Origin: Anaerophilus nitritigenes
GTDB lineage: Bacteria; Bacillota; Clostridia; Peptostreptococcales; Thermotaleaceae
DNA: 64,000 nt
Assembly (NCBI RefSeq): GCF_004138215.1
Contig: NZ_RYYS01000064.1
Coordinates: 1-64,000 of the forward strand
Reading direction: 5' to 3'
Shown: one piece after another, positions 1 through 64,000 of the stretch
How the letters are laid out: the number at the start of each line of letters is the position of its first letter
Numbering within the stretch: position 1 is the first letter of the stretch
The notes under the pieces: model-generated
What the model saw: only the letters and a program-made list of their open reading frames with translations
What the model was told of the DNA's origin: nothing
The model's database searches: none
Program-made: the position numbers and the translations under genes

Positions 1-57
1 CTTCAGCGCTGATGGTACTTGGGCGGTAGCGCCCTGGGAGAGTAGGTCGTCGCTAGT
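1..57 (+). rRNA. rrf: 5S ribosomal RNA, 3' end only
   Basis: The window opens inside a 5S rRNA. The sequence GCCCTGGGAGAGTAGGTCG followed by TCGCTAG is the conserved 3' part of bacterial 5S (loop E/helix IV and the closing strand of helix I). The 5' half lies outside the window, and the exact 3' end is estimated to within a few bases. A strong terminator follows at once, so this is the end of an rRNA operon. The next genes (csfB, tmk and so on) are those that follow rrnA in Bacillus subtilis. Confidence 0.9.
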
Positions 58-60
58 TTG

Positions 61-92
61 AAAGCTCAGAATATTATTCTGAGCTTTTTTCT
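61..92 (+). terminator. rRNA operon terminator
   Basis: Perfect 12-bp stem AAAGCTCAGAAT / ATTCTGAGCTTT around a 3-base loop, ending in a T run. It lies a few bases after the 5S 3' end. Confidence 0.9.
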
Positions 93-310
93 ATATAAAT
101 GAAAAAAAAGACGAATACATATGGTATAAATTTATTAAAGATGAAACAACATGTAGGGGTATACAAAGTTATCTTCGACAATAAAAGAATAAATAGGCCA
201 AAAGAACTAAGGATATAACAAAGGGAAAAGAATAGATTTATAGAATATACTATAGAGATCAATATAAGAAACGTGTTTTTGTTAAAAATTATTAAAGAAG
301 GATGAGAGAG

Positions 311-487
311 ATGATTTTAAAAATAATTTTTTTGATTATGATATGTATTCCTATAGGATGTTTTCAATATTATTTATGTAGCCTTGCTACAAAGGATTTA
401 AAGAAGAAAAAAGAGATACAATCTATGCAAAAGCTAACTATTAAAAAGACTAAGAGAAGAAAGACAACTATGAGAGCTGCAAAATAG
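311..487 (+). CDS. Small basic membrane-anchored protein, unknown
   Basis: About 58 residues. One N-terminal hydrophobic segment (roughly residues 3-22) is followed by a Lys/Arg-rich tail, so it would be a single-pass protein with a strongly basic cytosolic end. An ATG at 302 is in frame, but the AAGAAGG ribosome site sits directly against it. The ATG at 311 has correct spacing and is preferred. No family was recognised. It stands alone between the rRNA terminator and the next small membrane protein; both could be lineage-specific. The coding call rests on the ribosome site and sensible composition only. Confidence 0.5.
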   Translation: MILKIIFLIMICIPIGCFQYYLCSLATKDLKKKKEIQSMQKLTIKKTKRRKTTMRAAK

Positions 488-572
488 TGGATGGTTGCGA
501 AAAAAAACATAAGATGATATGATGGTAAGAACAATATGAAAAAGAAATTCTATTTAAATAAGGAGAAAGCAT

Positions 573-1073
573 ATGGCGTTAATTAAACAAACCATCAAGA
601 AGAAAGAGCTTTCGCTTTGGAAAATTATACTTATGATTTGTGTTCCTATATTTATTATGAATATGGTTATACAACTATTAAATCCATATCATCCTGTTAT
701 TGGTACTATAGGAGGACTCATTACTTTAATAGGGGCTGTAATAAGCTGTTTATTTATTATATATAAACATTCTGCTTATTTTAATTATAAACTGATTGAA
801 GATGAATTAATTATGGAGAAAGTATTTAGTAAGTCACATCATATCTTTCTTACTTTAAAATTAAGTGAATTAGAAGAGTTTAGACCCTATAGATCTGTAG
901 ATCTTCATGAAATAAATTATAAAAAAAATAAAGTGTATCGATTTGTATCAGGTAAGTGTACGAATAACTGGTATGTAGGAGAATTTACAAGAAATAAGGA
1001 TTATTATATTTTTATTATAGAACCTAATGAAGATATATTAAATACAATCTCATCTTTTCAAAAAAGTTATTAA
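573..1073 (+). CDS. Two-TM membrane protein with PH-like cytosolic domain, unknown
   Basis: 166 residues. Two hydrophobic segments lie at about residues 18-36 and 44-64, followed by a beta-rich soluble part of about 95 residues. This resembles the membrane-plus-PH-like (YdbT/DUF304-type) layout, but I cannot assign it firmly to a family. The start has a good AAGGAG ribosome site, and a terminator follows directly, so it is monocistronic. Function unknown. Confidence 0.65.
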   Translation: MALIKQTIKKKELSLWKIILMICVPIFIMNMVIQLLNPYHPVIGTIGGLITLIGAVISCLFIIYKHSAYFNYKLIEDELIMEKVFSKSHHIFLTLKLSELEEFRPYRSVDLHEINYKKNKVYRFVSGKCTNNWYVGEFTRNKDYYIFIIEPNEDILNTISSFQKSY

Positions 1074-1102
1074 CCTATATTGATAAAATATAGGTTTTTT
1101 TA
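1072..1102 (+). terminator. Intrinsic terminator
   Basis: AACCTATAT pairs with ATATAGGTT across a short loop, followed by a T run, directly after the preceding stop codon. Confidence 0.8.
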
Positions 1103-1206
1103 AATTAAAAATATAAATGAATAAAAAAAAGTATAACGAGACATCTTACTTGTGAATATAATGATAAATATAGGTTCATAATGAGAATAAAAAGGTTGGT
1201 GAGCTT

Positions 1207-1395
1207 ATGCATACACAAACAGTTCATTGTTATACTTGTAATGAGGATACTATAGACTATATAAATTTTTTAGATGAATACATATGCAAAGAATGTGAAC
1301 AAAAAATTATAAGACTTAAAGAGCATGATATAGAATATGAATATTATAATATTTTATTAAAGAAAATGTGGCATAATTTTTTAATCTCCATGTAA
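1207..1395 (+). CDS. csfB: Sigma-G inhibitor Gin (CsfB-like)
   Basis: 62-residue protein with two Cys pairs (HCYTC near residue 8 and YICKEC near residue 27) that form a zinc-binding knuckle, followed by a charged helical tail. Size, Cys spacing and position match Gin/CsfB. Gin binds sigma-G and holds it inactive in the forespore before engulfment is complete, and can also inhibit sigma-E. In Bacillus subtilis csfB also lies between an rRNA operon and tmk, which supports the call. The ribosome site AAGGTTGGTGAG precedes the ATG. A terminator follows, so it is transcribed separately from tmk. Expression is probably driven by a forespore sigma factor, but I did not resolve the promoter. Confidence 0.8.
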   Translation: MHTQTVHCYTCNEDTIDYINFLDEYICKECEQKIIRLKEHDIEYEYYNILLKKMWHNFLISM

Positions 1396-1396
1396 G

Positions 1397-1425
1397 AGTC
1401 ATTAACAAATGTTAATGGCTTTTAT
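1397..1425 (+). terminator. Intrinsic terminator after csfB
   Basis: AGTCATTAAC / GTTAATGGCT arms (one G-U type pair) with a 4-base loop and a T-rich tail. Confidence 0.75.
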
Positions 1426-1499
1426 ATTTTTAAGGAAATTATGATACGATATATGATACAATAATAAAAAGAATATAGATAAGCTACAGGAGGACTAGG

Positions 1500-2177
1500 G
1501 TGAACGGGAAATTATTTGTCATAGAATCAGGAGTAGATGCAAGTGGGAAAGCAACTCAGTCAGAAAAAATATACAAAAGATTATTAGAAGAAGGATTAAA
1601 AGTAAAAAAGATTACTTTTCCTAATTATAATAGTGATTCATCTTCATTAGTAAAAATGTATTTAAATGGAGATTTTGGAGAAAAGCCAGATGATGTAAAC
1701 CCTTATACAGCGTCAACATTTTATGCTGTAGATCGATTTGCTTCTTACACTATGGAATGGAAAGAGTTTTTAGAAGATGGAGGTATTCTTATAGCTGATA
1801 GATATACTACCTCTAATATGGTTCATCAAGCGTCAAAGTTTCAAACAGAAGAAGAGAAAAAACTTTTTTTAGATTGGCTTTGGGACTTAGAATTTATCAA
1901 AATGAAGCTTCCTATTCCAAATGAAGTGATTTTTTTAGATATGGATATTCAAATGAGTATGGAGCTTATGAAAAATAGATCCAACAAAATTACAGGAGAA
2001 TTTAAAAAAGATATTCATGAAAGAGATGTAAAATATCTTCAAAAAACTTATAAGAATGCGTTATGGGTTTGTGAATATTATCATTGGAATAAAATTAATT
2101 GTATGAAAGATAATGTTTTAAAACTCATAGATGAAATTCATGAAGAGATTTATAATATCATTGTTTCTAAAATATGA
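1500..2177 (+). CDS. tmk: Thymidylate kinase (clostridial variant)
   Basis: 225 residues, GTG start, with an AGGAGG site 6 bases upstream. It phosphorylates dTMP to dTDP in DNA precursor synthesis. The P-loop at residues 11-19 reads GVDASGKAT, where most bacterial enzymes have G-x-D-G-x-GK-T/S-T, so the residue after the catalytic Lys is Ala. The DRY motif that contacts the substrate phosphate is at residues 100-102 and is followed by a mobile LID-like segment. Longer Tmk proteins with a substituted P-loop are familiar from clostridia, so I read this as a family variant rather than a dead enzyme. Neighbours darA-holB-ricT support the assignment and probably form one transcript with it. Confidence 0.88.
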   Translation: MNGKLFVIESGVDASGKATQSEKIYKRLLEEGLKVKKITFPNYNSDSSSLVKMYLNGDFGEKPDDVNPYTASTFYAVDRFASYTMEWKEFLEDGGILIADRYTTSNMVHQASKFQTEEEKKLFLDWLWDLEFIKMKLPIPNEVIFLDMDIQMSMELMKNRSNKITGEFKKDIHERDVKYLQKTYKNALWVCEYYHWNKINCMKDNVLKLIDEIHEEIYNIIVSKI

Positions 2178-2201
2178 ATTTAAAGGAAGGAGAGAAAATC
2201 T

Positions 2202-2531
2202 ATGAAATTAATTATTGCAATTATTCAAGATGAAGATGCTCCGAATTTAGTAAAAAAATTAACACAAGAAGGATATAGAGTTACAAAGTTATCTTCAACA
2301 GGAGGATTTTTAAGATCAGGAAATACAACAATATTGGTAGGAGTAGAGAAAGAAAAAGTAAGTCAAGTCATTGAGATTATTAAAGAAAAATGTAAAAGTC
2401 GTAAAGAAATGGCGCCAAGCCCTACTCCGATAATGGGAAATGCGGGAATATTTGTAGGTTATCCTGTAGAAGTACAAGTAGGAGGAGCTACGATATTTGT
2501 AGTAGATGTAGAGCAATTTGAAAAGGCATAA
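2202..2531 (+). CDS. darA: Cyclic-di-AMP receptor DarA (YaaQ/PstA)
   Basis: 109 residues, PII-like fold of the DUF970 family. The features are an N-terminal MKLIIAII strand, the TKLSSTGGFLRSGN loop (about residues 28-41) that in the family binds c-di-AMP, and the C-terminal GGATIFVVDVE strand. It forms trimers that sense c-di-AMP; the downstream partner is not settled. It sits between tmk and holB exactly as yaaQ does in Bacillus, with a strong AAGGAGAG site. Confidence 0.92.
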   Translation: MKLIIAIIQDEDAPNLVKKLTQEGYRVTKLSSTGGFLRSGNTTILVGVEKEKVSQVIEIIKEKCKSRKEMAPSPTPIMGNAGIFVGYPVEVQVGGATIFVVDVEQFEKA

Positions 2532-2545
2532 TAAGGGGAATACAA

Positions 2546-3526
2546 ATGAGTTTTAAAGAGATTATAGGGCAAGAAAAAATCATAAAATATTTTAAAAATA
2601 CTATTCAACAACAAAAAATTGTACATGCCTATTTATTTGAGGGGCCAAAAGGAATCGGAAAAAATACATTAGCTAAGTTATTTGCCAAAGCTATTCATTG
2701 TCAATATAATCATGGAGATGCTTGCGATGAATGTAGTTCATGTATAAAAGTAAATACACATAATCATCCAGATATAAAAGTTATTGAGCCAGAAGGAAAA
2801 AGCATTAAAAATCACCAAATTGAAGAATTTCAACAAGATCTATATAAAAAACCATATGAATCTGATAAAAAGATTTATTTTATTAAAGAAGCACAGACTA
2901 TGACTACGAGTGCACAAAACAGATTATTAAAAACATTAGAGGAACCTCCTGAATATGGGGTTATTATTTTGATGAGTACAAATGCAAATATTTTATTACC
3001 TACTATCCGATCTCGTTGTCAAATTATAAAATTAAATAAAGTAAAACAGAAATATATTGAAGAGCTTTTAAAAAATAAATATGATCTAAATCATGAAGAA
3101 ACAAGAATTATGGCTATTTTCTCTGATGGAATTTTAGGAAAGGCAATCTATTTAAAAGAATCAGAAGGATTTCAAAAAAGAAGAGAAGAGATTATAAAAA
3201 TAATTGAAAAATTGTTTGCAAAAAATTATCTGGACTCCTTTGAACTATTTGAATTTTTTAAAGAAAATAAAGAACATATAGATGAAATATTAGATATGAT
3301 GATCTTTTGGTTTAGAGATATTCTTTTATTGTCTCAAACTCATTCAGATATATTTTTGATTAATTTAGATAAAAGAGAAATTTTAAACGCTCACATGAAA
3401 AATGTATCTCATGAAAACATAATCCATATGATAAAAATAATAGAAAAAACAAAGAATGATATAAAAGCAAATGTAAATTTCCAATTAGCTATAGAAATGA
3501 TGCTTTTATCTATGCAGGAGGGATAA
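2546..3526 (+). CDS. holB: DNA polymerase III delta' subunit
   Basis: 326 residues, a clamp-loader AAA+ subunit of the replisome. Walker A-like GPKGIGKNT is at residues 33-41. A zinc module follows with Cys52, Cys60, Cys63 and Cys66. The TLEEPPEYGVIILM stretch and SRCQ sensor (about residues 130-158) are typical of DnaX/HolB. As is usual for delta', the ATP site is imperfect, so it probably acts as a structural/stator subunit. The stop is one base before the ricT start, which suggests translational coupling. Confidence 0.93.
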   Translation: MSFKEIIGQEKIIKYFKNTIQQQKIVHAYLFEGPKGIGKNTLAKLFAKAIHCQYNHGDACDECSSCIKVNTHNHPDIKVIEPEGKSIKNHQIEEFQQDLYKKPYESDKKIYFIKEAQTMTTSAQNRLLKTLEEPPEYGVIILMSTNANILLPTIRSRCQIIKLNKVKQKYIEELLKNKYDLNHEETRIMAIFSDGILGKAIYLKESEGFQKRREEIIKIIEKLFAKNYLDSFELFEFFKENKEHIDEILDMMIFWFRDILLLSQTHSDIFLINLDKREILNAHMKNVSHENIIHMIKIIEKTKNDIKANVNFQLAIEMMLLSMQEG

Positions 3527-3527
3527 A

Positions 3528-4427
3528 ATGGTAACTGTTGTAGGAATAAGATTCAAGAAAGCTGGAAAAATTTATTATTTTGATCCAGATGAAGTACAGG
3601 TACAAAAAGGACACAATGCAATTGTAGAGACTGCCAGAGGAATAGAATTTGGAGAGGTAGTAGTAGGACCAAAAGAAATTCCAGAGGAAGATATTATAGC
3701 ACCCTTAAAAAAAGTAATTCGAGTTGCTACATTAGAAGATGAGATACAAAATCAGCAAAATATAGAAAAAGAGAAGGAAGCTTTTGAAATTTGCCTTGAA
3801 AAAATTGTAGTCCATAAATTAGACATGAAGCTTATTGATATAGAGTATACTTTTGATAACAATAAAGTAATCTTTTATTTTACGGCAGATGGAAGAGTCG
3901 ATTTTAGAGAGTTAGTAAAGGATTTAGCTGCAGTTTTTAAAACTCGTATAGAATTAAGACAAATAGGAGTAAGAGATGAAGCAAAGATGATAGGAGGACT
4001 AGGTCCTTGTGGGAGAGGTCTTTGCTGTGCCAATTGGCTTGGAGATTTTGAACCTGTTTCTATTAAAATGGCAAAGGAGCAAAATTTATCTTTAAATCCT
4101 ACAAAAATATCAGGAATTTGTGGAAGACTTATGTGCTGTTTAAAATATGAGCATGATACGTATCAATGCTTACGTCAAAATCTTGCAGAAGTTGGAGAAA
4201 AAGTAATTACTCCAGATGGTAAAGGAATTGTAGTAGATAATAATGTACTCTTAGAATGTGTAAAAGTAAGATTGATTATAGAAGAAAGAGAAGGAAGAGA
4301 AGACAAATTAAGTGATGATTTAACGATCTATGATAAAACTGTTATACAAAGAATACATTCTTGTTGTTGCAAAAAAAGAGAAGAAGATCTAGAAGATCTA
4401 GAAAATCTTAAGCATCTAGAAGAATAA
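3528..4427 (+). CDS. ricT: RicT / YaaT, PSP1-domain regulator
   Basis: 299 residues. The PSP1 domain (about residues 60-210) carries the family's Cys signature: Cys161, Cys166 and Cys167 in GPCGRGLCC, and Cys198, Cys203 and Cys204 in GICGRLMCC. In Bacillus subtilis RicT joins RicA and RicF in a Fe-S-binding complex that promotes RNase Y-dependent mRNA maturation and also affects sporulation, competence and biofilm. An extra CCC cluster near the acidic C terminus (about residue 283) is less common. A GCAGGAGGG ribosome site lies inside the end of holB. Neither ricA nor ricF is in this window. Confidence 0.92.
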   Translation: MVTVVGIRFKKAGKIYYFDPDEVQVQKGHNAIVETARGIEFGEVVVGPKEIPEEDIIAPLKKVIRVATLEDEIQNQQNIEKEKEAFEICLEKIVVHKLDMKLIDIEYTFDNNKVIFYFTADGRVDFRELVKDLAAVFKTRIELRQIGVRDEAKMIGGLGPCGRGLCCANWLGDFEPVSIKMAKEQNLSLNPTKISGICGRLMCCLKYEHDTYQCLRQNLAEVGEKVITPDGKGIVVDNNVLLECVKVRLIIEEREGREDKLSDDLTIYDKTVIQRIHSCCCKKREEDLEDLENLKHLEE

Positions 4428-4456
4428 GAATACTAAAGTTAGGAGATACTTACTGA

Positions 4457-4661
<205 letters not shown>

Positions 4662-4663
<2 letters not shown>

Positions 4664-4690
4664 AAAAGTCCCTAAGTAGGGACTTTTTCT
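4662..4690 (+). terminator. Terminator after ferredoxin
   Basis: AAAAAGTCCCTA / TAGGGACTTTTT stem with a very short loop and T tail. Confidence 0.9.
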
Positions 4691-4741
4691 ATGAGCATAT
4701 ATAGATATTTTTCTTCATATAAAATATAAGGAGGCGAAAAT

Positions 4742-5302
4742 ATGAATAAAAAATCTATATGGATTTGTATGATGATAGCAATATGTTTACTTGTAAGTGG
4801 ATGTTTGAAAAATGAAAAAGAAGTAGAGCTGATTAAAAAAGAAGGAACTACAGAAAAGTCTGAGGTATATGTAGGAAAGCAAGCTTATGATTTTACTCTT
4901 TTAGATCGAGAAGGAAATGAAATTAGACTTTCAGATTTAAAAGAAAAAGTAGTTTTGATTCATTTTTTCACTACAAAATCTCCTAAATCTGCAAAAGAAC
5001 TAAAGAATTTACAGCAAGTATATGAGAAATATGAAAAAGATGATGTTATAACTTTGGCAGTTAATGTATTAGCTGCTGAAAAAAAGAATATGGATGAAGT
5101 AAATGCTTTTTTAGATGAAAAAGGATATACATTTCCAGTACTTTTTGATATAAATGGAGATGTAGCTATAGGATATAAGGTAAGAGAATATCCTTTTACT
5201 TATATAATAGATGAAGAAGGAAATATTACAGATTTTTCCTGGGAAGCAATAGACAAAGAAGAAATTATACAAAAAATTGAAAAAACGAAACACAAAAAGT
5301 AG
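4742..5302 (+). CDS. Thioredoxin-fold (TlpA/ResA-like) lipoprotein lacking the CxxC site
   Basis: 186 residues. A lipoprotein signal peptide ends at the lipobox LVSGC (Cys21), followed by a TlpA/AhpC-like domain (about residues 46-180). Where active family members have W-C-P-P-C, this protein has TKSPKS, so both redox cysteines are Ser. The only Cys residues are in the signal peptide and the lipidated one. It therefore cannot act as a normal disulfide reductase; a chaperone, scaffold or ligand-binding role is possible. AAGGAGGCG precedes the ATG. It is followed closely by trmN6, probably in the same transcript. Confidence 0.8.
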   Translation: MNKKSIWICMMIAICLLVSGCLKNEKEVELIKKEGTTEKSEVYVGKQAYDFTLLDREGNEIRLSDLKEKVVLIHFFTTKSPKSAKELKNLQQVYEKYEKDDVITLAVNVLAAEKKNMDEVNAFLDEKGYTFPVLFDINGDVAIGYKVREYPFTYIIDEEGNITDFSWEAIDKEEIIQKIEKTKHKK

Positions 5303-5313
5303 GAGAGATGAAT

Positions 5314-6060
5314 ATGGATGAAGAATTAGTAAAAGAATACGAAAGAGTCGATGATCTACAGTGTAGAGGGCTAAAACTCATACAAAACCCAGAAGGTTTT
5401 TGCTTTGGAATAGATGCAGTACTTCTTAGCAATTTCTGCGAAATAAAAAAAGGATGGAGAGTCATAGATTTAGGAACAGGAACTGGAATTATTCCAATAC
5501 TTTTATCTGGAAAAACAGATGCAAAAGAAATTTTAGGAGTTGAAATACAACAAGAAGTAGCAGATATGGCAATTAGAAGTGTAAAGCTAAATAAAATTGA
5601 GGATCGAGTAAAGATTATACATAAAGACTTAAAAAAAATACTAGAATGCACACAAGCTTATTCTTTTGATGCAGTTACATCAAATCCTCCTTATATGAAT
5701 GTAGGGGCAGGACTGATCAATCCAGAGAGCAAAAAAGCTATCTCAAGACATGAAGTAAAGTGTACATTAGAAGATATTATTGCTATATCGTTTAAACTCT
5801 TAAAGGATAGAGGACACTTTTATATGATTCATAGACCTCATAGATTAGTAGATATAATTTATTTATGTAGAAAATACAAATTAGAACCTAAAAAAATTAG
5901 ATTTATTCATCCAAATAAGAATAAAAAGCCAAATATCTTTTTAATTGAATGCGTTAAATATGGAAATGCAGAGCTTAAGTTTATGGATCCTTTGTATGTA
6001 TATAACGAGGACGGTACTTATACAGAAGAAATTCACAAAATATATGAAAGAGAAAAATAA
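5314..6060 (+). CDS. trmN6: tRNA1(Val) (adenine(37)-N6)-methyltransferase TrmN6 (YabB)
   Basis: About 248 residues, class I SAM-dependent methyltransferase. The SAM loop DLGTGTGIIPILL (about residues 50-62) is followed by the N6-adenine methyltransferase catalytic motif NPPY (about residue 126). It methylates A37 of a tRNA. In Bacillus yabB lies between holB/yaaT and abrB, as here. An ATG at 5308 is also in frame, but the AGGAG site nearly touches it; the ATG at 5314 has better spacing. Confidence 0.88.
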   Translation: MDEELVKEYERVDDLQCRGLKLIQNPEGFCFGIDAVLLSNFCEIKKGWRVIDLGTGTGIIPILLSGKTDAKEILGVEIQQEVADMAIRSVKLNKIEDRVKIIHKDLKKILECTQAYSFDAVTSNPPYMNVGAGLINPESKKAISRHEVKCTLEDIIAISFKLLKDRGHFYMIHRPHRLVDIIYLCRKYKLEPKKIRFIHPNKNKKPNIFLIECVKYGNAELKFMDPLYVYNEDGTYTEEIHKIYEREK

Positions 6061-6098
6061 AATTCGCATGTTGATTTTTCAACATGCGAATTCTATTT
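6061..6098. terminator. Bidirectional terminator with shared CGCATGTT stem (copy 1)
   Basis: Perfect 14-bp stem (6061-6074 with 6079-6092) around a TTTT loop, between convergent trmN6 and abrB. The stem core TTCGCATGTT is also the core of the palindromes at 27575 and 40047. Confidence 0.9.
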
Positions 6099-6335
6099 TT
6101 ACTTTAATTCTTCAATACAAGCTGGGCAAATATTTTTTCCTTTAAAATTATGAACATCTTTTGCTTGACCACAGAAGATACAAGCTGGTTCATATTTTTT
6201 TAAAATAATTTGATCTCCATCGACAAAAATTTCTAAAGAATCTTTTTCTTTGATGTTTAAAGTTCTTCTTAATTCGATTGGAAGAACCACTCTACCTAGC
6301 TCATCTACTTTTCTTACAATACCTGTTGATTTCAT
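6099..6335 (-). CDS. abrB: AbrB-family transition-state regulator with C-terminal Cys ribbon
   Basis: 78 residues. The N-terminal swapped-hairpin DNA-binding domain (about residues 1-48) has the AbrB signature GIVRKVDELGRVVLP. The C-terminal tail has two CxxC pairs (CIFC and CPAC), a zinc ribbon seen in clostridial AbrB but not in the Bacillus protein. AbrB represses post-exponential and sporulation genes during growth. Position after trmN6 is as in Bacillus, but on the opposite strand from its upstream neighbour. AAGAAGGGAAG forms the ribosome site. Confidence 0.9.
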   Translation of the reverse strand: MKSTGIVRKVDELGRVVLPIELRRTLNIKEKDSLEIFVDGDQIILKKYEPACIFCGQAKDVHNFKGKNICPACIEELK

Positions 6336-6577
6336 TTTTCAACTTCCCTTCTTCAACAATTTTCGACATAATTTGCTGTAATTAAATAGTACCAGAACTG
6401 TAAATAAAAGTCAACATAAAAATTTAAAAAAAAATATTTTTTTGGATTAGAATGCTTCAAACTATAAATTTAATGAAATATGAGAAAATATAAAACTAAA
6501 GTTGACATGTCTGGGTATAATATTTAATATGATAGATAAGGACGAAAATTGGCGAATAATAGTAGGGAGTGAATACA

Positions 6578-7681
6578 GTGAATACTTTCCATAATCCTTT
6601 TTTTTCAATACAAGATGATCAAGAGGAAATGATTTCTATAGTAGATTTTCACATATGTAAGGAAAATCCTATTTGTTTATTACAAGCTGTACGTTTCATG
6701 AGTCAATATAATCTTTCCTTAGATCCAAAAACAGCCATTTTTATAAAAGAAAACGCAAAAGAGATACAAAGAGCAGCAGGAGATGAAATAGCCTTTGAAA
6801 TTTTTGAGATATTAAAGGAAAAAAATACTTATCAATACTTTAAAATAATGGATGAAGAATTAAATTTATTTGAATATATATTTCCAGAAATTTTACCTAT
6901 GAAAAATGTAGGTAAATGTGATTATCATGTAGTAGATGCATGGGATCATTCCTTGTATACTTTAAAAGAAATAGAAAAAATTATTTACTCAAAAGAATAT
7001 TTTGAAGGACATATAGAAAAAGCTTATAAAAAGCATATGCAAGAAATTTTACCTGGTGGACATACAAGAAGTCAGTTATTAAAATTAGGAGCATTATTTC
7101 ATGATATAGGAAAGCCTATGGCAAAATGGATTGATGAAAGAGGAAAAACTAGATTCATAGGACATGAAGTAGTAGGAACAGAAATGATGGAAAATATAGC
7201 AAATCGCTTTCAATTACCTAAAGCATCTAAAAAATATCTTTGCAAAATGGTAAGAGAACATATGTGGGCTTTAAATCTTTATAAAAGAAATGATGTAAGT
7301 GGACGAGCAACCTATGAGTTGTTTAAAAAGCTAGGGCAAGAAGTGCTAGATATTTTACTACTAGGACTTTCTGATGTGATTGCAACAAGAAAGCTTCTGC
7401 ATCCAGAGGAAGAAATGGGTATGTATAAAATTCATGTAGAGTATCTTGTGAATAGTTATTTGACTAGATTTAAAGAAGTACAATCTCTTGAGGATATATT
7501 GAGATTAGAAGATATAAAAACAAATCTTAAAAATATATGTAAAGAAAAGTCAGATAAAATTTTAGAAGGTTTAAGGAAAGAAATATTTTTTGGAGAATTG
7601 CCTCCTCAAAGAGAAAGAGCTATAGAATATATTCAAAGATGTGTTCAAAAAGAAAGACAAAGAGAAGAAAATCTATCTTGA
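6578..7681 (+). CDS. HD-domain protein resembling a CCA-adding/poly(A) polymerase without its catalytic head
   Basis: About 367 residues. Residues about 25-110 match the neck/RNA-binding region of the CCA-adding/PcnB family (QAVRFMSQYNLSLDPKT..., then FPEI). A metal-binding HD domain follows (LGALFHDIGKP, then GHE and REHMW; about residues 165-230), then a helical tail. The N-terminal nucleotidyltransferase head with its GxD-x-D acidic motif is absent, so it should not add nucleotides. It may bind tRNA-like RNA and hydrolyse a phosphoester, but this is inference. GTG codons occur at 6569 and 6578; TAGGGAG is too close to the first, so 6578 is chosen. Confidence 0.7.
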   Translation: MNTFHNPFFSIQDDQEEMISIVDFHICKENPICLLQAVRFMSQYNLSLDPKTAIFIKENAKEIQRAAGDEIAFEIFEILKEKNTYQYFKIMDEELNLFEYIFPEILPMKNVGKCDYHVVDAWDHSLYTLKEIEKIIYSKEYFEGHIEKAYKKHMQEILPGGHTRSQLLKLGALFHDIGKPMAKWIDERGKTRFIGHEVVGTEMMENIANRFQLPKASKKYLCKMVREHMWALNLYKRNDVSGRATYELFKKLGQEVLDILLLGLSDVIATRKLLHPEEEMGMYKIHVEYLVNSYLTRFKEVQSLEDILRLEDIKTNLKNICKEKSDKILEGLRKEIFFGELPPQRERAIEYIQRCVQKERQREENLS

Positions 7682-7692
7682 TTTTCTTCTCT
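7661..7692. terminator. Hairpin between convergent genes
   Basis: AGAGAAGAAAAT (7661-7672) pairs perfectly with ATTTTCTTCTCT (7681-7692), overlapping the stop codons of both convergent genes. The T tail is poor on the plus side. Confidence 0.6.
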
Positions 7693-8078
7693 CAAAACCA
7701 TTTTTTCTTATGTTCAAAAAAACTTTTGATTGTATAAATTACTTGAACAACTCCCATGATACTGGATAATACATCTGTATGCTCTGAAAACTTAGAAGCT
7801 GCTACTTCTGTAGTGCCTAGAATTTGATCAAATGTATTTTGTACAGCTTTTACATTATGAGAAAGATCATGACTTAAGCTTTCAATATGCTTTGCAATAG
7901 AAGGTGCTTCTTCTAAAACTTCATCAATATTTTTTTGATTGTCTATGACAACTTTTTTTATTACCTTTATAGTTTCGTAAAAATTTTTAAAAATCAGAAT
8001 TCCATAAATCAGTAATACTAAAAAGGTGCCTCCTAATAAAAGAATCCCTAAATCACTTAAAGAAAGGGTAACGTTCAC
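7692..8078 (-). CDS. DUF948-like membrane-anchored protein (YtxG type)
   Basis: 128 residues, GTG start with GGAGTG upstream. One N-terminal membrane segment (about residues 10-30) is followed by a helical region with heptad character that includes SLSHDLSHNVKAVQNTF, typical of DUF948. It lies just downstream of the ytxH-like gene. In Bacillus, ytxG-ytxH form a general-stress operon, so the pair is probably co-transcribed here. Molecular role unknown. Confidence 0.7.
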   Translation of the reverse strand: MNVTLSLSDLGILLLGGTFLVLLIYGILIFKNFYETIKVIKKVVIDNQKNIDEVLEEAPSIAKHIESLSHDLSHNVKAVQNTFDQILGTTEVAASKFSEHTDVLSSIMGVVQVIYTIKSFFEHKKKWF

Positions 8079-8104
8079 TAATAATCACTCCATATAAAAT
8101 ATTT

Positions 8105-8443
8105 CTAGTTTTCAGATTTTTCTTCAGAAGTGGCAACTTCTGCTGTGACATCTTTGATAGTACGTATTTTCTCTACAGCTTGTTTCATATCCATTTTTTT
8201 ATTTTCTACAGATTGAGAAATATTATCTTTAAGTTTCTCTATGTTATTATCTAATTGGTACTTTACTTCCCCAGCTTGATCTTTTATTTTTTTTCTAGTG
8301 TTTCTTCCTGAATCAGGTGCTAATAAAATTCCTGCTGCACTTCCTACGATTGTACCTACTAAACTTCCTAATGCCATACCTTTAGCAAATTTTTTTCTTT
8401 TTTCTAACTCTTTCTTTGCTTGTAATTGTTTTAATAATTTCAT
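8105..8443 (-). CDS. YtxH-domain protein
   Basis: 112 residues. A glycine-rich hydrophobic hairpin (GMALGSLVGTIVGSAAGILL, about residues 22-41) is followed by APDSGRNTRKKIKDQ, the YtxH-family signature, then a long charged amphipathic helix. It is a small stress-associated membrane protein found in many Firmicutes; its function is not established. First gene of a two-gene minus-strand operon with the DUF948 protein. Good AAAAGGAGTGAT ribosome site. Confidence 0.8.
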   Translation of the reverse strand: MKLLKQLQAKKELEKRKKFAKGMALGSLVGTIVGSAAGILLAPDSGRNTRKKIKDQAGEVKYQLDNNIEKLKDNISQSVENKKMDMKQAVEKIRTIKDVTAEVATSEEKSEN

Positions 8444-8545
8444 GGTATCACTCCTTTTATCATAATATTGGAAAATAATTCTATAATATTTTGTTTTATT
8501 ATATCATTGATTGAGCACAAAAGAAAAGGAAGATTTCAACCAATT

Positions 8546-8574
8546 TTGACAATAAATTATTTTTATGCTATACT
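8546..8574 (+). promoter_or_regulatory. Sigma-A-type promoter for the betaine transporter operon
   Basis: TTGACA (8546-8551), exactly 17 bases, then TATACT (8569-8574) preceded by TGC, an extended -10. It points at the opu genes and would start RNA near 8581. Confidence 0.7.
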
Positions 8575-8580
8575 TTTAAA

Positions 8581-8900
8581 CATTGAAATACAACTGTATA
8601 AAATTTCATATATAAACATACATATCTGTATATGATTATCTAAATATCTTATCTATAAGTGATTGATAGAAATGCCTACAAAAACTTATCATAATTACCA
8701 ACTATGAGCAGTGTTTATAAGAATATATGAATTTGTCATAAAAAATTTTGAAAAGATAGAAGATGGTTTGCCATGTTTTAATAAAACAGGTATTTTTGTT
8801 TTACCTCTTAAATTTAAATTAGATAGTTTGAAATAAATATGATTTGATAATAATAAGTTTATATATTAAATTTAAAAATACAAGGGAGGAATATTACAAA
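8581..8900 (+). other. Long untranslated leader of the betaine transporter operon
   Basis: If transcription starts at about 8581, the leader is about 320 bases long with no convincing ORF. Short complementary stretches exist (for example AAACAGGTA with a following TTTTACCT around 8790-8815). I recognise no known riboswitch class. It may simply be AT-rich spacer, or there may be a second promoter nearer the gene. Confidence 0.35.
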
Positions 8901-9926
8901 ATGAATTTTCTGAGTAAAAAAAAGAGTTTAAAAAAACTGATGATTCTGATTGTGGCTTTTTCTATGATTGGACTAACAGCTTGTGGAACAAACCAGCAAG
9001 AAGGATCAACAGAAAAACCAAAATTAATTTTAGGAGATGCAGGATGGGATAGCTTTACCTTTCATAATGAAGTAGCAAAAATTATTATTGAAGATGGACT
9101 TGGATACAAAACAGATGTTACAAGAGGATCAACTCCGGCTACTTTTATAGGACTTAGAAGTGGAGATATAGATATTTATATGGAAGCTTGGAGTACTCTT
9201 TTATCTGATTATGAGGATGCTATAGAAAGTGGAGATATTGTTGAATTGTCTATTAATTATGATGACAATGCACAAGGCTTTTATGTACCAACTTATATGA
9301 TCAAAGGAGACAAAGAAAGAGGAATCAAACCCACCACGCCAGATTTAAAATCTGTACAAGATCTTTTAAAATATCCTGAAGTTTTCAAAGATGAAGAAGA
9401 TCCTACAATGGGAAGAATATATGGGGCCATTCCAGGATGGGAAGTAGACAATATTATGAGAGAAAAAATCAAAACTTATGAATTAGATAAAAAATACAAC
9501 TATTTTAGTCCAGGCTCTGATTCAGCTTTAGCTTCGTCTATTGCAGCAGCTTATGAAAAGGGAGAACCATGGGTAGGATATTATTGGGAACCAACTTGGA
9601 TTACTGGAAAATATGATTTAACACTTTTAGATGATGTAGCGTATGATGAGAGTCTATGGGAAAAAGGTTATGCTTGTGAGTTTCCTTCAACTAAGGTAAG
9701 TGTTGCAGTAAATAAAGACTTAGTAAAAACAGCTCCAGATGTAGTAGACTTTTTGAAAAACTATAAAACAAGCAGTCAAATTACTAGTGATGCCCTTGCT
9801 TTTATGCAAGAAAATGAAGTAGAACCAGATGAAGCAGCCAAATGGTTTATAAAAGAACATGAAGAAATATGGACAAAATGGGTATCAGATGAAGTATCAA
9901 ACAAAGTAAAAGAGGCAGTAAAATAG
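8901..9926 (+). CDS. opuAC: Glycine betaine/choline-type ABC transporter substrate-binding lipoprotein
   Basis: 341 residues. A lipoprotein signal ends at the lipobox LTAC (about residue 28), followed by an OpuAC-family bilobed domain. Conserved aromatic sites expected to form the cation-pi cage are visible: GDAGWDSFTFH, YMEAWSTLL and GYYWEPTW. It captures a quaternary amine outside the membrane and hands it to the permease encoded next. An upstream ATA-type start is possible in frame, but GGGAGGA lies ahead of the ATG at 8901. Gene order is binding protein, permease, ATPase. The exact ligand (betaine, choline or proline betaine) cannot be told from the sequence. Confidence 0.88.
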   Translation: MNFLSKKKSLKKLMILIVAFSMIGLTACGTNQQEGSTEKPKLILGDAGWDSFTFHNEVAKIIIEDGLGYKTDVTRGSTPATFIGLRSGDIDIYMEAWSTLLSDYEDAIESGDIVELSINYDDNAQGFYVPTYMIKGDKERGIKPTTPDLKSVQDLLKYPEVFKDEEDPTMGRIYGAIPGWEVDNIMREKIKTYELDKKYNYFSPGSDSALASSIAAAYEKGEPWVGYYWEPTWITGKYDLTLLDDVAYDESLWEKGYACEFPSTKVSVAVNKDLVKTAPDVVDFLKNYKTSSQITSDALAFMQENEVEPDEAAKWFIKEHEEIWTKWVSDEVSNKVKEAVK

Positions 9927-9943
9927 AAAAGAGGTGAAATGAT

Positions 9944-10795
9944 ATGAATTCATTTCCAAATACATTAAGGATTGAAATTGGAAAATACGTAGAAAATTTT
10001 GTGAAATATCTTATTCGAAATTATGGAAGTTTCTTTGATGCAATAAAAGAAAGTATTTTATGGTTTTTAATGAAAGTAGAATTTTTTTTACAATGGTTAC
10101 CTTGGTGGTTTGTAATAGCAGTAGTTTTTATCATAGGATGGCGTATGAAAAAACTCTCATCAGGAATTGTATATGGAGTGATGTTATTTTTGATAGGAAC
10201 CTTTGGACTTTGGCAGATGATGATGTCTACATTGGCAGTAGTTTTAACCTCTGTAATCATTTCTTTAATTATTGGAATTCCAATGGGAATATGGATGGCC
10301 TATAGTGAAAAAATAGAAATGATTATGCGTCCTATACTAGATGGAATGCAGACTATGCCAACCTTTGTATATTTAATTCCTGCAAGTATGCTATTTGGAC
10401 TTGGAAAAGTTCCAGGAGTATTTGCAACTACTATTTATGCAGTAGCTCCTATTATTCGTCTTACCAATCTTGCTATTCGAAATGTATCCAAAGAGATGGT
10501 AGAAGCAGCTCACTCCTTTGGATCATCACCTATGCAAGTTCTAATTAAAGTAGAATTGCCACAAGCTCTCCCTACTATTATGACAGGAGTTAATCAAACG
10601 ACTATGATGGCCATGTCTATGGTAGTAGTAGCATCTATGATTGGAGCAAGAGGCCTTGGAGAACAAGTACTTCTTTCTATTAATAGACTAGACATTGCAA
10701 AAGGCACAGAAGCAGGACTTGCTATTGTAGTGATTGCCATTATTATTGATAGAATGACACAATCATTAGCAGATAAGTTTAAGATTTTAGAATAA
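9944..10795 (+). CDS. opuAB: Glycine betaine-type ABC transporter permease
   Basis: 283 residues with six or so hydrophobic segments and the BPD_transp_1 EAA loop (EAAHSFGSSP...LPQALPTIMTG, about residues 187-215) that docks on the ATPase. The N-terminal part resembles ProW/OpuAB. It lies 17 bases after the binding-protein gene and 17 before the ATPase gene, with its own GAGGTG site, so the three form one operon. Confidence 0.92.
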   Translation: MNSFPNTLRIEIGKYVENFVKYLIRNYGSFFDAIKESILWFLMKVEFFLQWLPWWFVIAVVFIIGWRMKKLSSGIVYGVMLFLIGTFGLWQMMMSTLAVVLTSVIISLIIGIPMGIWMAYSEKIEMIMRPILDGMQTMPTFVYLIPASMLFGLGKVPGVFATTIYAVAPIIRLTNLAIRNVSKEMVEAAHSFGSSPMQVLIKVELPQALPTIMTGVNQTTMMAMSMVVVASMIGARGLGEQVLLSINRLDIAKGTEAGLAIVVIAIIIDRMTQSLADKFKILE

Positions 10796-10812
10796 GAAAG
10801 CAGGTAATACCT

Positions 10813-11985
10813 ATGTCAGAAAAGATGGAAGTTAAAAATCTAACAAAAATATTTGGAAGACATCCAAAATCTATACTAAAAAAGATAAATGAAGGCATGA
10901 CTAAAGATCAAGTTTTAAACAAAACAGGTCATACTGTAGGACTTAATAATGTGTCTTTTGAAGTGAAAGAAGGAGAAATATTTGTAATTATGGGGCTTTC
11001 AGGAAGTGGAAAGTCTACCTTGATTCGTTGTTTAAACCTTTTGAATAAACCTACAGCTGGACAGATACTTTTTGAAGGAAAAGATATCGTAAAATTTAAT
11101 AAAACAGAATTAAGGAAATTTAGACAAAATAATATTGCAATGGTCTTTCAACATTTTGGACTTTTCAGTCATAGAACAGTTATTGAAAATGTAGCTTATG
11201 GGCTTGAAGTAAAAGATATTCCTAAAGAAAAAAGATTAAAGATTGCAAATGATACACTAGAAACTGTAGGACTTTTAGGATGGGGAGAAAAAATGATCCA
11301 TGAGCTAAGTGGAGGAATGCAACAAAGGGTAGGGCTTGCTCGTGCCCTTGCTAATAATCCTGATATTTTACTTATGGATGAGCCATTTAGTGCGCTAGAC
11401 CCAATGATAAGGCGTGATATGCAGCTTGAATTATTAGATATTCAAGCAAAACTTCAAAAGACTATTATATTTATTACACATGATGTAAATGAGGCATTTA
11501 AAATAGGAGATCGAGTAGCAGTAATGAAGGATGGACAAATTAAGCAGATAGGTACTCCTGAAGAAATTTTGGAAAATCCTGTGGATGAATATATCGAAAA
11601 TTTTATACAAGATATTGATAGATCAAAGATTTTGCAAGCTAAAAACATTATGTTTACTCCATCTCCTCTTTTATTTAGCAAAGATGGACTTAATGTAGCT
11701 ATGAAGGAAATGAAGTCTCATGGAATATCTAGTATATTTGTAGTAGATAAAGAAAGAAGACTCAAAGGGATTATTACAATAGATGATACTATAAAAGCAA
11801 TAAAGGAAAAGAAAAGTGTTGAAGATATTTTAAAACAAGATTACTTTATGACAGACCCTGAGATGTATGTGCAAGAACTTATTCCTAAAGCTGTAGAGAC
11901 AAAATATCCAATTGCAGTAGTAGATGATACAAAAAAACTTTTAGGAATTATTGTAAGAGCATCAGTACTTGCAGGATTAGTATGA
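10813..11985 (+). CDS. opuAA: Glycine betaine-type ABC transporter ATPase with CBS pair
   Basis: 390 residues. The nucleotide-binding domain has Walker A GLSGSGKST (about residue 60), signature LSGGMQQRVGLARAL, Walker B ILLMDEP and the H-loop histidine in FITHD. The C-terminal part (about residues 275-390) holds two CBS motifs. In OpuA transporters these sense ionic strength or c-di-AMP and gate uptake under osmotic stress. The presence of darA at 2.2 kb shows the cell uses c-di-AMP, but a direct link to this transporter is only inference. Confidence 0.92.
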   Translation: MSEKMEVKNLTKIFGRHPKSILKKINEGMTKDQVLNKTGHTVGLNNVSFEVKEGEIFVIMGLSGSGKSTLIRCLNLLNKPTAGQILFEGKDIVKFNKTELRKFRQNNIAMVFQHFGLFSHRTVIENVAYGLEVKDIPKEKRLKIANDTLETVGLLGWGEKMIHELSGGMQQRVGLARALANNPDILLMDEPFSALDPMIRRDMQLELLDIQAKLQKTIIFITHDVNEAFKIGDRVAVMKDGQIKQIGTPEEILENPVDEYIENFIQDIDRSKILQAKNIMFTPSPLLFSKDGLNVAMKEMKSHGISSIFVVDKERRLKGIITIDDTIKAIKEKKSVEDILKQDYFMTDPEMYVQELIPKAVETKYPIAVVDDTKKLLGIIVRASVLAGLV

Positions 11986-12007
11986 TCACAAAGCTATAAA
12001 TACAGAT

Positions 12008-12035
12008 TAAAAAGACGCTAAGGCGTCTTTTTTTG
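12008..12035 (+). terminator. Terminator of the betaine operon
   Basis: AAAAAGACGC / GCGTCTTTTT stem with a tetraloop-sized gap and T run. Confidence 0.9.
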
Positions 12036-12104
12036 TGTAATATTTTCTTGATATAAAAATACAGTAGTAAAGAATATGTTTATGAATCAAAAGGATGGTG
12101 AAGT

Positions 12105-12677
12105 ATGAATAAAATATGGGCTTTTATGATATTTTTTGGAATGGGTGTGGCAGCCATCACAAAAAAAATAGATATAGTCAATGATGTACTGATTAAAAAT
12201 ACTCAAGATGCAGTTATGTTTTCCATAGGTCTTACAGGGATTATGTCTGTATGGTTAGGACTTATGAATATAGCTAAAAAATCTGGTCTTATAGATAAAA
12301 TAGGGAAAATAATGAGTCCTTTTATGGGCATTTTATTTCCTGATATTCCTAAAAATCATCCTGCTATGAGTGCTATGGTTATGAATATGGCAGCAAATAT
12401 GTTTGGAGCAGGAAATTCTGCAACAGCGCTAGGTTTAAAAGCTATGGAGGATTTACAAAACCTAAATTCAAATAAAAGAAAAGCTACTAATGCTATGTGT
12501 ATGTTTTTGGTCATTAATATGTCCTCTATTCAGTTAGTCCCTCTATCTGTTTTAAAGATCAGAGTGGATACAGGAAGTGTAAATCCTACAGAAATTATAG
12601 GAACATCTTTAGTAGCAACCACTGTATCTACAATAGTCGGTATATTATCTTGTAAAATATTAGAAAGGAAAAGTTAA
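12105..12677 (+). CDS. spmA: Spore maturation protein A
   Basis: 190 residues, multi-pass membrane protein of the nucleoside-recognition (Gate) family. It has the SpmA-typical sequence MVMNMAANMFGAGNSATALG (about residues 89-108), close to SpmA of Bacillus. SpmA and SpmB are needed for normal spore core dehydration and heat resistance. Only 1 base separates it from spmB, and the order spmA-spmB is conserved. The ribosome site GGATGGTG is weak but correctly spaced. Confidence 0.9.
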   Translation: MNKIWAFMIFFGMGVAAITKKIDIVNDVLIKNTQDAVMFSIGLTGIMSVWLGLMNIAKKSGLIDKIGKIMSPFMGILFPDIPKNHPAMSAMVMNMAANMFGAGNSATALGLKAMEDLQNLNSNKRKATNAMCMFLVINMSSIQLVPLSVLKIRVDTGSVNPTEIIGTSLVATTVSTIVGILSCKILERKS

Positions 12678-12678
12678 T

Positions 12679-13209
12679 ATGATAAATTTATTACAATTTA
12701 TTTCTATCATGATGCTTCCGATTATGATTACTATGATCTTAGGACATGGAATGATAAAAAAAATTGATATATATGAAACGTTTGTAGAAGGAGCAAAGGA
12801 AGGCTTTAAAACTTCTATTCGTATTATGCCATATCTTATTGCTATATTTTTGGCTATTGGTATTTTTAAAGACTCTGGAGCATTGTATTTACTTATAAAA
12901 ATATTTTCTCCTATTACAAAGGCATTAGGTATTCCAAAAGAAGTACTACCTTTAGTATTTATGAGACCAGTATCAGGAAGTGGAGCATTAGGAGTTGTAA
13001 GTGATTTATTAAATACTTATGGGCCTGATTCATTTATAGGAAGAGTATCATCTACTATGATGGGATCATCAGAAACTATATTCTACACCATGGCTATTTA
13101 TTTTGGAGCGATAGGAATTAAAGAGAGTAGACATACTTTACTTGCGGCTATTATTTCTCACATAGGGGCAGTAGTAGCATCTGTATGGATTTGTAAATAT
13201 ATTTTTTAG
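12679..13209 (+). CDS. spmB: Spore maturation protein B
   Basis: 176 residues, membrane protein of the Gate family. Signatures are FVEGAKEGFKTSIRIMPYL near the N terminus and RPVSGSGALGVVSDLL with MGSSETIFYTMAIYFGAIG in the second half. It works with SpmA in the developing spore. AGAAAGGAAA near the end of spmA supplies the ribosome site. No terminator is seen after it. Confidence 0.92.
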   Translation: MINLLQFISIMMLPIMITMILGHGMIKKIDIYETFVEGAKEGFKTSIRIMPYLIAIFLAIGIFKDSGALYLLIKIFSPITKALGIPKEVLPLVFMRPVSGSGALGVVSDLLNTYGPDSFIGRVSSTMMGSSETIFYTMAIYFGAIGIKESRHTLLAAIISHIGAVVASVWICKYIF

Positions 13210-13447
13210 TAAATTACCTTTTGGGGAAGTTTTCTCTTTCTAAATTTTTGAATATAGAATAAAACTATTCTTTCTGATAAAATAATAGTAAGAATAAAAC
13301 TTATGGGGAGAGCTACTAAATCTATCAATTTACTGAGAAGGAATTATAACAATATAATTAAAAATAAAAAACAAATAAGGATGATTATTCATGGACAGTA
13401 GTAATTCTTTGGATGATTTGAATAGACTTCAAAGGGGGGAACTAGTA

Positions 13448-14335
13448 ATGAAAGTACGTAAGGCAATTATACCAGCAGCAGGACTAGGGACTAGATTCTT
13501 ACCAGCTACCAAGGCACAGCCTAAGGAAATGTTACCAATCGTAGATAAGCCTACGTTGCAATATATTATAGAAGAGGCTGTAGATTCTGGCATAGAAGAG
13601 ATTCTTATTATAACAGGAAGAAATAAATCTTCCATAGAAAATCATTTTGACAAATCAGTAGAATTAGAGCTAGAGCTTGAAATAAAAGGGAAAAAAGATT
13701 TATTAACACAAGTAAGAGAAATATCAAATATGGTCAATATCCACTACATTAGACAAAAAGAGCCTAAAGGATTAGGGCATGCTATATATTGTGCAAAAAG
13801 CTTTATAGGAGATGAGCCTTTTGCAGTTTTATTAGGAGATGATATTGTTGATGCACGAAAGCCTTGCTTAAAGCAAATGATTGAAGCTTATGATGAATAC
13901 AAGACATCTATTCTAGGAGTACAGGAAGTAGCCGTAGAAGATGTATGTAAATATGGAATTGTTGAGGGAAAGCAGATAGGAAGTAGGGTATATAAAGTAC
14001 AGGGACTTGTGGAAAAGCCTGCAGTAGAAGAAGCTCCTTCTAATGTAGCGATTCTTGGAAGGTATATCATAAACCCTGCAATATTTGAAATACTAGAGCA
14101 TATTAAGCCTGGAGCTGGTGGAGAAATACAGCTTACTGATGGATTAAAGGAGTTAGCACAAAGGGAAGCTATGTATGCTTATAAATTTGAAGGAAGACGA
14201 TATGATGTAGGAGATAAGCAAGGATTCTTAGAGGCAACAGTGGAGATTGCTTTAAAACGTGAAGATTTAAGAGAAGAGTTTCTTAAGTATCTAGTGAAGG
14301 TTGTAGAAAAAGAAATAAAAAGTACTGCAATATAG
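13448..14335 (+). CDS. galU: UTP-glucose-1-phosphate uridylyltransferase
   Basis: 295 residues. It makes UDP-glucose from UTP and glucose-1-phosphate for cell-surface glycans. The N-terminal nucleotide motif AAGLGTRFLPATKAQPKEM (about residues 9-27) and Lys in VEKP (sugar-phosphate binding, about residue 189) are present, as is GEIQLTDGL. An in-frame ATG at 13391 would add 19 residues, but GGGGGGAA just before 13448 and family alignment favour the shorter form. Nothing nearby shows which polymer uses the product. Confidence 0.93.
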   Translation: MKVRKAIIPAAGLGTRFLPATKAQPKEMLPIVDKPTLQYIIEEAVDSGIEEILIITGRNKSSIENHFDKSVELELELEIKGKKDLLTQVREISNMVNIHYIRQKEPKGLGHAIYCAKSFIGDEPFAVLLGDDIVDARKPCLKQMIEAYDEYKTSILGVQEVAVEDVCKYGIVEGKQIGSRVYKVQGLVEKPAVEEAPSNVAILGRYIINPAIFEILEHIKPGAGGEIQLTDGLKELAQREAMYAYKFEGRRYDVGDKQGFLEATVEIALKREDLREEFLKYLVKVVEKEIKSTAI

Positions 14336-14337
14336 GA

Positions 14338-14370
14338 TAAGATGGACAAATATTTGCTCATCTTTTTTGT
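14338..14370 (+). terminator. Terminator after galU
   Basis: AAGATG...CAAATATTTG...CATCTT forms a nested palindrome followed by TTTTTT. Confidence 0.75.
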
Positions 14371-14371
14371 A

Positions 14372-14443
14372 TTGACAAAAATTTATAAAAGTGATATTTT
14401 ATACATGTACTAAGTGTACTATTTTAAATAATACAAAGAGTAC
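14372..14443 (+). promoter_or_regulatory. Promoter and probable GntR operator
   Basis: TTGACA (14372-14377), a 17-base spacer, then TATTTT (14395-14400). Just downstream, several GTAC half-sites and an imperfect palindrome GTACTATTTTAAATAATAC (14416-14434) lie across the start of transcription. This is where an autoregulating YtrA-type GntR repressor would bind. Confidence 0.6.
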
Positions 14444-14461
14444 AATGTAGGAGGTGAAGAT

Positions 14462-14848
14462 ATGTTTATTATAGATCCTAGAAGCAGTACACCTATATAT
14501 CAGCAAATTATAGAAGGGGTTAAGGAAAATATCTTAAAGGGTTTAATAGAACCTGGAGATAAAATGCCTTCTGTAAGGGAGCTTGCAAAGATGATGACAT
14601 TAAATCCTAATACGGTAGCAAAAGCTTATCAAGAGCTAGAAAGACAAAAGGTCATAGAAACTTTTAGAGGGAGAGGAACTTTTGTATCTATGGAATACGA
14701 GGCAAAAAAGGATGGGGAAAAGATGACAGAGCTTAAAGATATTTTTAAAAAAGCAATTGTAGAAGCTTATTATATGGGAATAGATAAAAAAGAAATCATG
14801 ATTATGATTGATGAGATTATAAAAGAGTTGGAAGGAGGATCTAAATGA
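14462..14848 (+). CDS. GntR-family repressor, YtrA/YhcF type
   Basis: 128 residues. The winged helix-turn-helix (about residues 10-75) has the GntR signature ending SVRELAKMMTLNPNTVAKAYQELE. A short helical C-terminal tail replaces the large effector domain, as in the YtrA subfamily. Such proteins repress adjacent ABC transporters, often exporters induced by cell-envelope antibiotics. The stop overlaps the ABC ATPase start (ATGA), so the operon is coupled. AGGAGGTGAAG precedes the ATG. Confidence 0.9.
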   Translation: MFIIDPRSSTPIYQQIIEGVKENILKGLIEPGDKMPSVRELAKMMTLNPNTVAKAYQELERQKVIETFRGRGTFVSMEYEAKKDGEKMTELKDIFKKAIVEAYYMGIDKKEIMIMIDEIIKELEGGSK

Positions 14849-15744
14849 TTAGTGTAGTAGGCGTATCTAAATCATTAGGACAAAATAAAATATTAGATGA
14901 TGTCAATTTATTTGCAAAGGAAGGAGCAATCTACGGGCTATTAGGGCCTAATGGAGCTGGAAAAACTACTTTGATTAAAAATATGGTAGGCATTTATACA
15001 CCAGATGAAGGAGAAATTTTTATAGATGGACAAAAGCTTATAGATGGTTCTTCTATGAAAGAAAAAATTGCATATATACCAGATTATCAAAATTTCTACA
15101 ATCAATTTAAGGTAAAAGATATGGTGGATTTTTATCGACATACTTATAGAGATTGGAATGAAGAAAGATACCAAAAGCTAAAGGAATTATTTTCAATACA
15201 AGATCAAAAAAAAATAAGACAATTGTCTAAGGGAATGAAAACTCAGCTTGGTATACATTTAAATCTTTCTATTATGCCTAAAGTTATGGTGATGGATGAA
15301 CCTACAAGTGGACTAGATCCAGTCATAAGACGTGAGGTGCTTAATTTAATTGTACAAGAAGTGAGTTTAAATAATACTACTGTGTTGATCTCTACTCATA
15401 ATTTAGGAGAGCTTGAACAAATCTGTGATCATATAGGTATGATGAATAAAGGAAAAGTACTTTTAGAGACAAATCTTGATGATTTAAAAGAAAAGGTAAG
15501 AAAAATACAAGTAGCTTTTAAAGGAGAAATACCAAAAGAAATTAAAGAACATAAAGATCTTTTAAAAATAGAAAATGTTGGAAAAGTATATCAAATGGTT
15601 GTAAAAGAAGGAGTAGAAAAGGTAATGGAAGAGATTAAAAAATATGATCCAATTCTTTTAGAGACCATAGATATGAGTTTAGAAGAAATATTTATCTACA
15701 AGATGGGAGGAGAAGGCTATGAATTTGGTGACTTCACTTTTTAA
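14845..15744 (+). CDS. ABC exporter ATPase (YtrB/CcmA-like)
   Basis: 299 residues. Walker A GPNGAGKTT (about residue 34), signature LSKGMKTQLGIHL (a variant of LSGGQ), Walker B KVMVMDEPTSGLD, and His in STHNLGE are present. It powers the membrane protein encoded next. The 3' end overlaps the permease gene by 26 bases in another frame, a sign of tight coupling. The exported substrate is unknown. Confidence 0.9.
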   Translation: MISVVGVSKSLGQNKILDDVNLFAKEGAIYGLLGPNGAGKTTLIKNMVGIYTPDEGEIFIDGQKLIDGSSMKEKIAYIPDYQNFYNQFKVKDMVDFYRHTYRDWNEERYQKLKELFSIQDQKKIRQLSKGMKTQLGIHLNLSIMPKVMVMDEPTSGLDPVIRREVLNLIVQEVSLNNTTVLISTHNLGELEQICDHIGMMNKGKVLLETNLDDLKEKVRKIQVAFKGEIPKEIKEHKDLLKIENVGKVYQMVVKEGVEKVMEEIKKYDPILLETIDMSLEEIFIYKMGGEGYEFGDFTF

Positions 15745-16777
15745 TAAAAATTTATACAAAAAAGATATAAGACTTCATTGGGTTTTTGGAATTGTCATAT
15801 TTGGATTATTATTTTTAGATTTACCTATGAGTCATATTAGATATTTAAATGAGATTTCTAAGTTAGATCCTATGAGTTATCAATATATAGAAGAATTAGC
15901 TTGGAGATCATATATGATTACAGATCCTATACAAGGAGAAAGTCCTATACAATTTTTTATTCTTCTTATATTTCCTATTATGATAGCAGGATTTTTATTA
16001 GGAGAAGAAAGAAGAACAAAGACACTAGAGCTTTTAGGGGTTATGCCTTATAAAAGAGTACAAATTTATATGAGTAAAGTATTAGCAGGACTTAGTATAA
16101 TGATTGTTCCTTATCTATTAAACTTTTGTATTACTCTTTTGATGAGATATTCTATAAAGGAAGTAGCTAATCTTTATGGATATGGAGATGTAGTTCATTG
16201 GATATATATGAGTATTGTACCAATTTTATTATTTTTTAGCTTTTCTATGCTTATGGGAATGTTAGTAGGAACGACTATCGCACAAGTCATATTAACTGTT
16301 ATATTTATGTTTTTGCCTGGTGGACTTTGGGGACTTTTGATGATGAATGCTGAAGCGATACGGTATACATTAGCTATTCATTTTAATGATACATTCATTC
16401 GAGAAATGGGAGATATTGTAAGGTTTTTTACATTACCATTGTATATACTTCCTGAACGAACATTTCATGATTGTATAGATAAAATAAATTTAATAATGGG
16501 AATATTAGTAATCGCATCTATGATTATGATTTTTATAGGATATAGATTGTTCTTAAAAAATAAGATGGAGAGAAATGGAGAAATCCTTATGTTTGCAGGA
16601 TTAGAAAATTTCTTTAAAGTAGGAGTGGCTATTTGTACAATGCTCTTATTTGGACCACTTCTTACAGGAATTCTTCAAATAAATAGTATTGTATTATTAA
16701 TTATAGGCTATGTTATAGGATTAGGTCTTGGATGGTTTATTCCAAATTATTGTATACAAGTTAATAGAAGAGCATAG
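15719..16777 (+). CDS. ABC exporter permease (ABC-2-like)
   Basis: 352 residues with about six to eight hydrophobic segments. It begins with a cytosolic N terminus, then GIVIFGLLFLDLPMS, and carries GFLLGEERRTKTLELLGVMP after the second segment, a typical ABC-2 feature. The ATG is preceded by GGGAGGAGAAGG within the ATPase gene. It probably forms the exporter with the preceding ATPase; the GntR gene controls both. Substrate unknown, and no clear lantibiotic or bacitracin-type hallmark was seen. Confidence 0.85.
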   Translation: MNLVTSLFNKNLYKKDIRLHWVFGIVIFGLLFLDLPMSHIRYLNEISKLDPMSYQYIEELAWRSYMITDPIQGESPIQFFILLIFPIMIAGFLLGEERRTKTLELLGVMPYKRVQIYMSKVLAGLSIMIVPYLLNFCITLLMRYSIKEVANLYGYGDVVHWIYMSIVPILLFFSFSMLMGMLVGTTIAQVILTVIFMFLPGGLWGLLMMNAEAIRYTLAIHFNDTFIREMGDIVRFFTLPLYILPERTFHDCIDKINLIMGILVIASMIMIFIGYRLFLKNKMERNGEILMFAGLENFFKVGVAICTMLLFGPLLTGILQINSIVLLIIGYVIGLGLGWFIPNYCIQVNRRA

Positions 16778-16803
16778 TTTCACGTAAAAACCTTATAAAT
16801 CTC

Positions 16804-16830
16804 TTGACAATACATGTATATTTTTATAAA
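16804..16830 (+). promoter_or_regulatory. Probable promoter of the metG T-box transcript
   Basis: TTGACA at 16804-16809. The -10 is ambiguous: TATAAA at 16825-16830 gives a short 15-base spacer, and the perfect TATAAT at 16838 is too far for this -35. Confidence 0.45.
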
Positions 16831-16854
16831 TTATATATATAATAAGATTAATAG

Positions 16855-17100
16855 TAATGATGGGAAGAGTAAGGATATGGATTTGCAAAAGAGAGCCAGG
16901 ATTGCTGAGAACTGGTGCAAGGAAGATCTTGAAGATGGCCCCTAAACTGCATAGCTGAAAATGTTTTAGGCTATGCCGGAGTTGCATCCGTTAAAGGTGC
17001 AAAGTGAATTTCACTTACTAAGGTCTATATTGTGAAATATAGACAAATTAGGGTGGTAACGCGAGTAGATCTCGTCCCTTATCTTGGGGCGGGATTTTTT
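16855..17100 (+). promoter_or_regulatory. T-box leader for methionyl-tRNA synthetase
   Basis: Classic T-box architecture. Stem I carries GAGAGCCAGGATTGCTGAGAAC (16890s, AG-bulge/distal loop region), and the likely specifier AUG is at 16935-16937 in GAAGATGG. The T-box AGGGTGGTAACGCG lies at about 17050-17063, and a competing terminator CTCGTCCC...GGGGCGGGATTTTTT at 17071-17100. Uncharged tRNA-Met pairs with the specifier and T-box, preventing the terminator. The match between the AUG specifier and the downstream metG is strong support. Confidence 0.95.
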
Positions 17101-17123
17101 TGTATGCGAGTGAGGTGATGCTT

Positions 17124-17417
17124 TTGAAATCCGGGAAGCCTAAAATGCTTCTTTTAAGATTTATTTATGGTTATTTAAAAGGACTAATCGTTATTTCAAT
17201 CATGTATATTGTAGTAGGAATAACTGTCATTTTATTTGATCCTGAGTCCTTCTCAATTATTGTGATCAAGTATATCAAAGAAGGATCTAACAAATTATTT
17301 CCAACTTTGATAGGACATCTGTTTATGTTATTTTTAGGGCTTATAGAGTGGAGAAAAGGACAGCTAGAACTTAGAAAAAGAAAGAAAAAGAGGAGGAAAA
17401 TCTATGACTACGAATAA
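17124..17417 (+). CDS. Small two-TM protein encoded between T-box and metG
   Basis: About 97 residues from the TTG at 17124 (GAGGTG site 6 bases upstream); an ATG at 17118 is also in frame but abuts that site. Two hydrophobic segments (about residues 17-38 and 60-78) are followed by a very basic tail (KRKKKRRK). It overlaps the metG start by 14 bases in another frame, so its translation would be coupled to metG and it would be under methionine T-box control. Family not recognised. Confidence 0.55.
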
Positions 17418-19338
17418 AAAAACTTTTTATATTACAACACCTATTTATTATCCAAGTTCTAATCTTCATATAGGGCATACTTATAGTACTGTAGCAGCAG
17501 ATGCTATGGCAAGATTTAAAAGAATTACAGGATATGATGTAAAGTTTTTAACAGGTACTGATGAACATGGGCAAAAGCTTCAAAAGGCAGCAGCTGAAAA
17601 GGGAATGAAGCCTAAAGAATATATTGATACAATTGTGGATGGGATCAAAAAATTATGGGAGACTATGGAGATTTCTTATGATTTTTTCATTAGAACTACA
17701 GATGATTTTCATATAAGAAGGGTACAAGAAATATTTAAAAAGCTTTATGAAAAAGGAGATATTTATAAAGGGGAATATGAAGGATTGTATTGTACTCCTT
17801 GTGAATCCTTTTGGACAGAAACTCAAGCAGTAGATGGAAAATGTCCAGACTGTGGTAGACCTGTAGAAAAAACAAAAGAAGAAGCATATTTTTTTAAATT
17901 ATCTAAATATGAAGATAGACTTTTACAATTATTTGAACAAAATCCTAAGTTTTTAGAGCCTGCTTCTAGAAAAAATGAAATGGTAAACTTTATAAAGGCA
18001 GGACTTGAGGATTTATGTATTTCTCGTACAAGCTTTGATTGGGGTATACCTGTACCTATAGATGAAAAGCATGTTATTTATGTATGGCTAGATGCACTAT
18101 CAAACTATATTACAGCTTTAGGATACCCAGAAGAGGTAGATGGAGATTATAAAAAATATTGGCCAGCAGATGTTCACTTAATGGCAAAAGAAATTGTAAG
18201 ATTTCATACGATTATTTGGCCTTCTATGCTTATGGCACTAGATATTCCTCTTCCTAAAAAAGTATTTGGTCATGGGTGGATTTTGTTAGAGGGAGGAAAA
18301 ATGTCAAAATCAAAAGGAAATATAGTAGATCCTGTAATACTTGTAGAAAAGTATGGGGTAGATGCACTAAAATATTTCCTTTTAAGAGAATATTCTTTTG
18401 GTCAAGATGGAGTATTTACAAATGAAGTGTTACTCAATAGAATTAACTCTGATCTTGCTAATGATTTAGGAAATCTAGTAAGTAGAACCATTGCTATGAT
18501 TGAAAAATATAATGGAGGAATGATCCCAGATTCTAAAGAAATAGGAGAATTTGATGAAGATTTAAAAATACTGGCAATGAGTGTAGCTAAAAAAGTAGAA
18601 GAAAAAATGGATCATTTAGATTTTAGCAATGCATTAGAAGAAATATGGAAGCTTGTAAGAAGAACCAATAAATATATTGATGAAACTATGCCTTGGACAC
18701 TGGCTAAAGAAGAAGACAAAAAAGATAGATTAGATACAGTACTATACAACTTAGCAGATAGTATTAGAATCATAGCTATTTTAATAGAGCCATTTATGCA
18801 TATTACAACTAAAAAAATATATAATCAATTAGGAATAGAATATGGAAAAGGGACTTCTTGGGAAGATAGTTTTGAATTTGGAAAACTTTTAAGTGGTACA
18901 AAAGTACATAAGGGAGAAGCTTTATTCCCGAGAATTGATATCGCTAAAGAATTAGAAGAATTAGAGAAAATGGCTCAAAAACCAGAATCAAAAGAAGAAG
19001 AGAAAGAAATTGTTCAGAAGCCTGAAATTACGATAGATGATTTTGATAAAGTAGACTTAAAGGTAGGAAAAATTCTAGAATGTAAAAAGCATCCAAAGGC
19101 AGATAAATTACTTGTATCTCAAGTAAAAATAGGAGAAGAAGTACGCCAAATTGTATCAGGGATTGCAAAGCATTTTAGTCCTGAAGAATTAGTAGGAAGA
19201 AAAGTAGTAGTGGTGACAAATTTAAAGGCTATTAAACTAAGAGGTGAAGAATCAAGGGGAATGATTTTGGCAGCAGCGGATGGAAAAGAACTGACTCTTG
19301 TAACTGCTGATATAAAAGAAGGAGCACAAGTAAGCTAA
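17404..19338 (+). CDS. metG: Methionyl-tRNA synthetase with C-terminal tRNA-binding domain
   Basis: 644 residues, class I synthetase. HIGH is at about residues 22-25. The zinc knuckle CTPC...CPDC lies at about 127-148 and KMSKSKGN at about 299-306. An anticodon-binding helical domain follows, and a Trbp111-like OB-fold (about residues 540-644, starting [13 protein letters not shown]). It charges tRNA-Met. An AGGAGG site overlaps the preceding small gene. Controlled by the T-box leader. tatD follows 14 bases later, as in Bacillus. Confidence 0.97.
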
Positions 19339-19351
19339 AGGGGGAAAATAA

Positions 19352-20119
19352 ATGTTATTTGATTCACATGCCCATTTAGATGATCCTAGATTTGATAAAG
19401 ATCGAGATGAAATAATTAAAAGGGCAAAGGATAATGGCATATCATACATTGTAAATCCTGGAGCAGATTTTGAAACTTCAGTAAGAGCTATTGAGATGGC
19501 AAAAGAATATGATATGGTATATGCCGCTGTAGGAGTACATCCTCATGATGTAAAAGATATGGATGAAATTACTCTATCTTTACTCAAAGGATTATCTAAA
19601 AAGCCAAAGGTAGTAGCTATTGGAGAGATTGGCCTTGATTATCATTATGATCATTCTCCAAGAGATTTACAAAGAGACTGGTTTAGAAGACAAATTCATC
19701 TAGCAAAGGAAGTAAAACTTCCTATTATTATTCATGATCGAGAAGCAAATGATGATGTAATGAGTATTTTAAAAGAAGAAAAAGCTTTTGAAACAGGAGT
19801 TTTACTTCATTGTTATTCAGGAAGCAAAGAGCTTGCTAGACAATATATAAAGCTAGGAGCATATATTTCTATTGCAGGACCCATAACTTTTAATAATGCT
19901 AGAAAAACAGTAGAAGTAGTAGAAAATATTCCTCTAGAGTATTTGTTTGTAGAAACAGATTCTCCATATCTGACTCCGATACCTTATAGAGGAAAAAGAA
20001 ATGAAATGTCTTATGTAAAATATGTGGCAGAAAAAGTTGCACAAATTAAAGGAATATCTATAGAGGAAGTAGCTCATCAAACAACTCAAAATGCAAAGAA
20101 ATTTTTTAATATAAAATAG
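19352..20119 (+). CDS. tatD: TatD-family metal-dependent hydrolase (YabD)
   Basis: 255 residues. A TIM-barrel amidohydrolase with metal ligands visible in DSHAHLDDPRF (N terminus), GEIGLDYHYD (about residue 90), IIHDREA (about residue 128), LHCYSG (about residue 152) and ETDSPYLTP (about residue 203). Family members are DNA 3' exonucleases or deoxyribonucleases. It belongs to the metG-tatD-yabE-rnmV-ksgA cluster. GGGGGAAA precedes the ATG. Confidence 0.95.
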   Translation: MLFDSHAHLDDPRFDKDRDEIIKRAKDNGISYIVNPGADFETSVRAIEMAKEYDMVYAAVGVHPHDVKDMDEITLSLLKGLSKKPKVVAIGEIGLDYHYDHSPRDLQRDWFRRQIHLAKEVKLPIIIHDREANDDVMSILKEEKAFETGVLLHCYSGSKELARQYIKLGAYISIAGPITFNNARKTVEVVENIPLEYLFVETDSPYLTPIPYRGKRNEMSYVKYVAEKVAQIKGISIEEVAHQTTQNAKKFFNIK

Positions 20120-20145
20120 GATAGGCCAAAGGCCTATCCTATTTT
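20113..20145 (+). terminator. Terminator after tatD
   Basis: Perfect 15-bp stem (20113-20127 with 20131-20145) with a 3-base loop and T-rich 3' arm. Confidence 0.9.
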
Positions 20146-20366
20146 ATATATGAAATTTTGATTAAGTAGATAAAAAAAAGGGTATTTTTATAGCATAAAA
20201 AATAATTTGATGAATAGAATGAAATATCAAGAAGGAAGCCCTTCTTATTTATTTTTTGAAAATTGCCTGGGAAAAGGACAAAAAAGAAAATATGTATAAA
20301 AATGGATTTTATGAGAATAATAAGGATAGAAAAGTTTTAGTTAGTTGAAAATATATGTCCAAAAAT

Positions 20367-20395
20367 TTGACTTATAAAAGTTTTTTGTGTAAAAT
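20367..20395 (+). promoter_or_regulatory. Promoter of the yabE-like gene, with structured leader
   Basis: TTGACT (20367-20372), 17 bases, TAAAAT (20390-20395). The following leader of about 100 bases can form two hairpins: GAAAAATC with GATTTTTC (about 20419-20450) and GTAGGATTCA with TGATTCTAC (about 20453-20480). Neither has a terminator tail. The stretch from 20146 to the promoter shows no other feature. Confidence 0.6.
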
Positions 20396-20504
20396 ACTAT
20401 AGATTCTTCAAAAGACAGGAAAAATCAACCATTTGGCAGATTTTTCAAAAATGTAGGATTCATTTTTCTATGATTCTACGTAAAAAATAAGGAGGCTAAA
20501 ACCT

Positions 20505-21536
20505 ATGGAAACACACTTTAGGAATATGAAATTTCTAAATAAAAGAAATTTCATGATTCTGGGATTGGTTGTGCTAATAGGGATATTTCTAGGAAGTACT
20601 GCATTGACAAAACAGATTACAATCAAAGATGGAAATAAAGCAGTAAAATTAGAAGTTCTTTTTTCAAGTGTAGCAGATGCCATTCAAAAATCAAATCTTG
20701 TACTAGGTGATTATGACCAAGTATCTTATCCCTTAGATGACAAAGTCAAAGATGGAATGATCATACAAATCAAAAGAGCACATCCTGTAAATGTTTACGC
20801 GGATCAAAAAGAGATCCAAGTTATGACTGCCCATGAAAAAGTAAAAGATATTTTAAAAGAACATAAAATTAAGATAGGGAAAAATGATAAAGTACAACCC
20901 GATCTTTCTGAAAGTATAGGAATAAATGAGACTATAAAAATCGCTAGAGTAACAGAAAAAATAGTTGAACAACAAGAAGTGGTTCCTTTTGAGAATGTTG
21001 TTAAATACAATCAAAAGCTAGATCATGGGAAGGTCAATGTAATGCAAAAAGGGGAAAATGGACAAAAGGAAGTTAAGTATAAAATCATTTATGAAGATGA
21101 TATAGAGATTTCAAAAGAATTGATACAAGAACAAATTATAGTAAGTCCTAAAAATGAAATCGTAGAAAAAGGAGCAGCTATTTATGTGGCTACTTCAAGA
21201 GGTAGTATCAGTGCTAAAAATGCTATACAAATGACATCTACTGCATACGATGCCTCTTATGCAAGTACAGGAAAACATCCAGGACATCCTTACCATGGAA
21301 TTACAAGTAGTGGAACTAGAGTAAGACCTGGAGTAGTAGCAGTAGACCCAAAAGTAATTCCTTTAGGAACAAAACTATATATCAAGGCACTAGATGGATC
21401 AGGAGATTATGGATTTGCTACTGCAGAAGATACAGGAGGAGCCATCAAAGGAAATAAGATTGATCTGTATTTTGAAAGTCCTAAAGATACGAAAAGATAT
21501 GGAAGAAGAAAAGTATTGGTATATATATTAAAATAG
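20505..21536 (+). CDS. yabE: YabE-like cell-wall protein: DUF348, G5 and 3D domains
   Basis: 343 residues. An N-terminal membrane/signal segment lies at about residues 17-34. Ubiquitin-like DUF348 repeats follow (about 42-150), then a G5 module (about 150-225). The C-terminal 3D domain (about 245-343) carries its three Asp: AYDASY, AVDPKVIPLG and ATAEDTGGAIKGNKIDLYF. 3D proteins are related to lytic transglycosylases of the MltA/Rpf type and act on peptidoglycan, often at spore germination or outgrowth. GGAGG precedes the ATG. Position after tatD agrees with yabE of Bacillus. Confidence 0.88.
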   Translation: METHFRNMKFLNKRNFMILGLVVLIGIFLGSTALTKQITIKDGNKAVKLEVLFSSVADAIQKSNLVLGDYDQVSYPLDDKVKDGMIIQIKRAHPVNVYADQKEIQVMTAHEKVKDILKEHKIKIGKNDKVQPDLSESIGINETIKIARVTEKIVEQQEVVPFENVVKYNQKLDHGKVNVMQKGENGQKEVKYKIIYEDDIEISKELIQEQIIVSPKNEIVEKGAAIYVATSRGSISAKNAIQMTSTAYDASYASTGKHPGHPYHGITSSGTRVRPGVVAVDPKVIPLGTKLYIKALDGSGDYGFATAEDTGGAIKGNKIDLYFESPKDTKRYGRRKVLVYILK

Positions 21537-21563
21537 ACAGAGATTTATCTCTGTCTATTTTAA
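21530..21563. terminator. Bidirectional terminator between yabE and larC
   Basis: AAATAGACAGAGA / TCTCTGTCTATTT arms with a short loop and T-rich flanks on both strands, between convergent genes. Confidence 0.85.
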
Positions 21564-21658
21564 CTTTTTTATATACATAGAAACTGTATACTTTGTAAAA
21601 TTGTGGATAAATATATGATTTGCATCATTTGCTTCAAAAAAGTCTACTTATAAATATT

Positions 21659-22891
21659 CTAAAGGAAAACTTGGTTACAATCATACAATATAGTTTCATA
21701 TACTTTTTGTAGAGGAATATTATATTTTTGTGCTATTTGTTTACATTCTTCATATTCAGGAGAATACTTTAATATTTTTTCATCTTTATAAGCTACCTTT
21801 AAAGAAATGTCTCCAAATGAACTCATAAATTTTATGATTTTTCGAGAAAGAGTATTTCTTGTGACTTGATATTTTCGAATACCCAAAGTAGTAGTTTCTC
21901 TAAAAAGTATATTTTCTAATATAGCCTCTTTTTCTTTCGTACAAAGAATAGTTAACTTTATCGCAGGTCTATTTTTTTTCATTATAATGTTTGTAAAATA
22001 CACATCTAGTGCACCATGCTCAAATAAAGTAGGCATGAGATAAGAATAGATTTCAGGATTCATATCATCAATATTGGTTTCAAGAACTAATAAAGATTCA
22101 TCACTTTTTTTTTTACCTATATAAACACGAAGCAAATTAGAAATAGGAAGATCTTTTTTACCTAAACCATAGCCTATATTTTCTATAGCCATGGATGGAA
22201 GTGGAATAAAATCTTTTGCTAAGCTTTTAATGATGGCAGCACCTGTAGGGGTTACTAATTCACTTTGAATTCCTTGAGAGTAGATAGGAATATCTTTTAA
22301 AATTTCTAAAGTAGCAGGGGCAGGTACAGGAATTGTTCCATGAGCACATTTGACAAAGCCTGTACCCACATGTAAAGGAGATGCATAAATATGATCAATA
22401 TCTAAAAGATCTATACAAATGGCTACACCTACAATATCTACAATAGAATCTATAGCTCCTACTTCATGAAAATGAACTTGATCAATACTTTTTCCATGAA
22501 CTTTAGCTTCAGCATTTGCTACATGAGTAAAAATTTTTTTGCTTAAATTTTTAACATTTTCATTTAAAGAGCTTTCATCAATGATTTTTTCAATATCATA
22601 AAGATTTCTATGTTCATGATCATGTGCATGAGTGTGATCTTTATGATGGTGTTTATGGTCGTGTTTATCATGATGAGAATGATCATGCTCATTATGTAAA
22701 ACAACATAAAAATCTGTTCCTGTAATACCATTTTTTTGATTTTTCTTAATTTGTATTGTATACCCTTCTATATTGAGCTTATTTAATTCGTTTAAAAAAT
22801 CTTTTTGATCAATTCCTAAATCAAGTAATGCAGCGATACTCATGTCTCCACTAATCCCAGAGAGACAATCAAAATAAAGTATTTTTTCCAT
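21659..22891 (-). CDS. larC: Nickel-pincer cofactor biosynthesis protein LarC
   Basis: 410 residues. It inserts nickel into the pyridinium-3,5-bisthiocarboxylic acid mononucleotide made by LarB and LarE, using CTP chemistry. Family features: LYFDCLSGISGDM at the N terminus, and HFHEVGAIDSIVDIVG with ATLEIL...PTGAAI in the centre. A striking His-rich run (about residues 70-98, mostly H/D/K) probably stores or delivers nickel. In Lactobacillus plantarum larC is expressed from two overlapping frames by programmed frameshifting; here it is a single uninterrupted frame. Last gene of the larE-larB-larC operon. No LarA-type racemase is in the window. Confidence 0.93.
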   Translation of the reverse strand: MEKILYFDCLSGISGDMSIAALLDLGIDQKDFLNELNKLNIEGYTIQIKKNQKNGITGTDFYVVLHNEHDHSHHDKHDHKHHHKDHTHAHDHEHRNLYDIEKIIDESSLNENVKNLSKKIFTHVANAEAKVHGKSIDQVHFHEVGAIDSIVDIVGVAICIDLLDIDHIYASPLHVGTGFVKCAHGTIPVPAPATLEILKDIPIYSQGIQSELVTPTGAAIIKSLAKDFIPLPSMAIENIGYGLGKKDLPISNLLRVYIGKKKSDESLLVLETNIDDMNPEIYSYLMPTLFEHGALDVYFTNIIMKKNRPAIKLTILCTKEKEAILENILFRETTTLGIRKYQVTRNTLSRKIIKFMSSFGDISLKVAYKDEKILKYSPEYEECKQIAQKYNIPLQKVYETILYDCNQVFL

Positions 22892-22898
22892 AGTATTT

Positions 22899-23666
22899 TC
22901 ATTCCTTTCTAGCTAATTCAATTTGTCTATTAATAGTACTTGCAAGATAGGCAGCTCCAAAGCCATTGTCAATATTTACAACACCAATACCACTTGCACA
23001 GCTATTGAGCATAGCTAAAAGGGGAGCAAGACCATTAAAATGAGCGCCGTAGCCTACACTAGTAGGAACTGCAATGACAGGTTTATCTACAAGACCTCCT
23101 ATGACACTTGCTAATGCTCCTTCCATTCCTGCAACTGCAATAATTACATTAGCATTCATAAGTATATCTGTATTGGCAAGAAGTCTATGAATTCCTGCAA
23201 CTCCTACATCATATAACCTTTGCACTTGATTTCCTAATATATCTGCTGTAACATAAGCTTCTTCAGCTACAGGGATATCTGAAGTACCTCCTGTAGCAAT
23301 TACTATCTTTCCTTTGTATTTTTGCGTTTTTTTTCTTTGAATCACCAAAGTTTTAGATAGAGGATTATAAACTAAATCATTGGTTAAATTTTTTAAAGAT
23401 TGATAGATTTCTTCATTGGCTCTTGTGGCTAATATATTTGTATCTTTTTTTAGCATATTTTCCACAATACCGTAAATATGGTCTATAGATTTTCCTTCAC
23501 AATAAATGACTTCAGGATATCCATTTCTAAGGCTTCTATGATGATCAATTTTTGCATAACCCATATCTTCAAATGGGAGATTTTTTAAATGATTCATAGC
23601 TTCTTCTACATTGATTGAACCAGATTTAACTTTTTGTAGTATGTTTTCAATATATTTTAATTCCAA
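22899..23666 (-). CDS. larB: Pyridinium biscarboxylate mononucleotide synthase LarB
   Basis: 255 residues, TTG start with AGGAGTG. The C-terminal domain is PurE-like (IATGGTSDIPVAEEA, AGMEGALASVIGG, PTSVGYGAHFNGLAPLLAMLNSC). LarB carboxylates and hydrolyses nicotinic acid adenine dinucleotide as the first step of nickel-pincer cofactor synthesis. Cys in LNSCASG (about residue 221) fits the catalytic Cys used to cleave the phosphoanhydride. It is 7 bases from larC. Confidence 0.94.
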   Translation of the reverse strand: MELKYIENILQKVKSGSINVEEAMNHLKNLPFEDMGYAKIDHHRSLRNGYPEVIYCEGKSIDHIYGIVENMLKKDTNILATRANEEIYQSLKNLTNDLVYNPLSKTLVIQRKKTQKYKGKIVIATGGTSDIPVAEEAYVTADILGNQVQRLYDVGVAGIHRLLANTDILMNANVIIAVAGMEGALASVIGGLVDKPVIAVPTSVGYGAHFNGLAPLLAMLNSCASGIGVVNIDNGFGAAYLASTINRQIELARKE

Positions 23667-23678
23667 ATTTATTCACTC

Positions 23679-24485
23679 CTATATATTTTCATTTAAGCTT
23701 CCCATTCTATATCCTTCAAGATCTAGAGTAACATAAGAAAATCCAATAGCTTTAAAATACCTAGAGATTTCATTCATCAAGGACAGATCAAAGAATTTAT
23801 TTATTTGTGTTGGGGCTACTTCTATCCTAGCAAGATTGTTATGAAATCTAACTCGAAATTGACGAAAGCCTAAATCCATCAAATAGTTTTCCCCTTTTTC
23901 TACTTTTTTAAGATCTTTTTCTAAGATAGGTTCTCCATAAGGAAATCTACTAGCTAAACAGGCAAAAGCAGGTTTGTTCCATGTAGGAAGATTTAAAGAT
24001 TTAGAAAGTATCCGGATTTCTTTTTTTGTAAGATGAGCTTCTTTTAGTGGACTTAAAATATCTAGTTCGTTTAAAGCTTTTAGTCCTGGTCGATAATCAG
24101 ATAAATCATCTAAATTTGAACCATCTAAAATATATGGTATATTATATTGATGGGCTATTTCTTTTATATGTGAAAAAATTTCTTTTTTACAGAAATAACA
24201 TCGATCTTTAGGATTTTTCACAAAAGCATCTAGATCTAAAATATTTAAAGGAATAATTTTATGAGAAACTCCCATAGATTGCATGAAGGCTTTTGCTTCT
24301 TCTATTTCTCTACTAGAATGAATGGGTGCACAAATAGTAATGGCTAAAGCATTATCTCCTAAAAGGTCTTGACATACCTTTATAAGGAAAGTAGAGTCTA
24401 CACCACCAGAAAAAGCAACAGCTACTTTTTTAAAATCAAGAATGATTTTTTTAAGATTTTGGTATTTTTTTTGTATATCCATCAT
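23679..24485 (-). CDS. larE: Pyridinium-3,5-biscarboxylate sulfurtransferase LarE
   Basis: 268 residues. The PP-loop ATPase motif SGGVDS is at 26-31. Cys176 lies in PAFACLASR, equivalent to the sacrificial Cys176 of the Lactobacillus enzyme. Two more Cys are at 96 and 99 (RCYFCK). Three such Cys are the hallmark of LarE proteins that hold a [4Fe-4S] cluster and so act catalytically instead of giving up their own sulfur. That assignment is inference from the residues. First gene of the operon. A second ATG (24482) is an equally possible start. Confidence 0.93.
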   Translation of the reverse strand: MMDIQKKYQNLKKIILDFKKVAVAFSGGVDSTFLIKVCQDLLGDNALAITICAPIHSSREIEEAKAFMQSMGVSHKIIPLNILDLDAFVKNPKDRCYFCKKEIFSHIKEIAHQYNIPYILDGSNLDDLSDYRPGLKALNELDILSPLKEAHLTKKEIRILSKSLNLPTWNKPAFACLASRFPYGEPILEKDLKKVEKGENYLMDLGFRQFRVRFHNNLARIEVAPTQINKFFDLSLMNEISRYFKAIGFSYVTLDLEGYRMGSLNENI

Positions 24486-24613
24486 AATCTCTCCATCTTT
24501 ATATTTACATTCATTATAAAGGAAACAATATAAAAAAGAAACATTGTATTTTACAATCTTTTAGGGATATTGTACAATGTTTGAAGGATAGAAATCTAGG
24601 GTAGGTGAAAAAT

Positions 24614-25144
24614 ATGATTAAAGAAGTTATTGTAGTAGAAGGTAGAGATGATGAAATTGCTGTAAAAGCAGCAGTAGAAGCAGAAGTAATTATTACACAT
24701 GGTTTTGGAATAAAAGAAAATACATTTAAAAGGATAGAACTAGCAAAGGAAAGAAAAGGTGTTATTATTTTTACAGATCCAGATCATGCAGGAGAAACTA
24801 TTAGAAAAAGAATAGACACTAAAATTCCAGGATGTAAGCATGCATTTTTACCAAGAGAAGAAGCTACAAAAAATGGAGATATAGGGATTGAAAATGCATC
24901 TAAAGAAAGTATTATTGCGGCTTTGAGTAAAGTTCGATCTAAAAGCGAAGAAAAAAGAGATGAATTTAAGCAAATTGATTTGATTCAAAATGATTTTATA
25001 GGATCAAATCAAGCCAGTCATAGAAGAGATAAAGCAGGAAAAATATTAGGAATAGGCTATGCAAATGCAAAACAATTTTTAAGTAGATTAAATAATTATG
25101 GTATTACAAGAGATGAATTTGAAGAGGCTTTAAAAAAGCTTTAG
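24614..25144 (+). CDS. rnmV: Ribonuclease M5
   Basis: About 176 residues. An N-terminal TOPRIM domain has EGRDD (about residues 10-14) and FTDPDHAGE (about 54-62), and the C-terminal DUF4093-like part ends in the GITRDEFEEALKKL region. RNase M5 trims 5S rRNA precursors. It is 13 bases ahead of ksgA, the conserved Firmicutes pair. An upstream in-frame GTG (24605) lies inside the GGGTAGGTG ribosome site, so the ATG at 24614 is chosen. Confidence 0.92.
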   Translation: MIKEVIVVEGRDDEIAVKAAVEAEVIITHGFGIKENTFKRIELAKERKGVIIFTDPDHAGETIRKRIDTKIPGCKHAFLPREEATKNGDIGIENASKESIIAALSKVRSKSEEKRDEFKQIDLIQNDFIGSNQASHRRDKAGKILGIGYANAKQFLSRLNNYGITRDEFEEALKKL

Positions 25145-25157
25145 ATAGGAGAGATTT

Positions 25158-26027
25158 ATGGAAAAATTAGTTTCAGCTCATAAAACAAAAGAAATTGTGA
25201 GCAAATATGGATTTAAATTTTCAAAGAGTTTAGGACAGAATTTCTTAATTGATGAAAATATATTAACAAAAATAGTAGATGGAGCGGAGGCAGGAAAAGA
25301 AGATGTAGTTATTGAAGTAGGACCAGGAATTGGAACATTGACTCAAGAATTAGCTCAAAGAGCTTTAAAAGTTATTGCAGTAGAAATAGATAAAACATTG
25401 CTTCCAATTTTAGAAGAGACTTTAGGAAATTGTGATAATGTAGAGGTGCTCAATGGAGATATTTTAAAAATAAATTTACATTCATTGATTGAGGAAAAAT
25501 GTGAACAAAGATCAGTAAAAGTCATAGCAAATCTTCCATATTATGTGACTACACCCATCATCATGAAATTTTTAGAAGAAAAAGTACCTATTAAAAATAT
25601 GGTTGTGATGATTCAAAAAGAGGTTGCAGATCGAATGCAAGCAAAGCCCAATACAAAAGAGTATGGTGCTTTATCTGTAGCAGTTCAGTATTATTGTGAT
25701 CCTAAAATCATTACAAAGGTTCCAAGGTCTGTATTTATTCCTCAACCTAATGTGGAATCTACAGTAATTCGTCTAGATGTATTAGAAAAACCAAAGGTAG
25801 CAGTAAAAAGTGAAAAATTATTATTTAGAGTAGTGAGAGCAGCTTTTGGAAAAAGAAGAAAAACTATATTAAATGCATTGTCTAATAGTGGTCTTGGTTT
25901 AGAAAAAGAGATGATCAAAGAAATTTTACAAAAAAGTGATATAGAGGAAAATCGTAGAGGAGAGACTTTGGATATAGAAGAATTTGGAAAATTAGCAGAT
26001 GTAGTATATGAATATATAAGCCTTTAA
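25158..26027 (+). CDS. ksgA: 16S rRNA dimethyladenosine transferase
   Basis: 289 residues. It dimethylates two adjacent adenines near the 3' end of 16S rRNA and gates 30S assembly. Motifs: SLGQNFLID (about residue 30), SAM loop EVGPGIGTLTQEL (about 54-66), NLPYYVTTPI (about 123-132). The C-terminal helical domain is complete. AGGAGAG precedes the ATG. Confidence 0.96.
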   Translation: MEKLVSAHKTKEIVSKYGFKFSKSLGQNFLIDENILTKIVDGAEAGKEDVVIEVGPGIGTLTQELAQRALKVIAVEIDKTLLPILEETLGNCDNVEVLNGDILKINLHSLIEEKCEQRSVKVIANLPYYVTTPIIMKFLEEKVPIKNMVVMIQKEVADRMQAKPNTKEYGALSVAVQYYCDPKIITKVPRSVFIPQPNVESTVIRLDVLEKPKVAVKSEKLLFRVVRAAFGKRRKTILNALSNSGLGLEKEMIKEILQKSDIEENRRGETLDIEEFGKLADVVYEYISL

Positions 26028-26042
26028 AGGCTTATTTTTTTT
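26018..26042 (+). terminator. Terminator after ksgA
   Basis: AAGCCTTTAAAGGCTT palindrome overlapping the last codons and stop of ksgA, then a run of eight T. Confidence 0.85.
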
Positions 26043-26112
26043 GTAAAAAAAGAACTTATTTACTAGTTGGTACATATATTAATAGTAAGTGATTAAAGGG
26101 AGGATGGTGAAT

Positions 26113-27576
26113 ATGGACAGGAAAAAGTTTAGAAGATACTTTATCATACTCGGTCATGAAGATAAAGGATTTGAAAATAAAGAAGGAAAATTGCCAAAAG
26201 GATATACAAAGATCGAAACTAGAAATGGAAAAGGGGTACTTAGTCACTATATTGAAAATATGAAGTATTTTGAAGATGCAAAGTATATGTATAAAGGGTA
26301 CTTAATTGGAACAAAAGATAATATTTATGTGGAGAATGGAACTTTTATTATTGACCAATACGGAAAAGGAGAAGTAACTTGGAAATTTGACCCTGAAAAT
26401 ATGGATGGAAAAGGTCACTCCATTGAAGACTTTAATGTAATTGCAATTATGGCAAAGCCAAGAGAACATGGAAAAGAAGGATCTACCCCCTTAGTAGGCT
26501 TTATAGATAAAAAGAAGGTAGCTTTTAAACATGTTATGGAAGAAAAAGATCAGAAAATACTTTCTAATGTAGAAAATCTTGAAGCTACTAAAAGTATAGA
26601 GAAAGAAAAAGAGGAAATTAAAGAAGAAAAGATGGAACAAGACATCAAACAAGAAGATAGATATACACAAAATACAGAAAAAGAATTATTTGTAGAAATT
26701 CAAGAAAAGAAAGAAGCTGAAATAGAGCGAGAAGAGATAAAAAAAGAACAAGACCAAGACCAAGAACAAAAACAAGAACAAGAAAGCTATAAAGAGAATG
26801 AAAAAATAAGAAAAGAAGAAATTGACAATAAAGAAGTAGTAAAAGAAGAAGCTAAGAAAGAAAAGAATTTACAAGAAGAAAAAAAAGAAGTGGAACAAAA
26901 GGATTTACAAGAAGAAAAAGAAATGGAAGAAAAAATAACGGAAAGTGAAGAAGTATACAATAAAGAAAATAAACAAAGAATTGAGGAATATAGTTATCAT
27001 CAACGGATTATCAATGGATTTAGAAGATATGAAGAAAATGAGTATGCTCAGGAGTATACATCTATGAAATCTTATGATTGCAAAAATCCCTACGAGTATT
27101 ATCATCAGTATTTCAAAATGGTGGGAGGATATGTTGACAATATATTAAAATATTATCCTTCTGTAGAGCCTTTTGAAAAAAATATGAAAAACTGTGCTTG
27201 GTGGAAGATTGATTGTAATCAACAAACCTTGTATAGAAATTTTATCCCTTTTTACGGATATGTTAATTATATGTATAGTTATATTCCGTATACACCTTAT
27301 ACATCTGTATGTCCTTCTTCTATTTATAAATATAGACATTATATTTTTGGAATGATGAAAGATCAAAAAGGAGAAGTAGAGTACTATTTATATGGAGTTC
27401 CAGGAAGATTTATATTAAGTGAACAGCCTTATGAAGGAAAAACAGGATTTGTATATTGGCATTCCTTAGAAGATAAAAAAAATGAAAAGGGAGATTATGG
27501 GTATTGGATATTATATATTGATGCCAAAACTGGAAATGCAGTTGTGCCATCTAATAAAACAATACCTCCTCGTTAA
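26113..27576 (+). CDS. Unknown protein: N-terminal globular domain, acidic/basic linker, Tyr-rich C-terminal domain
   Basis: 487 residues, GGGAGG 9 bases before the ATG. Three parts are visible. Residues 1-140 form a folded-looking domain with Gly and aromatic residues and no signal peptide. Residues about 155-285 are almost entirely Glu, Lys and Gln (predicted coiled coil or disordered). Residues about 295-487 are rich in Tyr, Phe and Trp with five Cys (for example NCAWWKIDCN and SVCPSS). Tyr-rich proteins with charged repeats are common in clostridial spore coats, so a coat or spore-surface role is suggested by composition only. In Bacillus the gene after ksgA is the coat protease yabG; this protein has no resemblance to YabG. 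Confidence 0.7.
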   Translation: MDRKKFRRYFIILGHEDKGFENKEGKLPKGYTKIETRNGKGVLSHYIENMKYFEDAKYMYKGYLIGTKDNIYVENGTFIIDQYGKGEVTWKFDPENMDGKGHSIEDFNVIAIMAKPREHGKEGSTPLVGFIDKKKVAFKHVMEEKDQKILSNVENLEATKSIEKEKEEIKEEKMEQDIKQEDRYTQNTEKELFVEIQEKKEAEIEREEIKKEQDQDQEQKQEQESYKENEKIRKEEIDNKEVVKEEAKKEKNLQEEKKEVEQKDLQEEKEMEEKITESEEVYNKENKQRIEEYSYHQRIINGFRRYEENEYAQEYTSMKSYDCKNPYEYYHQYFKMVGGYVDNILKYYPSVEPFEKNMKNCAWWKIDCNQQTLYRNFIPFYGYVNYMYSYIPYTPYTSVCPSSIYKYRHYIFGMMKDQKGEVEYYLYGVPGRFILSEQPYEGKTGFVYWHSLEDKKNEKGDYGYWILYIDAKTGNAVVPSNKTIPPR

Positions 27577-27610
27577 AAATCGCATGTTCCCATGGGAACA
27601 TGCGATTTTT
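27575..27610. terminator. Bidirectional palindromic terminator with shared CGCATGTT stem (copy 2)
   Basis: A perfect 36-base palindrome (arms 27575-27592 and 27593-27610) with A/T ends, spanning both stop codons of the convergent genes. Core ATCGCATGTT is shared with the palindromes at 6061 and 40047. Confidence 0.9.
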
Positions 27611-28043
27611 ATTCAATTTCATAGGGCCAATCTTTAATGCCTCCACTTAGCATATAGATCTTTGAGAAACCGTTGTTAGCCATAACTTCTGCAGCTTTTT
27701 CACTTTTTTTATCACTATTTCCATAAATCATGTAAATGTTGTCTGGACTATAATAGTCTAATTTTTTTCTCAGTTCCTTGTAAGAAAGTTGTGTAGCATT
27801 AGGAATATGTCCCTCTAAATATTCTTCTTCATCTCGAATGTCAAATACAATTGCATCTGGATTTTTTTCTAAAAGTACTTGAGCTTGGTCATAAGATATT
27901 TTTTTATAATTGTATTTTACTCTTTCTGAAAAGGTTTCATCTGAGCCTGAAATAGTATAAAAAACAATTCCAATAAGTAGGATGAAAAGAAGGGAAATTG
28001 CAATATATAAGGTTCGTCTTTTGAGTATAAGGATTTTTAACAT
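27609..28043 (-). CDS. Membrane-anchored rhodanese-fold protein without catalytic Cys
   Basis: 144 residues. An N-terminal membrane anchor (about residues 11-31) is followed by a rhodanese domain (about 46-144) with VFDIRDEEEYLEGHIPNA and GGIKDWP. The active loop, normally YCRSGxRS, reads YGNSDKKS: the catalytic Cys is Gly, and there is no Cys in the protein at all. It cannot transfer sulfur by the usual route and may be a binding or regulatory version facing the outside. Confidence 0.8.
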   Translation of the reverse strand: MLKILILKRRTLYIAISLLFILLIGIVFYTISGSDETFSERVKYNYKKISYDQAQVLLEKNPDAIVFDIRDEEEYLEGHIPNATQLSYKELRKKLDYYSPDNIYMIYGNSDKKSEKAAEVMANNGFSKIYMLSGGIKDWPYEIE

Positions 28044-28126
28044 AAATGAATCACCTCGCTATGTTGACATTGTACTAATAATATATTTGTATGATAGTTG
28101 TTTTATGCATAGAATTCCTATTACAT

Positions 28127-28160
28127 AAAAAAGAACTGGGTGAACACCCAATTCTTTTTT
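28127..28160. terminator. Hairpin terminator
   Basis: AAGAACTGGGTG / CACCCAATTCTT with one mismatch, A run and T run on either side. It serves the minus-strand small gene at 28196. Confidence 0.75.
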
Positions 28161-28195
28161 AAAAGGAAGAAAAAATATTTTTTTAAATTTAGCAA

Positions 28196-28318
28196 TCAAT
28201 AACCTATTCCATAGCCACAGCCACCGCAGAATAAAATAACTAAAAGTAAGAAGAAAAATAATAAACTGCTATCGTATCCACAGCCACCATATCCATATTG
28301 TTGTGCATCAGCCATCAT
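28196..28318 (-). CDS. Tiny Gly/Cys/Tyr-rich membrane protein (YjcZ-like)
   Basis: 40 residues. YGYGGCGYD is followed by one hydrophobic helix (SSLLFFFLLLVILF) and CGGCGYGIGY. AGGAGG lies ahead of two adjacent ATG codons (28318 or 28315). The Gly-Tyr-Cys ends around one transmembrane segment resemble the small YjcZ-type sporulation-associated proteins of Firmicutes. Probably made during sporulation; role unknown. Confidence 0.7.
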   Translation of the reverse strand: MMADAQQYGYGGCGYDSSLLFFFLLLVILFCGGCGYGIGY

Positions 28319-28440
28319 ATATACCTCCTTTTAAGATAAAATATTTTTAAGTTTAAAAACTAAACATTTTGTTTTTCTTTTGTCTACTATAGTCTATGAA
28401 ATTTGTAGGATCTTTGTGAATATAAAAATATGAAGCACAT

Positions 28441-28478
28441 AAAAAAAATCCTTTGTATGAAAACAAAGGATTTTTTTA
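28441..28478. terminator. Hairpin terminator
   Basis: AAAAAAATCCTTTGT / ACAAAGGATTTTTTT arms with a short loop. It serves the minus-strand small gene at 28498. Confidence 0.85.
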
Positions 28479-28497
28479 TGCTGAAAAATACGTAAAG

Positions 28498-28623
28498 TTA
28501 TCTGTTTCCAAGTCCGAAGAATGGAGATCCACCATCAAAAATATAGAATATGAAAAATATTGCAATAACCCAAATCCATATGTCATTTCCACAGCCAAAT
28601 AAACCTTGTTTAGTTTGTTCCAT
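28498..28623 (-). CDS. Tiny membrane protein (YjcZ-like, second copy type)
   Basis: 41 residues from the ATG at 28623, with AGGGGGATG upstream. FGCGND is followed by a single hydrophobic helix (IWIWVIAIFFIFYIF) and GGSPFFGLGNR. The frame is open for 37 more codons upstream, but there is no ribosome site there. General plan is like the neighbour at 28196. It is divergent from the CsoR-family gene, so the two may share a regulatory region. Confidence 0.65.
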   Translation of the reverse strand: MEQTKQGLFGCGNDIWIWVIAIFFIFYIFDGGSPFFGLGNR

Positions 28624-28768
28624 ATGTTTACATCCCCCTTTTAAGAAACAATAATGCGCTCTTAATATATCATATTGCTCAGAGTATAAAAGTGATACTA
28701 TTTTTATAATGATTTTTTGAAAAATGTGATACAATAATATGAAAAGAAATTTTAACGGAGGAGAGTAT

Positions 28769-29038
28769 ATGTCTAAAGAAGATTCAAAGAAAGATTTAAT
28801 TAATAGATTAAGAACTATAAAGGGGCATATAGCTGGGGTAGAAAAAATGATTGAAGAAGATACAAAAAGTTGTAATGATATTCTTCTTCAAATTGCAGCT
28901 ATTAGAGCATCTATTCATAAAGTAGGACTCATTATATTAGAAGAACATGCAAAAGATTGTTTAATAGAGGATAAAGATACTATAACCAAAGAAGAATTAG
29001 ATAAGGTATTAAAGACAATTATAAAGTTTATGAAATAG
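28769..29038 (+). CDS. CsoR/FrmR-family metal- or thiol-sensing repressor
   Basis: 89 residues from the ATG at 28769 (CGGAGGAGAG upstream). An all-helical DUF156 protein: LINRLRTIKGHIAGVEKMI is the DNA-binding first helix region. The sensor residues follow the C-H-C pattern: Cys in SCNDIL, then His and Cys in EEHAKDC. The lack of a nearby efflux gene leaves the inducer open (copper, nickel, sulfane sulfur or formaldehyde). The clear copper CsoR is the separate gene at 57.6 kb. Confidence 0.85.
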   Translation: MSKEDSKKDLINRLRTIKGHIAGVEKMIEEDTKSCNDILLQIAAIRASIHKVGLIILEEHAKDCLIEDKDTITKEELDKVLKTIIKFMK

Positions 29039-29040
29039 TA

Positions 29041-29505
29041 CTAAATTGATGGTGCTATTTTTATTTTTGTTTTTCTTACAATTTCAGAAATTTTTGGGTA
29101 GGCTTTTAAAGTTCCATAAGTAACAATGGGTCTTCCAAATGATACTAGACCAAATTTTCTAGAACTACCTCCCCCTATTCTCATCAAGTTATTTACACAA
29201 GGAGATGTATTCACACAAAGAATTTCACTTTGAGGTAGATGTAGCATACTAAATACAGTTTCAATGGCATTGACTACAAGATGAGCAGAATGTTTTCTTC
29301 CAATTGTATATATACAATGACCATATTCATCTTTTCCATGATAAATAAGTCGTGCAATATCTTTTTGTTGTAGTTGATCAAATAAAGGAAGTGTAAGAAG
29401 ATCATTTTTATTTGGAACAGCATCTAATGGAAGTTGATTTAAATGAATTGCAGCAGCTACAATGGTAGAATGAGTTCCATCTACATCATGATAAACAATA
29501 TACAA
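29041..29505 (-). CDS. DUF3189 family protein
   Basis: 154 residues. N-terminal MYIVYHDVDGTHSTIVAAAIHLNQLP and a central IGRKHSAHLVVNA are typical of the clostridial DUF3189 family. The C-terminal part is rich in basic residues. Function unknown; the family is largely confined to spore-forming Firmicutes. AAGGAGTGAT precedes the ATG. It is convergent with the CsoR-family gene, with only 2 bases between them. Confidence 0.8.
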   Translation of the reverse strand: MYIVYHDVDGTHSTIVAAAIHLNQLPLDAVPNKNDLLTLPLFDQLQQKDIARLIYHGKDEYGHCIYTIGRKHSAHLVVNAIETVFSMLHLPQSEILCVNTSPCVNNLMRIGGGSSRKFGLVSFGRPIVTYGTLKAYPKISEIVRKTKIKIAPSI

Positions 29506-29530
29506 AATATCACTCCTTTGATTGATGATA

Positions 29531-29560
29531 AAAGAAATCCTTAAAAATAAGGATTTCTTA
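29531..29560 (-). terminator. Terminator of the DUF1540 gene
   Basis: AAGAAATCCTT / AAGGATTTCTT, 11-bp arms with a short A-rich loop, placed 15 bases after the minus-strand stop at 29575. Confidence 0.75.
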
Positions 29561-29574
29561 TGAAAATAGAAAAA

Positions 29575-29733
29575 TTATGATCTTTCAAAGCTTCCGCAAT
29601 CAGTAGATTCTACTGTAGTTGCAGTTGCTTCATGTTTTACAACTTCTATATGATCAAGGCTACACTTAGGGACGGATTTTGCATGATATTTGCATTCCGT
29701 CACACTACATCCAATGCTATTGTTTGCTTTCAT
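29575..29733 (-). CDS. DUF1540 small Cys protein
   Basis: 52 residues. The Cys pattern SIGCSVTECKYHAKSVPKC near the start, and the final ESTDCGSF, give the DUF1540 signature (C-x4-C-x9-C...C). AGGAGG is 7 bases before the ATG. DUF1540 proteins are small probable metal-binding proteins common in clostridia, several of them sporulation-associated. Function unknown. Confidence 0.85.
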   Translation of the reverse strand: MKANNSIGCSVTECKYHAKSVPKCSLDHIEVVKHEATATTVESTDCGSFERS

Positions 29734-29960
29734 ACGATACACCTCCTTTTAAAATTCATAAATAGTATTTGCTAATGATAAATACTTTATACGAACAATC
29801 AATAAAGGCATAAAAATATAAATAGAGAATAAAGTAATATTTTCATATCTAGAAATATTATTAAAATATATTTTTAAATATTAAAACATACTTTAAAAAA
29901 TTGAATAAACATAAGACTTGTGATTTATAATAATATATGATATATTTTTTTAGGATTTTT

Positions 29961-30041
29961 AAGTGAAAAAGGGAGTAGCCGCGGAAATTTTCTGCAAATA
30001 TGAATCAACATACTGGTGAAAATACCTGGTTCTATTTACTT
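29961..30041 (+). promoter_or_regulatory. yybP-ykoY manganese riboswitch aptamer
   Basis: P1 is AAGTGAA (29961-29967) with TTTACTT (30035-30041). The hallmark GGGAGTAGCC loop and the distal AACATACTGGTGAAAATACC with CTGG are present, as in the yybP-ykoY class, which binds Mn2+ and turns genes on. It precedes an UPF0016 transporter, a usual target. Confidence 0.9.
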
Positions 30042-30063
30042 TTTAGAGGAATTTTTTAAAAAA

Positions 30064-30135
30064 AGGGGCGAGACTTTTAGCTTAATAAAGCTATTTTAAT
30101 CAATAGCTTTATTAAACTATAGGTCTCGCTTTTGA
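30064..30135 (+). terminator. Riboswitch-linked long terminator hairpin
   Basis: Outer arms GCGAGAC (30068-30074) and GTCTCGC (30123-30129) close a loop that contains a second perfect 12-bp stem (30084-30095 with 30102-30113). A short T run follows. Probably the expression platform of the Mn riboswitch. Confidence 0.75.
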
Positions 30136-30176
30136 TATGTAGTAGAAAAGAATAAAAATTTAAAAGGAGGACAAAA

Positions 30177-31295
30177 ATGCTTACATCATTTGTAAAATCA
30201 TTATTTCTTATTTTTATGGCAGAAATGGGCGATAAAACACAAATTCTTGCTATGACTTTTGCTACAAAATTTACAGTATATGAAGTTTTAATAGGGGTTT
30301 TTATAGGTTCTTTATTAAATCATGGAATTGCAGTAGCTTTAGGGGCATATCTTTCAAATGTGATTCCACTAGACAAAATGCAGATTGTAGCAGGTTTTTT
30401 ATTTATAGGATTTGGCCTTTGGACTTTAAAAAAAGATGAAGAAGAACAAGAGCAACAAAACAGGAATATAGGACCTATTTTAACAGTAGCTGTGGCATTT
30501 TTTATTGGAGAACTTGGAGATAAAACTCAGCTTAGTGCCATTACTTTAGCAGTAGATTCTTCATATCCTATATTTGTATTGATAGGAACTGTATCAGGAA
30601 TGTTACTTACCAGTGGACTTGCAATAGTAGTAGGAAGTAAAATTGGAGATAAAGTTCCTGAAATAGCTATTAAAATAGCTTCTGCTAGTATATTTATGAT
30701 CTTTGGAGTGACTAAATTGTATAATACTATTCCTAAATTGTATATTACTCCTATAAATATAAGTATATTTTTTATTGTAATAGGAGTCTGTATATATTTT
30801 TTAGTAACACCTATGATCAAGGAGAAAACAGAAGGTGCTTTATCTTGTTTTAAAGAAGCAGCTATTACTCTTTATGATCATGCTCAAGAAATGCAACAAA
30901 ATTTAGAAAAAATTTGTTTAGGAGAAACAGAATGTGGACCATGTGAAGGAAGACATTGTATGATTGGATATACAAAGAAGTTGATAGAAAACATTATTCA
31001 AAATGAATCTCTACCTAAAGGACAAATAAATATTTTAAAAGAAAGTTTAAATAAAAACTTTGATGAAGAAAGAGTCATTTATGCTTTAAGTGTAGTACTT
31101 TTATATTTTCATAATAGTAAAGAGAAAGATTATAAAGCTGATAAAAGAATTCATCAAGTTAGAAATATGTTAGAAATCATATTAATAGGAGAAATTTTAG
31201 AATATAAAGATATGGAAAATTACTTAAAAGAATTAAAGAAAAAAAATGAAGATACACAAATGAAGTTACAAGATCAAATTTGTAAAAATATATAA
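30177..31295 (+). CDS. UPF0016 (TMEM165/GDT1-type) cation transporter with Cys-containing C-terminal extension
   Basis: 372 residues. Two homologous halves each carry the family metal motif, EMGDKT (16-21) and ELGDKT (112-117), within six to seven membrane helices up to about residue 208. Family members export Mn2+ or Ca2+, and the Mn riboswitch upstream argues for Mn2+ efflux. The family is normally about 190-240 residues. Here about 160 extra cytosolic residues follow, with a Cys cluster CLGETECGPCEGRHC near residue 250 and then helical, charged sequence. The extension could sense or chelate a metal; this is inference. Strong AAAAGGAGGAC ribosome site. Confidence 0.85.
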   Translation: MLTSFVKSLFLIFMAEMGDKTQILAMTFATKFTVYEVLIGVFIGSLLNHGIAVALGAYLSNVIPLDKMQIVAGFLFIGFGLWTLKKDEEEQEQQNRNIGPILTVAVAFFIGELGDKTQLSAITLAVDSSYPIFVLIGTVSGMLLTSGLAIVVGSKIGDKVPEIAIKIASASIFMIFGVTKLYNTIPKLYITPINISIFFIVIGVCIYFLVTPMIKEKTEGALSCFKEAAITLYDHAQEMQQNLEKICLGETECGPCEGRHCMIGYTKKLIENIIQNESLPKGQINILKESLNKNFDEERVIYALSVVLLYFHNSKEKDYKADKRIHQVRNMLEIILIGEILEYKDMENYLKELKKKNEDTQMKLQDQICKNI

Positions 31296-31503
31296 TATTA
31301 CATAAAATACTATAAATTATAAAATATGTGATTTCAATAAAAAAATAAAAGGAAGTTAAAGGTGATAAAGATAAAAGACTTAATGATGAAAAGATTTCAT
31401 TTATAGAGTGTTTTATTCAATTTGATCAAAATACAGTATAAAGAAATTTTTAGATGTTAAGGTATTATTTTTACTAAAGATAGAAAAATCTACTGGCATA
31501 TGC

Positions 31504-31509
31504 TATAAT
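31504..31509 (+). promoter_or_regulatory. Extended -10 promoter of the B12-controlled operon
   Basis: TGCTATAAT (-10 TATAAT at 31504-31509 with an upstream TG) lies 24 bases before the cobalamin aptamer. No clear -35 hexamer is seen at the right distance. Confidence 0.55.
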
Positions 31510-31532
31510 ATAATAAAAAAAATCAATATATG

Positions 31533-31684
31533 TCGATAGGTGTCTATTAGATGAAAAGGGAAGCAGGTGAAAATCCTGCGCGGTGCCGCCGCTGTAAAAT
31601 GGTAGTCTTAGCTTATAACCACTAGGAAACTGGGAAGGAAAGCAAAAAGATGATGACCATAAGCCAGAAGACCTGCCTATTATG
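31533..31684 (+). promoter_or_regulatory. Cobalamin riboswitch aptamer
   Basis: Conserved core elements are present in order: GATAGGTG, GGGAAGCAGGTGAAAATCC, GCGCGGTGCCGCCGCTGTAA, and the B12 box GCCAGAAGACCTGCC near 31662-31677. It binds adenosyl- or methylcobalamin-type cofactors and shuts off downstream genes when cobalamin is plentiful. The gap from 31296 to the promoter holds only AT-rich sequence and a possible ORF remnant (about 31338-31440). Confidence 0.96.
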
Positions 31685-31759
31685 ACGAGCACGTAAACCC
31701 TACGGGTCATAGGGAGGTGTACATAGAAGTAACTTTTAAAAAGTTTATATTATTTTGTA

Positions 31760-31790
31760 TGTAACCTCTCTATTTGAGAGGTTTTTTATT
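31760..31790 (+). terminator. Expression-platform terminator of the cobalamin riboswitch
   Basis: AACCTCTC / GAGAGGTT stem with a TATTT loop and a T run. GGGAGGT at 31711-31717 can pair with the 5' arm as an antiterminator. Confidence 0.85.
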
Positions 31791-31824
31791 GGAAAATTTT
31801 TAAGTAAAAAGGAGGTGATATAAA

Positions 31825-32496
31825 TTGTGGACTTCAATTTTTACTATGATTTTTGCTTTGTTTGTATTGAGTATAAAAACAGGAATGATTTTAGGAGTAT
31901 CTTCTACAAATAAAAAGTATATGGCGTGGATGAGCTTTTTATTTTCAAGTATTTTGTATGGTTTAAGTATTTTTCTTACGAGCTATATGAAATATATTGC
32001 TCATCTTATTGATCGATATACTTTTATAGGTTCTATGATTTTGGCTATATTTTTAATTTATTTAGGACTTCATAACTCAGATTCTTACCAAGAAAGTATG
32101 GGTCATAAAATACTTGCGTATCTACCTTGTCCTTTTTGCCTTTTGGCTATGTCTATTAGTATTATGCTTTCAAAGGTACAGTTAAAAAGAACAGATCATC
32201 TACTAGAAATTACTATATCTATTTTGTTTTTTATATTTATATTTTTGGTAGCTACTGGAATGAAGTGGATGACAAAACGTACACAGGTAAATCCATCAAA
32301 TATATTAAATAGTATTTTATTATTCTTTGGAATTTTCACATTACTTTTAGGATTGTTTATTCCCAATTATGTAAGTTCTGCAAAGATGAACTTCTCTCCA
32401 ATAAAAGTAGATTCATTTAAAATATTAAAAACAGTATGTATTGGAATGATTGGAGTCATTAGTATGGGATTTGTTCATTATAAAATAAAAAATTAA
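31825..32496 (+). CDS. DUF2162 membrane protein (HmuV-like)
   Basis: 223 residues, TTG start with GGAGGTG 7 bases upstream. Six to seven hydrophobic segments; a conserved PCPFC motif sits at about residue 100 at the edge of a helix. DUF2162 proteins are found beside CobN-like chelatases in archaea, clostridia and Bacteroidota, where the equivalent in heme uptake operons is HmuV. It probably belongs to a membrane complex with the ExbB-like and DUF2149 proteins. What it moves, if anything, is unknown. First gene behind the cobalamin riboswitch. Confidence 0.8.
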   Translation: MWTSIFTMIFALFVLSIKTGMILGVSSTNKKYMAWMSFLFSSILYGLSIFLTSYMKYIAHLIDRYTFIGSMILAIFLIYLGLHNSDSYQESMGHKILAYLPCPFCLLAMSISIMLSKVQLKRTDHLLEITISILFFIFIFLVATGMKWMTKRTQVNPSNILNSILLFFGIFTLLLGLFIPNYVSSAKMNFSPIKVDSFKILKTVCIGMIGVISMGFVHYKIKN

Positions 32497-32582
32497 AGAA
32501 GTTTATTTTTGAAAGTAGAGAAATTCTAAGAATGAGTTAGTATCTTAAAGAAAAATTTAATTTATAGAGGGAGGATATAAAA

Positions 32583-33266
32583 TTGAATATTGTAGGTTCT
32601 CAGTGGTTGACTACTATACTACATGCTATTGCACAAAGTTTTTTAATACCTGTAATTCTAGGACTACTTTTTATGGTGTTATTTATTTTTATGGAGTTTG
32701 GGCACTTTATTGCTGAGAGGCAAAAAAGAAAGGAATACAAAAAGAATGAGTTGGTAGAAGTATTTTGCCACGTACAAGATGAAGTTTGGAAAAAAAATAA
32801 TTTATGTCAAGTTGTAGAACAAAGTGGATTGTCGAAAAGACAAAAAGATATTTTGCTTAATTATATTGAAAAAAAGAATATAGATCAAAGTGCTAAAAAA
32901 GCATTGGCTATAGATATTTTAGATCAAGAAGAGTCTAGAATAAAAAAAATATTAGACAAGACAGATTTAATTACAAAGCTAGGCCCGGTATTAGGACTTA
33001 TGGGAACTCTCATTCCATTAGGACCAGGACTAGGGCAGCTAGGACAAGGAGATGTAGCCGGTCTTTCTGAATCTATGATCATTGCCTTTGATACTACTGT
33101 AGTAGGAGTAGCTGCGGGTGCATTAGCATCTATGATATCTAAAGTAAGAAAAAGATGGTATCAAAAGGACTTAAATCGTATGGAAGTATTATTAGAACTT
33201 ATTGATGGAGGGGAAGAGGTTGCTCAGGAGACAGAAAAGAAGAATGTTAGACGAGGAGGAAACTGA
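32583..33266 (+). CDS. MotA/TolQ/ExbB-family proton channel (HmuU-like)
   Basis: 227 residues, TTG start behind GGGAGG. One membrane helix near the N terminus (about 15-38), a cytosolic region of about 90 residues, then two helices in the TolQ/ExbB core (LGPVLGLMGTLIPLGPGLGQL, about residues 137-157, and IIAFDTTVVGVAAGALASM, about 168-186). The family harvests proton-motive force to move a partner protein. With no outer membrane or TonB in a Gram-positive, the likely partners are the DUF2149 protein and the extracellular CobN-like protein encoded next. Its 3' end overlaps the DUF2149 gene. Confidence 0.88.
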   Translation: MNIVGSQWLTTILHAIAQSFLIPVILGLLFMVLFIFMEFGHFIAERQKRKEYKKNELVEVFCHVQDEVWKKNNLCQVVEQSGLSKRQKDILLNYIEKKNIDQSAKKALAIDILDQEESRIKKILDKTDLITKLGPVLGLMGTLIPLGPGLGQLGQGDVAGLSESMIIAFDTTVVGVAAGALASMISKVRKRWYQKDLNRMEVLLELIDGGEEVAQETEKKNVRRGGN

Positions 33267-33573
33267 TCCACTATCAGGTATGGCCAATTTGATGGATGTA
33301 ATGATGGTGTTTTGCTGTGGACTTATGGTAGCTTTAGTTGTTTCTTGGAACCTTCAAAGTGTTATTTTTAAGGAGAAAACACCAGAAGAAAGACAAAGAA
33401 TGCAGCAAAGACTTCAGCAAATTATGGAGGTGGATAAAGGAAGAGAATTGAAAGAAGTACCTGATTTTGAAGAGGGGTCAGGAGAAGGCTTCAATGAAAT
33501 GGGAACTGTGTTTCAAGATCCTAAAACAGGAAAACTCATTTTAATTGAAGGAAATATGAAAAAAAATAAATAA
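33220..33573 (+). CDS. DUF2149 protein, ExbD-like partner (HmuT-like)
   Basis: About 117 residues from the TTG at 33220, which follows GGAGGGG by 6 bases; an ATG at 33244 is an alternative. The N-terminal basic RRQKRR is followed by DPLSGMANLMDVMMVFCCGLMVALVVSW, a single membrane helix starting with an Asp-rich turn. This is the family hallmark and resembles the ExbD/TolR anchor. A soluble domain follows outside. It overlaps the ExbB-like gene by 47 bases and precedes the CobN-like gene by 13. Confidence 0.8.
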   Translation: MLRRQKRRMLDEEETDPLSGMANLMDVMMVFCCGLMVALVVSWNLQSVIFKEKTPEERQRMQQRLQQIMEVDKGRELKEVPDFEEGSGEGFNEMGTVFQDPKTGKLILIEGNMKKNK

Positions 33574-33586
33574 AGGTGGGAAGACA

Positions 33587-36500
33587 ATGAAAAGGTTTTT
33601 TAGATCTTTTATGATCTTTATGATCTTATTTACAATGATTTTAGGTATGAATATGTCTTTTGCAAGTGCACAAGGTATTACAAAAGTAGTTTTAATTCTT
33701 GGAAGTGATAGTTATATTGCTTCTGTAGCTCAAGCTTATGGAGAGATTAAAGATGAATATCCTCTAGATGTAAAGATAATCAGTACAACGAATGTAGATG
33801 CAGAAAAAGTAAAAGAAGAGTTAAAGGATGCAAATATTGCACTTATGGAGATGATAGGTTCACAAGGAATTGATAATTTAGGACCTGTGATCAAAGAGGT
33901 TCCTTCATCTTGTCATATGTACATAACAAGAAGTAGTGATTTTAGTCATGATTATCCTTCTTTAGATTATAGTAAAGAGGAGGAATTAAAAGAGTATTTT
34001 GTAAAGGGGGGAGTAGAAAATATGAAAAGACTCCTGCTTTTCTTAGGAAACCTAGGAGGAATGGAAGTCAAAGAATCTATAAAAACAGTAGATATGCCAG
34101 ATCGATTTATTTATCATCCAGATGCAGAAAATATTTCTTTTGATGTAGATCATTTTTATAAAACTATTCAAGAAGCTTTTCAAAATGATCCACAAAATAT
34201 AGGACTTATAACAAACGATATTCACCATACTGTACAAAACACTGTATATGGATCTGTCTATGATGAAAGTATCTATTTATTACAAGGATTGATAAAAGAA
34301 AGTGTAGTAAATGTAGTTTATGAAAAAGATTGGAAAGATATAGTTTTATCCTTTGAAAATTCAGATGATTTTTTAAAAACAGTAACAGATTTAGTTTATG
34401 AAAAAGATGATCCACAAAAGACAGCTATGATCATAGATGCAGCTTATACATCATTAAAAAATCATAGTACAGTGACAACAGATGATTTATATGATGCTAT
34501 TATGAATCAACTCAACGGATTTACAGATACTGTACTTGTTGAAAAAATAAGACAAAGTATTATAAAAGATCCTAACATGCCAGGTGCATTCGAAAATCTA
34601 AACGCGTATAAAGCTTGGTATAAAGTAAGCAATCATAAAAATGATGGACCATGGATTGGAGTAAGCACATATAATAGTGCTTTTAAAAATGATGATACAG
34701 ATATGTATATAGCTTTATTAAAAGAATTAGAACAAAATAATGCAAATGTTATATTTACTCTTACAGATAGTAAGAGAGAAAACTTGATCAAAGATTTTTA
34801 TATAGAAGAAAATAAACCAAATATAGATGTATACATAGCTGGAATGGGATTTAATTTTATTAGTGGAAGCCCTGAAAAAGCAGTAGAACTTTTTAAAGAT
34901 TTAAATATACCTGTAATTACACCTGTATATAGTAGTGATTTAGAAGAATGGAAAGAAAATCCTGCAGGTATATCAAGAGAGTTATATTGGCAAGTTGTAC
35001 TACCTGAATTAGACGGAAGAATTGAGCCTATATTTATGGGGGGAACAAAGGAAGTAGAAAAAGATCCTACTACAGGAGTAGCTATTCTTAAAAAGACACC
35101 TATTGATTATAATATACAAAGACTTAGTGGTCGTGCTCTTTCTTGGGCAAGTTTAAGAAATAAAGAAAATGAAGATAAAAAAATAGCTTTAGTTTATTAC
35201 AATCATGATGGAGGTAAAGATGGAATCAAAGCATCTTATTTAAATGTAATAGAAAGTGCATCCAATGTATTAGGAGCATTAAAACAAGATGGATATACAA
35301 TAGATCAACATACAGATGCAAAAACTTTAGAAGAGATGATTCAAAAGCAAGGAAGAAATGTAGGTAGTTGGGCACCAGGAGAGATGGAAAAGCTTTTACA
35401 AGAAGATATTTTAACAATATCTGTAGATGAATATATGAAATGGTATGAAAAGCTTCCTCAAATCTTAAAAGAGGAGGTAGAAAAAGAGTGGGGATCAGCT
35501 CCTGGAAATGTAATGGTTGTAGATGGAAAGATGATCATCCCAGGAATGAAGATGGGAAATGTTTTTGTAGGACCACAGCCAATGAGAGGATGGGGAGATG
35601 ATCCAAATAAAATTGCTCATTCAGCAAAGCTTCCACCAAATCATCAATATATTGCTTTTTACTTTTGGCTTCAAAATGAATTTAAAGCAGATGCAGTGAT
35701 TCATTTAGGGACTCATGGTACACTAGAATGGTTACCAGGAAAAAGTGTAGGATTAGGAGAGAATGATTGGCCAGATCAATTAATTGGAAATATGGTAAAT
35801 ATTAATCCTTATATTATGAATAATCCAGGAGAGGGAACACAAGCAAAAAGAAGAGGATATGCAGTAATTATTGATCATTTGACTCCTCCTATGGTTCAAC
35901 CAGAGCTTTATGGAGAGTTGGTTCAACTTCAAAATTTAGTAGTAAGTTATTTAGATGAAATGAGAAAAAACAATGAAGCAAGAGCTTTAGAGCTTCAAAA
36001 ACAAATAATTGAAATGGTGAAAAATAATCATATTGATCAAGAAATCAATTTGAATCTTGAAACAAACTTTTATGAATCAGCAGAAGATCTTCATGAATAC
36101 CTAGAGGATTTGGCAACAGAACTTATGCCTTATGGACTTCATACACTAGGAGTAGCACCTAAGGGAGATTTATTTGATCAAATGGTAAACTCTATCATTG
36201 GATATGATAAGAGTAGAGAAAGTGATAGAGAAACTATAGAAAAAAATTTAAGCTTGGCAAGTCAAGAAATTATCAATTTGATTCGTGCATTAAATGGAGA
36301 GTACATAGAACCAGGTCCATCAAGAGATCCTATAAGAGTTCCTGATGCTATGCCTACAGGAAGAAATTTTTCAACTTTTGACCCTAGACAAATTCCTGAT
36401 AAAGCTGCATGGGAAACAGGAAAAAAAGCTGCTGATGATCTTTTAGAAAGATATAAACAAGAAACTGGGAAATATCCTGATTCTGTAGGGGTTGTATTAT

Positions 36501-38233
36501 GGGCTATTGAAACGATGAGAACAAATGGAGAAAGTGTTGGAATGATTTTAAGAATGATAGGAACAGAGCCAGTATGGGATAAAAAAGGAAATGTAAACTC
36601 TGTAAAAGTTACACCTATAGAAGAATTAGGAAGACCTCGTGTAGATGTAGTGGTAAGTATATCAGGATTATTTAGAGATACTTTTTCAAATACAATAGGA
36701 GTTTTAGATGAAGCTTTTAGAGAAGTATCAAAAGTAGATGAAAGCAATGATCAAAATCATGTTAAAAAACACTATGATGAAATTTTAAATCAACTAAAAG
36801 AAAAAGGAGTAAGTGAAAAAGAAGCAGAATTGTTAGCAGGAGCTAGAATATTTGGAGATGCACCAGGAACTTATGGAACTGGGGTATCTACTTTGGCAGA
36901 AACTACTAGTGCTTGGGAGACACAAGATGATTTAGTAAATACTTATATGAATCGTATGTCTTATATTTATGGAAAAGAGACCTATGGAAAAGAAGCAAAG
37001 GATATATTTAAAGAGGCTCTTAAAAATGTAGATACAGTAACTCAAATAAGAGATTCTTTATGGGGAACTTTAGATAATGATGATGTGGCACAATATTTAG
37101 GAGGATTAAGACTTGCTGCTAAAGCTGCATCTGGAAAAGATATAAAAACATTTATTATCAATACAAGAAAAGCAGGAGATCCTAAAGTACAAAGTTTATC
37201 AGAATTTATATCTACAGAATTAAGAACAAGAATTTTAAATCCAAAATGGATTGAAGGAATGTTAAAGGAAGGATATGCAGGAAGTGCAGAAATAGGAAAA
37301 CATATAGGCAATATGTTTTTAATGGATGCTACTTTAGATGCAATTGATGATTGGGGATGGAAAAGTGTAGCAGATGCCATTATATTAGATGAAAATGTAA
37401 GAGCACAATTAGATCCATATGTAATGCAATCTATTATTGGATGGCAAATGGAAGCTGCAAGAAGAGATATGTGGAATGCAGATGCAGAAACTATGAAACA
37501 GATTGCTGATATTTATATTAATAATGCAGTAGAATACGGAGTAGTATGTTGTCATCATACTTGTGGAAATGTAAAGGTAAATGAACTAGCAGCAAGCTTT
37601 TCTACTCTAGATCAAGATACAATGAAAAAATTTGAAAGTATATTTAAAGATGCAACTCATAAAGATATAAAAATTGATACATCTAAAAATCAGCAACCAT
37701 CTACACCATCATCATCTTCTTCTTCAAGTAAAAATAAACCTAAACAAGAAGATATAAAACAAGAACAAGTGAAACAAGAGGAGGTAAAACAAGAAGATCC
37801 AAAAACAGAAATACCTTCTAAAGAACAACAACAAGCAGATGAAAAGATACAAAAAAATTCAAATGTACAAGAAACACCAAAAAGCATAGTAACACCTACA
37901 GAAGTTGTAAAACAAGAAGCTACAGCTGTTCAAAAGGGGATAGCAAAAGAAAGTGAAGATCAAAAGATCAATACAAATAGTACAGGTGTTATTAAAGAAA
38001 CTCAAGACCTATCAAAAAGTAATGTAGGAAACAGACAAGAGCAATTAAATGAAAAAAAAGAAGAACCAGAAGAACCAGAACAAGCACAAGAAGCTATGGG
38101 AAAAGCATATGAAATCGAGAAAAAAGAAACTAAAAAGGAAGCCAGCAATGGAGTAGCACTGCCTGCTATTGTAATTGGATTAGGACTTGTAGCTTTAATA
38201 GGAAGAGGATATTTTAAAAGAAGAAAATATTAA
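33587..38233 (+). CDS. Secreted, membrane-anchored CobN-like chelatase (HmuS-like)
   Basis: 1548 residues. An N-terminal signal peptide (about 1-29, ending SFASA) is followed by a full CobN/ChlH/BchH chelatase body (about 30-1350). It carries HLGTHGTLEWLPGKS near residue 705 and VVCCHHTCGN near residue 1320. A low-complexity Ser then Lys/Gln/Glu linker (about 1365-1515) leads to a C-terminal helix (about 1522-1542) and RRKY tail. This would hold the enzyme on the outer face of the membrane with a flexible tether; there is no LPxTG site. True CobN is cytosolic and needs CobS/CobT. An exported CobN with DUF2149, ExbB-like and DUF2162 partners matches HmuS, described in Bacteroides as an anaerobic heme dechelatase. 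B12 riboswitch control here points to corrinoid or cobalt as substrate, which is inference. Confidence 0.9.
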   Translation: MKRFFRSFMIFMILFTMILGMNMSFASAQGITKVVLILGSDSYIASVAQAYGEIKDEYPLDVKIISTTNVDAEKVKEELKDANIALMEMIGSQGIDNLGPVIKEVPSSCHMYITRSSDFSHDYPSLDYSKEEELKEYFVKGGVENMKRLLLFLGNLGGMEVKESIKTVDMPDRFIYHPDAENISFDVDHFYKTIQEAFQNDPQNIGLITNDIHHTVQNTVYGSVYDESIYLLQGLIKESVVNVVYEKDWKDIVLSFENSDDFLKTVTDLVYEKDDPQKTAMIIDAAYTSLKNHSTVTTDDLYDAIMNQLNGFTDTVLVEKIRQSIIKDPNMPGAFENLNAYKAWYKVSNHKNDGPWIGVSTYNSAFKNDDTDMYIALLKELEQNNANVIFTLTDSKRENLIKDFYIEENKPNIDVYIAGMGFNFISGSPEKAVELFKDLNIPVITPVYSSDLEEWKENPAGISRELYWQVVLPELDGRIEPIFMGGTKEVEKDPTTGVAILKKTPIDYNIQRLSGRALSWASLRNKENEDKKIALVYYNHDGGKDGIKASYLNVIESASNVLGALKQDGYTIDQHTDAKTLEEMIQKQGRNVGSWAPGEMEKLLQEDILTISVDEYMKWYEKLPQILKEEVEKEWGSAPGNVMVVDGKMIIPGMKMGNVFVGPQPMRGWGDDPNKIAHSAKLPPNHQYIAFYFWLQNEFKADAVIHLGTHGTLEWLPGKSVGLGENDWPDQLIGNMVNINPYIMNNPGEGTQAKRRGYAVIIDHLTPPMVQPELYGELVQLQNLVVSYLDEMRKNNEARALELQKQIIEMVKNNHIDQEINLNLETNFYESAEDLHEYLEDLATELMPYGLHTLGVAPKGDLFDQMVNSIIGYDKSRESDRETIEKNLSLASQEIINLIRALNGEYIEPGPSRDPIRVPDAMPTGRNFSTFDPRQIPDKAAWETGKKAADDLLERYKQETGKYPDSVGVVLWAIETMRTNGESVGMILRMIGTEPVWDKKGNVNSVKVTPIEELGRPRVDVVVSISGLFRDTFSNTIGVLDEAFREVSKVDESNDQNHVKKHYDEILNQLKEKGVSEKEAELLAGARIFGDAPGTYGTGVSTLAETTSAWETQDDLVNTYMNRMSYIYGKETYGKEAKDIFKEALKNVDTVTQIRDSLWGTLDNDDVAQYLGGLRLAAKAASGKDIKTFIINTRKAGDPKVQSLSEFISTELRTRILNPKWIEGMLKEGYAGSAEIGKHIGNMFLMDATLDAIDDWGWKSVADAIILDENVRAQLDPYVMQSIIGWQMEAARRDMWNADAETMKQIADIYINNAVEYGVVCCHHTCGNVKVNELAASFSTLDQDTMKKFESIFKDATHKDIKIDTSKNQQPSTPSSSSSSSKNKPKQEDIKQEQVKQEEVKQEDPKTEIPSKEQQQADEKIQKNSNVQETPKSIVTPTEVVKQEATAVQKGIAKESEDQKINTNSTGVIKETQDLSKSNVGNRQEQLNEKKEEPEEPEQAQEAMGKAYEIEKKETKKEASNGVALPAIVIGLGLVALIGRGYFKRRKY

Positions 38234-38265
38234 AAAATAAACCGCCAATTGGCGGTTTATTTTTG
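38234..38265. terminator. Bidirectional terminator
   Basis: AAATAAACCGCC / GGCGGTTTATTT stem with AATT loop between the convergent CobN-like and M20 genes. It overlaps the 3' end of the latter. Confidence 0.9.
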
Positions 38266-39420
38266 TGCAGTATCAAATTCAAATTTGATTTGTTTATATA
38301 ACTCATCATTTGTAATTATATCTATAGCTGTTAAGACTAAGGCATCGATAGTTTGTTCCATGCTATTAAAAGCTAAAAGCTTACTAGTAGCTTCTTGAAG
38401 CTCTATAGTATGACCAGGAGTTTCACTTTCACAAATACCAAAGTATGGGTGGATGGTAGGACATATATGACTTACATTTCCTGCATCTAATGATCCATAA
38501 CTATCTTTAGGCTCATGAATTTCTGTAACACCTACTTCATGTAATTTTTTTGTATAAGCTTTAGATAAAGTTTCATTGGTAACTAAGTTGTCATAGCTTG
38601 CTTCATAATTTCTAATCTCAAGAGTAGTGCCAGCAGCTAAAGAAGCTCCTCGAGCACAATTTTTTACTTTTTCTATTAATTCTTTTAAATAAGTCTTTGT
38701 AGTAGCACGAACATAAAATTGAGCAATGCAAAGATCAGGAACAATATTAGCAGCTTGTCCACCTTCTTTAATAATTCCATGAACTCTTGCATCACTTTTG
38801 ATATGCTCTCTTAAAGCATTGATATTGTTAAAAGTATTGATACATGCATCTAGTGCATTGACTCCTTTATCAGGAGAAGCTGCTGCATGAGATGTTTTAC
38901 CTCTAAACGTAAATTCAATAGCTTCCATAGCCAAAGAGCTACCACTTTTATAATGAAAATCAGCAGGATGAGCCATCATAGCTACATGAATATTATTAAA
39001 AGCTCCTGCAGTTGCCATATCTACTTTTGCACCACTAGTTTCTTCAGCAGGAGTTCCAAACACTACTACTTTTCCACCGATATCTTTTATAAGTTTACTA
39101 AGTACAATTCCTGCTCCAGTACTTGTAGTTCCTAAAAGATTATGGCCACATCCATGACCAATTCCAGGCAGGGCATCATATTCAGCAAGATAAGCAATAT
39201 TTCTACCTTCTTTTTTACTATCAAATTCTGCACGAAAAGCAGTGGATATTCCTAAAAAATTTTCTTCTACATCAAAGCCATGTTTTTTTAAGATTTCTAC
39301 ATGAGCTGTACACGCTTTATGTTCCTCATATCCTAGTTCAGGATTGTTTCTTATGTACTCACTTAAATAAATAAGTTCATCTTTTATTTCTTTTGTAAAT
39401 TGATTTACTGTATTGATCAT
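38257..39420 (-). CDS. M20D-family amidohydrolase (AbgB/aminobenzoyl-glutamate-hydrolase-like)
   Basis: 387 residues. Metal-site motif GHGCGHN (about 101-107) with GTPAEETSGAKV (about 123-134) and AHP near residue 151 identify the M20D peptidase family. It hydrolyses N-acyl or p-aminobenzoyl amino acids. No signal peptide. A p-aminobenzoyl-glutamate-type transporter (AbgT) lies 7 kb away, so a role in folate-fragment salvage is possible; the distance makes this weak. AGTTGGAGGG-type site before the ATG, own transcript. Confidence 0.85.
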   Translation of the reverse strand: MINTVNQFTKEIKDELIYLSEYIRNNPELGYEEHKACTAHVEILKKHGFDVEENFLGISTAFRAEFDSKKEGRNIAYLAEYDALPGIGHGCGHNLLGTTSTGAGIVLSKLIKDIGGKVVVFGTPAEETSGAKVDMATAGAFNNIHVAMMAHPADFHYKSGSSLAMEAIEFTFRGKTSHAAASPDKGVNALDACINTFNNINALREHIKSDARVHGIIKEGGQAANIVPDLCIAQFYVRATTKTYLKELIEKVKNCARGASLAAGTTLEIRNYEASYDNLVTNETLSKAYTKKLHEVGVTEIHEPKDSYGSLDAGNVSHICPTIHPYFGICESETPGHTIELQEATSKLLAFNSMEQTIDALVLTAIDIITNDELYKQIKFEFDTAQK

Positions 39421-39658
39421 ATAAATCCCTCCAAGTATATCATTTTTTCATTATAAAGGCTTATGATTATATCTTTTTATTGATTATAACATAATCTATG
39501 ACTTTGCTAAAATATAGTTTGTCAACAGTTTGGTTATTTATAATATAATTTATCGTTTCATTTACAATCGATAACAATATTATAAATAAATTTCTTTGGA
39601 CATGAAAGATAGGAATAGAATAATTATGGATTAAAATAAAATGTATAAAAAATATGAA
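39421..39658. other. AT-rich intergenic region with no gene seen
   Basis: About 240 very AT-rich bases between the divergent M20 and DUF2325 genes. No ORF with a ribosome site and no structured RNA were recognised. It must hold the promoter of the M20 gene, which I did not resolve. Confidence 0.5.
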
Positions 39659-39704
39659 TTGACATAAAATTATCATTAGTATATAATAATGATAATCAAT
39701 ATCA
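39659..39704 (+). promoter_or_regulatory. Promoter with Fur box
   Basis: TTGACA (39659-39664), 17 bases, TATAAT (39682-39687). The palindrome TGATAATCAATATCA (39690-39704; Fur 7-1-7 pattern with one mismatch) overlaps the start site. A wider inverted repeat ATTATCATTA / TAATGATAAT flanks the -10. Iron repression by Fur is expected. Confidence 0.85.
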
Positions 39705-39721
39705 ATAAGGAGAGTGGAAAT

Positions 39722-40021
39722 GTGACTGCATTAATTGTAGGTGGAGACCGACTTGGAAATATTCCTGAAGTATTAAGTCAACAGGGAATTCATGACTATA
39801 TTCATTGGGCTGGAAGAAAAAAAGGAATGAGAAAAAAAGATTTACCAGGAAATATTGATATGATTATTGTTTTGTATGATTTTATAGAACATAATTTAGT
39901 CAATATTATTAAGAGGGAATCTAAAAATTTGGATGTACCCTGTATATTTGCTAAAAGAGCTACAAGTGACTTATCTAAGAAGTTAGCAATTTGTAAAAAT
40001 TGTAGAGGTTGTTGTACATAA
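39722..40021 (+). CDS. DUF2325 protein
   Basis: About 99 residues from the GTG at 39722, with AAGGAGAG 9 bases upstream. LIVGGDRLGNIPEVLSQQGI and IHWAGRKKG at the N terminus are the DUF2325 signature. The end carries a Cys cluster CKNCRGCC. The family is often next to feo genes in Firmicutes and is thought to be iron-responsive; no biochemical function is established. The Fur box at its promoter supports iron regulation. Monocistronic. Confidence 0.85.
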   Translation: MTALIVGGDRLGNIPEVLSQQGIHDYIHWAGRKKGMRKKDLPGNIDMIIVLYDFIEHNLVNIIKRESKNLDVPCIFAKRATSDLSKKLAICKNCRGCCT

Positions 40022-40046
40022 ACTAAGACTTGTTTTAGATGAATAT

Positions 40047-40084
40047 AAAAATTCGCATGTTCTTATAAGAACATGCGAATTTTT
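40047..40084. terminator. Bidirectional palindromic terminator with shared CGCATGTT stem (copy 3)
   Basis: A perfect 38-base palindrome (arms 40047-40065 and 40066-40084) between convergent genes, with A and T runs at its ends. Core ATTCGCATGTT is the same as in copies at 6061 and 27575. Confidence 0.9.
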
Positions 40085-41183
40085 AGTTTTCTATGAAAAC
40101 AATTTGTGAAGAAGATTTAATTTGATTTTTTCCAAATCTTTTTGCTTCGTATAAAAGTTGATCTACAAATTCAATAAAAAATACTCCTTTAGAAGATATA
40201 GATGAGATCATAGCACCGCCTAAACCTCCACTAATAGTAATTTGAATCTTATGATCATGAATAAAAAATACATGTTTTTCAATAGATATTCTAATTCTTT
40301 CACATATTTTTTGGGATTCATCTATAGATGTATTTGGAAATAATATAGCAAATTCTTCTCCTCCATATCGAGCAGCAATATCTGTTTTCCTTGTATTTTT
40401 CTTTATGATTAAGGATATTTCTTTTAAAATCATATCTCCTACTACATGCCCATAAGTATCGTTGACTTTTTTAAAATTATCAATATCCATAATAGTTAGA
40501 CAAAATGGAGTGTTATCGATTTTGGTTGTTGTGATTATTTTTTCAAAAAACTCGTAAAAACTTTTATGATTGTACAATTTAGTTAGGTAATCTTTAGAAG
40601 CTATTTCTTTTAAAATATTATTCTTTGTTTTAATTTCCTCAAACATAAAATGTACTTGATTTTCGAGTTGATGGATTTCATGAATGACAGAAGATAAAAT
40701 ATAGCTTAATAAATAAAAAGAAGCTATATGTATAAAAAATTCAAAAGAAATAATACTACGAGGGTTATCAAGAATGATAATTAAGGTATAACATATAGAA
40801 ACAAAAGTGCTAAAAATAGAAGAATTTTTATCATAAAAACGAATGCTTTCAAGGGCAATATAAATATAAAAAAAATGAAAAATTGCATAAAAATTTTTAG
40901 GAGATAGATACAAAAATAATGTAATAAATATACCATCTAAGAAAGCCAGATAAATATTAGGATCAATAGATAAAATATTTTTAAAATAAACTTTTTTAAT
41001 AAAATGTATAACATAAATAATAGAATAGAAAAAATAAATCCATAATAAAGATTTAGTATGTAAAGAAAAAATACCTTGATCAAGGTGAGTTACAATGAGT
41101 ACACCTATAAGTCCAACCATAAGGTGTATACTTAAATATAATTCTTCTATCATTTTGGTTTTAGAAATTTTCAAATCAAGCAT
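40083..41183 (-). CDS. Membrane diguanylate cyclase (GGDEF)
   Basis: 366 residues. Six or so hydrophobic segments (about residues 15-175), a coiled-coil linker (about 175-200), then a GGDEF domain with the active-site variant GGEEF (about 272-276). The inhibitory I-site RKTD lies exactly five residues before GGEEF, so product feedback by c-di-GMP is likely. It makes c-di-GMP from two GTP. The perfect Fur box just upstream (41205-41219) predicts repression by iron. Divergent from the HD-GYP-like gene. Confidence 0.9.
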   Translation of the reverse strand: MLDLKISKTKMIEELYLSIHLMVGLIGVLIVTHLDQGIFSLHTKSLLWIYFFYSIIYVIHFIKKVYFKNILSIDPNIYLAFLDGIFITLFLYLSPKNFYAIFHFFYIYIALESIRFYDKNSSIFSTFVSICYTLIIILDNPRSIISFEFFIHIASFYLLSYILSSVIHEIHQLENQVHFMFEEIKTKNNILKEIASKDYLTKLYNHKSFYEFFEKIITTTKIDNTPFCLTIMDIDNFKKVNDTYGHVVGDMILKEISLIIKKNTRKTDIAARYGGEEFAILFPNTSIDESQKICERIRISIEKHVFFIHDHKIQITISGGLGGAMISSISSKGVFFIEFVDQLLYEAKRFGKNQIKSSSQIVFIEN

Positions 41184-41204
41184 AATAAGACTCCTTTACT
41201 TAAT

Positions 41205-41219
41205 TGATAATTATTATCA
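41205..41219. promoter_or_regulatory. Fur box (perfect 7-1-7)
   Basis: TGATAATTATTATCA is a perfect inverted repeat of TGATAAT about one base, 22 bases upstream of the diguanylate cyclase start. Confidence 0.85.
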
Positions 41220-41313
41220 AATATATTGTAGTTTTCAAATAGGTTTCTGTCAATAGAAGATTTTTAATACTTATAAAGTATTTTACAAACAAATAATAAT
41301 ATGGTAACATTAT

Positions 41314-41328
41314 TGATAATGAATATCG
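41314..41328. promoter_or_regulatory. Fur-like box (imperfect)
   Basis: TGATAATGAATATCG matches the Fur 7-1-7 pattern with two mismatches in the right arm. It lies upstream of the HD-GYP-like gene. Confidence 0.6.
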
Positions 41329-41373
41329 TTTATAATTACGAAAGGAGTACAAAGGCAAAAGCCCTAAGATTAT

Positions 41374-41955
41374 ATGTATGCAAAAAAGCTAATTAAAAAA
41401 GAAGTAAATAATGTATGGATCATAGAAAAAGTCATAAAACTGTTAGAAAAAAAAGATGAGATTACAAAGAATCATTCTTTACAAGTCGCTTGGTATGCAA
41501 AAAGATTTGGTGAAAAATTGAATGACTCTATGGATAATATAGAAGAACTTTATCAAGCAGGTATTGTACATGATATAGGAAAAATTAATATTGAAGATAA
41601 AATTCTTTTAAAAAATGATAAATTGACGCAAAGAGAATATGAAGTTATGAAAAATCATTCTATAAGAGGATATGAAATTTTTAAAAAAATGAAAGGCCCA
41701 AAACAACTTCTTCCTTATATCTTATATCATCATGAAAGAGTAGATGGAGAGGGATATGCATTTGGACTTTTAAAAGAGGAGATTCCTTATAAAGTCAAAA
41801 TGCTTAGCATTTGTGATGCATATGAAGCTATGACAGGAGAGAGACCATATAAAAAAGCTTTATCTAAAAAAGATGCTATAGAAAGACTACAAGAAGGACA
41901 AAATACTCAGTTTGATAAGGAATTAGTAGATTTATTTATTAAAAAATGTTTATAG
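41374..41955 (+). CDS. HD-GYP-like phosphodiesterase
   Basis: 193 residues, essentially a stand-alone HD domain of the HD-GYP type. VHDIGKI lies at about residues 68-74 and HHERVDGEGY at about 128-137, where the canonical GYP is GYA; ICDAYEAMTGERPY at about 153-166. HD-GYP enzymes break c-di-GMP; the altered GYP leaves activity in doubt. A stop codon in frame at 41365 forces the start to be at or after 41368, and the only good Shine-Dalgarno (AAAGGAG at 41341) is 26 bases from the ATG, so initiation is unusual. The Fur-like gene follows 17 bases later. Confidence 0.8.
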   Translation: MYAKKLIKKEVNNVWIIEKVIKLLEKKDEITKNHSLQVAWYAKRFGEKLNDSMDNIEELYQAGIVHDIGKINIEDKILLKNDKLTQREYEVMKNHSIRGYEIFKKMKGPKQLLPYILYHHERVDGEGYAFGLLKEEIPYKVKMLSICDAYEAMTGERPYKKALSKKDAIERLQEGQNTQFDKELVDLFIKKCL

Positions 41956-41972
41956 ATTGATGAAAGGTATGA

Positions 41973-42365
41973 TTGAATTTGAATACTTTAGAAGAATTAT
42001 CTATGAAGCAGAGAATTATTTATGAAATATTCAACAAAAATCCTTTGTCTATTTTCAGCATTCAAGAAATCACAACAAAAATTGATGAAGAAAATAAAAA
42101 AATAAGCAAAAGAACTATTTATAGAGCATTAGAAAAATTGATCAATATTAAAAAAATTTATTGTAATGATTTTTATAAGGGAATGAGATATTTTCAACTT
42201 GTTGAAAACAATTATTGCTTTATGGTATGCAAAAAATGCAAACAGAAAAAGTGCATTCCATTGAATAAAGAAAAAATAAAATATGATCAAGAAAAATTTA
42301 AAATAAAGGGAATGGGAATTACCCTTTATGGAATATGTAAAAATTGTAAAACTAAAAGTAGTTGA
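41973..42365 (+). CDS. Fur-family protein with altered metal site
   Basis: 130 residues, TTG start with GAAAGG upstream. The winged helix (about residues 10-75) contains SKRTIYRALEKL, the Fur recognition helix region. The structural zinc pairs are present (Cys86/Cys89 and Cys122/Cys125). The His-rich sensory site that normally precedes the first CxxC (HHHH/HHDH) is replaced by ENNYCF, with extra Cys at 82 and 94. It may sense a different signal, use Cys ligands, or act as a metal-independent regulator. Co-directional with the HD-GYP gene and just upstream of feoA. Confidence 0.8.
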   Translation: MNLNTLEELSMKQRIIYEIFNKNPLSIFSIQEITTKIDEENKKISKRTIYRALEKLINIKKIYCNDFYKGMRYFQLVENNYCFMVCKKCKQKKCIPLNKEKIKYDQEKFKIKGMGITLYGICKNCKTKSS

Positions 42366-42456
42366 CAGCTCACAGCATTTAGAATATAATACCAATGTAA
42401 ATGATAATCATAGTCATAAAAAAGAGATTATATATAATAAATGATAATTGTTATTA
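42362..42456 (+). promoter_or_regulatory. feo promoter with two Fur-like boxes
   Basis: TTGACA (42362-42367), 17 bases, TATAAT (42385-42390). Fur-like sites TGATAATCATAGTCA (42402-42416) and TGATAATTGTTATTA (42442-42456) follow within the start region. The -35 overlaps the stop codon of the Fur-like gene. Confidence 0.8.
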
Positions 42457-42473
42457 AAAAAGGAGGATGAGTG

Positions 42474-42695
42474 ATGCCTTTATCTATGGCCAATCCAGGA
42501 CAAGAAGTAATTTTAAATGCTATTAATTGGGGTCCAAAACTAAAGAAAAAGCTTCAGGATATGGGACTGACTCCTGGGGTGAAATTAAATGTAATCTCTA
42601 ACAATACAAATGGAGCATTTATTGTGAATGTAAGAGGCTCTAGATTAGTTTTAGGAAGTGTTGTAACACAACAAATTATGGTTGAGATGGCGTAA
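42474..42695 (+). CDS. feoA: FeoA, ferrous-iron transport accessory protein (first copy)
   Basis: 73 residues, SH3-like FeoA domain: LSMANPGQEVILNAINW, LQDMGLTPGVKLNVISN and GSRLVLGSVVTQQIMVE. It assists the FeoB pump from the cytosol. AGGAGGATGAG precedes the ATG. It is followed 13 bases later by a second FeoA. Confidence 0.9.
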   Translation: MPLSMANPGQEVILNAINWGPKLKKKLQDMGLTPGVKLNVISNNTNGAFIVNVRGSRLVLGSVVTQQIMVEMA

Positions 42696-42708
42696 AGGAG
42701 GTATAGGT

Positions 42709-42933
42709 GTGAACAAAACATTAAAAGACTTACAGCCTAAAGAAAGTGGAAAAATTGCAAAAGTTTTAGGAGCAGGTCCAACAAAAAGAAGGCTTATGGA
42801 TATGGGAGTTGTAGCAGGAACAGAAATATATGTAGAAAAAAAAGCACCTCTAGGAGATCCTATAGAAGTAAAGGTAAGAGGATATAATTTAACCTTAAGA
42901 CAAGAAGATGCTAAAAATATCATCATGGAGTAG
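42709..42933 (+). CDS. feoA: FeoA, second copy
   Basis: 74 residues, GTG start with AAAGGAGG. The SH3-like FeoA domain has LQPKESGKIAKVLGAGPTKRRLMDMGVVAGTEIYVE and ends in VRGYNLTLRQEDAKNIIME, closer to the canonical FeoA sequence than the first copy. Two tandem FeoA genes before feoB are common in clostridia. Confidence 0.92.
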   Translation: MNKTLKDLQPKESGKIAKVLGAGPTKRRLMDMGVVAGTEIYVEKKAPLGDPIEVKVRGYNLTLRQEDAKNIIME

Positions 42934-42993
42934 AGGTATTATTTTTTTGTTTATAGACTGAGAATGATTTTTATATTCAAATAAGGAGTGATA

Positions 42994-45039
42994 ATGATGG
43001 CCCAAAATATTACTATTGCCTTAGCTGGAAACCCTAATAGTGGGAAGACCACATTATTTAATGCTTTAACGGGAGCTAGGCATTCAGTGGGAAACTGGCC
43101 TGGGGTTACAGTTGAGAAAAAAGAAGGAAAAGTAAAGTATAAGGATCACAATATGATTGCAGTGGATTTACCAGGAACATATAGTTTATCTCCCTATTCA
43201 TTAGAAGAGATGATTGCAAGAAACTATATAGTAGATGAAAGTCCAGATGTAGTTATAAACATAGTAGATGCATCTAATATAGAAAGAAACTTATACCTTT
43301 CTATGCAGCTTATAGAGCTTGGAAAACCTGTTGTGTTAGCTCTTAATATGATGGATATGGCAGAAAAAAGAGGGTATAAGATCAATGTAGAGAAATTATC
43401 AGAAAGTTTAGGAGTACCTGTTGTACCTATTGTAGCAACACAGAAAAAAGGACTTAAAGAGCTTTTGGATAAAGCTGTAGATATTGCACTTAAAAATATA
43501 AAGTATAGTCCAAATCAAGTGAATTATGGAAAAGATCTAGAAAAGAAAATTGAAGAAGCTATACAGATGTTAAAAACAAAAACAAATATTTCTAAATATA
43601 ATTTAAGATGGCTAGCTTTAAAAGTAATTGAAGAAGATGAAGTAGTCATGGATTTATTAAATTTAAAGCCAAGTATTCAAACACAAGAAGAGTTAGCTGT
43701 AACAGGAGATGAGCTTTTAGATGATTATGAAAGTTTAATTGCTGATCAAAGATATCAATACGTTTCAAGTGTTATTCAGAAATGTATTAAAAAACCTAAA
43801 GATGCAGCTCTTACTACCTCTGATAAAATTGATAAAGTCATTACAAATAAATGGTTAGGACTCCCTATTTTTGCAGGACTTATGTATTTTGTATTTTGGT
43901 TCTCTATTAACGTTGGAGAAATATTTTTAGATATGATTGATGAAAGTTTTGGAGCATTAGGAGAAGTAGCAGAAGCTTCATTAGAAGCAGCAGGAAGTGC
44001 AGAATGGTTGATTTCTTTAGTTGTAGATGGAATTATAGGTGGAGTAGGAGCAGTTATGACATTCTTACCACAAATTGCATTTTTATTTGTTGCCATCTCT
44101 ATTTTAGAAGATAGTGGATATATGGCAAGAGTTGCTTTTATAATGGATAGAGCTATGAGAAAAATAGGTCTTAGTGGAAAAGCATTTATCCCTATGCTTA
44201 TAGGATTTGGATGCTCAGTTCCAGCGGTAATGGGAACAAGAACTTTAGAAGATGAAAAAGATCGTCTAGCATCTATATTAGTAGTACCTTTTATGTCTTG
44301 TGGAGCAAGAGCGCCTATTTATATATTATTTGCAGGAATCTTTTTTCCACAATATACAAGTACAATAGTATTTGCTTTGTATGTGCTTGGAATTATTGTT
44401 GCAATTTTCTCAGCATTATTATTTAAAAAGACTTTATTTAAAGGAGAACAAACTCCTTTTGTAATGGAGCTTCCTCCATATAGATTCCCAACATTAGGAG
44501 GAACAGGAATTAGTGTATTAGAAAGAGTAAAAGGATATCTTCTTCGTGCAGGTACTGTTATATTCTCAGCTTCCATATTAATCTGGTTTATTTTAGGATT
44601 TAACTTTACAGGAATGGTAGATATGGAACAAAGTATAGGAGCAAGTATAGGAAACTTTATGGCACCTTTCTTTAAACCATTAGGATTTGGATCATGGCAA
44701 GCAGGAATATCTCTAATTACAGGATTATTAGCAAAAGAAGTAGTAGTAAGTAGTATGGCAGTAATTTATGGACTTGGAGAAGCGGTAGGAGAGGCAGCTA
44801 TGGAAGGTGATGTCATGGGTATGGCAGGAGCATTAAAGGCTGCAGGATTTACAGGTATGAGTGCACTATCTTTTATGGTATTCTCTTTATTATATCTTCC
44901 TTGTGTAGCTGTAATTGGAGTAATCAAAAAAGAAACAAATTCTTGGAAATGGACTTGGTTCTCAATAGTTTATACTACATTGATTGCATGGATTGTATCT
45001 TTTGTTGTATATCAAGTTGGAAGTCTTTTAGGATTTTAA
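42994..45039 (+). CDS. feoB: FeoB, ferrous-iron transporter
   Basis: About 681 residues. The N-terminal G domain has G1 GNPNSGKTT (about 12-20), G3 DLPGTY, G4 NMMD and G5-like VATQKKG, followed by a helical GDI-like domain. The membrane part holds two Gate repeats with the Cys-bearing segments GFGCSVPAVMGTRTL and FSLLYLPCVAVIG that line the iron path. It moves Fe2+ inward under iron limitation, in keeping with the Fur boxes upstream. The ATG at 42994 or 42997 fits AAGGAG. Confidence 0.97.
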   Translation: MMAQNITIALAGNPNSGKTTLFNALTGARHSVGNWPGVTVEKKEGKVKYKDHNMIAVDLPGTYSLSPYSLEEMIARNYIVDESPDVVINIVDASNIERNLYLSMQLIELGKPVVLALNMMDMAEKRGYKINVEKLSESLGVPVVPIVATQKKGLKELLDKAVDIALKNIKYSPNQVNYGKDLEKKIEEAIQMLKTKTNISKYNLRWLALKVIEEDEVVMDLLNLKPSIQTQEELAVTGDELLDDYESLIADQRYQYVSSVIQKCIKKPKDAALTTSDKIDKVITNKWLGLPIFAGLMYFVFWFSINVGEIFLDMIDESFGALGEVAEASLEAAGSAEWLISLVVDGIIGGVGAVMTFLPQIAFLFVAISILEDSGYMARVAFIMDRAMRKIGLSGKAFIPMLIGFGCSVPAVMGTRTLEDEKDRLASILVVPFMSCGARAPIYILFAGIFFPQYTSTIVFALYVLGIIVAIFSALLFKKTLFKGEQTPFVMELPPYRFPTLGGTGISVLERVKGYLLRAGTVIFSASILIWFILGFNFTGMVDMEQSIGASIGNFMAPFFKPLGFGSWQAGISLITGLLAKEVVVSSMAVIYGLGEAVGEAAMEGDVMGMAGALKAAGFTGMSALSFMVFSLLYLPCVAVIGVIKKETNSWKWTWFSIVYTTLIAWIVSFVVYQVGSLLGF

Positions 45040-45051
45040 GGAGATGATCAT

Positions 45052-45204
45052 ATGACATGGATCATAGGAATACCTATTATAGGTCTTGGAATCTATTGTC
45101 TTATAAAAAGCATTAAAAAAGAAATAACAGGTGGCGGTTGTACTGGATGCAGTGGATGCAGCGATTACAATTGTCCGTCAAAAACAAAAACTCCTAAACA
45201 TTAG
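45052..45204 (+). CDS. FeoB-associated Cys-rich membrane peptide
   Basis: 50 residues. One hydrophobic helix (WIIGIPIIGLGIYCLI) is followed by GGGCTGCSGCSDYNC. This is the small FeoB-associated Cys-rich family that follows feoB in many anaerobes and probably works with the pump as an iron ligand. AAGGAGATG lies ahead of the ATG. Last gene of the feo operon. Confidence 0.9.
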   Translation: MTWIIGIPIIGLGIYCLIKSIKKEITGGGCTGCSGCSDYNCPSKTKTPKH

Positions 45205-45214
45205 GAGTTTTTGT
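45186..45214 (+). terminator. Terminator of the feo operon
   Basis: AAAAACTCCTAA / TTAGGAGTTTTT stem that overlaps the last codons of the Cys-rich peptide gene. Confidence 0.9.
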
Positions 45215-45268
45215 TTTTATAAAAGAAAAATGGTATACTAGGACAAAAGACTTAAATGGAGGGAAATA

Positions 45269-46366
45269 ATGAAGAAAATATTCCTAGTTTTTATTTTGAT
45301 GATTTTATCATGTGATGCTATATATGCACAAGATTTACAAGATAATCCCATTAGTTATACAGAAAGTGCAGTTGTTTTAGATTGTAGTGAAATACAAAAA
45401 ATAACAATTACACAAGGATATACACAACAATATCAGTATGTAAAATTAAAAGTAAATAGTGGAAAATATAAAGGAAAAATATATGAAATTGAACATGATA
45501 TTCCTGATAATTCTTCTTTTGCTATTCCTGTAAAAACAGGGGATAAGGTAATCATAGCTATTGAAGAAGAAAATAATTATGTAAATGTAGCAATTACAGA
45601 GTATATGAGGCAACATTATATGATGTATTTATATGTTATATTTATGTTACTGATGATATTAATAGGAAGAAAAAAGGGAGTAAAAGCTGTGATTACTCTT
45701 ACGTTAACTATTTTAGCAGTGATGAAAATACTTCTTCCTATGATTTTAAAGGGAGTAAATCCAATACCTATTACTATTATAATATCTATTGGAATTACTG
45801 TATTGACTATGTTAATTATAGGAGGAATAAATAGTAAAAGTATTGCAGGAATTATTGGAACGAGTGGAGGCGTAATTATTGCAGGAATGATTGCCTATTA
45901 TATAGGAAGTCAAGTAAAGCTTACAGGAATGAGTAGTGAAGAAGCAAATATGCTTTTATTTATTCCACAAAATATTCATTTTGATTTTAAAGATTTATTA
46001 TTTTCAGGAATGATTATGGGAGCATTAGGGGCAGTTATGGATATTGGTATGTCTATATCGTCTTCTATAGAAGAAATTCATAAGGCGAATCCATCTATGA
46101 ATACAAAGGAATTATTTAAGGCAGGTATGAATATAGGAACAGACGTTATGGGGACTATGACCAATACACTAATTTTAGCTTATACAGGAAGCTCGATTCC
46201 TCTTTTGCTTTTATTTATGGCGTATGAAACATCTATGATTAAAATTTTAAATTTAGATATTATAGCTACAGAAGTAATAAGATCCCTTGCAGGAAGTATA
46301 GGATTAGTCCTTACTATTCCACTTACTGCAATTACTGCAAGTGTATTAATAAGAAGAAAAAAATAA
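45269..46366 (+). CDS. YibE/F-family membrane protein
   Basis: 365 residues. A signal peptide ends near residue 21 (IYAQ). A beta-rich extracytoplasmic domain (about 22-115) is followed by seven or eight hydrophobic segments. LLFSGMIMGALGAVMDIGMSISSSIEEI and GTDVMGTMTNTLILAYTGSSIPLLLL are typical of YibE/F. Function unknown; transport is suspected for the family. It has its own terminator, and no operon partner is visible. Confidence 0.88.
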   Translation: MKKIFLVFILMILSCDAIYAQDLQDNPISYTESAVVLDCSEIQKITITQGYTQQYQYVKLKVNSGKYKGKIYEIEHDIPDNSSFAIPVKTGDKVIIAIEEENNYVNVAITEYMRQHYMMYLYVIFMLLMILIGRKKGVKAVITLTLTILAVMKILLPMILKGVNPIPITIIISIGITVLTMLIIGGINSKSIAGIIGTSGGVIIAGMIAYYIGSQVKLTGMSSEEANMLLFIPQNIHFDFKDLLFSGMIMGALGAVMDIGMSISSSIEEIHKANPSMNTKELFKAGMNIGTDVMGTMTNTLILAYTGSSIPLLLLFMAYETSMIKILNLDIIATEVIRSLAGSIGLVLTIPLTAITASVLIRRKK

Positions 46367-46396
46367 AGGTGGGTGATACTTCCACCTTTATTTTTA
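46362..46396 (+). terminator. Terminator after the YibE/F gene
   Basis: AATAAAGGTGG / CCACCTTTATT arms with a short loop, T tail. Confidence 0.85.
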
Positions 46397-46457
46397 AAGA
46401 TAAAATATATAAAAATTCTGTAATATGCATTATTAATAAATAATCATGTGAAAAAAA

Positions 46458-46502
46458 TTAAGTTTTTGAAACAATTACAAGGAAATCATTACAAAAACTT
46501 AA
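46458..46502. repeat. 11-bp inverted repeat upstream of abgT
   Basis: TTAAGTTTTTG (46458-46468) and CAAAAACTTAA (46492-46502) are perfect inverted copies 23 bases apart, about 100 bases before the transporter start. It could be an operator or an RNA hairpin; there is no T run after it. Confidence 0.6.
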
Positions 46503-46600
46503 AAAATGGAAGATAAAAAATATGATAATATAAATTATACATACAACCAAGCTCAATTTTCAGAATAGTAAATCTTAATTTAAGAGAAGGAGGAATTATA

Positions 46601-48148
46601 TTGTCAAATTTATCAAAGGCATCTGAAACAAAAAAGAATGGTTTGTTTAACAAGTTTTTAAATGTAGTTGAAGTAGTAGGAAACAAATTACCTCATCCAG
46701 CAATCATTTTTTTACTATTAGCATTTATTGTAATTGTTATTTCAGAAATTGCTGTTCGTCGAGATCTTGCTGTGAATTTTTATGATGCAAAAGCACAAGC
46801 AGAAAAAACAGTGGCAGCTGTATCTCTATTTAATGCTGAAGGGCTAAGGTTTATGTTTAACACAGCTACAGGAAACTTTACAGGATTTAGTCCGTTAGGA
46901 ACAGTTTTAGTAGCTATGCTTGGAGTAGGTGTTGCAGAAGGAACAGGTATGATCAATGCTGCACTTAAAAAATTAGTACTTAGCACACCTAAAAGACTGA
47001 TTACTGCTGTTTTAGTATTTGCAGGGGTTATGTCAAATATTGCATCAGATGCAGGGTATATCGTATTGGTTCCATTAGGGGCTATTGTATTTTTAGGCTT
47101 TAAACGTCATCCACTAGCTGGTATGGCAGCAGCTTTTGCAGGAGTATCTGGTGGATTTTCAGCCAACCTTTTATTAGGTACACTAGATCCATTATTAACA
47201 GGAATTACAAATGAAGCTATGAAAGCAGGTGGAATGGATTTAACGATTTTACCTACTTCTAATTATTACTTTATGTTTGTTTCTACATTCTTGATTACTA
47301 TTTTAGGTACAATAGTAACTGAAAAAATAGTAGAGCCAAGACTTGGTGAATACAAAGGAGTGCATGAAGAAGATAATTCTATGGAAGTAACAGACCGAGA
47401 AAGAAAAGGACTAGTAGCAGCAGGATTTTCTGTATTGGCATTTATTGGAATTATGTTATTTTTAATGATTCCTGAAAATGCAGTATTGAGAGTAGACGGA
47501 GAATTAAAAACTTTTATTCATGATGGTTTGGTTCCAACAATTATGTTTTTCTTCTTAGTTCCAGGGTTAGTATATGGAATCGTAGTAGGTGCTATTAAAA
47601 ATGATAAAGATGTTATTTCATGTATGAGTAAGGCTATGGGAGGCATGGGTGGTTATTTAGTACTATGTTTCTTTGCTGCTCAATTTATCAATTACTTCTC
47701 ATATACAAATTTAGGAATTATTTTAGCTGTAAGTGGTGCAAACTTCTTAGAAGCTATAGGATTTACAGGACTTCCTCTAGTAATATCGTTTATTATAGTT
47801 GCTGGATTTATTAATTTATTTATTGGATCAGCATCTGCTAAATGGGGAATTATGGCTCCTATCTTTATTCCAATGATGTATCAATTAGGATTTACACCAG
47901 AGTTTACACAGCTTGCATATCGTATAGGAGATTCTTGTACAAATATTATTACACCTTTAATGTCTTATTTTGCATTAATTGTAGTATTTGCTCAAAAATA
48001 TGATAAGGATACTGGAATTGGTACTTTAATTTCTACAATGCTTCCATATTCTATTGTATTTTTAGCTGGATGGACTGTATTGTTAATAGGTTGGTATCTA
48101 ACAGGGGCTCCTATTGGACCAGATGCATTTATTCATATACCAATGTAG
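46601..48148 (+). CDS. abgT: AbgT-family transporter
   Basis: 515 residues, TTG start behind GGAGGA. About eleven membrane segments. AbgT signatures: VVGNKLPHPAIIFLLLAF near the start, GGFSANLLLG (about 185-194), and NLFIGSASAKWGIMAPIFIPM (about 405-425). AbgT proteins move p-aminobenzoyl-glutamate inward; some relatives export sulfa drugs. The M20 peptidase that follows and the M20D enzyme at 38 kb could handle a similar substrate. Confidence 0.92.
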   Translation: MSNLSKASETKKNGLFNKFLNVVEVVGNKLPHPAIIFLLLAFIVIVISEIAVRRDLAVNFYDAKAQAEKTVAAVSLFNAEGLRFMFNTATGNFTGFSPLGTVLVAMLGVGVAEGTGMINAALKKLVLSTPKRLITAVLVFAGVMSNIASDAGYIVLVPLGAIVFLGFKRHPLAGMAAAFAGVSGGFSANLLLGTLDPLLTGITNEAMKAGGMDLTILPTSNYYFMFVSTFLITILGTIVTEKIVEPRLGEYKGVHEEDNSMEVTDRERKGLVAAGFSVLAFIGIMLFLMIPENAVLRVDGELKTFIHDGLVPTIMFFFLVPGLVYGIVVGAIKNDKDVISCMSKAMGGMGGYLVLCFFAAQFINYFSYTNLGIILAVSGANFLEAIGFTGLPLVISFIIVAGFINLFIGSASAKWGIMAPIFIPMMYQLGFTPEFTQLAYRIGDSCTNIITPLMSYFALIVVFAQKYDKDTGIGTLISTMLPYSIVFLAGWTVLLIGWYLTGAPIGPDAFIHIPM

Positions 48149-48151
48149 ATT

Positions 48152-48176
48152 AAAAGGCACCTTAGGGTGTCTTTTA
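48152..48176 (+). terminator. Terminator after abgT
   Basis: AAAAGGCACC / GGTGTCTTTT with a short loop, weak T tail. It suggests at least partial separation from the M20 gene. Confidence 0.6.
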
Positions 48177-48244
48177 TGTATAAAAAGGATATTATAGAAA
48201 AAAATAGAATACATAATATAGAAAAAAGAAATGGGGGAGATTAA

Positions 48245-49354
48245 ATGATCAATCAAGAAAGAATTGTCAATGCTTTTTTAGAGTATGTACAAATTGATAG
48301 TCCAACAAGAAAAGAAGGAAATTTTGCAAAATTTATTACTAAGGAATTAGAGGCTTTGGGATTTAAAGTACATATAGATGATGCAGGAGAAAAGGTAGGA
48401 TCAGACACAGGAAATGTTATTGCAAGATTGGAAGGAAATAAAGAAGTAGAATCTATTTTATTTAGTTGCCATATGGATACAGTAGATCCTAGTGAAGGAA
48501 TTAAGCCTATTATAAAAGATGGAGTAATCTATAGTGATGGAACGACTATATTAGGTGGAGATGATAAAGCTGGAATTGCAGCTGTAATAGAAGCGTTAAA
48601 AGTTGTAAAAGAAAAAAATATAGACCATGGACCGATTGAGGTAGTATTTAGTATTATTGAAGAAGGAGGACTACATGGAGCAAAAAATCTAGATTATACT
48701 AAGATACAAGCAAAAAAGGCATTTATATTAGATAGTGGTGGAGAACCAGGACAAATTATTGTAAAAGGACCTGCACAAGATAAAATCCATGCAAAAATTA
48801 TTGGAAAACCAGCTCATGCAGGAGTAGCTCCAGAAGAAGGAATCAGTGCGATAGAGGTTGCTTCAAAAGCGATTAGTATGATGAAGCTTTTAAGAATTGA
48901 TGAGGAAACTACTGCCAATATAGGAAGTATAGAAGGTGGAAAAGCTACAAATATTGTTTGTCCAGAGGTTATCATTCAAGCAGAAGCTAGAAGTTTAAAT
49001 AATGAAAAACTAGATCAACAAACCGCTCATATGTTAGATTGTTTTGAAAAAGCTGCAAAGGAATATGGTGCAAAGGCAGAAGTAGAGGCCAAAAGAATGT
49101 ATAGTGCTTTTGAAATACATGAAAATGATGAAATTGTAAATATTGTAAAAAAAGCTTGTGGAAAGCTTGGAATGATGTCTTCTCTTCAAAGTTCAGGGGG
49201 CGGTAGTGATACAAATATATTTAATGCAAATGGTTTAAAAGCAATTAATTTAGGAATAGGAGAGAAAAAGCCTCATACATTAGAGGAGCATTTAAAAATA
49301 GAAGATTTAGTAAATAGTGCAAAATTAGTATTAGAAATTATTCAAACTATATAA
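48245..49354 (+). CDS. M20-family peptidase, PepT-like
   Basis: 369 residues. Di-zinc site residues are visible in FSCHMDTVDP (about 75-84), GGDDKAG (about 106-112) and IIEEGGLHGA (about 138-147). A dimerisation domain follows, and SSGGGSDTN near residue 320. It resembles the PepT/M42-like tripeptidase group of clostridia. It may cleave peptides or aminobenzoyl-glutamate brought in by the AbgT transporter upstream; the sequence alone cannot decide. GGGGGAG precedes the ATG. Confidence 0.88.
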   Translation: MINQERIVNAFLEYVQIDSPTRKEGNFAKFITKELEALGFKVHIDDAGEKVGSDTGNVIARLEGNKEVESILFSCHMDTVDPSEGIKPIIKDGVIYSDGTTILGGDDKAGIAAVIEALKVVKEKNIDHGPIEVVFSIIEEGGLHGAKNLDYTKIQAKKAFILDSGGEPGQIIVKGPAQDKIHAKIIGKPAHAGVAPEEGISAIEVASKAISMMKLLRIDEETTANIGSIEGGKATNIVCPEVIIQAEARSLNNEKLDQQTAHMLDCFEKAAKEYGAKAEVEAKRMYSAFEIHENDEIVNIVKKACGKLGMMSSLQSSGGGSDTNIFNANGLKAINLGIGEKKPHTLEEHLKIEDLVNSAKLVLEIIQTI

Positions 49355-49416
49355 AAAATTTGGATGATCATATCTTCTGAAGTAATTTGAAATTTTATTT
49401 AAATATATAATGTTTT

Positions 49417-49464
49417 ACTACTATAAAAAAACAGATAGCTATGCTATCTGTTTTTTTATAGTAG
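49417..49464. terminator. Long palindromic terminator
   Basis: Arms of 22 bases centred near 49440 (CTACTATAAAAAAACAGATAG and its complement), with T runs inside the stem. It overlaps the last codons of the minus-strand Spo0E-like gene. Confidence 0.85.
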
Positions 49465-49609
49465 TATTGTATTCATTGAGTACCTGATCTAGTGCTTGAC
49501 TAACTATGACAACTTCTGGTGTAACTAGATTTTTCTTTTGATTAATTAAATAATACAAATGATTCCTTAAATCTTCAATTTCCCTTTTGATTTCCTTTGT
49601 TTTTCTCAT
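49439..49609 (-). CDS. Spo0E-like sporulation phosphatase
   Basis: 56 residues. The two-helix Spo0E fold has IKREIEDLRNHLYYLI, then LVTPEVVIVSQALDQVLNEY. The SQxLD signature (SQALD, about residues 37-41) carries the conserved Asp. Spo0E-type phosphatases remove phosphate from Spo0A~P and delay sporulation. The last codons lie in a strong palindromic terminator. GGGGA sequences upstream give only a fair ribosome site. Confidence 0.88.
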   Translation of the reverse strand: MRKTKEIKREIEDLRNHLYYLINQKKNLVTPEVVIVSQALDQVLNEYNTTIKKQIA

Positions 49610-49797
49610 ATCCCCATCGCTTCCCCTTTAACGAATGTAGAATACCAAATATAGTACAAGTTTAAACATTTTCTTTTAAGATCTACTATATATATGATAC
49701 TATATATTCTGAAATTTGTAAATATTTTTTGAATATTATTTTATTTATGACGGAGATGGTGTGGATTGCTGACTAAATATGTTCATAATATATTTTG

Positions 49798-50058
49798 CTA
49801 TTCTTTTTCGCTACCAATACGAATGACTTCACCCATTTTAGACATGACATAATCGTATGCTCCTTTTCCATGGGGAATCATACAATTACTACAGTCTTTT
49901 ACACCGTTTGTATAAATGAAATTTCCTCCACATTTATCTTTTAACATATAAAGAGGACAAAAACAAAAAAGGCAATTAAAGCTTTCTTCATCTTTTACTT
50001 TATGACAGGGAAAATACTCACATTTGCTATTTTGATGAAATTTATAGTTTTCACTCAT
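49798..50058 (-). CDS. Cys-rich small domain protein
   Basis: 86 residues with ten Cys in pairs (CEYFPC, CLFCFCPLYMLKDKC, CSNCMIPH). This is the 'Cysteine-rich small domain' family of probable metal-binding proteins common in clostridia and archaea. AAGGAGCTG precedes the ATG. Function unknown; the gene stands alone. Confidence 0.85.
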   Translation of the reverse strand: MSENYKFHQNSKCEYFPCHKVKDEESFNCLFCFCPLYMLKDKCGGNFIYTNGVKDCSNCMIPHGKGAYDYVMSKMGEVIRIGSEKE

Positions 50059-50177
50059 AAAATCAGCTCCTTATCCATATATTCTTATATAAGTGTAACA
50101 TACAAACAAGTTCATTGAAACTATTTTGCTAGTTAGAGCATAAGATGTATTAAGTTAAAATAAAAGGGGGATATTTC

Positions 50178-50867
50178 ATGTATAGATCTTGTCCAACGGG
50201 AACGATAAGTTATGTTGTAAAGCCAGGTGATAGTTTATATGCAATTGCAAAAAAATATAATACTACAGTAGAGTATCTTGTTTTTTTAAATGGATTAAAA
50301 AATCCAAATAACCTTCAAGTAGGAGAGGGGCTTTGTGTACCTATGATGCCTAATATATCTTGTCCTACTGGAAGTTATTATACTATCAAATATGGAGATA
50401 CATTATATAAAATTGCAAAGGAATATAATATTTCTGTAAATGAAATTATAAGACTCAATCCATATTTAAATCCTTATCATTTGATGGTAGGCCAAGTGAT
50501 ATGTATTCCTAAAAAGACAATATCATGTCCGAGTGGAAAATTATATACTATAGAAGACGGAGATACTTTCTTTAAGATTGCTACTAAATTTGATATTTCT
50601 TATGAATTACTTAAGACATCAAATCCTAATTTAGATGTAGACCATCTTGTAGTAGGAGAACAAATATGTATTCCTAAGTCCAAACCTTCTCTAACTTGTC
50701 CAGAAAATAAAACTTATATTATTCAACCTGGAGAAAGTTTATCTTCTGTAGCAGAAAAATTTGTAGTGGGAGCCAATGAATTGTTAAAAGCGAATCCTAA
50801 CATGATTACAAGTGAATTTGCTCCTGGAAGACTTATATGTATTCCAACAAAACAAGCAGATGTGTAA
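50178..50867 (+). CDS. Four-LysM-repeat protein (spore/cell-wall binding)
   Basis: 229 residues made of four LysM domains of about 45 residues each (starting near residues 8, 66, 122 and 178), joined by short SCP(S/T)G linkers that each carry Cys. Typical signatures are VKPGDSLYAIAKKYNT and VGEGLCVPM. No signal peptide or catalytic domain. Similar SafA-like LysM proteins are laid down in the spore coat or cortex from the mother cell. The repeated Cys before and at the end of each LysM could form disulfides within a coat. AAGGGGGA precedes the ATG. Confidence 0.88.
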   Translation: MYRSCPTGTISYVVKPGDSLYAIAKKYNTTVEYLVFLNGLKNPNNLQVGEGLCVPMMPNISCPTGSYYTIKYGDTLYKIAKEYNISVNEIIRLNPYLNPYHLMVGQVICIPKKTISCPSGKLYTIEDGDTFFKIATKFDISYELLKTSNPNLDVDHLVVGEQICIPKSKPSLTCPENKTYIIQPGESLSSVAEKFVVGANELLKANPNMITSEFAPGRLICIPTKQADV

Positions 50868-50888
50868 GGCCTTTATGAGGCCTTTTTG
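50866..50888 (+). terminator. Terminator after the LysM gene
   Basis: AAGGCC / GGCCTT with a 7-base loop and T run, overlapping the stop codon. Confidence 0.8.
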
Positions 50889-50915
50889 ATATAATAAAAG
50901 AGAGGAGGGATGGAT

Positions 50916-51608
50916 ATGGATAAAAGAAAAATACTCATTGTAGATGATGATATATATATTTGTGAATTGATTGAGATGTATCTAAAAAAAGAAGGATATA
51001 AAGTTTGTGTAGCTTATGATGGAGTAAGTGTCATAGAAAAATTTAAAGAAGAAACACCAAGTCTTGTAATTTTAGATATTATGCTTCCCAAAATGGATGG
51101 ATGGGATGTATGTAGAGAGATAAAAAAAATAAGTAATGTACCTATTATTATGCTTACAGCAAAAGGAGATACTTTTGATAAGGTCTTGGGATTAAAATTA
51201 GGAGCAGATGATTATATAGTAAAGCCCTTTGAACCTAGAGAGTTAATAGCAAGAGTAGAAGCTGTTTTAAGAAGGATGGGAGAGAAGCCTGTTACTACAA
51301 GAAGTATTATTCTTCCTAATTTATCTATAGATACGGATCTTTATAGAGTAAAAATAAATGACAAAATTATTGTGTTGCCTCCAAAGGAAATGGAGCTTTT
51401 ATATTTTTTAGTTAAAAATAAAAATATAGTATTTACAAGAGAACAACTAATTGAAAACATTTGGGGATTCGATTTTGAAGGAGATATAAGAACTATAGAT
51501 GTACATATTAAAAGAATAAGGAAAAAGCTTGAATCTTTAAAAAATCAATATAGTATCCAAACTATATGGGGAGTAGGATATAAGTTTGAGGTGAAAAATA
51601 ATGCTTGA
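50916..51608 (+). CDS. OmpR/PhoB-family response regulator
   Basis: 230 residues. The receiver domain has acidic pocket DDD (about 9-11), phosphoacceptor Asp in VILDIMLPKMDGWD (about residue 52), Thr in MLTAKG and Lys in IVKPFEP. The C-terminal winged helix (about 130-228) ends with RTIDVHIKRIRKKL and IQTIWGVGYKF. The stop overlaps the kinase start. With the downstream HtrA it recalls the CssRS system of Bacillus that controls htrA. The AGGAGGG site favours the ATG at 50916 over 50910. Confidence 0.93.
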   Translation: MDKRKILIVDDDIYICELIEMYLKKEGYKVCVAYDGVSVIEKFKEETPSLVILDIMLPKMDGWDVCREIKKISNVPIIMLTAKGDTFDKVLGLKLGADDYIVKPFEPRELIARVEAVLRRMGEKPVTTRSIILPNLSIDTDLYRVKINDKIIVLPPKEMELLYFLVKNKNIVFTREQLIENIWGFDFEGDIRTIDVHIKRIRKKLESLKNQYSIQTIWGVGYKFEVKNNA

Positions 51609-53016
51609 TACAGTATTTAAAAAGTTATTTGCTACTTATTTTATAATTATTATTATTACTTTTTTAATACTAGGTTTGTTAGCTTCTCAACTTTTTGAAA
51701 ATTATTTTTTTAATAGACATGAAAAATTACTTTTACAAGAAGGAGAAAAAATTAATGAATTAGTGATTGATTATTTAAATAGAAATATTACAAAGGAAAG
51801 ATTAAATATAGAACTTCAATCTGTAGAGAGATTTTTAAATACAAGAATATGGATAATTGATCAAAGAGGAATTATTTATGGAGTATCTAGTGATGAAAAG
51901 AAATGGATTGGAAAGCAGATTACTACCACAGATATTTTAGAGGTGTTTGAAGGAAAAATAATTGTAAAAAAAGGAGTGTATGAAGGGATAGGACAAGCTC
52001 CAATGGTTACCGTAGGAATGCCTATTTTTATCAATGGAAGAGTAGATAATGCTATTGTTATGCACTCGCCCCTTTATGAAATTACAAAGGTTATTAAAGA
52101 AGTTCACAAAATTATATGGAAGGCTATGGCTGTATCTCTTCTTATTTCTTTTGTGATTCTTTATGTGTTGGCTAAAAAGCTTTCAGGTCCTATAAGATCA
52201 ATGGGACAAGCAGCTCAAAAAATTGCAAAAGGAGATTTTAGTCAAAGAGTAGAGGTAATAGATGAGAAAGATGAAATTGGGAAAGTTACAAAAACTTTTA
52301 ATGATATGGCAGAGCAATTGGAAAGAATTGAAGATCATAGAAGAAGTTTTATCTCTGCTGTTGCTCATGAATTGAGATCTCCTCTTACGTTGATTCAAGG
52401 TTTTGTACAGGGAATGGTAGATGGAACAATAAAAAAAGATGAACAGAAGAAATATTTACATATTATCTTAGGCGAAACAAAAAGACTTACAAAATTTATT
52501 GGTAATTTATTGGATATTCAAAAAATGGAATCTGATCAATATCCTATTTATCCACAAAAGTTTCATATCAATGAATTGATTGTAAGAACTTTATTAAAAT
52601 ATGAAGAGACGATTGAAAGAAAAAATATTTATATAGATCTTCATTTGAAAGAAAAAATATCACTTGTATGGGCGGATAAGGATGCATATGAGCAAGTACT
52701 TGTAAATCTTTTAGATAATGCTATAAAGTTTATGAAAGAAAATAAAAATCTTAAAATTTATACTTATGAAGAAAAAAATAAGGTATGGGTAAAAATAGAA
52801 GATGAAGGAGTAGGTATTGAAAAAGAAGAGCAAAATAAAATATGGGATAGATTTTATAAAATTGATAAATCTAGAGATCGAAATAAAGAAGGAACAGGAC
52901 TTGGTTTGTATATTGTAAAAAAAATAATAGATAGGCATAAAGAGAAAATAATCTTAGAAAGTCATATGAATAAAGGAACTACTTTTATTTTTTCGCTTTC
53001 TATTTTAAAAGAATAA
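51601..53016 (+). CDS. Sensor histidine kinase
   Basis: 471 residues. A membrane helix (about 9-31), an extracellular sensor domain of about 135 residues, a second helix (about 175-195), HAMP (about 196-248), then HisKA with SAVAHELRSPLTLIQG (His near 261). The HATPase domain has N-box NLLDNAIKFM, G1 DEGVGI and G2 GTGLGLYIVKKI. Phosphorylates the regulator encoded just before, with which it overlaps by 8 bases. The likely target is the protease gene downstream. Confidence 0.93.
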   Translation: MLDTVFKKLFATYFIIIIITFLILGLLASQLFENYFFNRHEKLLLQEGEKINELVIDYLNRNITKERLNIELQSVERFLNTRIWIIDQRGIIYGVSSDEKKWIGKQITTTDILEVFEGKIIVKKGVYEGIGQAPMVTVGMPIFINGRVDNAIVMHSPLYEITKVIKEVHKIIWKAMAVSLLISFVILYVLAKKLSGPIRSMGQAAQKIAKGDFSQRVEVIDEKDEIGKVTKTFNDMAEQLERIEDHRRSFISAVAHELRSPLTLIQGFVQGMVDGTIKKDEQKKYLHIILGETKRLTKFIGNLLDIQKMESDQYPIYPQKFHINELIVRTLLKYEETIERKNIYIDLHLKEKISLVWADKDAYEQVLVNLLDNAIKFMKENKNLKIYTYEEKNKVWVKIEDEGVGIEKEEQNKIWDRFYKIDKSRDRNKEGTGLGLYIVKKIIDRHKEKIILESHMNKGTTFIFSLSILKE

Positions 53017-53017
53017 A

Positions 53018-53063
53018 TTGTTCACAAATTGTTCATATTCTGTTCATAACCTTTTTATATAAT
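53018..53063 (+). promoter_or_regulatory. htrA promoter with three 11-bp-phased direct repeats
   Basis: TTGTTCA at 53018, TTGTTCA at 53029 and CTGTTCA at 53040 are exactly 11 bases apart. The last overlaps the -35 position of TATAAT at 53058-53063. One-turn-phased direct repeats are the usual target of OmpR-family activators, here probably the regulator encoded upstream. Confidence 0.75.
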
Positions 53064-53092
53064 ACACTTATCAACAGAAAGAGGGGATGAAA

Positions 53093-54280
53093 ATGGAAGA
53101 TGAAAAAATAGAAATTATTGATGTTCCAGTAGTTTATACAGTAAAAGAGGAAAAAAAGCCAAATAGAAAAAAAGGATATTTTATGATTTGTATTATTTTA
53201 ATTTCAGCTTTGTTAGGGGGAATCATTGCAAGTTATATAATGCCTGTTTACATATTTGGACATATTCTTCCTTATCCGGATCATTACTTTGGAAAAGATA
53301 AAAAGCAAGTCATTCAAGTAGAGGATACAAATACACAATTTTTAGTATCGGCAGTTGCAAAAAAATCTATGGCTTGTGTAGTTGGGATTACAACTCAAAG
53401 TGTAGAAGAAGATTTTTTCTTTGGAAGAAAAGTAGCACAAGGGTTAGGGACTGGAGTTATTGTAGATAAAAATGGATACATTTTAACAAATTCACATGTG
53501 ATTAACAATGGAAAAGTACAACAAATCAATATTTTATTTGATGATGGAAAAAAGAAAGAAGCTAAGATTCTTTGGAATGATTCGATGCTAGATTTGGCAG
53601 TATTAAAAGTAGAGGGGCTAAATTTAGCTGTAGCAGATTTAGGAGATTCTGATGATTTGCAGGTAGGGCAAGTCGCTATTGCTATAGGAAATCCATTGGG
53701 TATGGAATTTGAAAAAACTGTGACTTCAGGTATTATTAGTGGATTAGGAAGAAAAGTACAAATCAATGAAAGAGAGAGTATTGAAAATTTGATTCAAACA
53801 GATGCTTCTATCAATCCAGGAAATAGTGGAGGACCTCTTTTAAATAATAAAGGAGAAGTTATTGGGATTAATACAGCTAAAATTCAATCAGGAGAAGGTT
53901 TAGGTTTTGCTATTCCTATTAATATAGCAAAGCCAATTGTAGATCAATTTATACAAAAAGGTGAATTTAGTAAAACTTATTTAGGAATTAAAGGTGTAGA
54001 TGTAGATGTTTTTGAAAAATATATGAATACAGATTTATCTGTACCTAAAGGAGTATATATACTAGAGATTACACCTAATTCTCCGGCGAATAAAGGAGAT
54101 CTTCGCAGTGGCGATATTATTATAGGTATACAAGATCAAAAGATATCTGGTATGAGAGAACTTTCAACAAGACTTTATCAATATAGACCAGAGGATAAGA
54201 TCGATGTAAAAGTTATGAGAAATGGAAAAGAAATAAATTTAAAAATAACTTTAGAAGAAATACCTAAAAAGTATGAGTAA
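53093..54280 (+). CDS. htrA: HtrA/DegP-like membrane serine protease
   Basis: About 395 residues. Cytosolic N terminus, a membrane helix (about 30-50), then an S1C trypsin-like domain. The catalytic triad is visible: His in TNSHVI (about 133), Asp in MLDLAVLKV (about 166) and Ser in NPGNSGGPL (about 244). A C-terminal PDZ domain (about 290-385) has GVYILEITPNSPANKGDLRSGDIIIGI. It removes misfolded proteins outside the membrane. Flanked by a two-component system as in CssRS-HtrA regulation. GAGGGG favours the ATG at 53093. Confidence 0.93.
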   Translation: MEDEKIEIIDVPVVYTVKEEKKPNRKKGYFMICIILISALLGGIIASYIMPVYIFGHILPYPDHYFGKDKKQVIQVEDTNTQFLVSAVAKKSMACVVGITTQSVEEDFFFGRKVAQGLGTGVIVDKNGYILTNSHVINNGKVQQINILFDDGKKKEAKILWNDSMLDLAVLKVEGLNLAVADLGDSDDLQVGQVAIAIGNPLGMEFEKTVTSGIISGLGRKVQINERESIENLIQTDASINPGNSGGPLLNNKGEVIGINTAKIQSGEGLGFAIPINIAKPIVDQFIQKGEFSKTYLGIKGVDVDVFEKYMNTDLSVPKGVYILEITPNSPANKGDLRSGDIIIGIQDQKISGMRELSTRLYQYRPEDKIDVKVMRNGKEINLKITLEEIPKKYE

Positions 54281-54372
54281 AAATAATCGATATTTTGTAA
54301 TGATTCCCATGGATAAAAGGAAGGAGAAAGAGCAATCTAATAGTAAGCTTTTATGCTAAAGGAGGAAATGAT

Positions 54373-54546
54373 ATGCATATTCGAGAAGGAATGATTCCTA
54401 CTGCATTAGGGTCTGCTGTTACTTTAACAGGAACTATTATGAAAAGAAAAGATATAGCACCTATGATTGCTGCAGGGATTGTAGGCTTTGGTCTTGCTCA
54501 TATATTATTAGGCACAGTAGATATGGTACAAAACCAAAGACATTAA
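54373..54546 (+). CDS. Small glycine-rich two-helix protein, unknown
   Basis: 57 residues. AAAGGAGGAAATG precedes the ATG at a good distance. Two hydrophobic stretches (TALGSAVTLTGTIM and MIAAGIVGFGLAHILLG) are separated by KRKDI, so it is probably a membrane hairpin. A similar short protein is met in other clostridia, but I know of no function. Terminator follows directly. Confidence 0.6.
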   Translation: MHIREGMIPTALGSAVTLTGTIMKRKDIAPMIAAGIVGFGLAHILLGTVDMVQNQRH

Positions 54547-54551
54547 CCATT

Positions 54552-54586
54552 TAAAAAGATACTGCCCTTTAGCAGTATCTTTTTAA
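54552..54586 (+). terminator. Terminator
   Basis: AAAAAGATACTGC / GCAGTATCTTTTT stem with a 6-base loop, between two convergent small genes. Confidence 0.85.
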
Positions 54587-54594
54587 ATATCAAA

Positions 54595-54933
54595 TTAATC
54601 GTTGTAGATGCATTGCATTGCACGCATTCTACATGCTTCAGCTTTACACATATAAGCCATGGATTCATGCATATGTTCCATATAACATAATTCTTTGAGA
54701 TCTTGTTCTCCCATAACGGGCATGCTAGGTGGCATGCCAATAGGAGGGCACATGCCAGGCATTTGAGGTGGCATACCAATAGGAGGACACATGCCAGGCA
54801 TTTGAGGTGGCATACCAATAGGAGGTTGCATACCAGGCATTCCAGGTGGCATACCGGGCATTCCAACAGGTGGCATTGGGTATGGATCACGATCCATGCT
54901 AGGTTCTCTCATATATTCTTCATGTACAGACAT
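54595..54933 (-). CDS. Met/Pro-rich repeat protein, coat-like
   Basis: 112 residues. An acidic start (about 1-18) is followed by a stretch (about 19-73) of Met-Pro-Gly sequence with three 13-residue repeats of the form (C/Q)PPIGMPPQMPGM. The C-terminal part (about 75-112) is helical with Cys, Met and Arg (CYMEHMHESMAYMCKAEAC). Such Met/Pro repeats recall clostridial spore-coat proteins, and Cys/Met/His content could also bind copper, whose efflux genes lie next door. Both ideas are inference from composition. Confidence 0.75.
   Translation of the reverse strand: MSVHEEYMREPSMDRDPYPMPPVGMPGMPPGMPGMQPPIGMPPQMPGMCPPIGMPPQMPGMCPPIGMPPSMPVMGEQDLKELCYMEHMHESMAYMCKAEACRMRAMQCIYND
54726..54842 (-). 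repeat. Three tandem 39-bp repeats inside the Met/Pro protein gene
   Basis: Units at 54726-54764, 54765-54803 and 54804-54842, near-identical with a few substitutions, in frame and without indels. A partial fourth unit follows. Suggests recent expansion by slippage or unequal exchange. Confidence 0.9.
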
Positions 54934-55028
54934 TTTTTTTTCCCCCTTATAATAATAAAAAATTTCTTTCTTCAGTTATAGGATATGCGTAGAAGTGAGA
55001 TTGTGATACACAAGAAATTTATAAAGAC

Positions 55029-55083
55029 TTGACAAAAAAAAGAAAGTCATATAATATAAAAGCAAGATACCCCCTAGGGGTAT
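55029..55083 (+). promoter_or_regulatory. copA promoter with CsoR operator
   Basis: TTGACA (55029-55034) with TATAAT (55050-55055; spacer of 15, rather short). The near-perfect palindrome ATACCCCCTAGGGGTAT (55067-55083) is the known CsoR box. CsoR without copper would block this promoter. Confidence 0.9.
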
Positions 55084-55097
55084 AAAGGAGGGGTAAT

Positions 55098-57329
55098 ATG
55101 AAAAAAGAAATGCTAAAAATAAATGGTATGACTTGTGCAGCTTGTGCAAAAGCTTCAGAAAGAGTAGTAAAGAAGTTAGATGGTGTACAAGAGGTAAGTG
55201 TAAATTTTGCTACAGAGAAAATGTCTTTAGAATATGATGAAGATAAAGTAAAGCTTTTAGATATTAAGGAAGCAATCAAAAAAGCTGGATATACTCCCTT
55301 GAATATTGAGAAAAATACAGTATTAGATGAAGACCGAAAAGAACAAGAAATAAAAAATCTAAAGAAAAGGTTTTTTGTATCAACTGTATTTGCACTACCG
55401 CTTCTTTATATTGCTATGGGACCGATGATAGGATTATATCTTCCGAAGTTTATTCATCCTATGATTCATCCATTGAATTTTGCATGGATTCAAATATTAC
55501 TTGTTATACCCATATTAAGTTATGGATATAAGTTTTATACAGTAGGATTTTCAGCAATATTTAGAAAAAATCCAAATATGGATTCTTTGGTTGCAATGGG
55601 TACAGGAGCAGCAGTTTTATATGGAATTTATGCAACTTATAAAATAGCAAATGGGGAAGTGATGTATGCTCATCATCTATATTTTGAATCAGCTGGAGTA
55701 ATTATTGCCTTAATTTCCTTAGGAAAATATCTAGAAAGTGTAAGTAAAGGAAAAACTTCACAAGCTATTAAAAAATTAATGGGATTAGCACCTAAGAATG
55801 CGATTATTATAAGAAACGAAGAAGAGATAGAAATTCCTATTGAAGAAGTACAGGTAGGAGATGTAGTTTTAGTAAAACCTGGAGGGAAAATACCTGTAGA
55901 TGGAGAAGTGATAGATGGAAATACTTTCATAGATGAATCCATGCTTACGGGAGAGAGTATTCCTGTAGAAAAGAAAAAAGGAGACAAAGTAGTAGGAGGA
56001 AGTATCAATAAGCAAGGAATGATTTATTTTAAAGCTACAAAGGTAGGAGAAGATACTGCTCTTTCACAAATTATTCAATTAGTAGAAGAGGCACAAGGTT
56101 CAAAGGCTCCTATTGCTAAGTTAGCAGATGTAGTTTCTTCTTATTTTGTTCCTATAGTATTTTGCATTGGTACATTATCTGCATTGATTTGGTATGTAAG
56201 TGGAAAAGATCCTGTATTTTCTCTTACTATATTTATTTCAGTATTGATTATTGCATGTCCTTGTGCATTAGGATTAGCTACTCCTACTGCAATTATGGTT
56301 GGGACAGGAAAAGGAGCAGAACATGGAGTTTTGATAAAAGGGGGAGAAGCATTAGAATCGGCTCATAAAATTCAAACAGTAGTATTTGATAAAACAGGAA
56401 CGATCACACAGGGAAGACCTGAGGTTACAGATCTTATTACTTTTACAGATATGGATACACTAGAAATACTTAAGCTTGCAGCATCGGCAGAAAGAGGATC
56501 AGAACATCCCTTAGGAGAAGCTATTGTAAGAAAGGCTAAAAGTAAACAAATCAATATTTTGAAATCAGAAGATTTTGTAGCCATTCCAGGACATGGTATT
56601 GAAGTACAAATAGAAAATAAAAATATATTTTTAGGAAATAAAAAACTAATGAAACAAAAAAATATACCAATAGAAAAAGCAAAAGATATAGGACAAGAAC
56701 TAGCAGATGAAGGGAAAACTCCTATGTATATGGCAATAGATCATGAGTTAGTAGCTCTTATTGCTGTTGCAGATGTAGTGAAGGAAAATAGTAAAGACGC
56801 TATAAAAAAGCTTCACAACATGGGTATAAAAGTCGCTATGATTACAGGAGACAATGAAAGAACAGCAAATGCTATAGCCAAACAAGTAGGAATTGATAGA
56901 GTATATGCAGAAGTTTTACCTGAAGACAAAGCAAGTGAAGTGAAAAAAATTCAAAATGAAGGAGACGTTGTAGCTATGGTGGGAGATGGAATTAATGATG
57001 CTCCAGCTCTAGCTCAAGCGGATGTAGGGATTGCAATAGGATCAGGAACAGATGTTGCTATGGAATCAGCGGACATTGTGCTTATGAGAAGTGATTTGAT
57101 GGATGTTTCTACTGCTATTCAATTAAGTAAGAGCACCATTAGAAATATCAAGCAAAATCTTTTTTGGGCATTTTTATATAATACAGCAGGAATACCATTG
57201 GCGGCAGGAGTGTTTTATGCATTAGGAGGGCCCCTTTTAGATCCTATGTTTGCGGGAGCTGCAATGTCTTTAAGTTCTGTATCTGTGCTAACAAATGCTT
57301 TAAGACTTAAGAATTTTAAACCAAATTAG
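55098..57329 (+). CDS. copA: Copper-exporting P1B-type ATPase CopA
   Basis: 743 residues. One N-terminal heavy-metal domain with GMTCAAC (about 10-16), then eight membrane helices. Motifs: TGES (about 277), the copper-selective CPC in [12 protein letters not shown] (about 391-402), phosphorylation [13 protein letters not shown], and [15 protein letters not shown] (about 635-649). Exports Cu+. Just one HMA domain, where many CopA proteins have two. GGAGGGG precedes the ATG, close to the CsoR box. Confidence 0.96.
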
Positions 57330-57340
57330 GAGGAGAGATT

Positions 57341-57556
57341 ATGAAAAAATTAATGATCATTGAAGGAATGAGTTGTATGCATTGTGTAAATCATGTAAAG
57401 AATGCATTAGAAGAACTAGAAGGAGTTAAGGAGGTTGTAGTAGATTTACAAGGAAAAAATGCTGTGATACAATTAAGTAAAGAAGTGAAAGATGAAGCAT
57501 TGAAAAATGAAGTAGAAGAAGTAGGCTATGAAGTTATTGAAATAAAAAGTATATAA
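57341..57556 (+). CDS. copZ: Copper chaperone CopZ
   Basis: 71 residues, HMA fold. The metal loop reads GMSCMHC (about 8-14). Delivers Cu+ to CopA and to CsoR. It lies 11 bases after copA, with AGGAGGAG upstream, so the two form an operon. Confidence 0.93.
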   Translation: MKKLMIIEGMSCMHCVNHVKNALEELEGVKEVVVDLQGKNAVIQLSKEVKDEALKNEVEEVGYEVIEIKSI

Positions 57557-57560
57557 CAAA

Positions 57561-57600
57561 AAAAGTCTTAGATAGAATTGCTTCTTCTAAGACTTTTCTT
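57561..57600 (+). terminator. Hairpin between copZ and csoR
   Basis: AAAGTCTTAGA / TCTAAGACTTT with a 13-base loop, short T tail. It may attenuate read-through into csoR. Confidence 0.65.
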
Positions 57601-57615
57601 GTAAGGAGGAAATTT

Positions 57616-57933
57616 ATGAAAAAAAAGGAACCTTGTTGTCATATCATAGATGGAGAAAAAGTAAGTCATCGTTCACAAGAAGTAACGAATGCTTTGGTAA
57701 ATAGATTAAACAGAATAGAAGGACAAGTAAGAGGTATTAAAGGAATGGTTGAAAAGGGAGTTTACTGCAATGATATTTTGATTCAAATAGCAGCTATACA
57801 ATCCGCTATGAAGGGAGTAGGAAGAGTATTGCTTGAGAGTCATATGCGTACTTGTATTGTAGAGCGTATAAAAGAAGGAGATGAAGAGGTGATAGAGGAG
57901 ATTCTTACAACTATTGATCGTATGATTAAGTAA
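57616..57933 (+). CDS. csoR: Copper-sensing repressor CsoR
   Basis: 105 residues. DUF156 four-helix fold: LVNRLNRIEGQVRGIKGMV, then sensor Cys in YCNDIL and His/Cys in ESHMRTC (C-H-C site for Cu+). The N terminus has an extra CCH (residues 7-9). Placed after copAZ and linked to the palindrome in front of copA, so the assignment is firm. Own GTAAGGAGG site. Confidence 0.92.
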   Translation: MKKKEPCCHIIDGEKVSHRSQEVTNALVNRLNRIEGQVRGIKGMVEKGVYCNDILIQIAAIQSAMKGVGRVLLESHMRTCIVERIKEGDEEVIEEILTTIDRMIK

Positions 57934-57956
57934 AAGGTGGCAAAGCCACCTTTTTA
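57932..57956. terminator. Terminator between csoR and ribH
   Basis: AAAAGGTGGC / GCCACCTTTT with an AAA loop, overlapping both stop codons of the convergent genes. Confidence 0.9.
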
Positions 57957-58415
57957 GAATTCTTTAAGTAAATTAGCCATTTCAATAGCAGTCATAGCTG
58001 CATCGTATCCTTTATTTCCAGCTTTCGTTCCTGCTCTTTCAATAGCTTGTTCTATAGTATCTGTAGTAAGTACTCCAAATACTACTGGAACTTCAGTTTC
58101 AAGTCCTACTAAAGCTACTCCCTTTGTGACTTCACTAGATACATAATCAAAATGAGGAGTGGCACCTCTTATCACTGCACCCAAACAAATGATTCCATCA
58201 TATTTGTTAGATTTGGCAAGTTTTTTAGCAACTAAAGGGATTTCAAAAGCTCCTGGGACCCATATGATTTCTATATCACTTTCATCAGCTCCATGTCTTT
58301 TTAGTGCATCTAATGCACCTGATAAAAGCTTACTTCCAATAAATTCATTAAATCTTCCTATGATTACTGCAAATTTTAATTCCTTTACAATTAATTTTCC
58401 TTCGTATATTTTCAT
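57954..58415 (-). CDS. ribH: 6,7-dimethyl-8-ribityllumazine synthase
   Basis: 153 residues. Family signatures [19 protein letters not shown] (about 20-38), VPGAFEIP (about 52-59), [14 protein letters not shown] (about 79-92) with catalytic His, and [17 protein letters not shown]. Last step but one of riboflavin synthesis. Last gene of the rib operon; AGGAGGAA is the ribosome site. Confidence 0.96.
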
Positions 58416-58417
58416 TT

Positions 58418-59626
58418 TTATTCCTCCTCTGTGTTTAACATATGGCCCATTTTTTCTTCTTTTGTTTTTAAATAAAATTCATTTTCTTTATGATAGTCCA
58501 TGATAATAGGAACTCTTTCTACCATCTCTAATCCATAGCCAGAAAGACCAGAAAGCTTTTTAGGATTGTTTGTCATGAGTTTTATTTTTTTAATTCCTAA
58601 GTCAGAAAGAATTTGTGCACCTATTCCATAATCTCTCATATCTTCAGGAAATCCTAATGCAATATTAGCTTGTACTGTATCCATTCCTTGATCTTGAAGA
58701 GCATAAGCTTTTAATTTATTGATAAGACCAATGCCTCTTCCTTCTTGGCGCATATATAAAAGAACTCCTCGTCCTTCTTTTTCGATTTGTCTCATAGCAG
58801 ACTCATATTGTTCACCACAATCACAACGAAGAGAGCCAAAAGCATCTCCTGTGAGACATTCAGAGTGAACTCTTACTAAAACTGGATTTCCGTCTGAAAT
58901 ATCTCCTTTTATAAGGGCTATGTGATGCTCTTTATTTAATTTGTTTTGATATCCTATGACTTTAAAGTTTCCATATTTTGTAGGTAGAGAAGCTTCTGCC
59001 ATTTTTTCTACGAGTATTTCATGTTTTCTTCTATACTCTATTAAATCTGCAATAGTAATAATTTTTAGATTATGCTTTTTAACATATTCCATAAGCTCTG
59101 GAGTTCTTGCCATAGATCCATCTTCATTCATAATCTCACAAATGACTCCAGCTGGATAAAGACCAGCAAGCTTTGCTAAATCTACACAAGCTTCAGTATG
59201 ACCTGCTCTTTTTAATACGCCTCCTTCTTTGGCCTCAAGGGGGAAAATATGACCAGGCTTTCTAAAGTCATGAGATGTACTATTTGGAGCCAACACTTTT
59301 TGTATAGTATGAGCTCTTTCAAAAGCAGAAATTCCAGTTGTGGTATCTATAGCATCAATAGATACAGTAAATGCAGTTTGATGATTATCTGTATTGTGAG
59401 ATACCATCTGAGGCATATCTAACTCTTTTAGCTTTTCTTTGCATATAGGCATACAAATTAATCCTCTTGCATGTTTTGCCATAAAATTGATGTGTTCAGG
59501 CTTTACAAACTCAGCAGCCATTAAAAGATCTCCTTCATTTTCTCGATCTTCATCATCAATGACTACAACCATTTTTCCAACTTTAATATCTTCTAAAGCT
59601 TGTTGAATTGTATTAAATTTATACAT
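58418..59626 (-). CDS. ribBA: RibBA: DHBP synthase / GTP cyclohydrolase II
   Basis: About 402 residues. N-terminal 3,4-dihydroxy-2-butanone 4-phosphate synthase ([23 protein letters not shown]). C-terminal GTP cyclohydrolase II (about 205-400) with zinc ligands Cys in [19 protein letters not shown] and catalytic RQEGRGIGL. Supplies both precursors of riboflavin. A GTG at 59635 lies inside GAGGTG, so the ATG at 59626 is preferred. Two bases from ribH. Confidence 0.96.
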
Positions 59627-59674
59627 TTTTATCACCTCGTTTTAAATTATAAAAAATCTATACTGTATCTAAAT

Positions 59675-60322
59675 TTATATAAATCCATGTTCGGATAAAA
59701 AACTCATATTGATATCTTTTTTAGGAGAAGCTTGTCTTTGCATTAAAAATTTTTCAATATATTTTCCCATCATATCGCATTCTAAATTGACACTAGCTCC
59801 TATTTTTTTATGAAGGAGTGTAGTCATATTTTTTGTATGAGGAATAATAGATATTTTGAATATATGATTATCTACATAAGCTATAGTCAAACTAATACCA
59901 TCGATGGTGATAGAACCTTTTAAAACAATATATTTTAAAATATCTTCATCTGTCTTTATAGATATCCATATAGCATTATCTTCTCTTTGAAGATCTGTAA
60001 TAATTCCTACTCCATCAATATGGCCACTTACAATATGACCTCCTAGCCGATCACCTACTCTTAGTGCTCTCTCTAGATTCACAAGACTTTTGGGTAAAAG
60101 ATCTTTTAAATTGCTTTTTCTCATAGTTTCTGCCATTACATCTACACAAAAAAAATCTGTATTAAAATCAGTAACTGTAAGACATACTCCGTTTGTAGCA
60201 ATACTATCTCCTAAATGAATATTTTCTAATACTTTTTTTGCTTTAATTGTGATTTTTGCTGATTTTTCTCCTTTTGTAATAGAAAAAATAGTGCCTATTT
60301 CTTCTATAAGACCTGTAAACAT
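59675..60322 (-). CDS. ribE: Riboflavin synthase, alpha subunit
   Basis: 215 residues with two lumazine-binding barrels (about 1-95 and 96-195). MFTGLIEEIGTI at the start, ATNGVCLTV, GGHIVSGHIDGVG and SITIDGISLTI are diagnostic. Dismutates two lumazines to riboflavin. It begins one base after the ribD stop. The last ~15 residues are longer than usual. Confidence 0.96.
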   Translation of the reverse strand: MFTGLIEEIGTIFSITKGEKSAKITIKAKKVLENIHLGDSIATNGVCLTVTDFNTDFFCVDVMAETMRKSNLKDLLPKSLVNLERALRVGDRLGGHIVSGHIDGVGIITDLQREDNAIWISIKTDEDILKYIVLKGSITIDGISLTIAYVDNHIFKISIIPHTKNMTTLLHKKIGASVNLECDMMGKYIEKFLMQRQASPKKDINMSFLSEHGFI

Positions 60323-60323
60323 G

Positions 60324-61424
60324 TCATCCCTCCTTTGAAATATAGGCTTTGAGCATAATGTCTTCGTGGAAATGTTGTATTTCTATATGATGCAGGGATA
60401 AAGCATCTTTCATAAAAGAAAAACCTTGTCCTTCTACAGGTGTTAGTGCATTTTTTCCTCCTATTATTTTAGGAGCAATAAAAGATATTACTTGGTCTAT
60501 GATTCCTTCTTGAAGAGCAGAAAAATTTAGTGTTCCTCCTCCTTCTAATAAAATACTATCAATACCTTTTTCTCCTAAGATTTTCATCAAGTAAGAAAGA
60601 TCTACTTGTCTATCTTTGGATGGAGTAATTAAAACTTGTGCACCTGTATCTTGTATAGATTTTATTTTTTCAGTTGGAACTGCATCAGTTGTGGCAATGA
60701 TGGTCTTTATATTTTTACTCGTTTTTAATATATTACTATCTAGAGGGATTCTTCCTTTGGAATCTACAATGATTCGAATAGGATTTTTTCCTTCAAGGTT
60801 TACAAGGCGAGTAGTTAATAGAGGATCATCTGCCAAAACAGTTCCAATTCCTACCATGATTCCTGATACTTTGTGTCTAAGTAGATGGACATATTCACGG
60901 GATGAGAGATTGGTAATCCATTTGGAATCTCCAGTATAGGTAGCAATTTTTCCATCTAGTGTCATTGAGGTTTTTAATATGCAAAATGGTAATTTTGTAG
61001 TGATATATTTTATAAATATTTCGTTTGATTTTTTTGCTTCTTCTTCTAAAACTCCTGTAACTACTTCTATATTGTTATTTTTTAATATTTCTATTCCATG
61101 TCCTGAAACTAAAGGATTTGGATCTTTCATAGCAATAACTACTTTTTTTATTTTGTTTTCTACAATGGCTTGTGCACAAGGAGGAGTCTTACCATAATGA
61201 GAGCAAGGTTCTAAAGTTACATACATAGTAGCTTCACTAACATCTTCTTTTGAATTTAAGAAGGCATTGATTTCTGCATGAGGATTTCCAAATTTTTCAT
61301 GATAACCTTCTCCTATAATTTGTCCATTTTTTACAATAACTGCTCCTACTAAAGGGTTCGGATTTGTATAGCCAATGCCTTTAGTAGCTAAATTTAAAGC
61401 TTTTTTCATATAAAAAGTGTCCAT
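60324..61424 (-). CDS. ribD: RibD: pyrimidine deaminase / reductase
   Basis: 366 residues. The N-terminal deaminase has zinc ligands HAEINAF (about 50-56) and PCSHYGKTPPCAQAI (about 73-87). The C-terminal NADPH reductase (about 147-366) has SMTLDGKIAT and LLEGGGTLNFSAL. Second and third steps of riboflavin synthesis. First gene after the FMN riboswitch. Confidence 0.96.
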   Translation of the reverse strand: MDTFYMKKALNLATKGIGYTNPNPLVGAVIVKNGQIIGEGYHEKFGNPHAEINAFLNSKEDVSEATMYVTLEPCSHYGKTPPCAQAIVENKIKKVVIAMKDPNPLVSGHGIEILKNNNIEVVTGVLEEEAKKSNEIFIKYITTKLPFCILKTSMTLDGKIATYTGDSKWITNLSSREYVHLLRHKVSGIMVGIGTVLADDPLLTTRLVNLEGKNPIRIIVDSKGRIPLDSNILKTSKNIKTIIATTDAVPTEKIKSIQDTGAQVLITPSKDRQVDLSYLMKILGEKGIDSILLEGGGTLNFSALQEGIIDQVISFIAPKIIGGKNALTPVEGQGFSFMKDALSLHHIEIQHFHEDIMLKAYISKEG

Positions 61425-61501
61425 TTTTTCACCTCTGTGGAATCAACATATGATTATATTATTCCAAAATTTATAAAAATTTCTCATAATTTTATGAATT
61501 A

Positions 61502-61535
61502 AAAAAGCCCTGAAAAATATTATTTTCAGGGCTAT
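61502..61535 (-). terminator. FMN riboswitch terminator
   Basis: Read on the minus strand: AGCCCTGAAAATA / TATTTTTCAGGGCT arms and a T run. Its 5' arm shares CCCTGAA sequence with the aptamer's basal region, as expected for a switch. Confidence 0.85.
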
Positions 61536-61594
61536 CTGATTATAGCAAAAGTACATCTATAAAAATATGAATACACATATAGATCTACATAGTT

Positions 61595-61704
61595 CTCTTC
61601 TTCCATCCAGACTATACTGTCGGCCTTGGAATTTAACCAAGTCAACCACAAAAGTGGCTCGCGGGCTATACCGCCGGTCGGGAATTACACCCTGCCCTGA
61701 AGAT
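61595..61704 (-). promoter_or_regulatory. FMN riboswitch (RFN element) aptamer
   Basis: On the minus strand: ATCTTCAGGGCAGGGTG, AATTCCCGACCGGCGGTA, GCCCGCGAGCC, then AATTCCAAGGCCGACAG and AGTCTGGATGGAAGA. This is the complete conserved RFN core. Represses the rib operon when FMN is plentiful. Confidence 0.97.
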
Positions 61705-61725
61705 TTTATTCACTTGTATGGAAAT

Positions 61726-61754
61726 ATCGTAGCATTTCTTTTTTTATGTGTCAA
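61726..61754 (-). promoter_or_regulatory. rib operon promoter
   Basis: On the minus strand TTGACA (61754-61749), 17 bases, TACGAT (61731-61726), placing the start about 10-15 bases before the aptamer. Confidence 0.75.
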
Positions 61755-62087
61755 GAAGTATTTTGTGGAGAATGAAAATATTTTATATGCATAAAAATAT
61801 TTTAAAGAGGAAAAAATTTTAAAATATAAGTCAATTGAAAGAAAATTAATTTTATATTATATATTCTAAAATATTCAATATAATTTTGGAAAATATTGAA
61901 TAAGAATATATAAAATGATATACTGTCCGTAGGAGGCAATCATATTTTATGATGTATATGAAATTATATATTTAATAAAATTGTGAATCAAATAGAGTTG
62001 ATTAAAATACTAAAATGAAGAAAATAAAAACATTAAAAACACATATGTATGTCATGTGAATACAAAAAATAAAAAGGAGGATATAAA
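61755..62087. other. AT-rich intergenic region between rib and kbl
   Basis: About 330 bases with no clear gene. It should hold the kbl promoter, which I could not assign. A stretch TAGGAGGCAATCAT at about 61930 followed by a nine-codon ORF from about 61949 is probably chance. Confidence 0.4.
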
Positions 62088-63278
62088 ATGTCTAGTCAAA
62101 TATTAAATAAATTCTTAGAGGAAAATTTAGAAGATTTAAAAAAAAGAGGACTTTATAATGAGATAGATCCATTAGAAGGGGCAAATGGACCTATTATAAA
62201 AATAAGAGGAAGAGAACTTATTAATTTATCTTCTAATAATTATTTAGGACTTGCTACGAATGAAAGATTGGTAGATGCTTGTATTGAAGCCACTAAAAAA
62301 TATGGTGTAGGAGCAGGCGCTGTTCGTACTATTAATGGAACGTTAGATATACATATAGAACTAGAGGAAAAACTTGCTACATTTAAACATACACAAGGAG
62401 CTATTGTTTTTCAATCAGGTTTTAACTGTAATATGGGTGCAATAGGAGCAGTTATGGATAAAAATGATGCTATTTTGTCAGATGAACTCAATCATGCATC
62501 TATCATTGATGGTTGTAGATTATCAAAAGCAGAAATTATTCGTTATAATCACTCTGATATGGATCATTTAAGAGAAGTAGCAAAAAAGGCAAAAGAATCA
62601 GGAAAATACAATAAAATAATGATTATTACAGATGGTGTATTTTCAATGGATGGAGATATTGCAAAGCTTCCTGAAATTGTAGAAATTGCACAAGAGTTTG
62701 ATCTGATTACATATGTAGATGATGCTCATGGTTCAGGAGTATTAGGAAAAGGTGCAGGTACTGTAAAACATTTTGGACTTTCAGATAAAATAGATTTTCA
62801 AATAGGAACATTATCTAAAGCTATTGGAGTAGTAGGCGGATATGTAGCAGGGAAGAAAGATCTAATTGATTGGTTAAAGGTTCGTTCAAGACCATTTTTA
62901 TTTTCCACTTCTCTTACACCAGGTGCAGCAGCAGCATGTATAGAAGCTATATCTATTCTTACAGAGAGTACCAAACTTCATGATCAGCTTTGGGAAAACG
63001 GAAATTATTTAAAGAAAGGATTAAAAGAGCTTGGATTTAATATAGGAAAAAGTGAGACTCCTATTACACCTTGTATTATTGGAGATGAAAATCAGACTCA
63101 ATTATTTAGTAAAAGACTTAATGAAGAGGGAGTCTATGCAAAATCTATCGTATTTCCAACTGTTCCAAGAGGAACCGGTAGAGTAAGAAATATGCCTACA
63201 GCAGCTCATAATAAAGAAATGTTAGATAAAGCTTTAAAGATATATGAAAAAGTAGGAAAAGAAATGGGCATTTTATAA
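62088..63278 (+). CDS. kbl: Glycine C-acetyltransferase (2-amino-3-ketobutyrate CoA ligase)
   Basis: 396 residues, fold-type I PLP enzyme of the alpha-oxoamine synthase family. [13 protein letters not shown] (about 45-57), [11 protein letters not shown] (about 134-144), [12 protein letters not shown], and PLP Lys in [13 protein letters not shown] (Lys near 244). Cleaves 2-amino-3-ketobutyrate with CoA to glycine and acetyl-CoA. The partner dehydrogenase follows 13 bases later. AAAAGGAGGAT precedes the ATG. Confidence 0.94.
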
Positions 63279-63291
63279 GGGGGAATAGGTG

Positions 63292-64000
63292 ATGAAGAAA
63301 ATATTTGTCACAGGAGCATTAGGTCAAATAGGTACAGAGTTAGTTACTAAAATGAGAGAAGTCTATGGAAATGATAATGTAGTAGCTACAGATATCAGAA
63401 AGCCTACAGATCATCCAGTTGTAGAATTAGGGCCTTTTGAAATATTAGATGCAATGGATGGAGAAAATATGAATCGATTAGTAAAAAAATATAACTCTGA
63501 TACCATTGTACATTTGGCTGCATTACTTTCTGCTACAGCAGAAGCTAAACCATTATTTGCATGGAACTTAAATATGGGAGGCTTAGTAAATGCATTAGAA
63601 ATAGCAAGAGAATATGGATGTCAATTTTTCACACCAAGTTCAATAGGTGCATTTGGTCCGTCTACACCAAAAGACAATACACCACAAGATACAATTCAAA
63701 GACCTACAACTATGTATGGAGTAAATAAAGTATCAGGAGAACTTCTTTGTGATTATTATTATTATAAATTTGGTGTGGATACAAGAGGAGTAAGATTTCC
63801 AGGACTTATTTCGTATGTAGCACCTCCAGGAGGAGGAACTACTGATTATGCAGTAGACATTTACTACGAAGCATTAAAGTCTGGAAAGTATACTTCATAT
63901 ATTGGACAGGGAACTTACATGGATATGATGTATATGCCAGATGCAATAGGTGCAATTATAAATTTAATGGAAGCAGATCCATCAAAATTAAAACATAGAA
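63292..64000 (+). CDS. tdh: L-threonine 3-dehydrogenase, epimerase (SDR) type, partial at window edge
   Basis: The first 236 residues are present; the end lies outside. The NAD motif is GALGQIG (about 8-14), followed by HLAALLSA (about 74-81). SDR catalytic residues are Ser in PSSIGAFGP and Tyr/Lys in [10 protein letters not shown] (about 143-152). RFPGLISY and [11 protein letters not shown] are typical of the short-chain threonine dehydrogenases that resemble UDP-glucose epimerases. Oxidises threonine to 2-amino-3-ketobutyrate for Kbl. AAGGGGGAATAGGTG is the ribosome site. Confidence 0.9.

Follow-up and report, generated by a model that had tools for sequence, protein, structure and literature searches.

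HmuS of Bacteroidota (PDB 9d26), the closest biochemically studied exported relative of the protein described here, removes metal, releasing iron from heme, and is an exported, anchored CobN-superfamily protein that is accompanied in HmuSTUV by an ExbB-type channel, HmuU, and a DUF2149 protein, HmuV (PMC12583661). HmuV has been termed ExbD-like in the literature (PMC10100974). The aerobic cobaltochelatases CobNST and CobN-ChlID (PDB 9uk9, 7c6o) contain a CobN of the same fold family. A Hmu-like operon of Bacteroides fragilis encodes an exported CobN-like protein behind a cobalamin riboswitch (PMC10100974), and BtuS1/2 have been described (PMC6460266). The cobN cluster of Trichlorobacter (Geobacter) lovleyi plasmid pSZ77 contains B12 riboswitches, DUF2162, ExbB, DUF2149, and an exported CobN; its authors found no CobST and left its function open (PMC3403914). 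For many archaeal 'CobN' proteins, the role has been reported as unknown (PMC12583661).

The window, a 64,000-nucleotide stretch of the genome of Anaerophilus nitritigenes (Bacillota), contains a four-gene operon encoding a DUF2162 protein, an ExbB channel, a DUF2149 protein, and an exported CobN, preceded by a promoter-like site, a cobalamin riboswitch, and a terminator (Table 1). The promoter-like site lies 14 bases ahead of the riboswitch, the antiterminator stem overlaps the 5′ arm of the intrinsic terminator, and the DUF2149 reading frame, which has an alternative ATG start at 33244, overlaps exbB. Unlike this host, B. fragilis and T. lovleyi are Gram-negative and possess TonB receptors, with T. 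lovleyi having a second, ExbB-ExbD-TonB set. We take the CobN-like protein of the B. fragilis riboswitch operon to be BtuS1.

Table 1. Features of the operon and its leader, in window coordinates
Feature	Coordinates	Strand	Basis
Promoter-like site TAGAAA-17-TATAAT, extended −10 (TG)	31481..31509	+	10/12 consensus positions match; consensus match only
Cobalamin riboswitch aptamer RF00174, full length	31523..31694	+	Rfam, 99.4 bits vs cutoff 31.5, E 1.2e-23
Expression platform	31712..31787	+	Antiterminator 31712-31724/31759-31770 and intrinsic terminator 31763-31787
DUF2162 membrane protein, candidate metal permease	31825..32496	+	Pfam, 121 bits, E 6.6e-35
CPFC motif of DUF2162, residues 102-105	32128..32139	+	Sequence
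MotA/TolQ/ExbB channel protein	32583..33266	+	Pfam PF01618, 42.4 bits vs cutoff 22.9, E 6.9e-11
DUF2149, single-helix candidate ExbD-like partner	33202..33573	+	Pfam, E 1.4e-21
Exported CobN-type class I chelatase, 1548 aa	33587..38233	+	Pfam PF02514 (CobN/Mg-chelatase), 1110 bits
CobN signal peptide, residues 1-28, ASA at 26-28	33587..33670	+	Sequence; hydropathy peak at residues 8-26
CobN active-site motif 1 GTHGT, residues 708-712	35708..35722	+	Alignment with PDB 9d26; His710 aligns with HmuS His538
CobN active-site motif 2 LDNDDVAQYLGG	37070..37105	+	Asp1166 and Gln1169 at positions of HmuS His1209 and Glu1212
CCHHTC cysteine motif of CobN	37547..37564	+	Holds three of the protein's four cysteines
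YE box KAYEI, residues 1506-1510 of CobN, proposed ExbB/DUF2149 docking motif	38102..38116	+	Motif comparison
CobN C-terminal membrane anchor, residues 1521-1539	38147..38203	+	Hydropathy
Palindromic terminator between cobN and convergent M20 peptidase gene	38233..38264	.	Sequence scan

Rfam and Pfam bear out the sequence-only reading in its description of four genes behind a cobalamin riboswitch, and the same gene set behind a cobalamin riboswitch recurs in 12 further Bacillota loci, indicating that the arrangement is not due to chance. All 13 Bacillota DUF2162 operons found, counting as Bacillota one locus labelled Actinobacteria (L068, which groups with the genomes of the Bacillota sample), are located behind a cobalamin riboswitch, and several of the riboswitches are tandem. 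The sequence-only reading would have been contradicted by homologous operons mostly under heme or iron control; this objection fails for Bacillota, whose operons are governed by B12 riboswitches. Cobalt ECF transporter genes adjoin DUF2162 in L146 (in the order riboswitch-cbiMNQO-riboswitch-DUF2162), in L068, and in some methanogens. In another locus (L065), btuF-btuD-btuC is positioned directly upstream of the module, an arrangement that fits corrinoid handling and cobalt harvest equally well.

Sequence comparison strongly supports two assignments. First, the product of the fourth gene belongs to the CobN/ChlH/HmuS superfamily of chelatases and is a predicted exported protein, tethered to the membrane from outside. 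Second, its active site is cobaltochelatase-type rather than HmuS-type. The export and C-terminal anchoring proposed earlier are upheld as predictions by the N-terminal signal segment and the hydropathy of the C-terminal helix. The HFG(T/A)HG motif and its catalytic histidine, shared with HmuS, are present in the form HLGTHG (His710). In contrast, motif 2 of HmuS is LSLDHxxEFMGG (H..E; His1209, Glu1212), and two additional HmuS proteins, encoded in operons with HmuY, retain LSLDHVYEFMGG there (H..E), whereas the window CobN has LDNDDVAQYLGG (D..Q), the cobaltochelatase signature LDNDDVxQYLGG with the DD..Q of the solved cobaltochelatases 9uk9 and 7c6o. Across 14 aligned exported proteins, neither His710 nor any acidic residue of motif 2 varies.

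An HmuS heme dechelatase that merely sits behind a B12 riboswitch would share the superfamily, the export, and the ExbB and DUF2149 partners of the window CobN, and among solved structures the A3 profile scores HmuS best, marginally. This identity is nevertheless very improbable: LSLDHxxEFMGG is missing; the methionine-rich insertion is absent (the window CobN has 47 residues with 1 Met there, and two HmuS proteins have 261 and 345); in the profile alignment, Ile and Ser stand in place of the heme ligands Met79 and His254; and the tree places the window CobN with a clade of exported Bacillota CobN proteins, apart from HmuS. The HmuS-like character suggested for it earlier is not supported. The YE box of the window CobN is likewise missing from the two HmuS proteins examined.

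The comparison with HmuSTUV, described earlier as made of the same four families, holds for three of them. The counterparts of HmuU and HmuV are both present in the window operon, and DUF2162 occupies the place of HmuT; the HmuT proteins of Prevotella and Aureibacter give no Pfam DUF2162 match, and hhalign returns a probability of 0.2%. By these sequence comparisons, DUF2162 and HmuT are not detectably one family, but they may be remote homologues. Regulation also differs, with HmuSTUV being under HmuY/iron control and the window operon under a B12 riboswitch. The membrane-protein slot varies with context: DUF2162 is found with B12 riboswitches; HmuT is found with HmuY; and in Runella, where the surrounding genes are nickel-hydrogenase hyp genes, the slot holds a protein with weak similarity to NicO/DsbD_2.

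DUF2162, a family unmentioned in the literature searched, has approximately seven membrane helices by hydropathy, and CPxC or CPCC is present in 34 of 40 homologues; context and this motif make it a candidate metal permease. It scores above cutoff in 9 of 398 Bacillota genomes, each time behind a riboswitch; wherever a locus was read, it shares one operon with ExbB-DUF2149 except where a contig end intervenes. Of 150 Methanobacteriota genomes, 127 have the family. AlphaFold2 models reached a pLDDT of 70 with 8 sequences and 84 with 33 sequences; the latter model, compared by Foldseek and VIA-align, matched halves of MFS-type transporters only moderately (best Z 8.3), which is too weak for helical proteins, and hhalign found no relation to the Runella permease.

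The window CobN differs from the CobN of CobNST and CobN-ChlID in being exported and anchored, in lacking CobT, and probably in being partnered by ExbB and DUF2149 instead of AAA+ ATPases. The absence of CobT from the window, noted earlier, extends to the whole genome: CobT was found in 0 of 16 genomes searched, including the host genome, with the positive control matched. The host genome does contain ChlI and ChlD homologues, which could in principle serve the window CobN as an ordinary ATP-dependent cobaltochelatase. We consider this extremely improbable, since the pair adjoins a different, cytosolic CobN on another contig, the signal peptide and C-terminal anchor put the window CobN outside the cell (predicted), CobT is missing from all 16 genomes, and seven other module-bearing genomes (G051, G084, G118, G162, G399, G400, and G401) have no AAA_lid_2 ATPase. 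The possibility, raised earlier, that genomic CobS/CobT would make this an ordinary cobaltochelatase thus fails for CobT, but an ATPase pair does exist, beside the other CobN. A simple 19-bp scan found no Fur box near that second CobN.

The proposed motor comprises the ExbB channel and DUF2149, which has one membrane helix (residues 30-48 by hydropathy). Within the helix, Asp32 is conserved in at least 90% of sequences, as expected of the protonatable Asp of an ExbD/TolR partner; a sequence search of the PDB with DUF2149 gave no ExbD match. Known ExbB-type motors serve TonB, Tol, and flagella. In T. lovleyi, the gene row after two riboswitches is DUF2162-exbB-DUF2149-cobN, with a separate, complete exbB-exbD-tonB set beside it, indicating that ExbB-DUF2149 does something other than serve TonB and agreeing with the earlier idea of a dedicated ExbB-type motor without TonB.

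The sequence-only reading, in which the proton-motive force drives a B12-linked extracellular chelatase, is plausible but in need of correction: B12 control, predicted export, a TonB-free ExbB motor, and the lack of CobT stand, and the HmuS identity does not. In our main reading (probability approximately 0.4), ExbB and DUF2149 form a motor that works without TonB and powers a cobalt chelatase outside the cell, and the metal thus freed enters through DUF2162, in a harvest like that of HmuSTUV but for cobalt; the direction of the reaction and its substrate are what we infer. Specifically, low B12 would switch on the riboswitch-controlled operon and lead to production of the exported chelatase; ExbB/DUF2149, fed by the proton (or sodium) gradient, would set the chelatase in motion by way of its juxtamembrane YE box, replacing the ATP-driven ChlI/ChlD or CobS/CobT motors of cytosolic relatives; and the chelatase, in what is most likely its job in B12-making Bacillota, would free cobalt from extracellular cobalt-tetrapyrrole chelates. 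The freed cobalt would pass to the CCHHTC cluster, through the CPxC-bearing DUF2162 permease, and on to CbiK for de novo B12 synthesis, much as HmuSTUV harvests the iron of heme. The host genome contains riboswitch-controlled cbiMQO-cbiK and cbi operons and is predicted from them to make B12 de novo through CbiK, and of the 13 module-bearing Bacillota genomes, 12 have the corrin-ring synthesis marker CbiC. Because cobalt is chemically very difficult to extract from an intact corrin, some other cobalt chelate may be the substrate. The cysteine cluster is missing from one methanogen CobN that adjoins DUF2162 (L072).

The opposite direction, in which cobalt would be inserted outside the cell into scavenged metal-free or wrong-metal corrinoids before import by BtuFCD, with the gradient replacing ATP, is unlikely but has points in its favor. 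Motif 2 is of the cobaltochelatase type, btuFDC is next to the module in L065, and CbiC is present in 0 of 14 Pseudomonadota genomes with DUF2149. These Pseudomonadota auxotrophs retain an exported CobN, several with cbiA, cobO, bluB, cobU, and btuB behind B12 riboswitches, and, lacking corrin synthesis, they have a CobN that cannot feed de novo synthesis. Insertion, however, leaves unexplained DUF2162 and the cysteine cluster in Bacillota, as well as the de novo corrin synthesis of most module-bearing Bacillota, and HmuS, the closest biochemically studied exported relative, removes metal (PMC12583661).

A non-catalytic, gradient-driven receptor or delivery protein, whose old tetrapyrrole pocket hands corrinoids to BtuFCD, would fit the B12 riboswitch, the btuFDC genes of L065, and the BtuC-type ABC genes that many ExbB-DUF2149 loci without CobN have nearby. 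We regard it as rather improbable, given that His710 and the motif 2 acidic residues never vary among the 14 aligned exported proteins, and given that Gram-positive B12 transport normally requires BtuFCD only. Removal of another metal, such as nickel or iron, from tetrapyrrole chelates, with B12 control being secondary, is more doubtful still. The Runella homologue within the hyp cluster, the release of iron by HmuS (PMC12583661), and the prevalence of DUF2162 in Methanobacteriota are consistent with it, while the B12 riboswitch on every Bacillota DUF2162 operon and the cobaltochelatase-type motif 2 argue against it. Methanobacteriota need nickel too.

If the cobalt-harvest reading is correct, the motor would be driving an exported chelatase in an organism with no outer membrane. 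This would account for the orphan ExbB/DUF2149 pairs found in Bacillota and methanogens, give a use to many archaeal 'CobN' proteins, and name a likely role for DUF2162. The difference between His1209 of HmuS and Asp1166 here could help to tell heme users from cobalt users among mis-annotated CobN sequences.

The YE box, identified by motif comparison just before the C-terminal anchor of CobN and of other exported proteins linked to ExbB-DUF2149, is new here. Its pattern, [AVIG][YFW][EQ][MVIL] about 13-29 residues before the anchor, is found again in unrelated exported proteins whose genes adjoin ExbB-DUF2149; of 14 held-out Bacillota loci, 11 carry it, against 1.6% expected from shuffling. 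It is absent from held-out Pseudomonadota CobN proteins, which have a different conserved segment (GQKLE-like), and from several methanogen CobN proteins. A sorting signal, similar to LPXTG or PEP-CTERM, is a less likely explanation, because the motif precedes the helix by 13-29 residues and tracks ExbB-DUF2149. Tentatively, ExbB-DUF2149 may be a general TonB-independent route of membrane energy to surface proteins in Gram-positives and archaea, gripping a YE box common to unrelated clients; the client here would be a chelatase, with the proton gradient replacing the ATP of CobNST/ChlHID and cobalt being harvested outside the membrane. The YE box would then be a handle for finding further clients. 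Clustering of the YE-box clients, with CobN left out (truncated CobN proteins of L180, L182, and L184 had linked clusters by single linkage), yielded separate Big_2-type and FmdE-type families.

The window contains a single plus-strand operon that runs from a promoter-like site through four genes to a closing terminator. The sequence-only reading had described this operon, which proves to be real and more general than was supposed. By the established logic of cobalamin riboswitches, the riboswitch and terminator predict expression at low B12. The encoded CobN-type protein starts with a signal peptide (ASA end at residues 26-28) and has a linker of low complexity as well as a C-terminal helix, behind which stands RGYFKRRKY; from hydropathy alone, the chelatase body is predicted to lie outside.

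Features of the window and of a second CobN locus in the same genome
Feature	Coordinates	Strand	Remarks
T-box leader	16848-17082	+	ordinary
GDT1-family protein	30177-31295	+	two GDT1 repeats and C-terminal extension; directly 5' of operon
Promoter-like site	31481-31509	+	upstream of riboswitch
Cobalamin riboswitch	31523-31694	+	99.4 bits
Overlapping antiterminator and terminator	31712-31787	+	
DUF2162 gene	31825-32496	+	
ExbB-type channel gene	32583-33266	+	
DUF2149 gene	33202-33573	+	overlaps exbB
CobN-type protein gene	33587-38233	+	1548 residues
Palindromic terminator			closes operon, 3' of CobN-type gene
FMN riboswitch	61591-61708	-	ordinary
Second CobN locus	L035:11496-18191 (contig C77)		cytosolic CobN, HmuS-type motif 2 (LDHYYEF)

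The sequence-only reading had also suggested a survey of the riboswitches of relatives, which bears out B12 control. DUF2149 is present in 34 of 398 Bacillota genomes and DUF2162, above cutoff, in 9; all nine DUF2162 genes (9/9) have a cobalamin riboswitch upstream on the same strand. A riboswitch also precedes DUF2162 in four further loci (Desulfotruncus, Desulfotomaculum, Desulfofundulus, and L068), in tandem in three of them, and, with the window counted in, 13 of 13 Bacillota DUF2162 loci lie downstream of one. In genome G118 (locus L065) the riboswitch stands 6 kb ahead of the module, with nrdJ, btuF, btuD, and btuC in that order between the two. Riboswitch-free loci are without DUF2162 (L064), differ in gene order (L067), or have a broken CobN (L061). 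B12 riboswitches also occur at some Pseudomonadota loci and on a Trichlorobacter lovleyi plasmid, and are absent from several other Pseudomonadota loci.

HmuS, to whose HmuSTUV system the module had been likened, is a heme dechelatase (PMC12583661, PMC13227078), and some Bacteroidota Hmu-like operons are preceded by cobalamin riboswitches (PMC10100974; for BtuS1/2, PMC6460266). When a profile built from 14 exported CobN proteins was scored against solved structures, HmuS reached 804 bits, ChlH 794, and CobN 739; the overall score is thus indecisive, and it is specific residues that decide. In particular, His538 of HmuS, required for heme turnover (PMC12583661), is conserved as His710, whereas motif 2, the second active-site motif, reads LDNDDVAQYLGG in place of the LSLDHxxEFMGG of HmuS and is of the same type as LLDSDDYYQFEGG and IADSDDYFQYHGG of solved cobaltochelatases. 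HmuS proteins of Prevotella nigrescens and Aureibacter, both from HmuY-containing operons, retain LSLDHVYEFMGG and carry inserts of 261 and 345 residues, compared with 47 in the window protein; in the profile alignment, Ile and Ser stand at the positions of HmuS Met79 and His254. In a tree of 37 proteins, 12 Bacillota window-type CobN and two methanogen proteins form one clade (100% SH-aLRT), separate from HmuS. The window system is a variant of the exported HmuS-type chelatase systems that is under B12 control and has an active site of the cobaltochelatase type.

DUF2162 is encoded in one operon with ExbB-DUF2149 at the loci examined, 14 methanogen loci among them, and occurs in 127 of 150 Methanobacteriota genomes. 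Its slot is occupied by HmuT in heme operons and, in a hydrogenase cluster of Runella, by a protein with weak similarity to NicO/DsbD_2. On that Runella slithyformis plasmid (L151), a TonB receptor-permease-ExbB-DUF2149-CobN set lies between hypBF and hypCDE, surroundings that point to nickel. CPxC or CPCC is present in 34 of 40 DUF2162 homologues; the remaining six are from CobN-free loci, mostly of Methanosphaera or Methanobrevibacter. Cysteines are few in the exported window CobN: there are four, and three belong to a CCHHTC motif close to the membrane. This motif is present in every DUF2162-linked Bacillota CobN, has variants in most other DUF2162-linked CobN (L072 is one exception), and is missing from L064 and beta-proteobacterial CobN, all without DUF2162. 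From this co-occurrence and the CPxC of DUF2162 we infer a possible metal route from chelatase to DUF2162. Fold matches to the predicted DUF2162 structure gave no settled fold.

The genome has ten cobalamin riboswitches. They head cbiMQO-cbiK, btuFCD, cobT (phosphoribosyltransferase), and a cbi/cob operon that contains cbiC, as well as genes for several large exported proteins, of which two have a DUF4430 domain. Given these cbi genes, cobalt can enter early through CbiK, and CobN is dispensable for B12 synthesis. The very large surface proteins (L137, L139, and L145; DUF4430 in two operons; one of 3915 aa) are possibly corrinoid binders. One riboswitch (L142:12431-12607) has no same-strand gene directly downstream, and a convergent gene is next. 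A second, anchor-free CobN of 1234 residues adjoins ChlI and ChlD homologues and an FecCD-type ABC transporter, with no riboswitch at the locus; with its HmuS-type motif 2 (VDLDHYYEFFGG), it is possibly a cytosolic heme dechelatase. The absence of CobT noted for the window extends to all 16 genomes tested (PF06213, 16/16). AAA_lid_2, the ChlI/MoxR lid, was not found in seven module-bearing genomes, which leaves their exported chelatase without a ChlI-type ATPase to draw on.

CbiC, which serves as the marker for corrin-ring synthesis, was found in 12 of the 13 Bacillota genomes that bear the module, the exception being G118 (81% complete), and in 0 of 14 Pseudomonadota genomes with DUF2149. In the Pseudomonadota genomes read closely, CobN adjoins ExbB and DUF2149, a recognisable DUF2162 is mostly missing, and btuB, cobO, cbiA, bluB, and cobU belong to some of the clusters; L173 has a CbiK homologue and, where DUF2162 would stand, an unclassified membrane protein. 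This split in gene content suggests one machine with two uses: metal supply in DUF2162-bearing makers of the corrin ring, and corrinoid handling in DUF2162-free salvagers.

In T. lovleyi, exbB-DUF2149 and exbB-exbD-tonB lie within one gene row, in a cluster whose function its authors left open (PMC3403914); the exbB-DUF2149 pair is therefore more than a simple TonB energiser. The linker of exported CobN is unconserved save for a YE box, (K/R)(A/G)(Y/F)E(I/L/V/M), 13-29 residues before the anchor helix (KAYEI in the window). This tight pattern is present in 22 of 40 exported CobN, compared with 0.2% of shuffled segments, and in 0 of 20 exported anchored proteins far from ExbB-DUF2149 (Fisher p 0.012). 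VYEM, VFEM, AYEV, and similar sequences precede the anchor of other exported proteins adjoining ExbB-DUF2149, with Big_2/Fn3-type or FmdE domains and, truncated CobN left out, no detectable similarity to CobN bodies. A wider pattern, fixed beforehand and tried on 20 unseen loci, was found in 11 of 14 Bacillota loci (shuffle expectation 1.6%) and in 0 of 4 Pseudomonadota loci having a candidate; many clients are mutually homologous, so these loci are not independent, and recurrence in three unrelated body families is the stronger support. We propose that the YE box is a putative docking site, at which the ExbB-DUF2149 motor would grip exported clients just ahead of the C-terminal anchor. The literature searched, which took in no bioRxiv preprints and only a minority of subscription papers, yielded no paper naming DUF2162, nor the Gram-positive module, its active-site distinction, the maker/salvager split, or the YE box.

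At three loci (L180, L182, and L184), ExbB-DUF2149 adjoins a 460-470 aa protein that corresponds to the C-terminal half of CobN alone (PF02514 positions 718-971 in L180) and has a YE-box-like IFEI or IFEV and an anchor. In Syntrophomonas, an exported protein (L113:10547-12625) whose Shr-like domain is of the heme/hemoglobin-interacting kind (PF07550) directly follows an ExbB-DUF2149 pair, which suggests heme clients of the motor. Pseudomonadota CobN at L193, L194, L195, L198, and L158 have a V[ST]G[QR][KV][LM]E-like juxtamembrane segment in place of the YE box.
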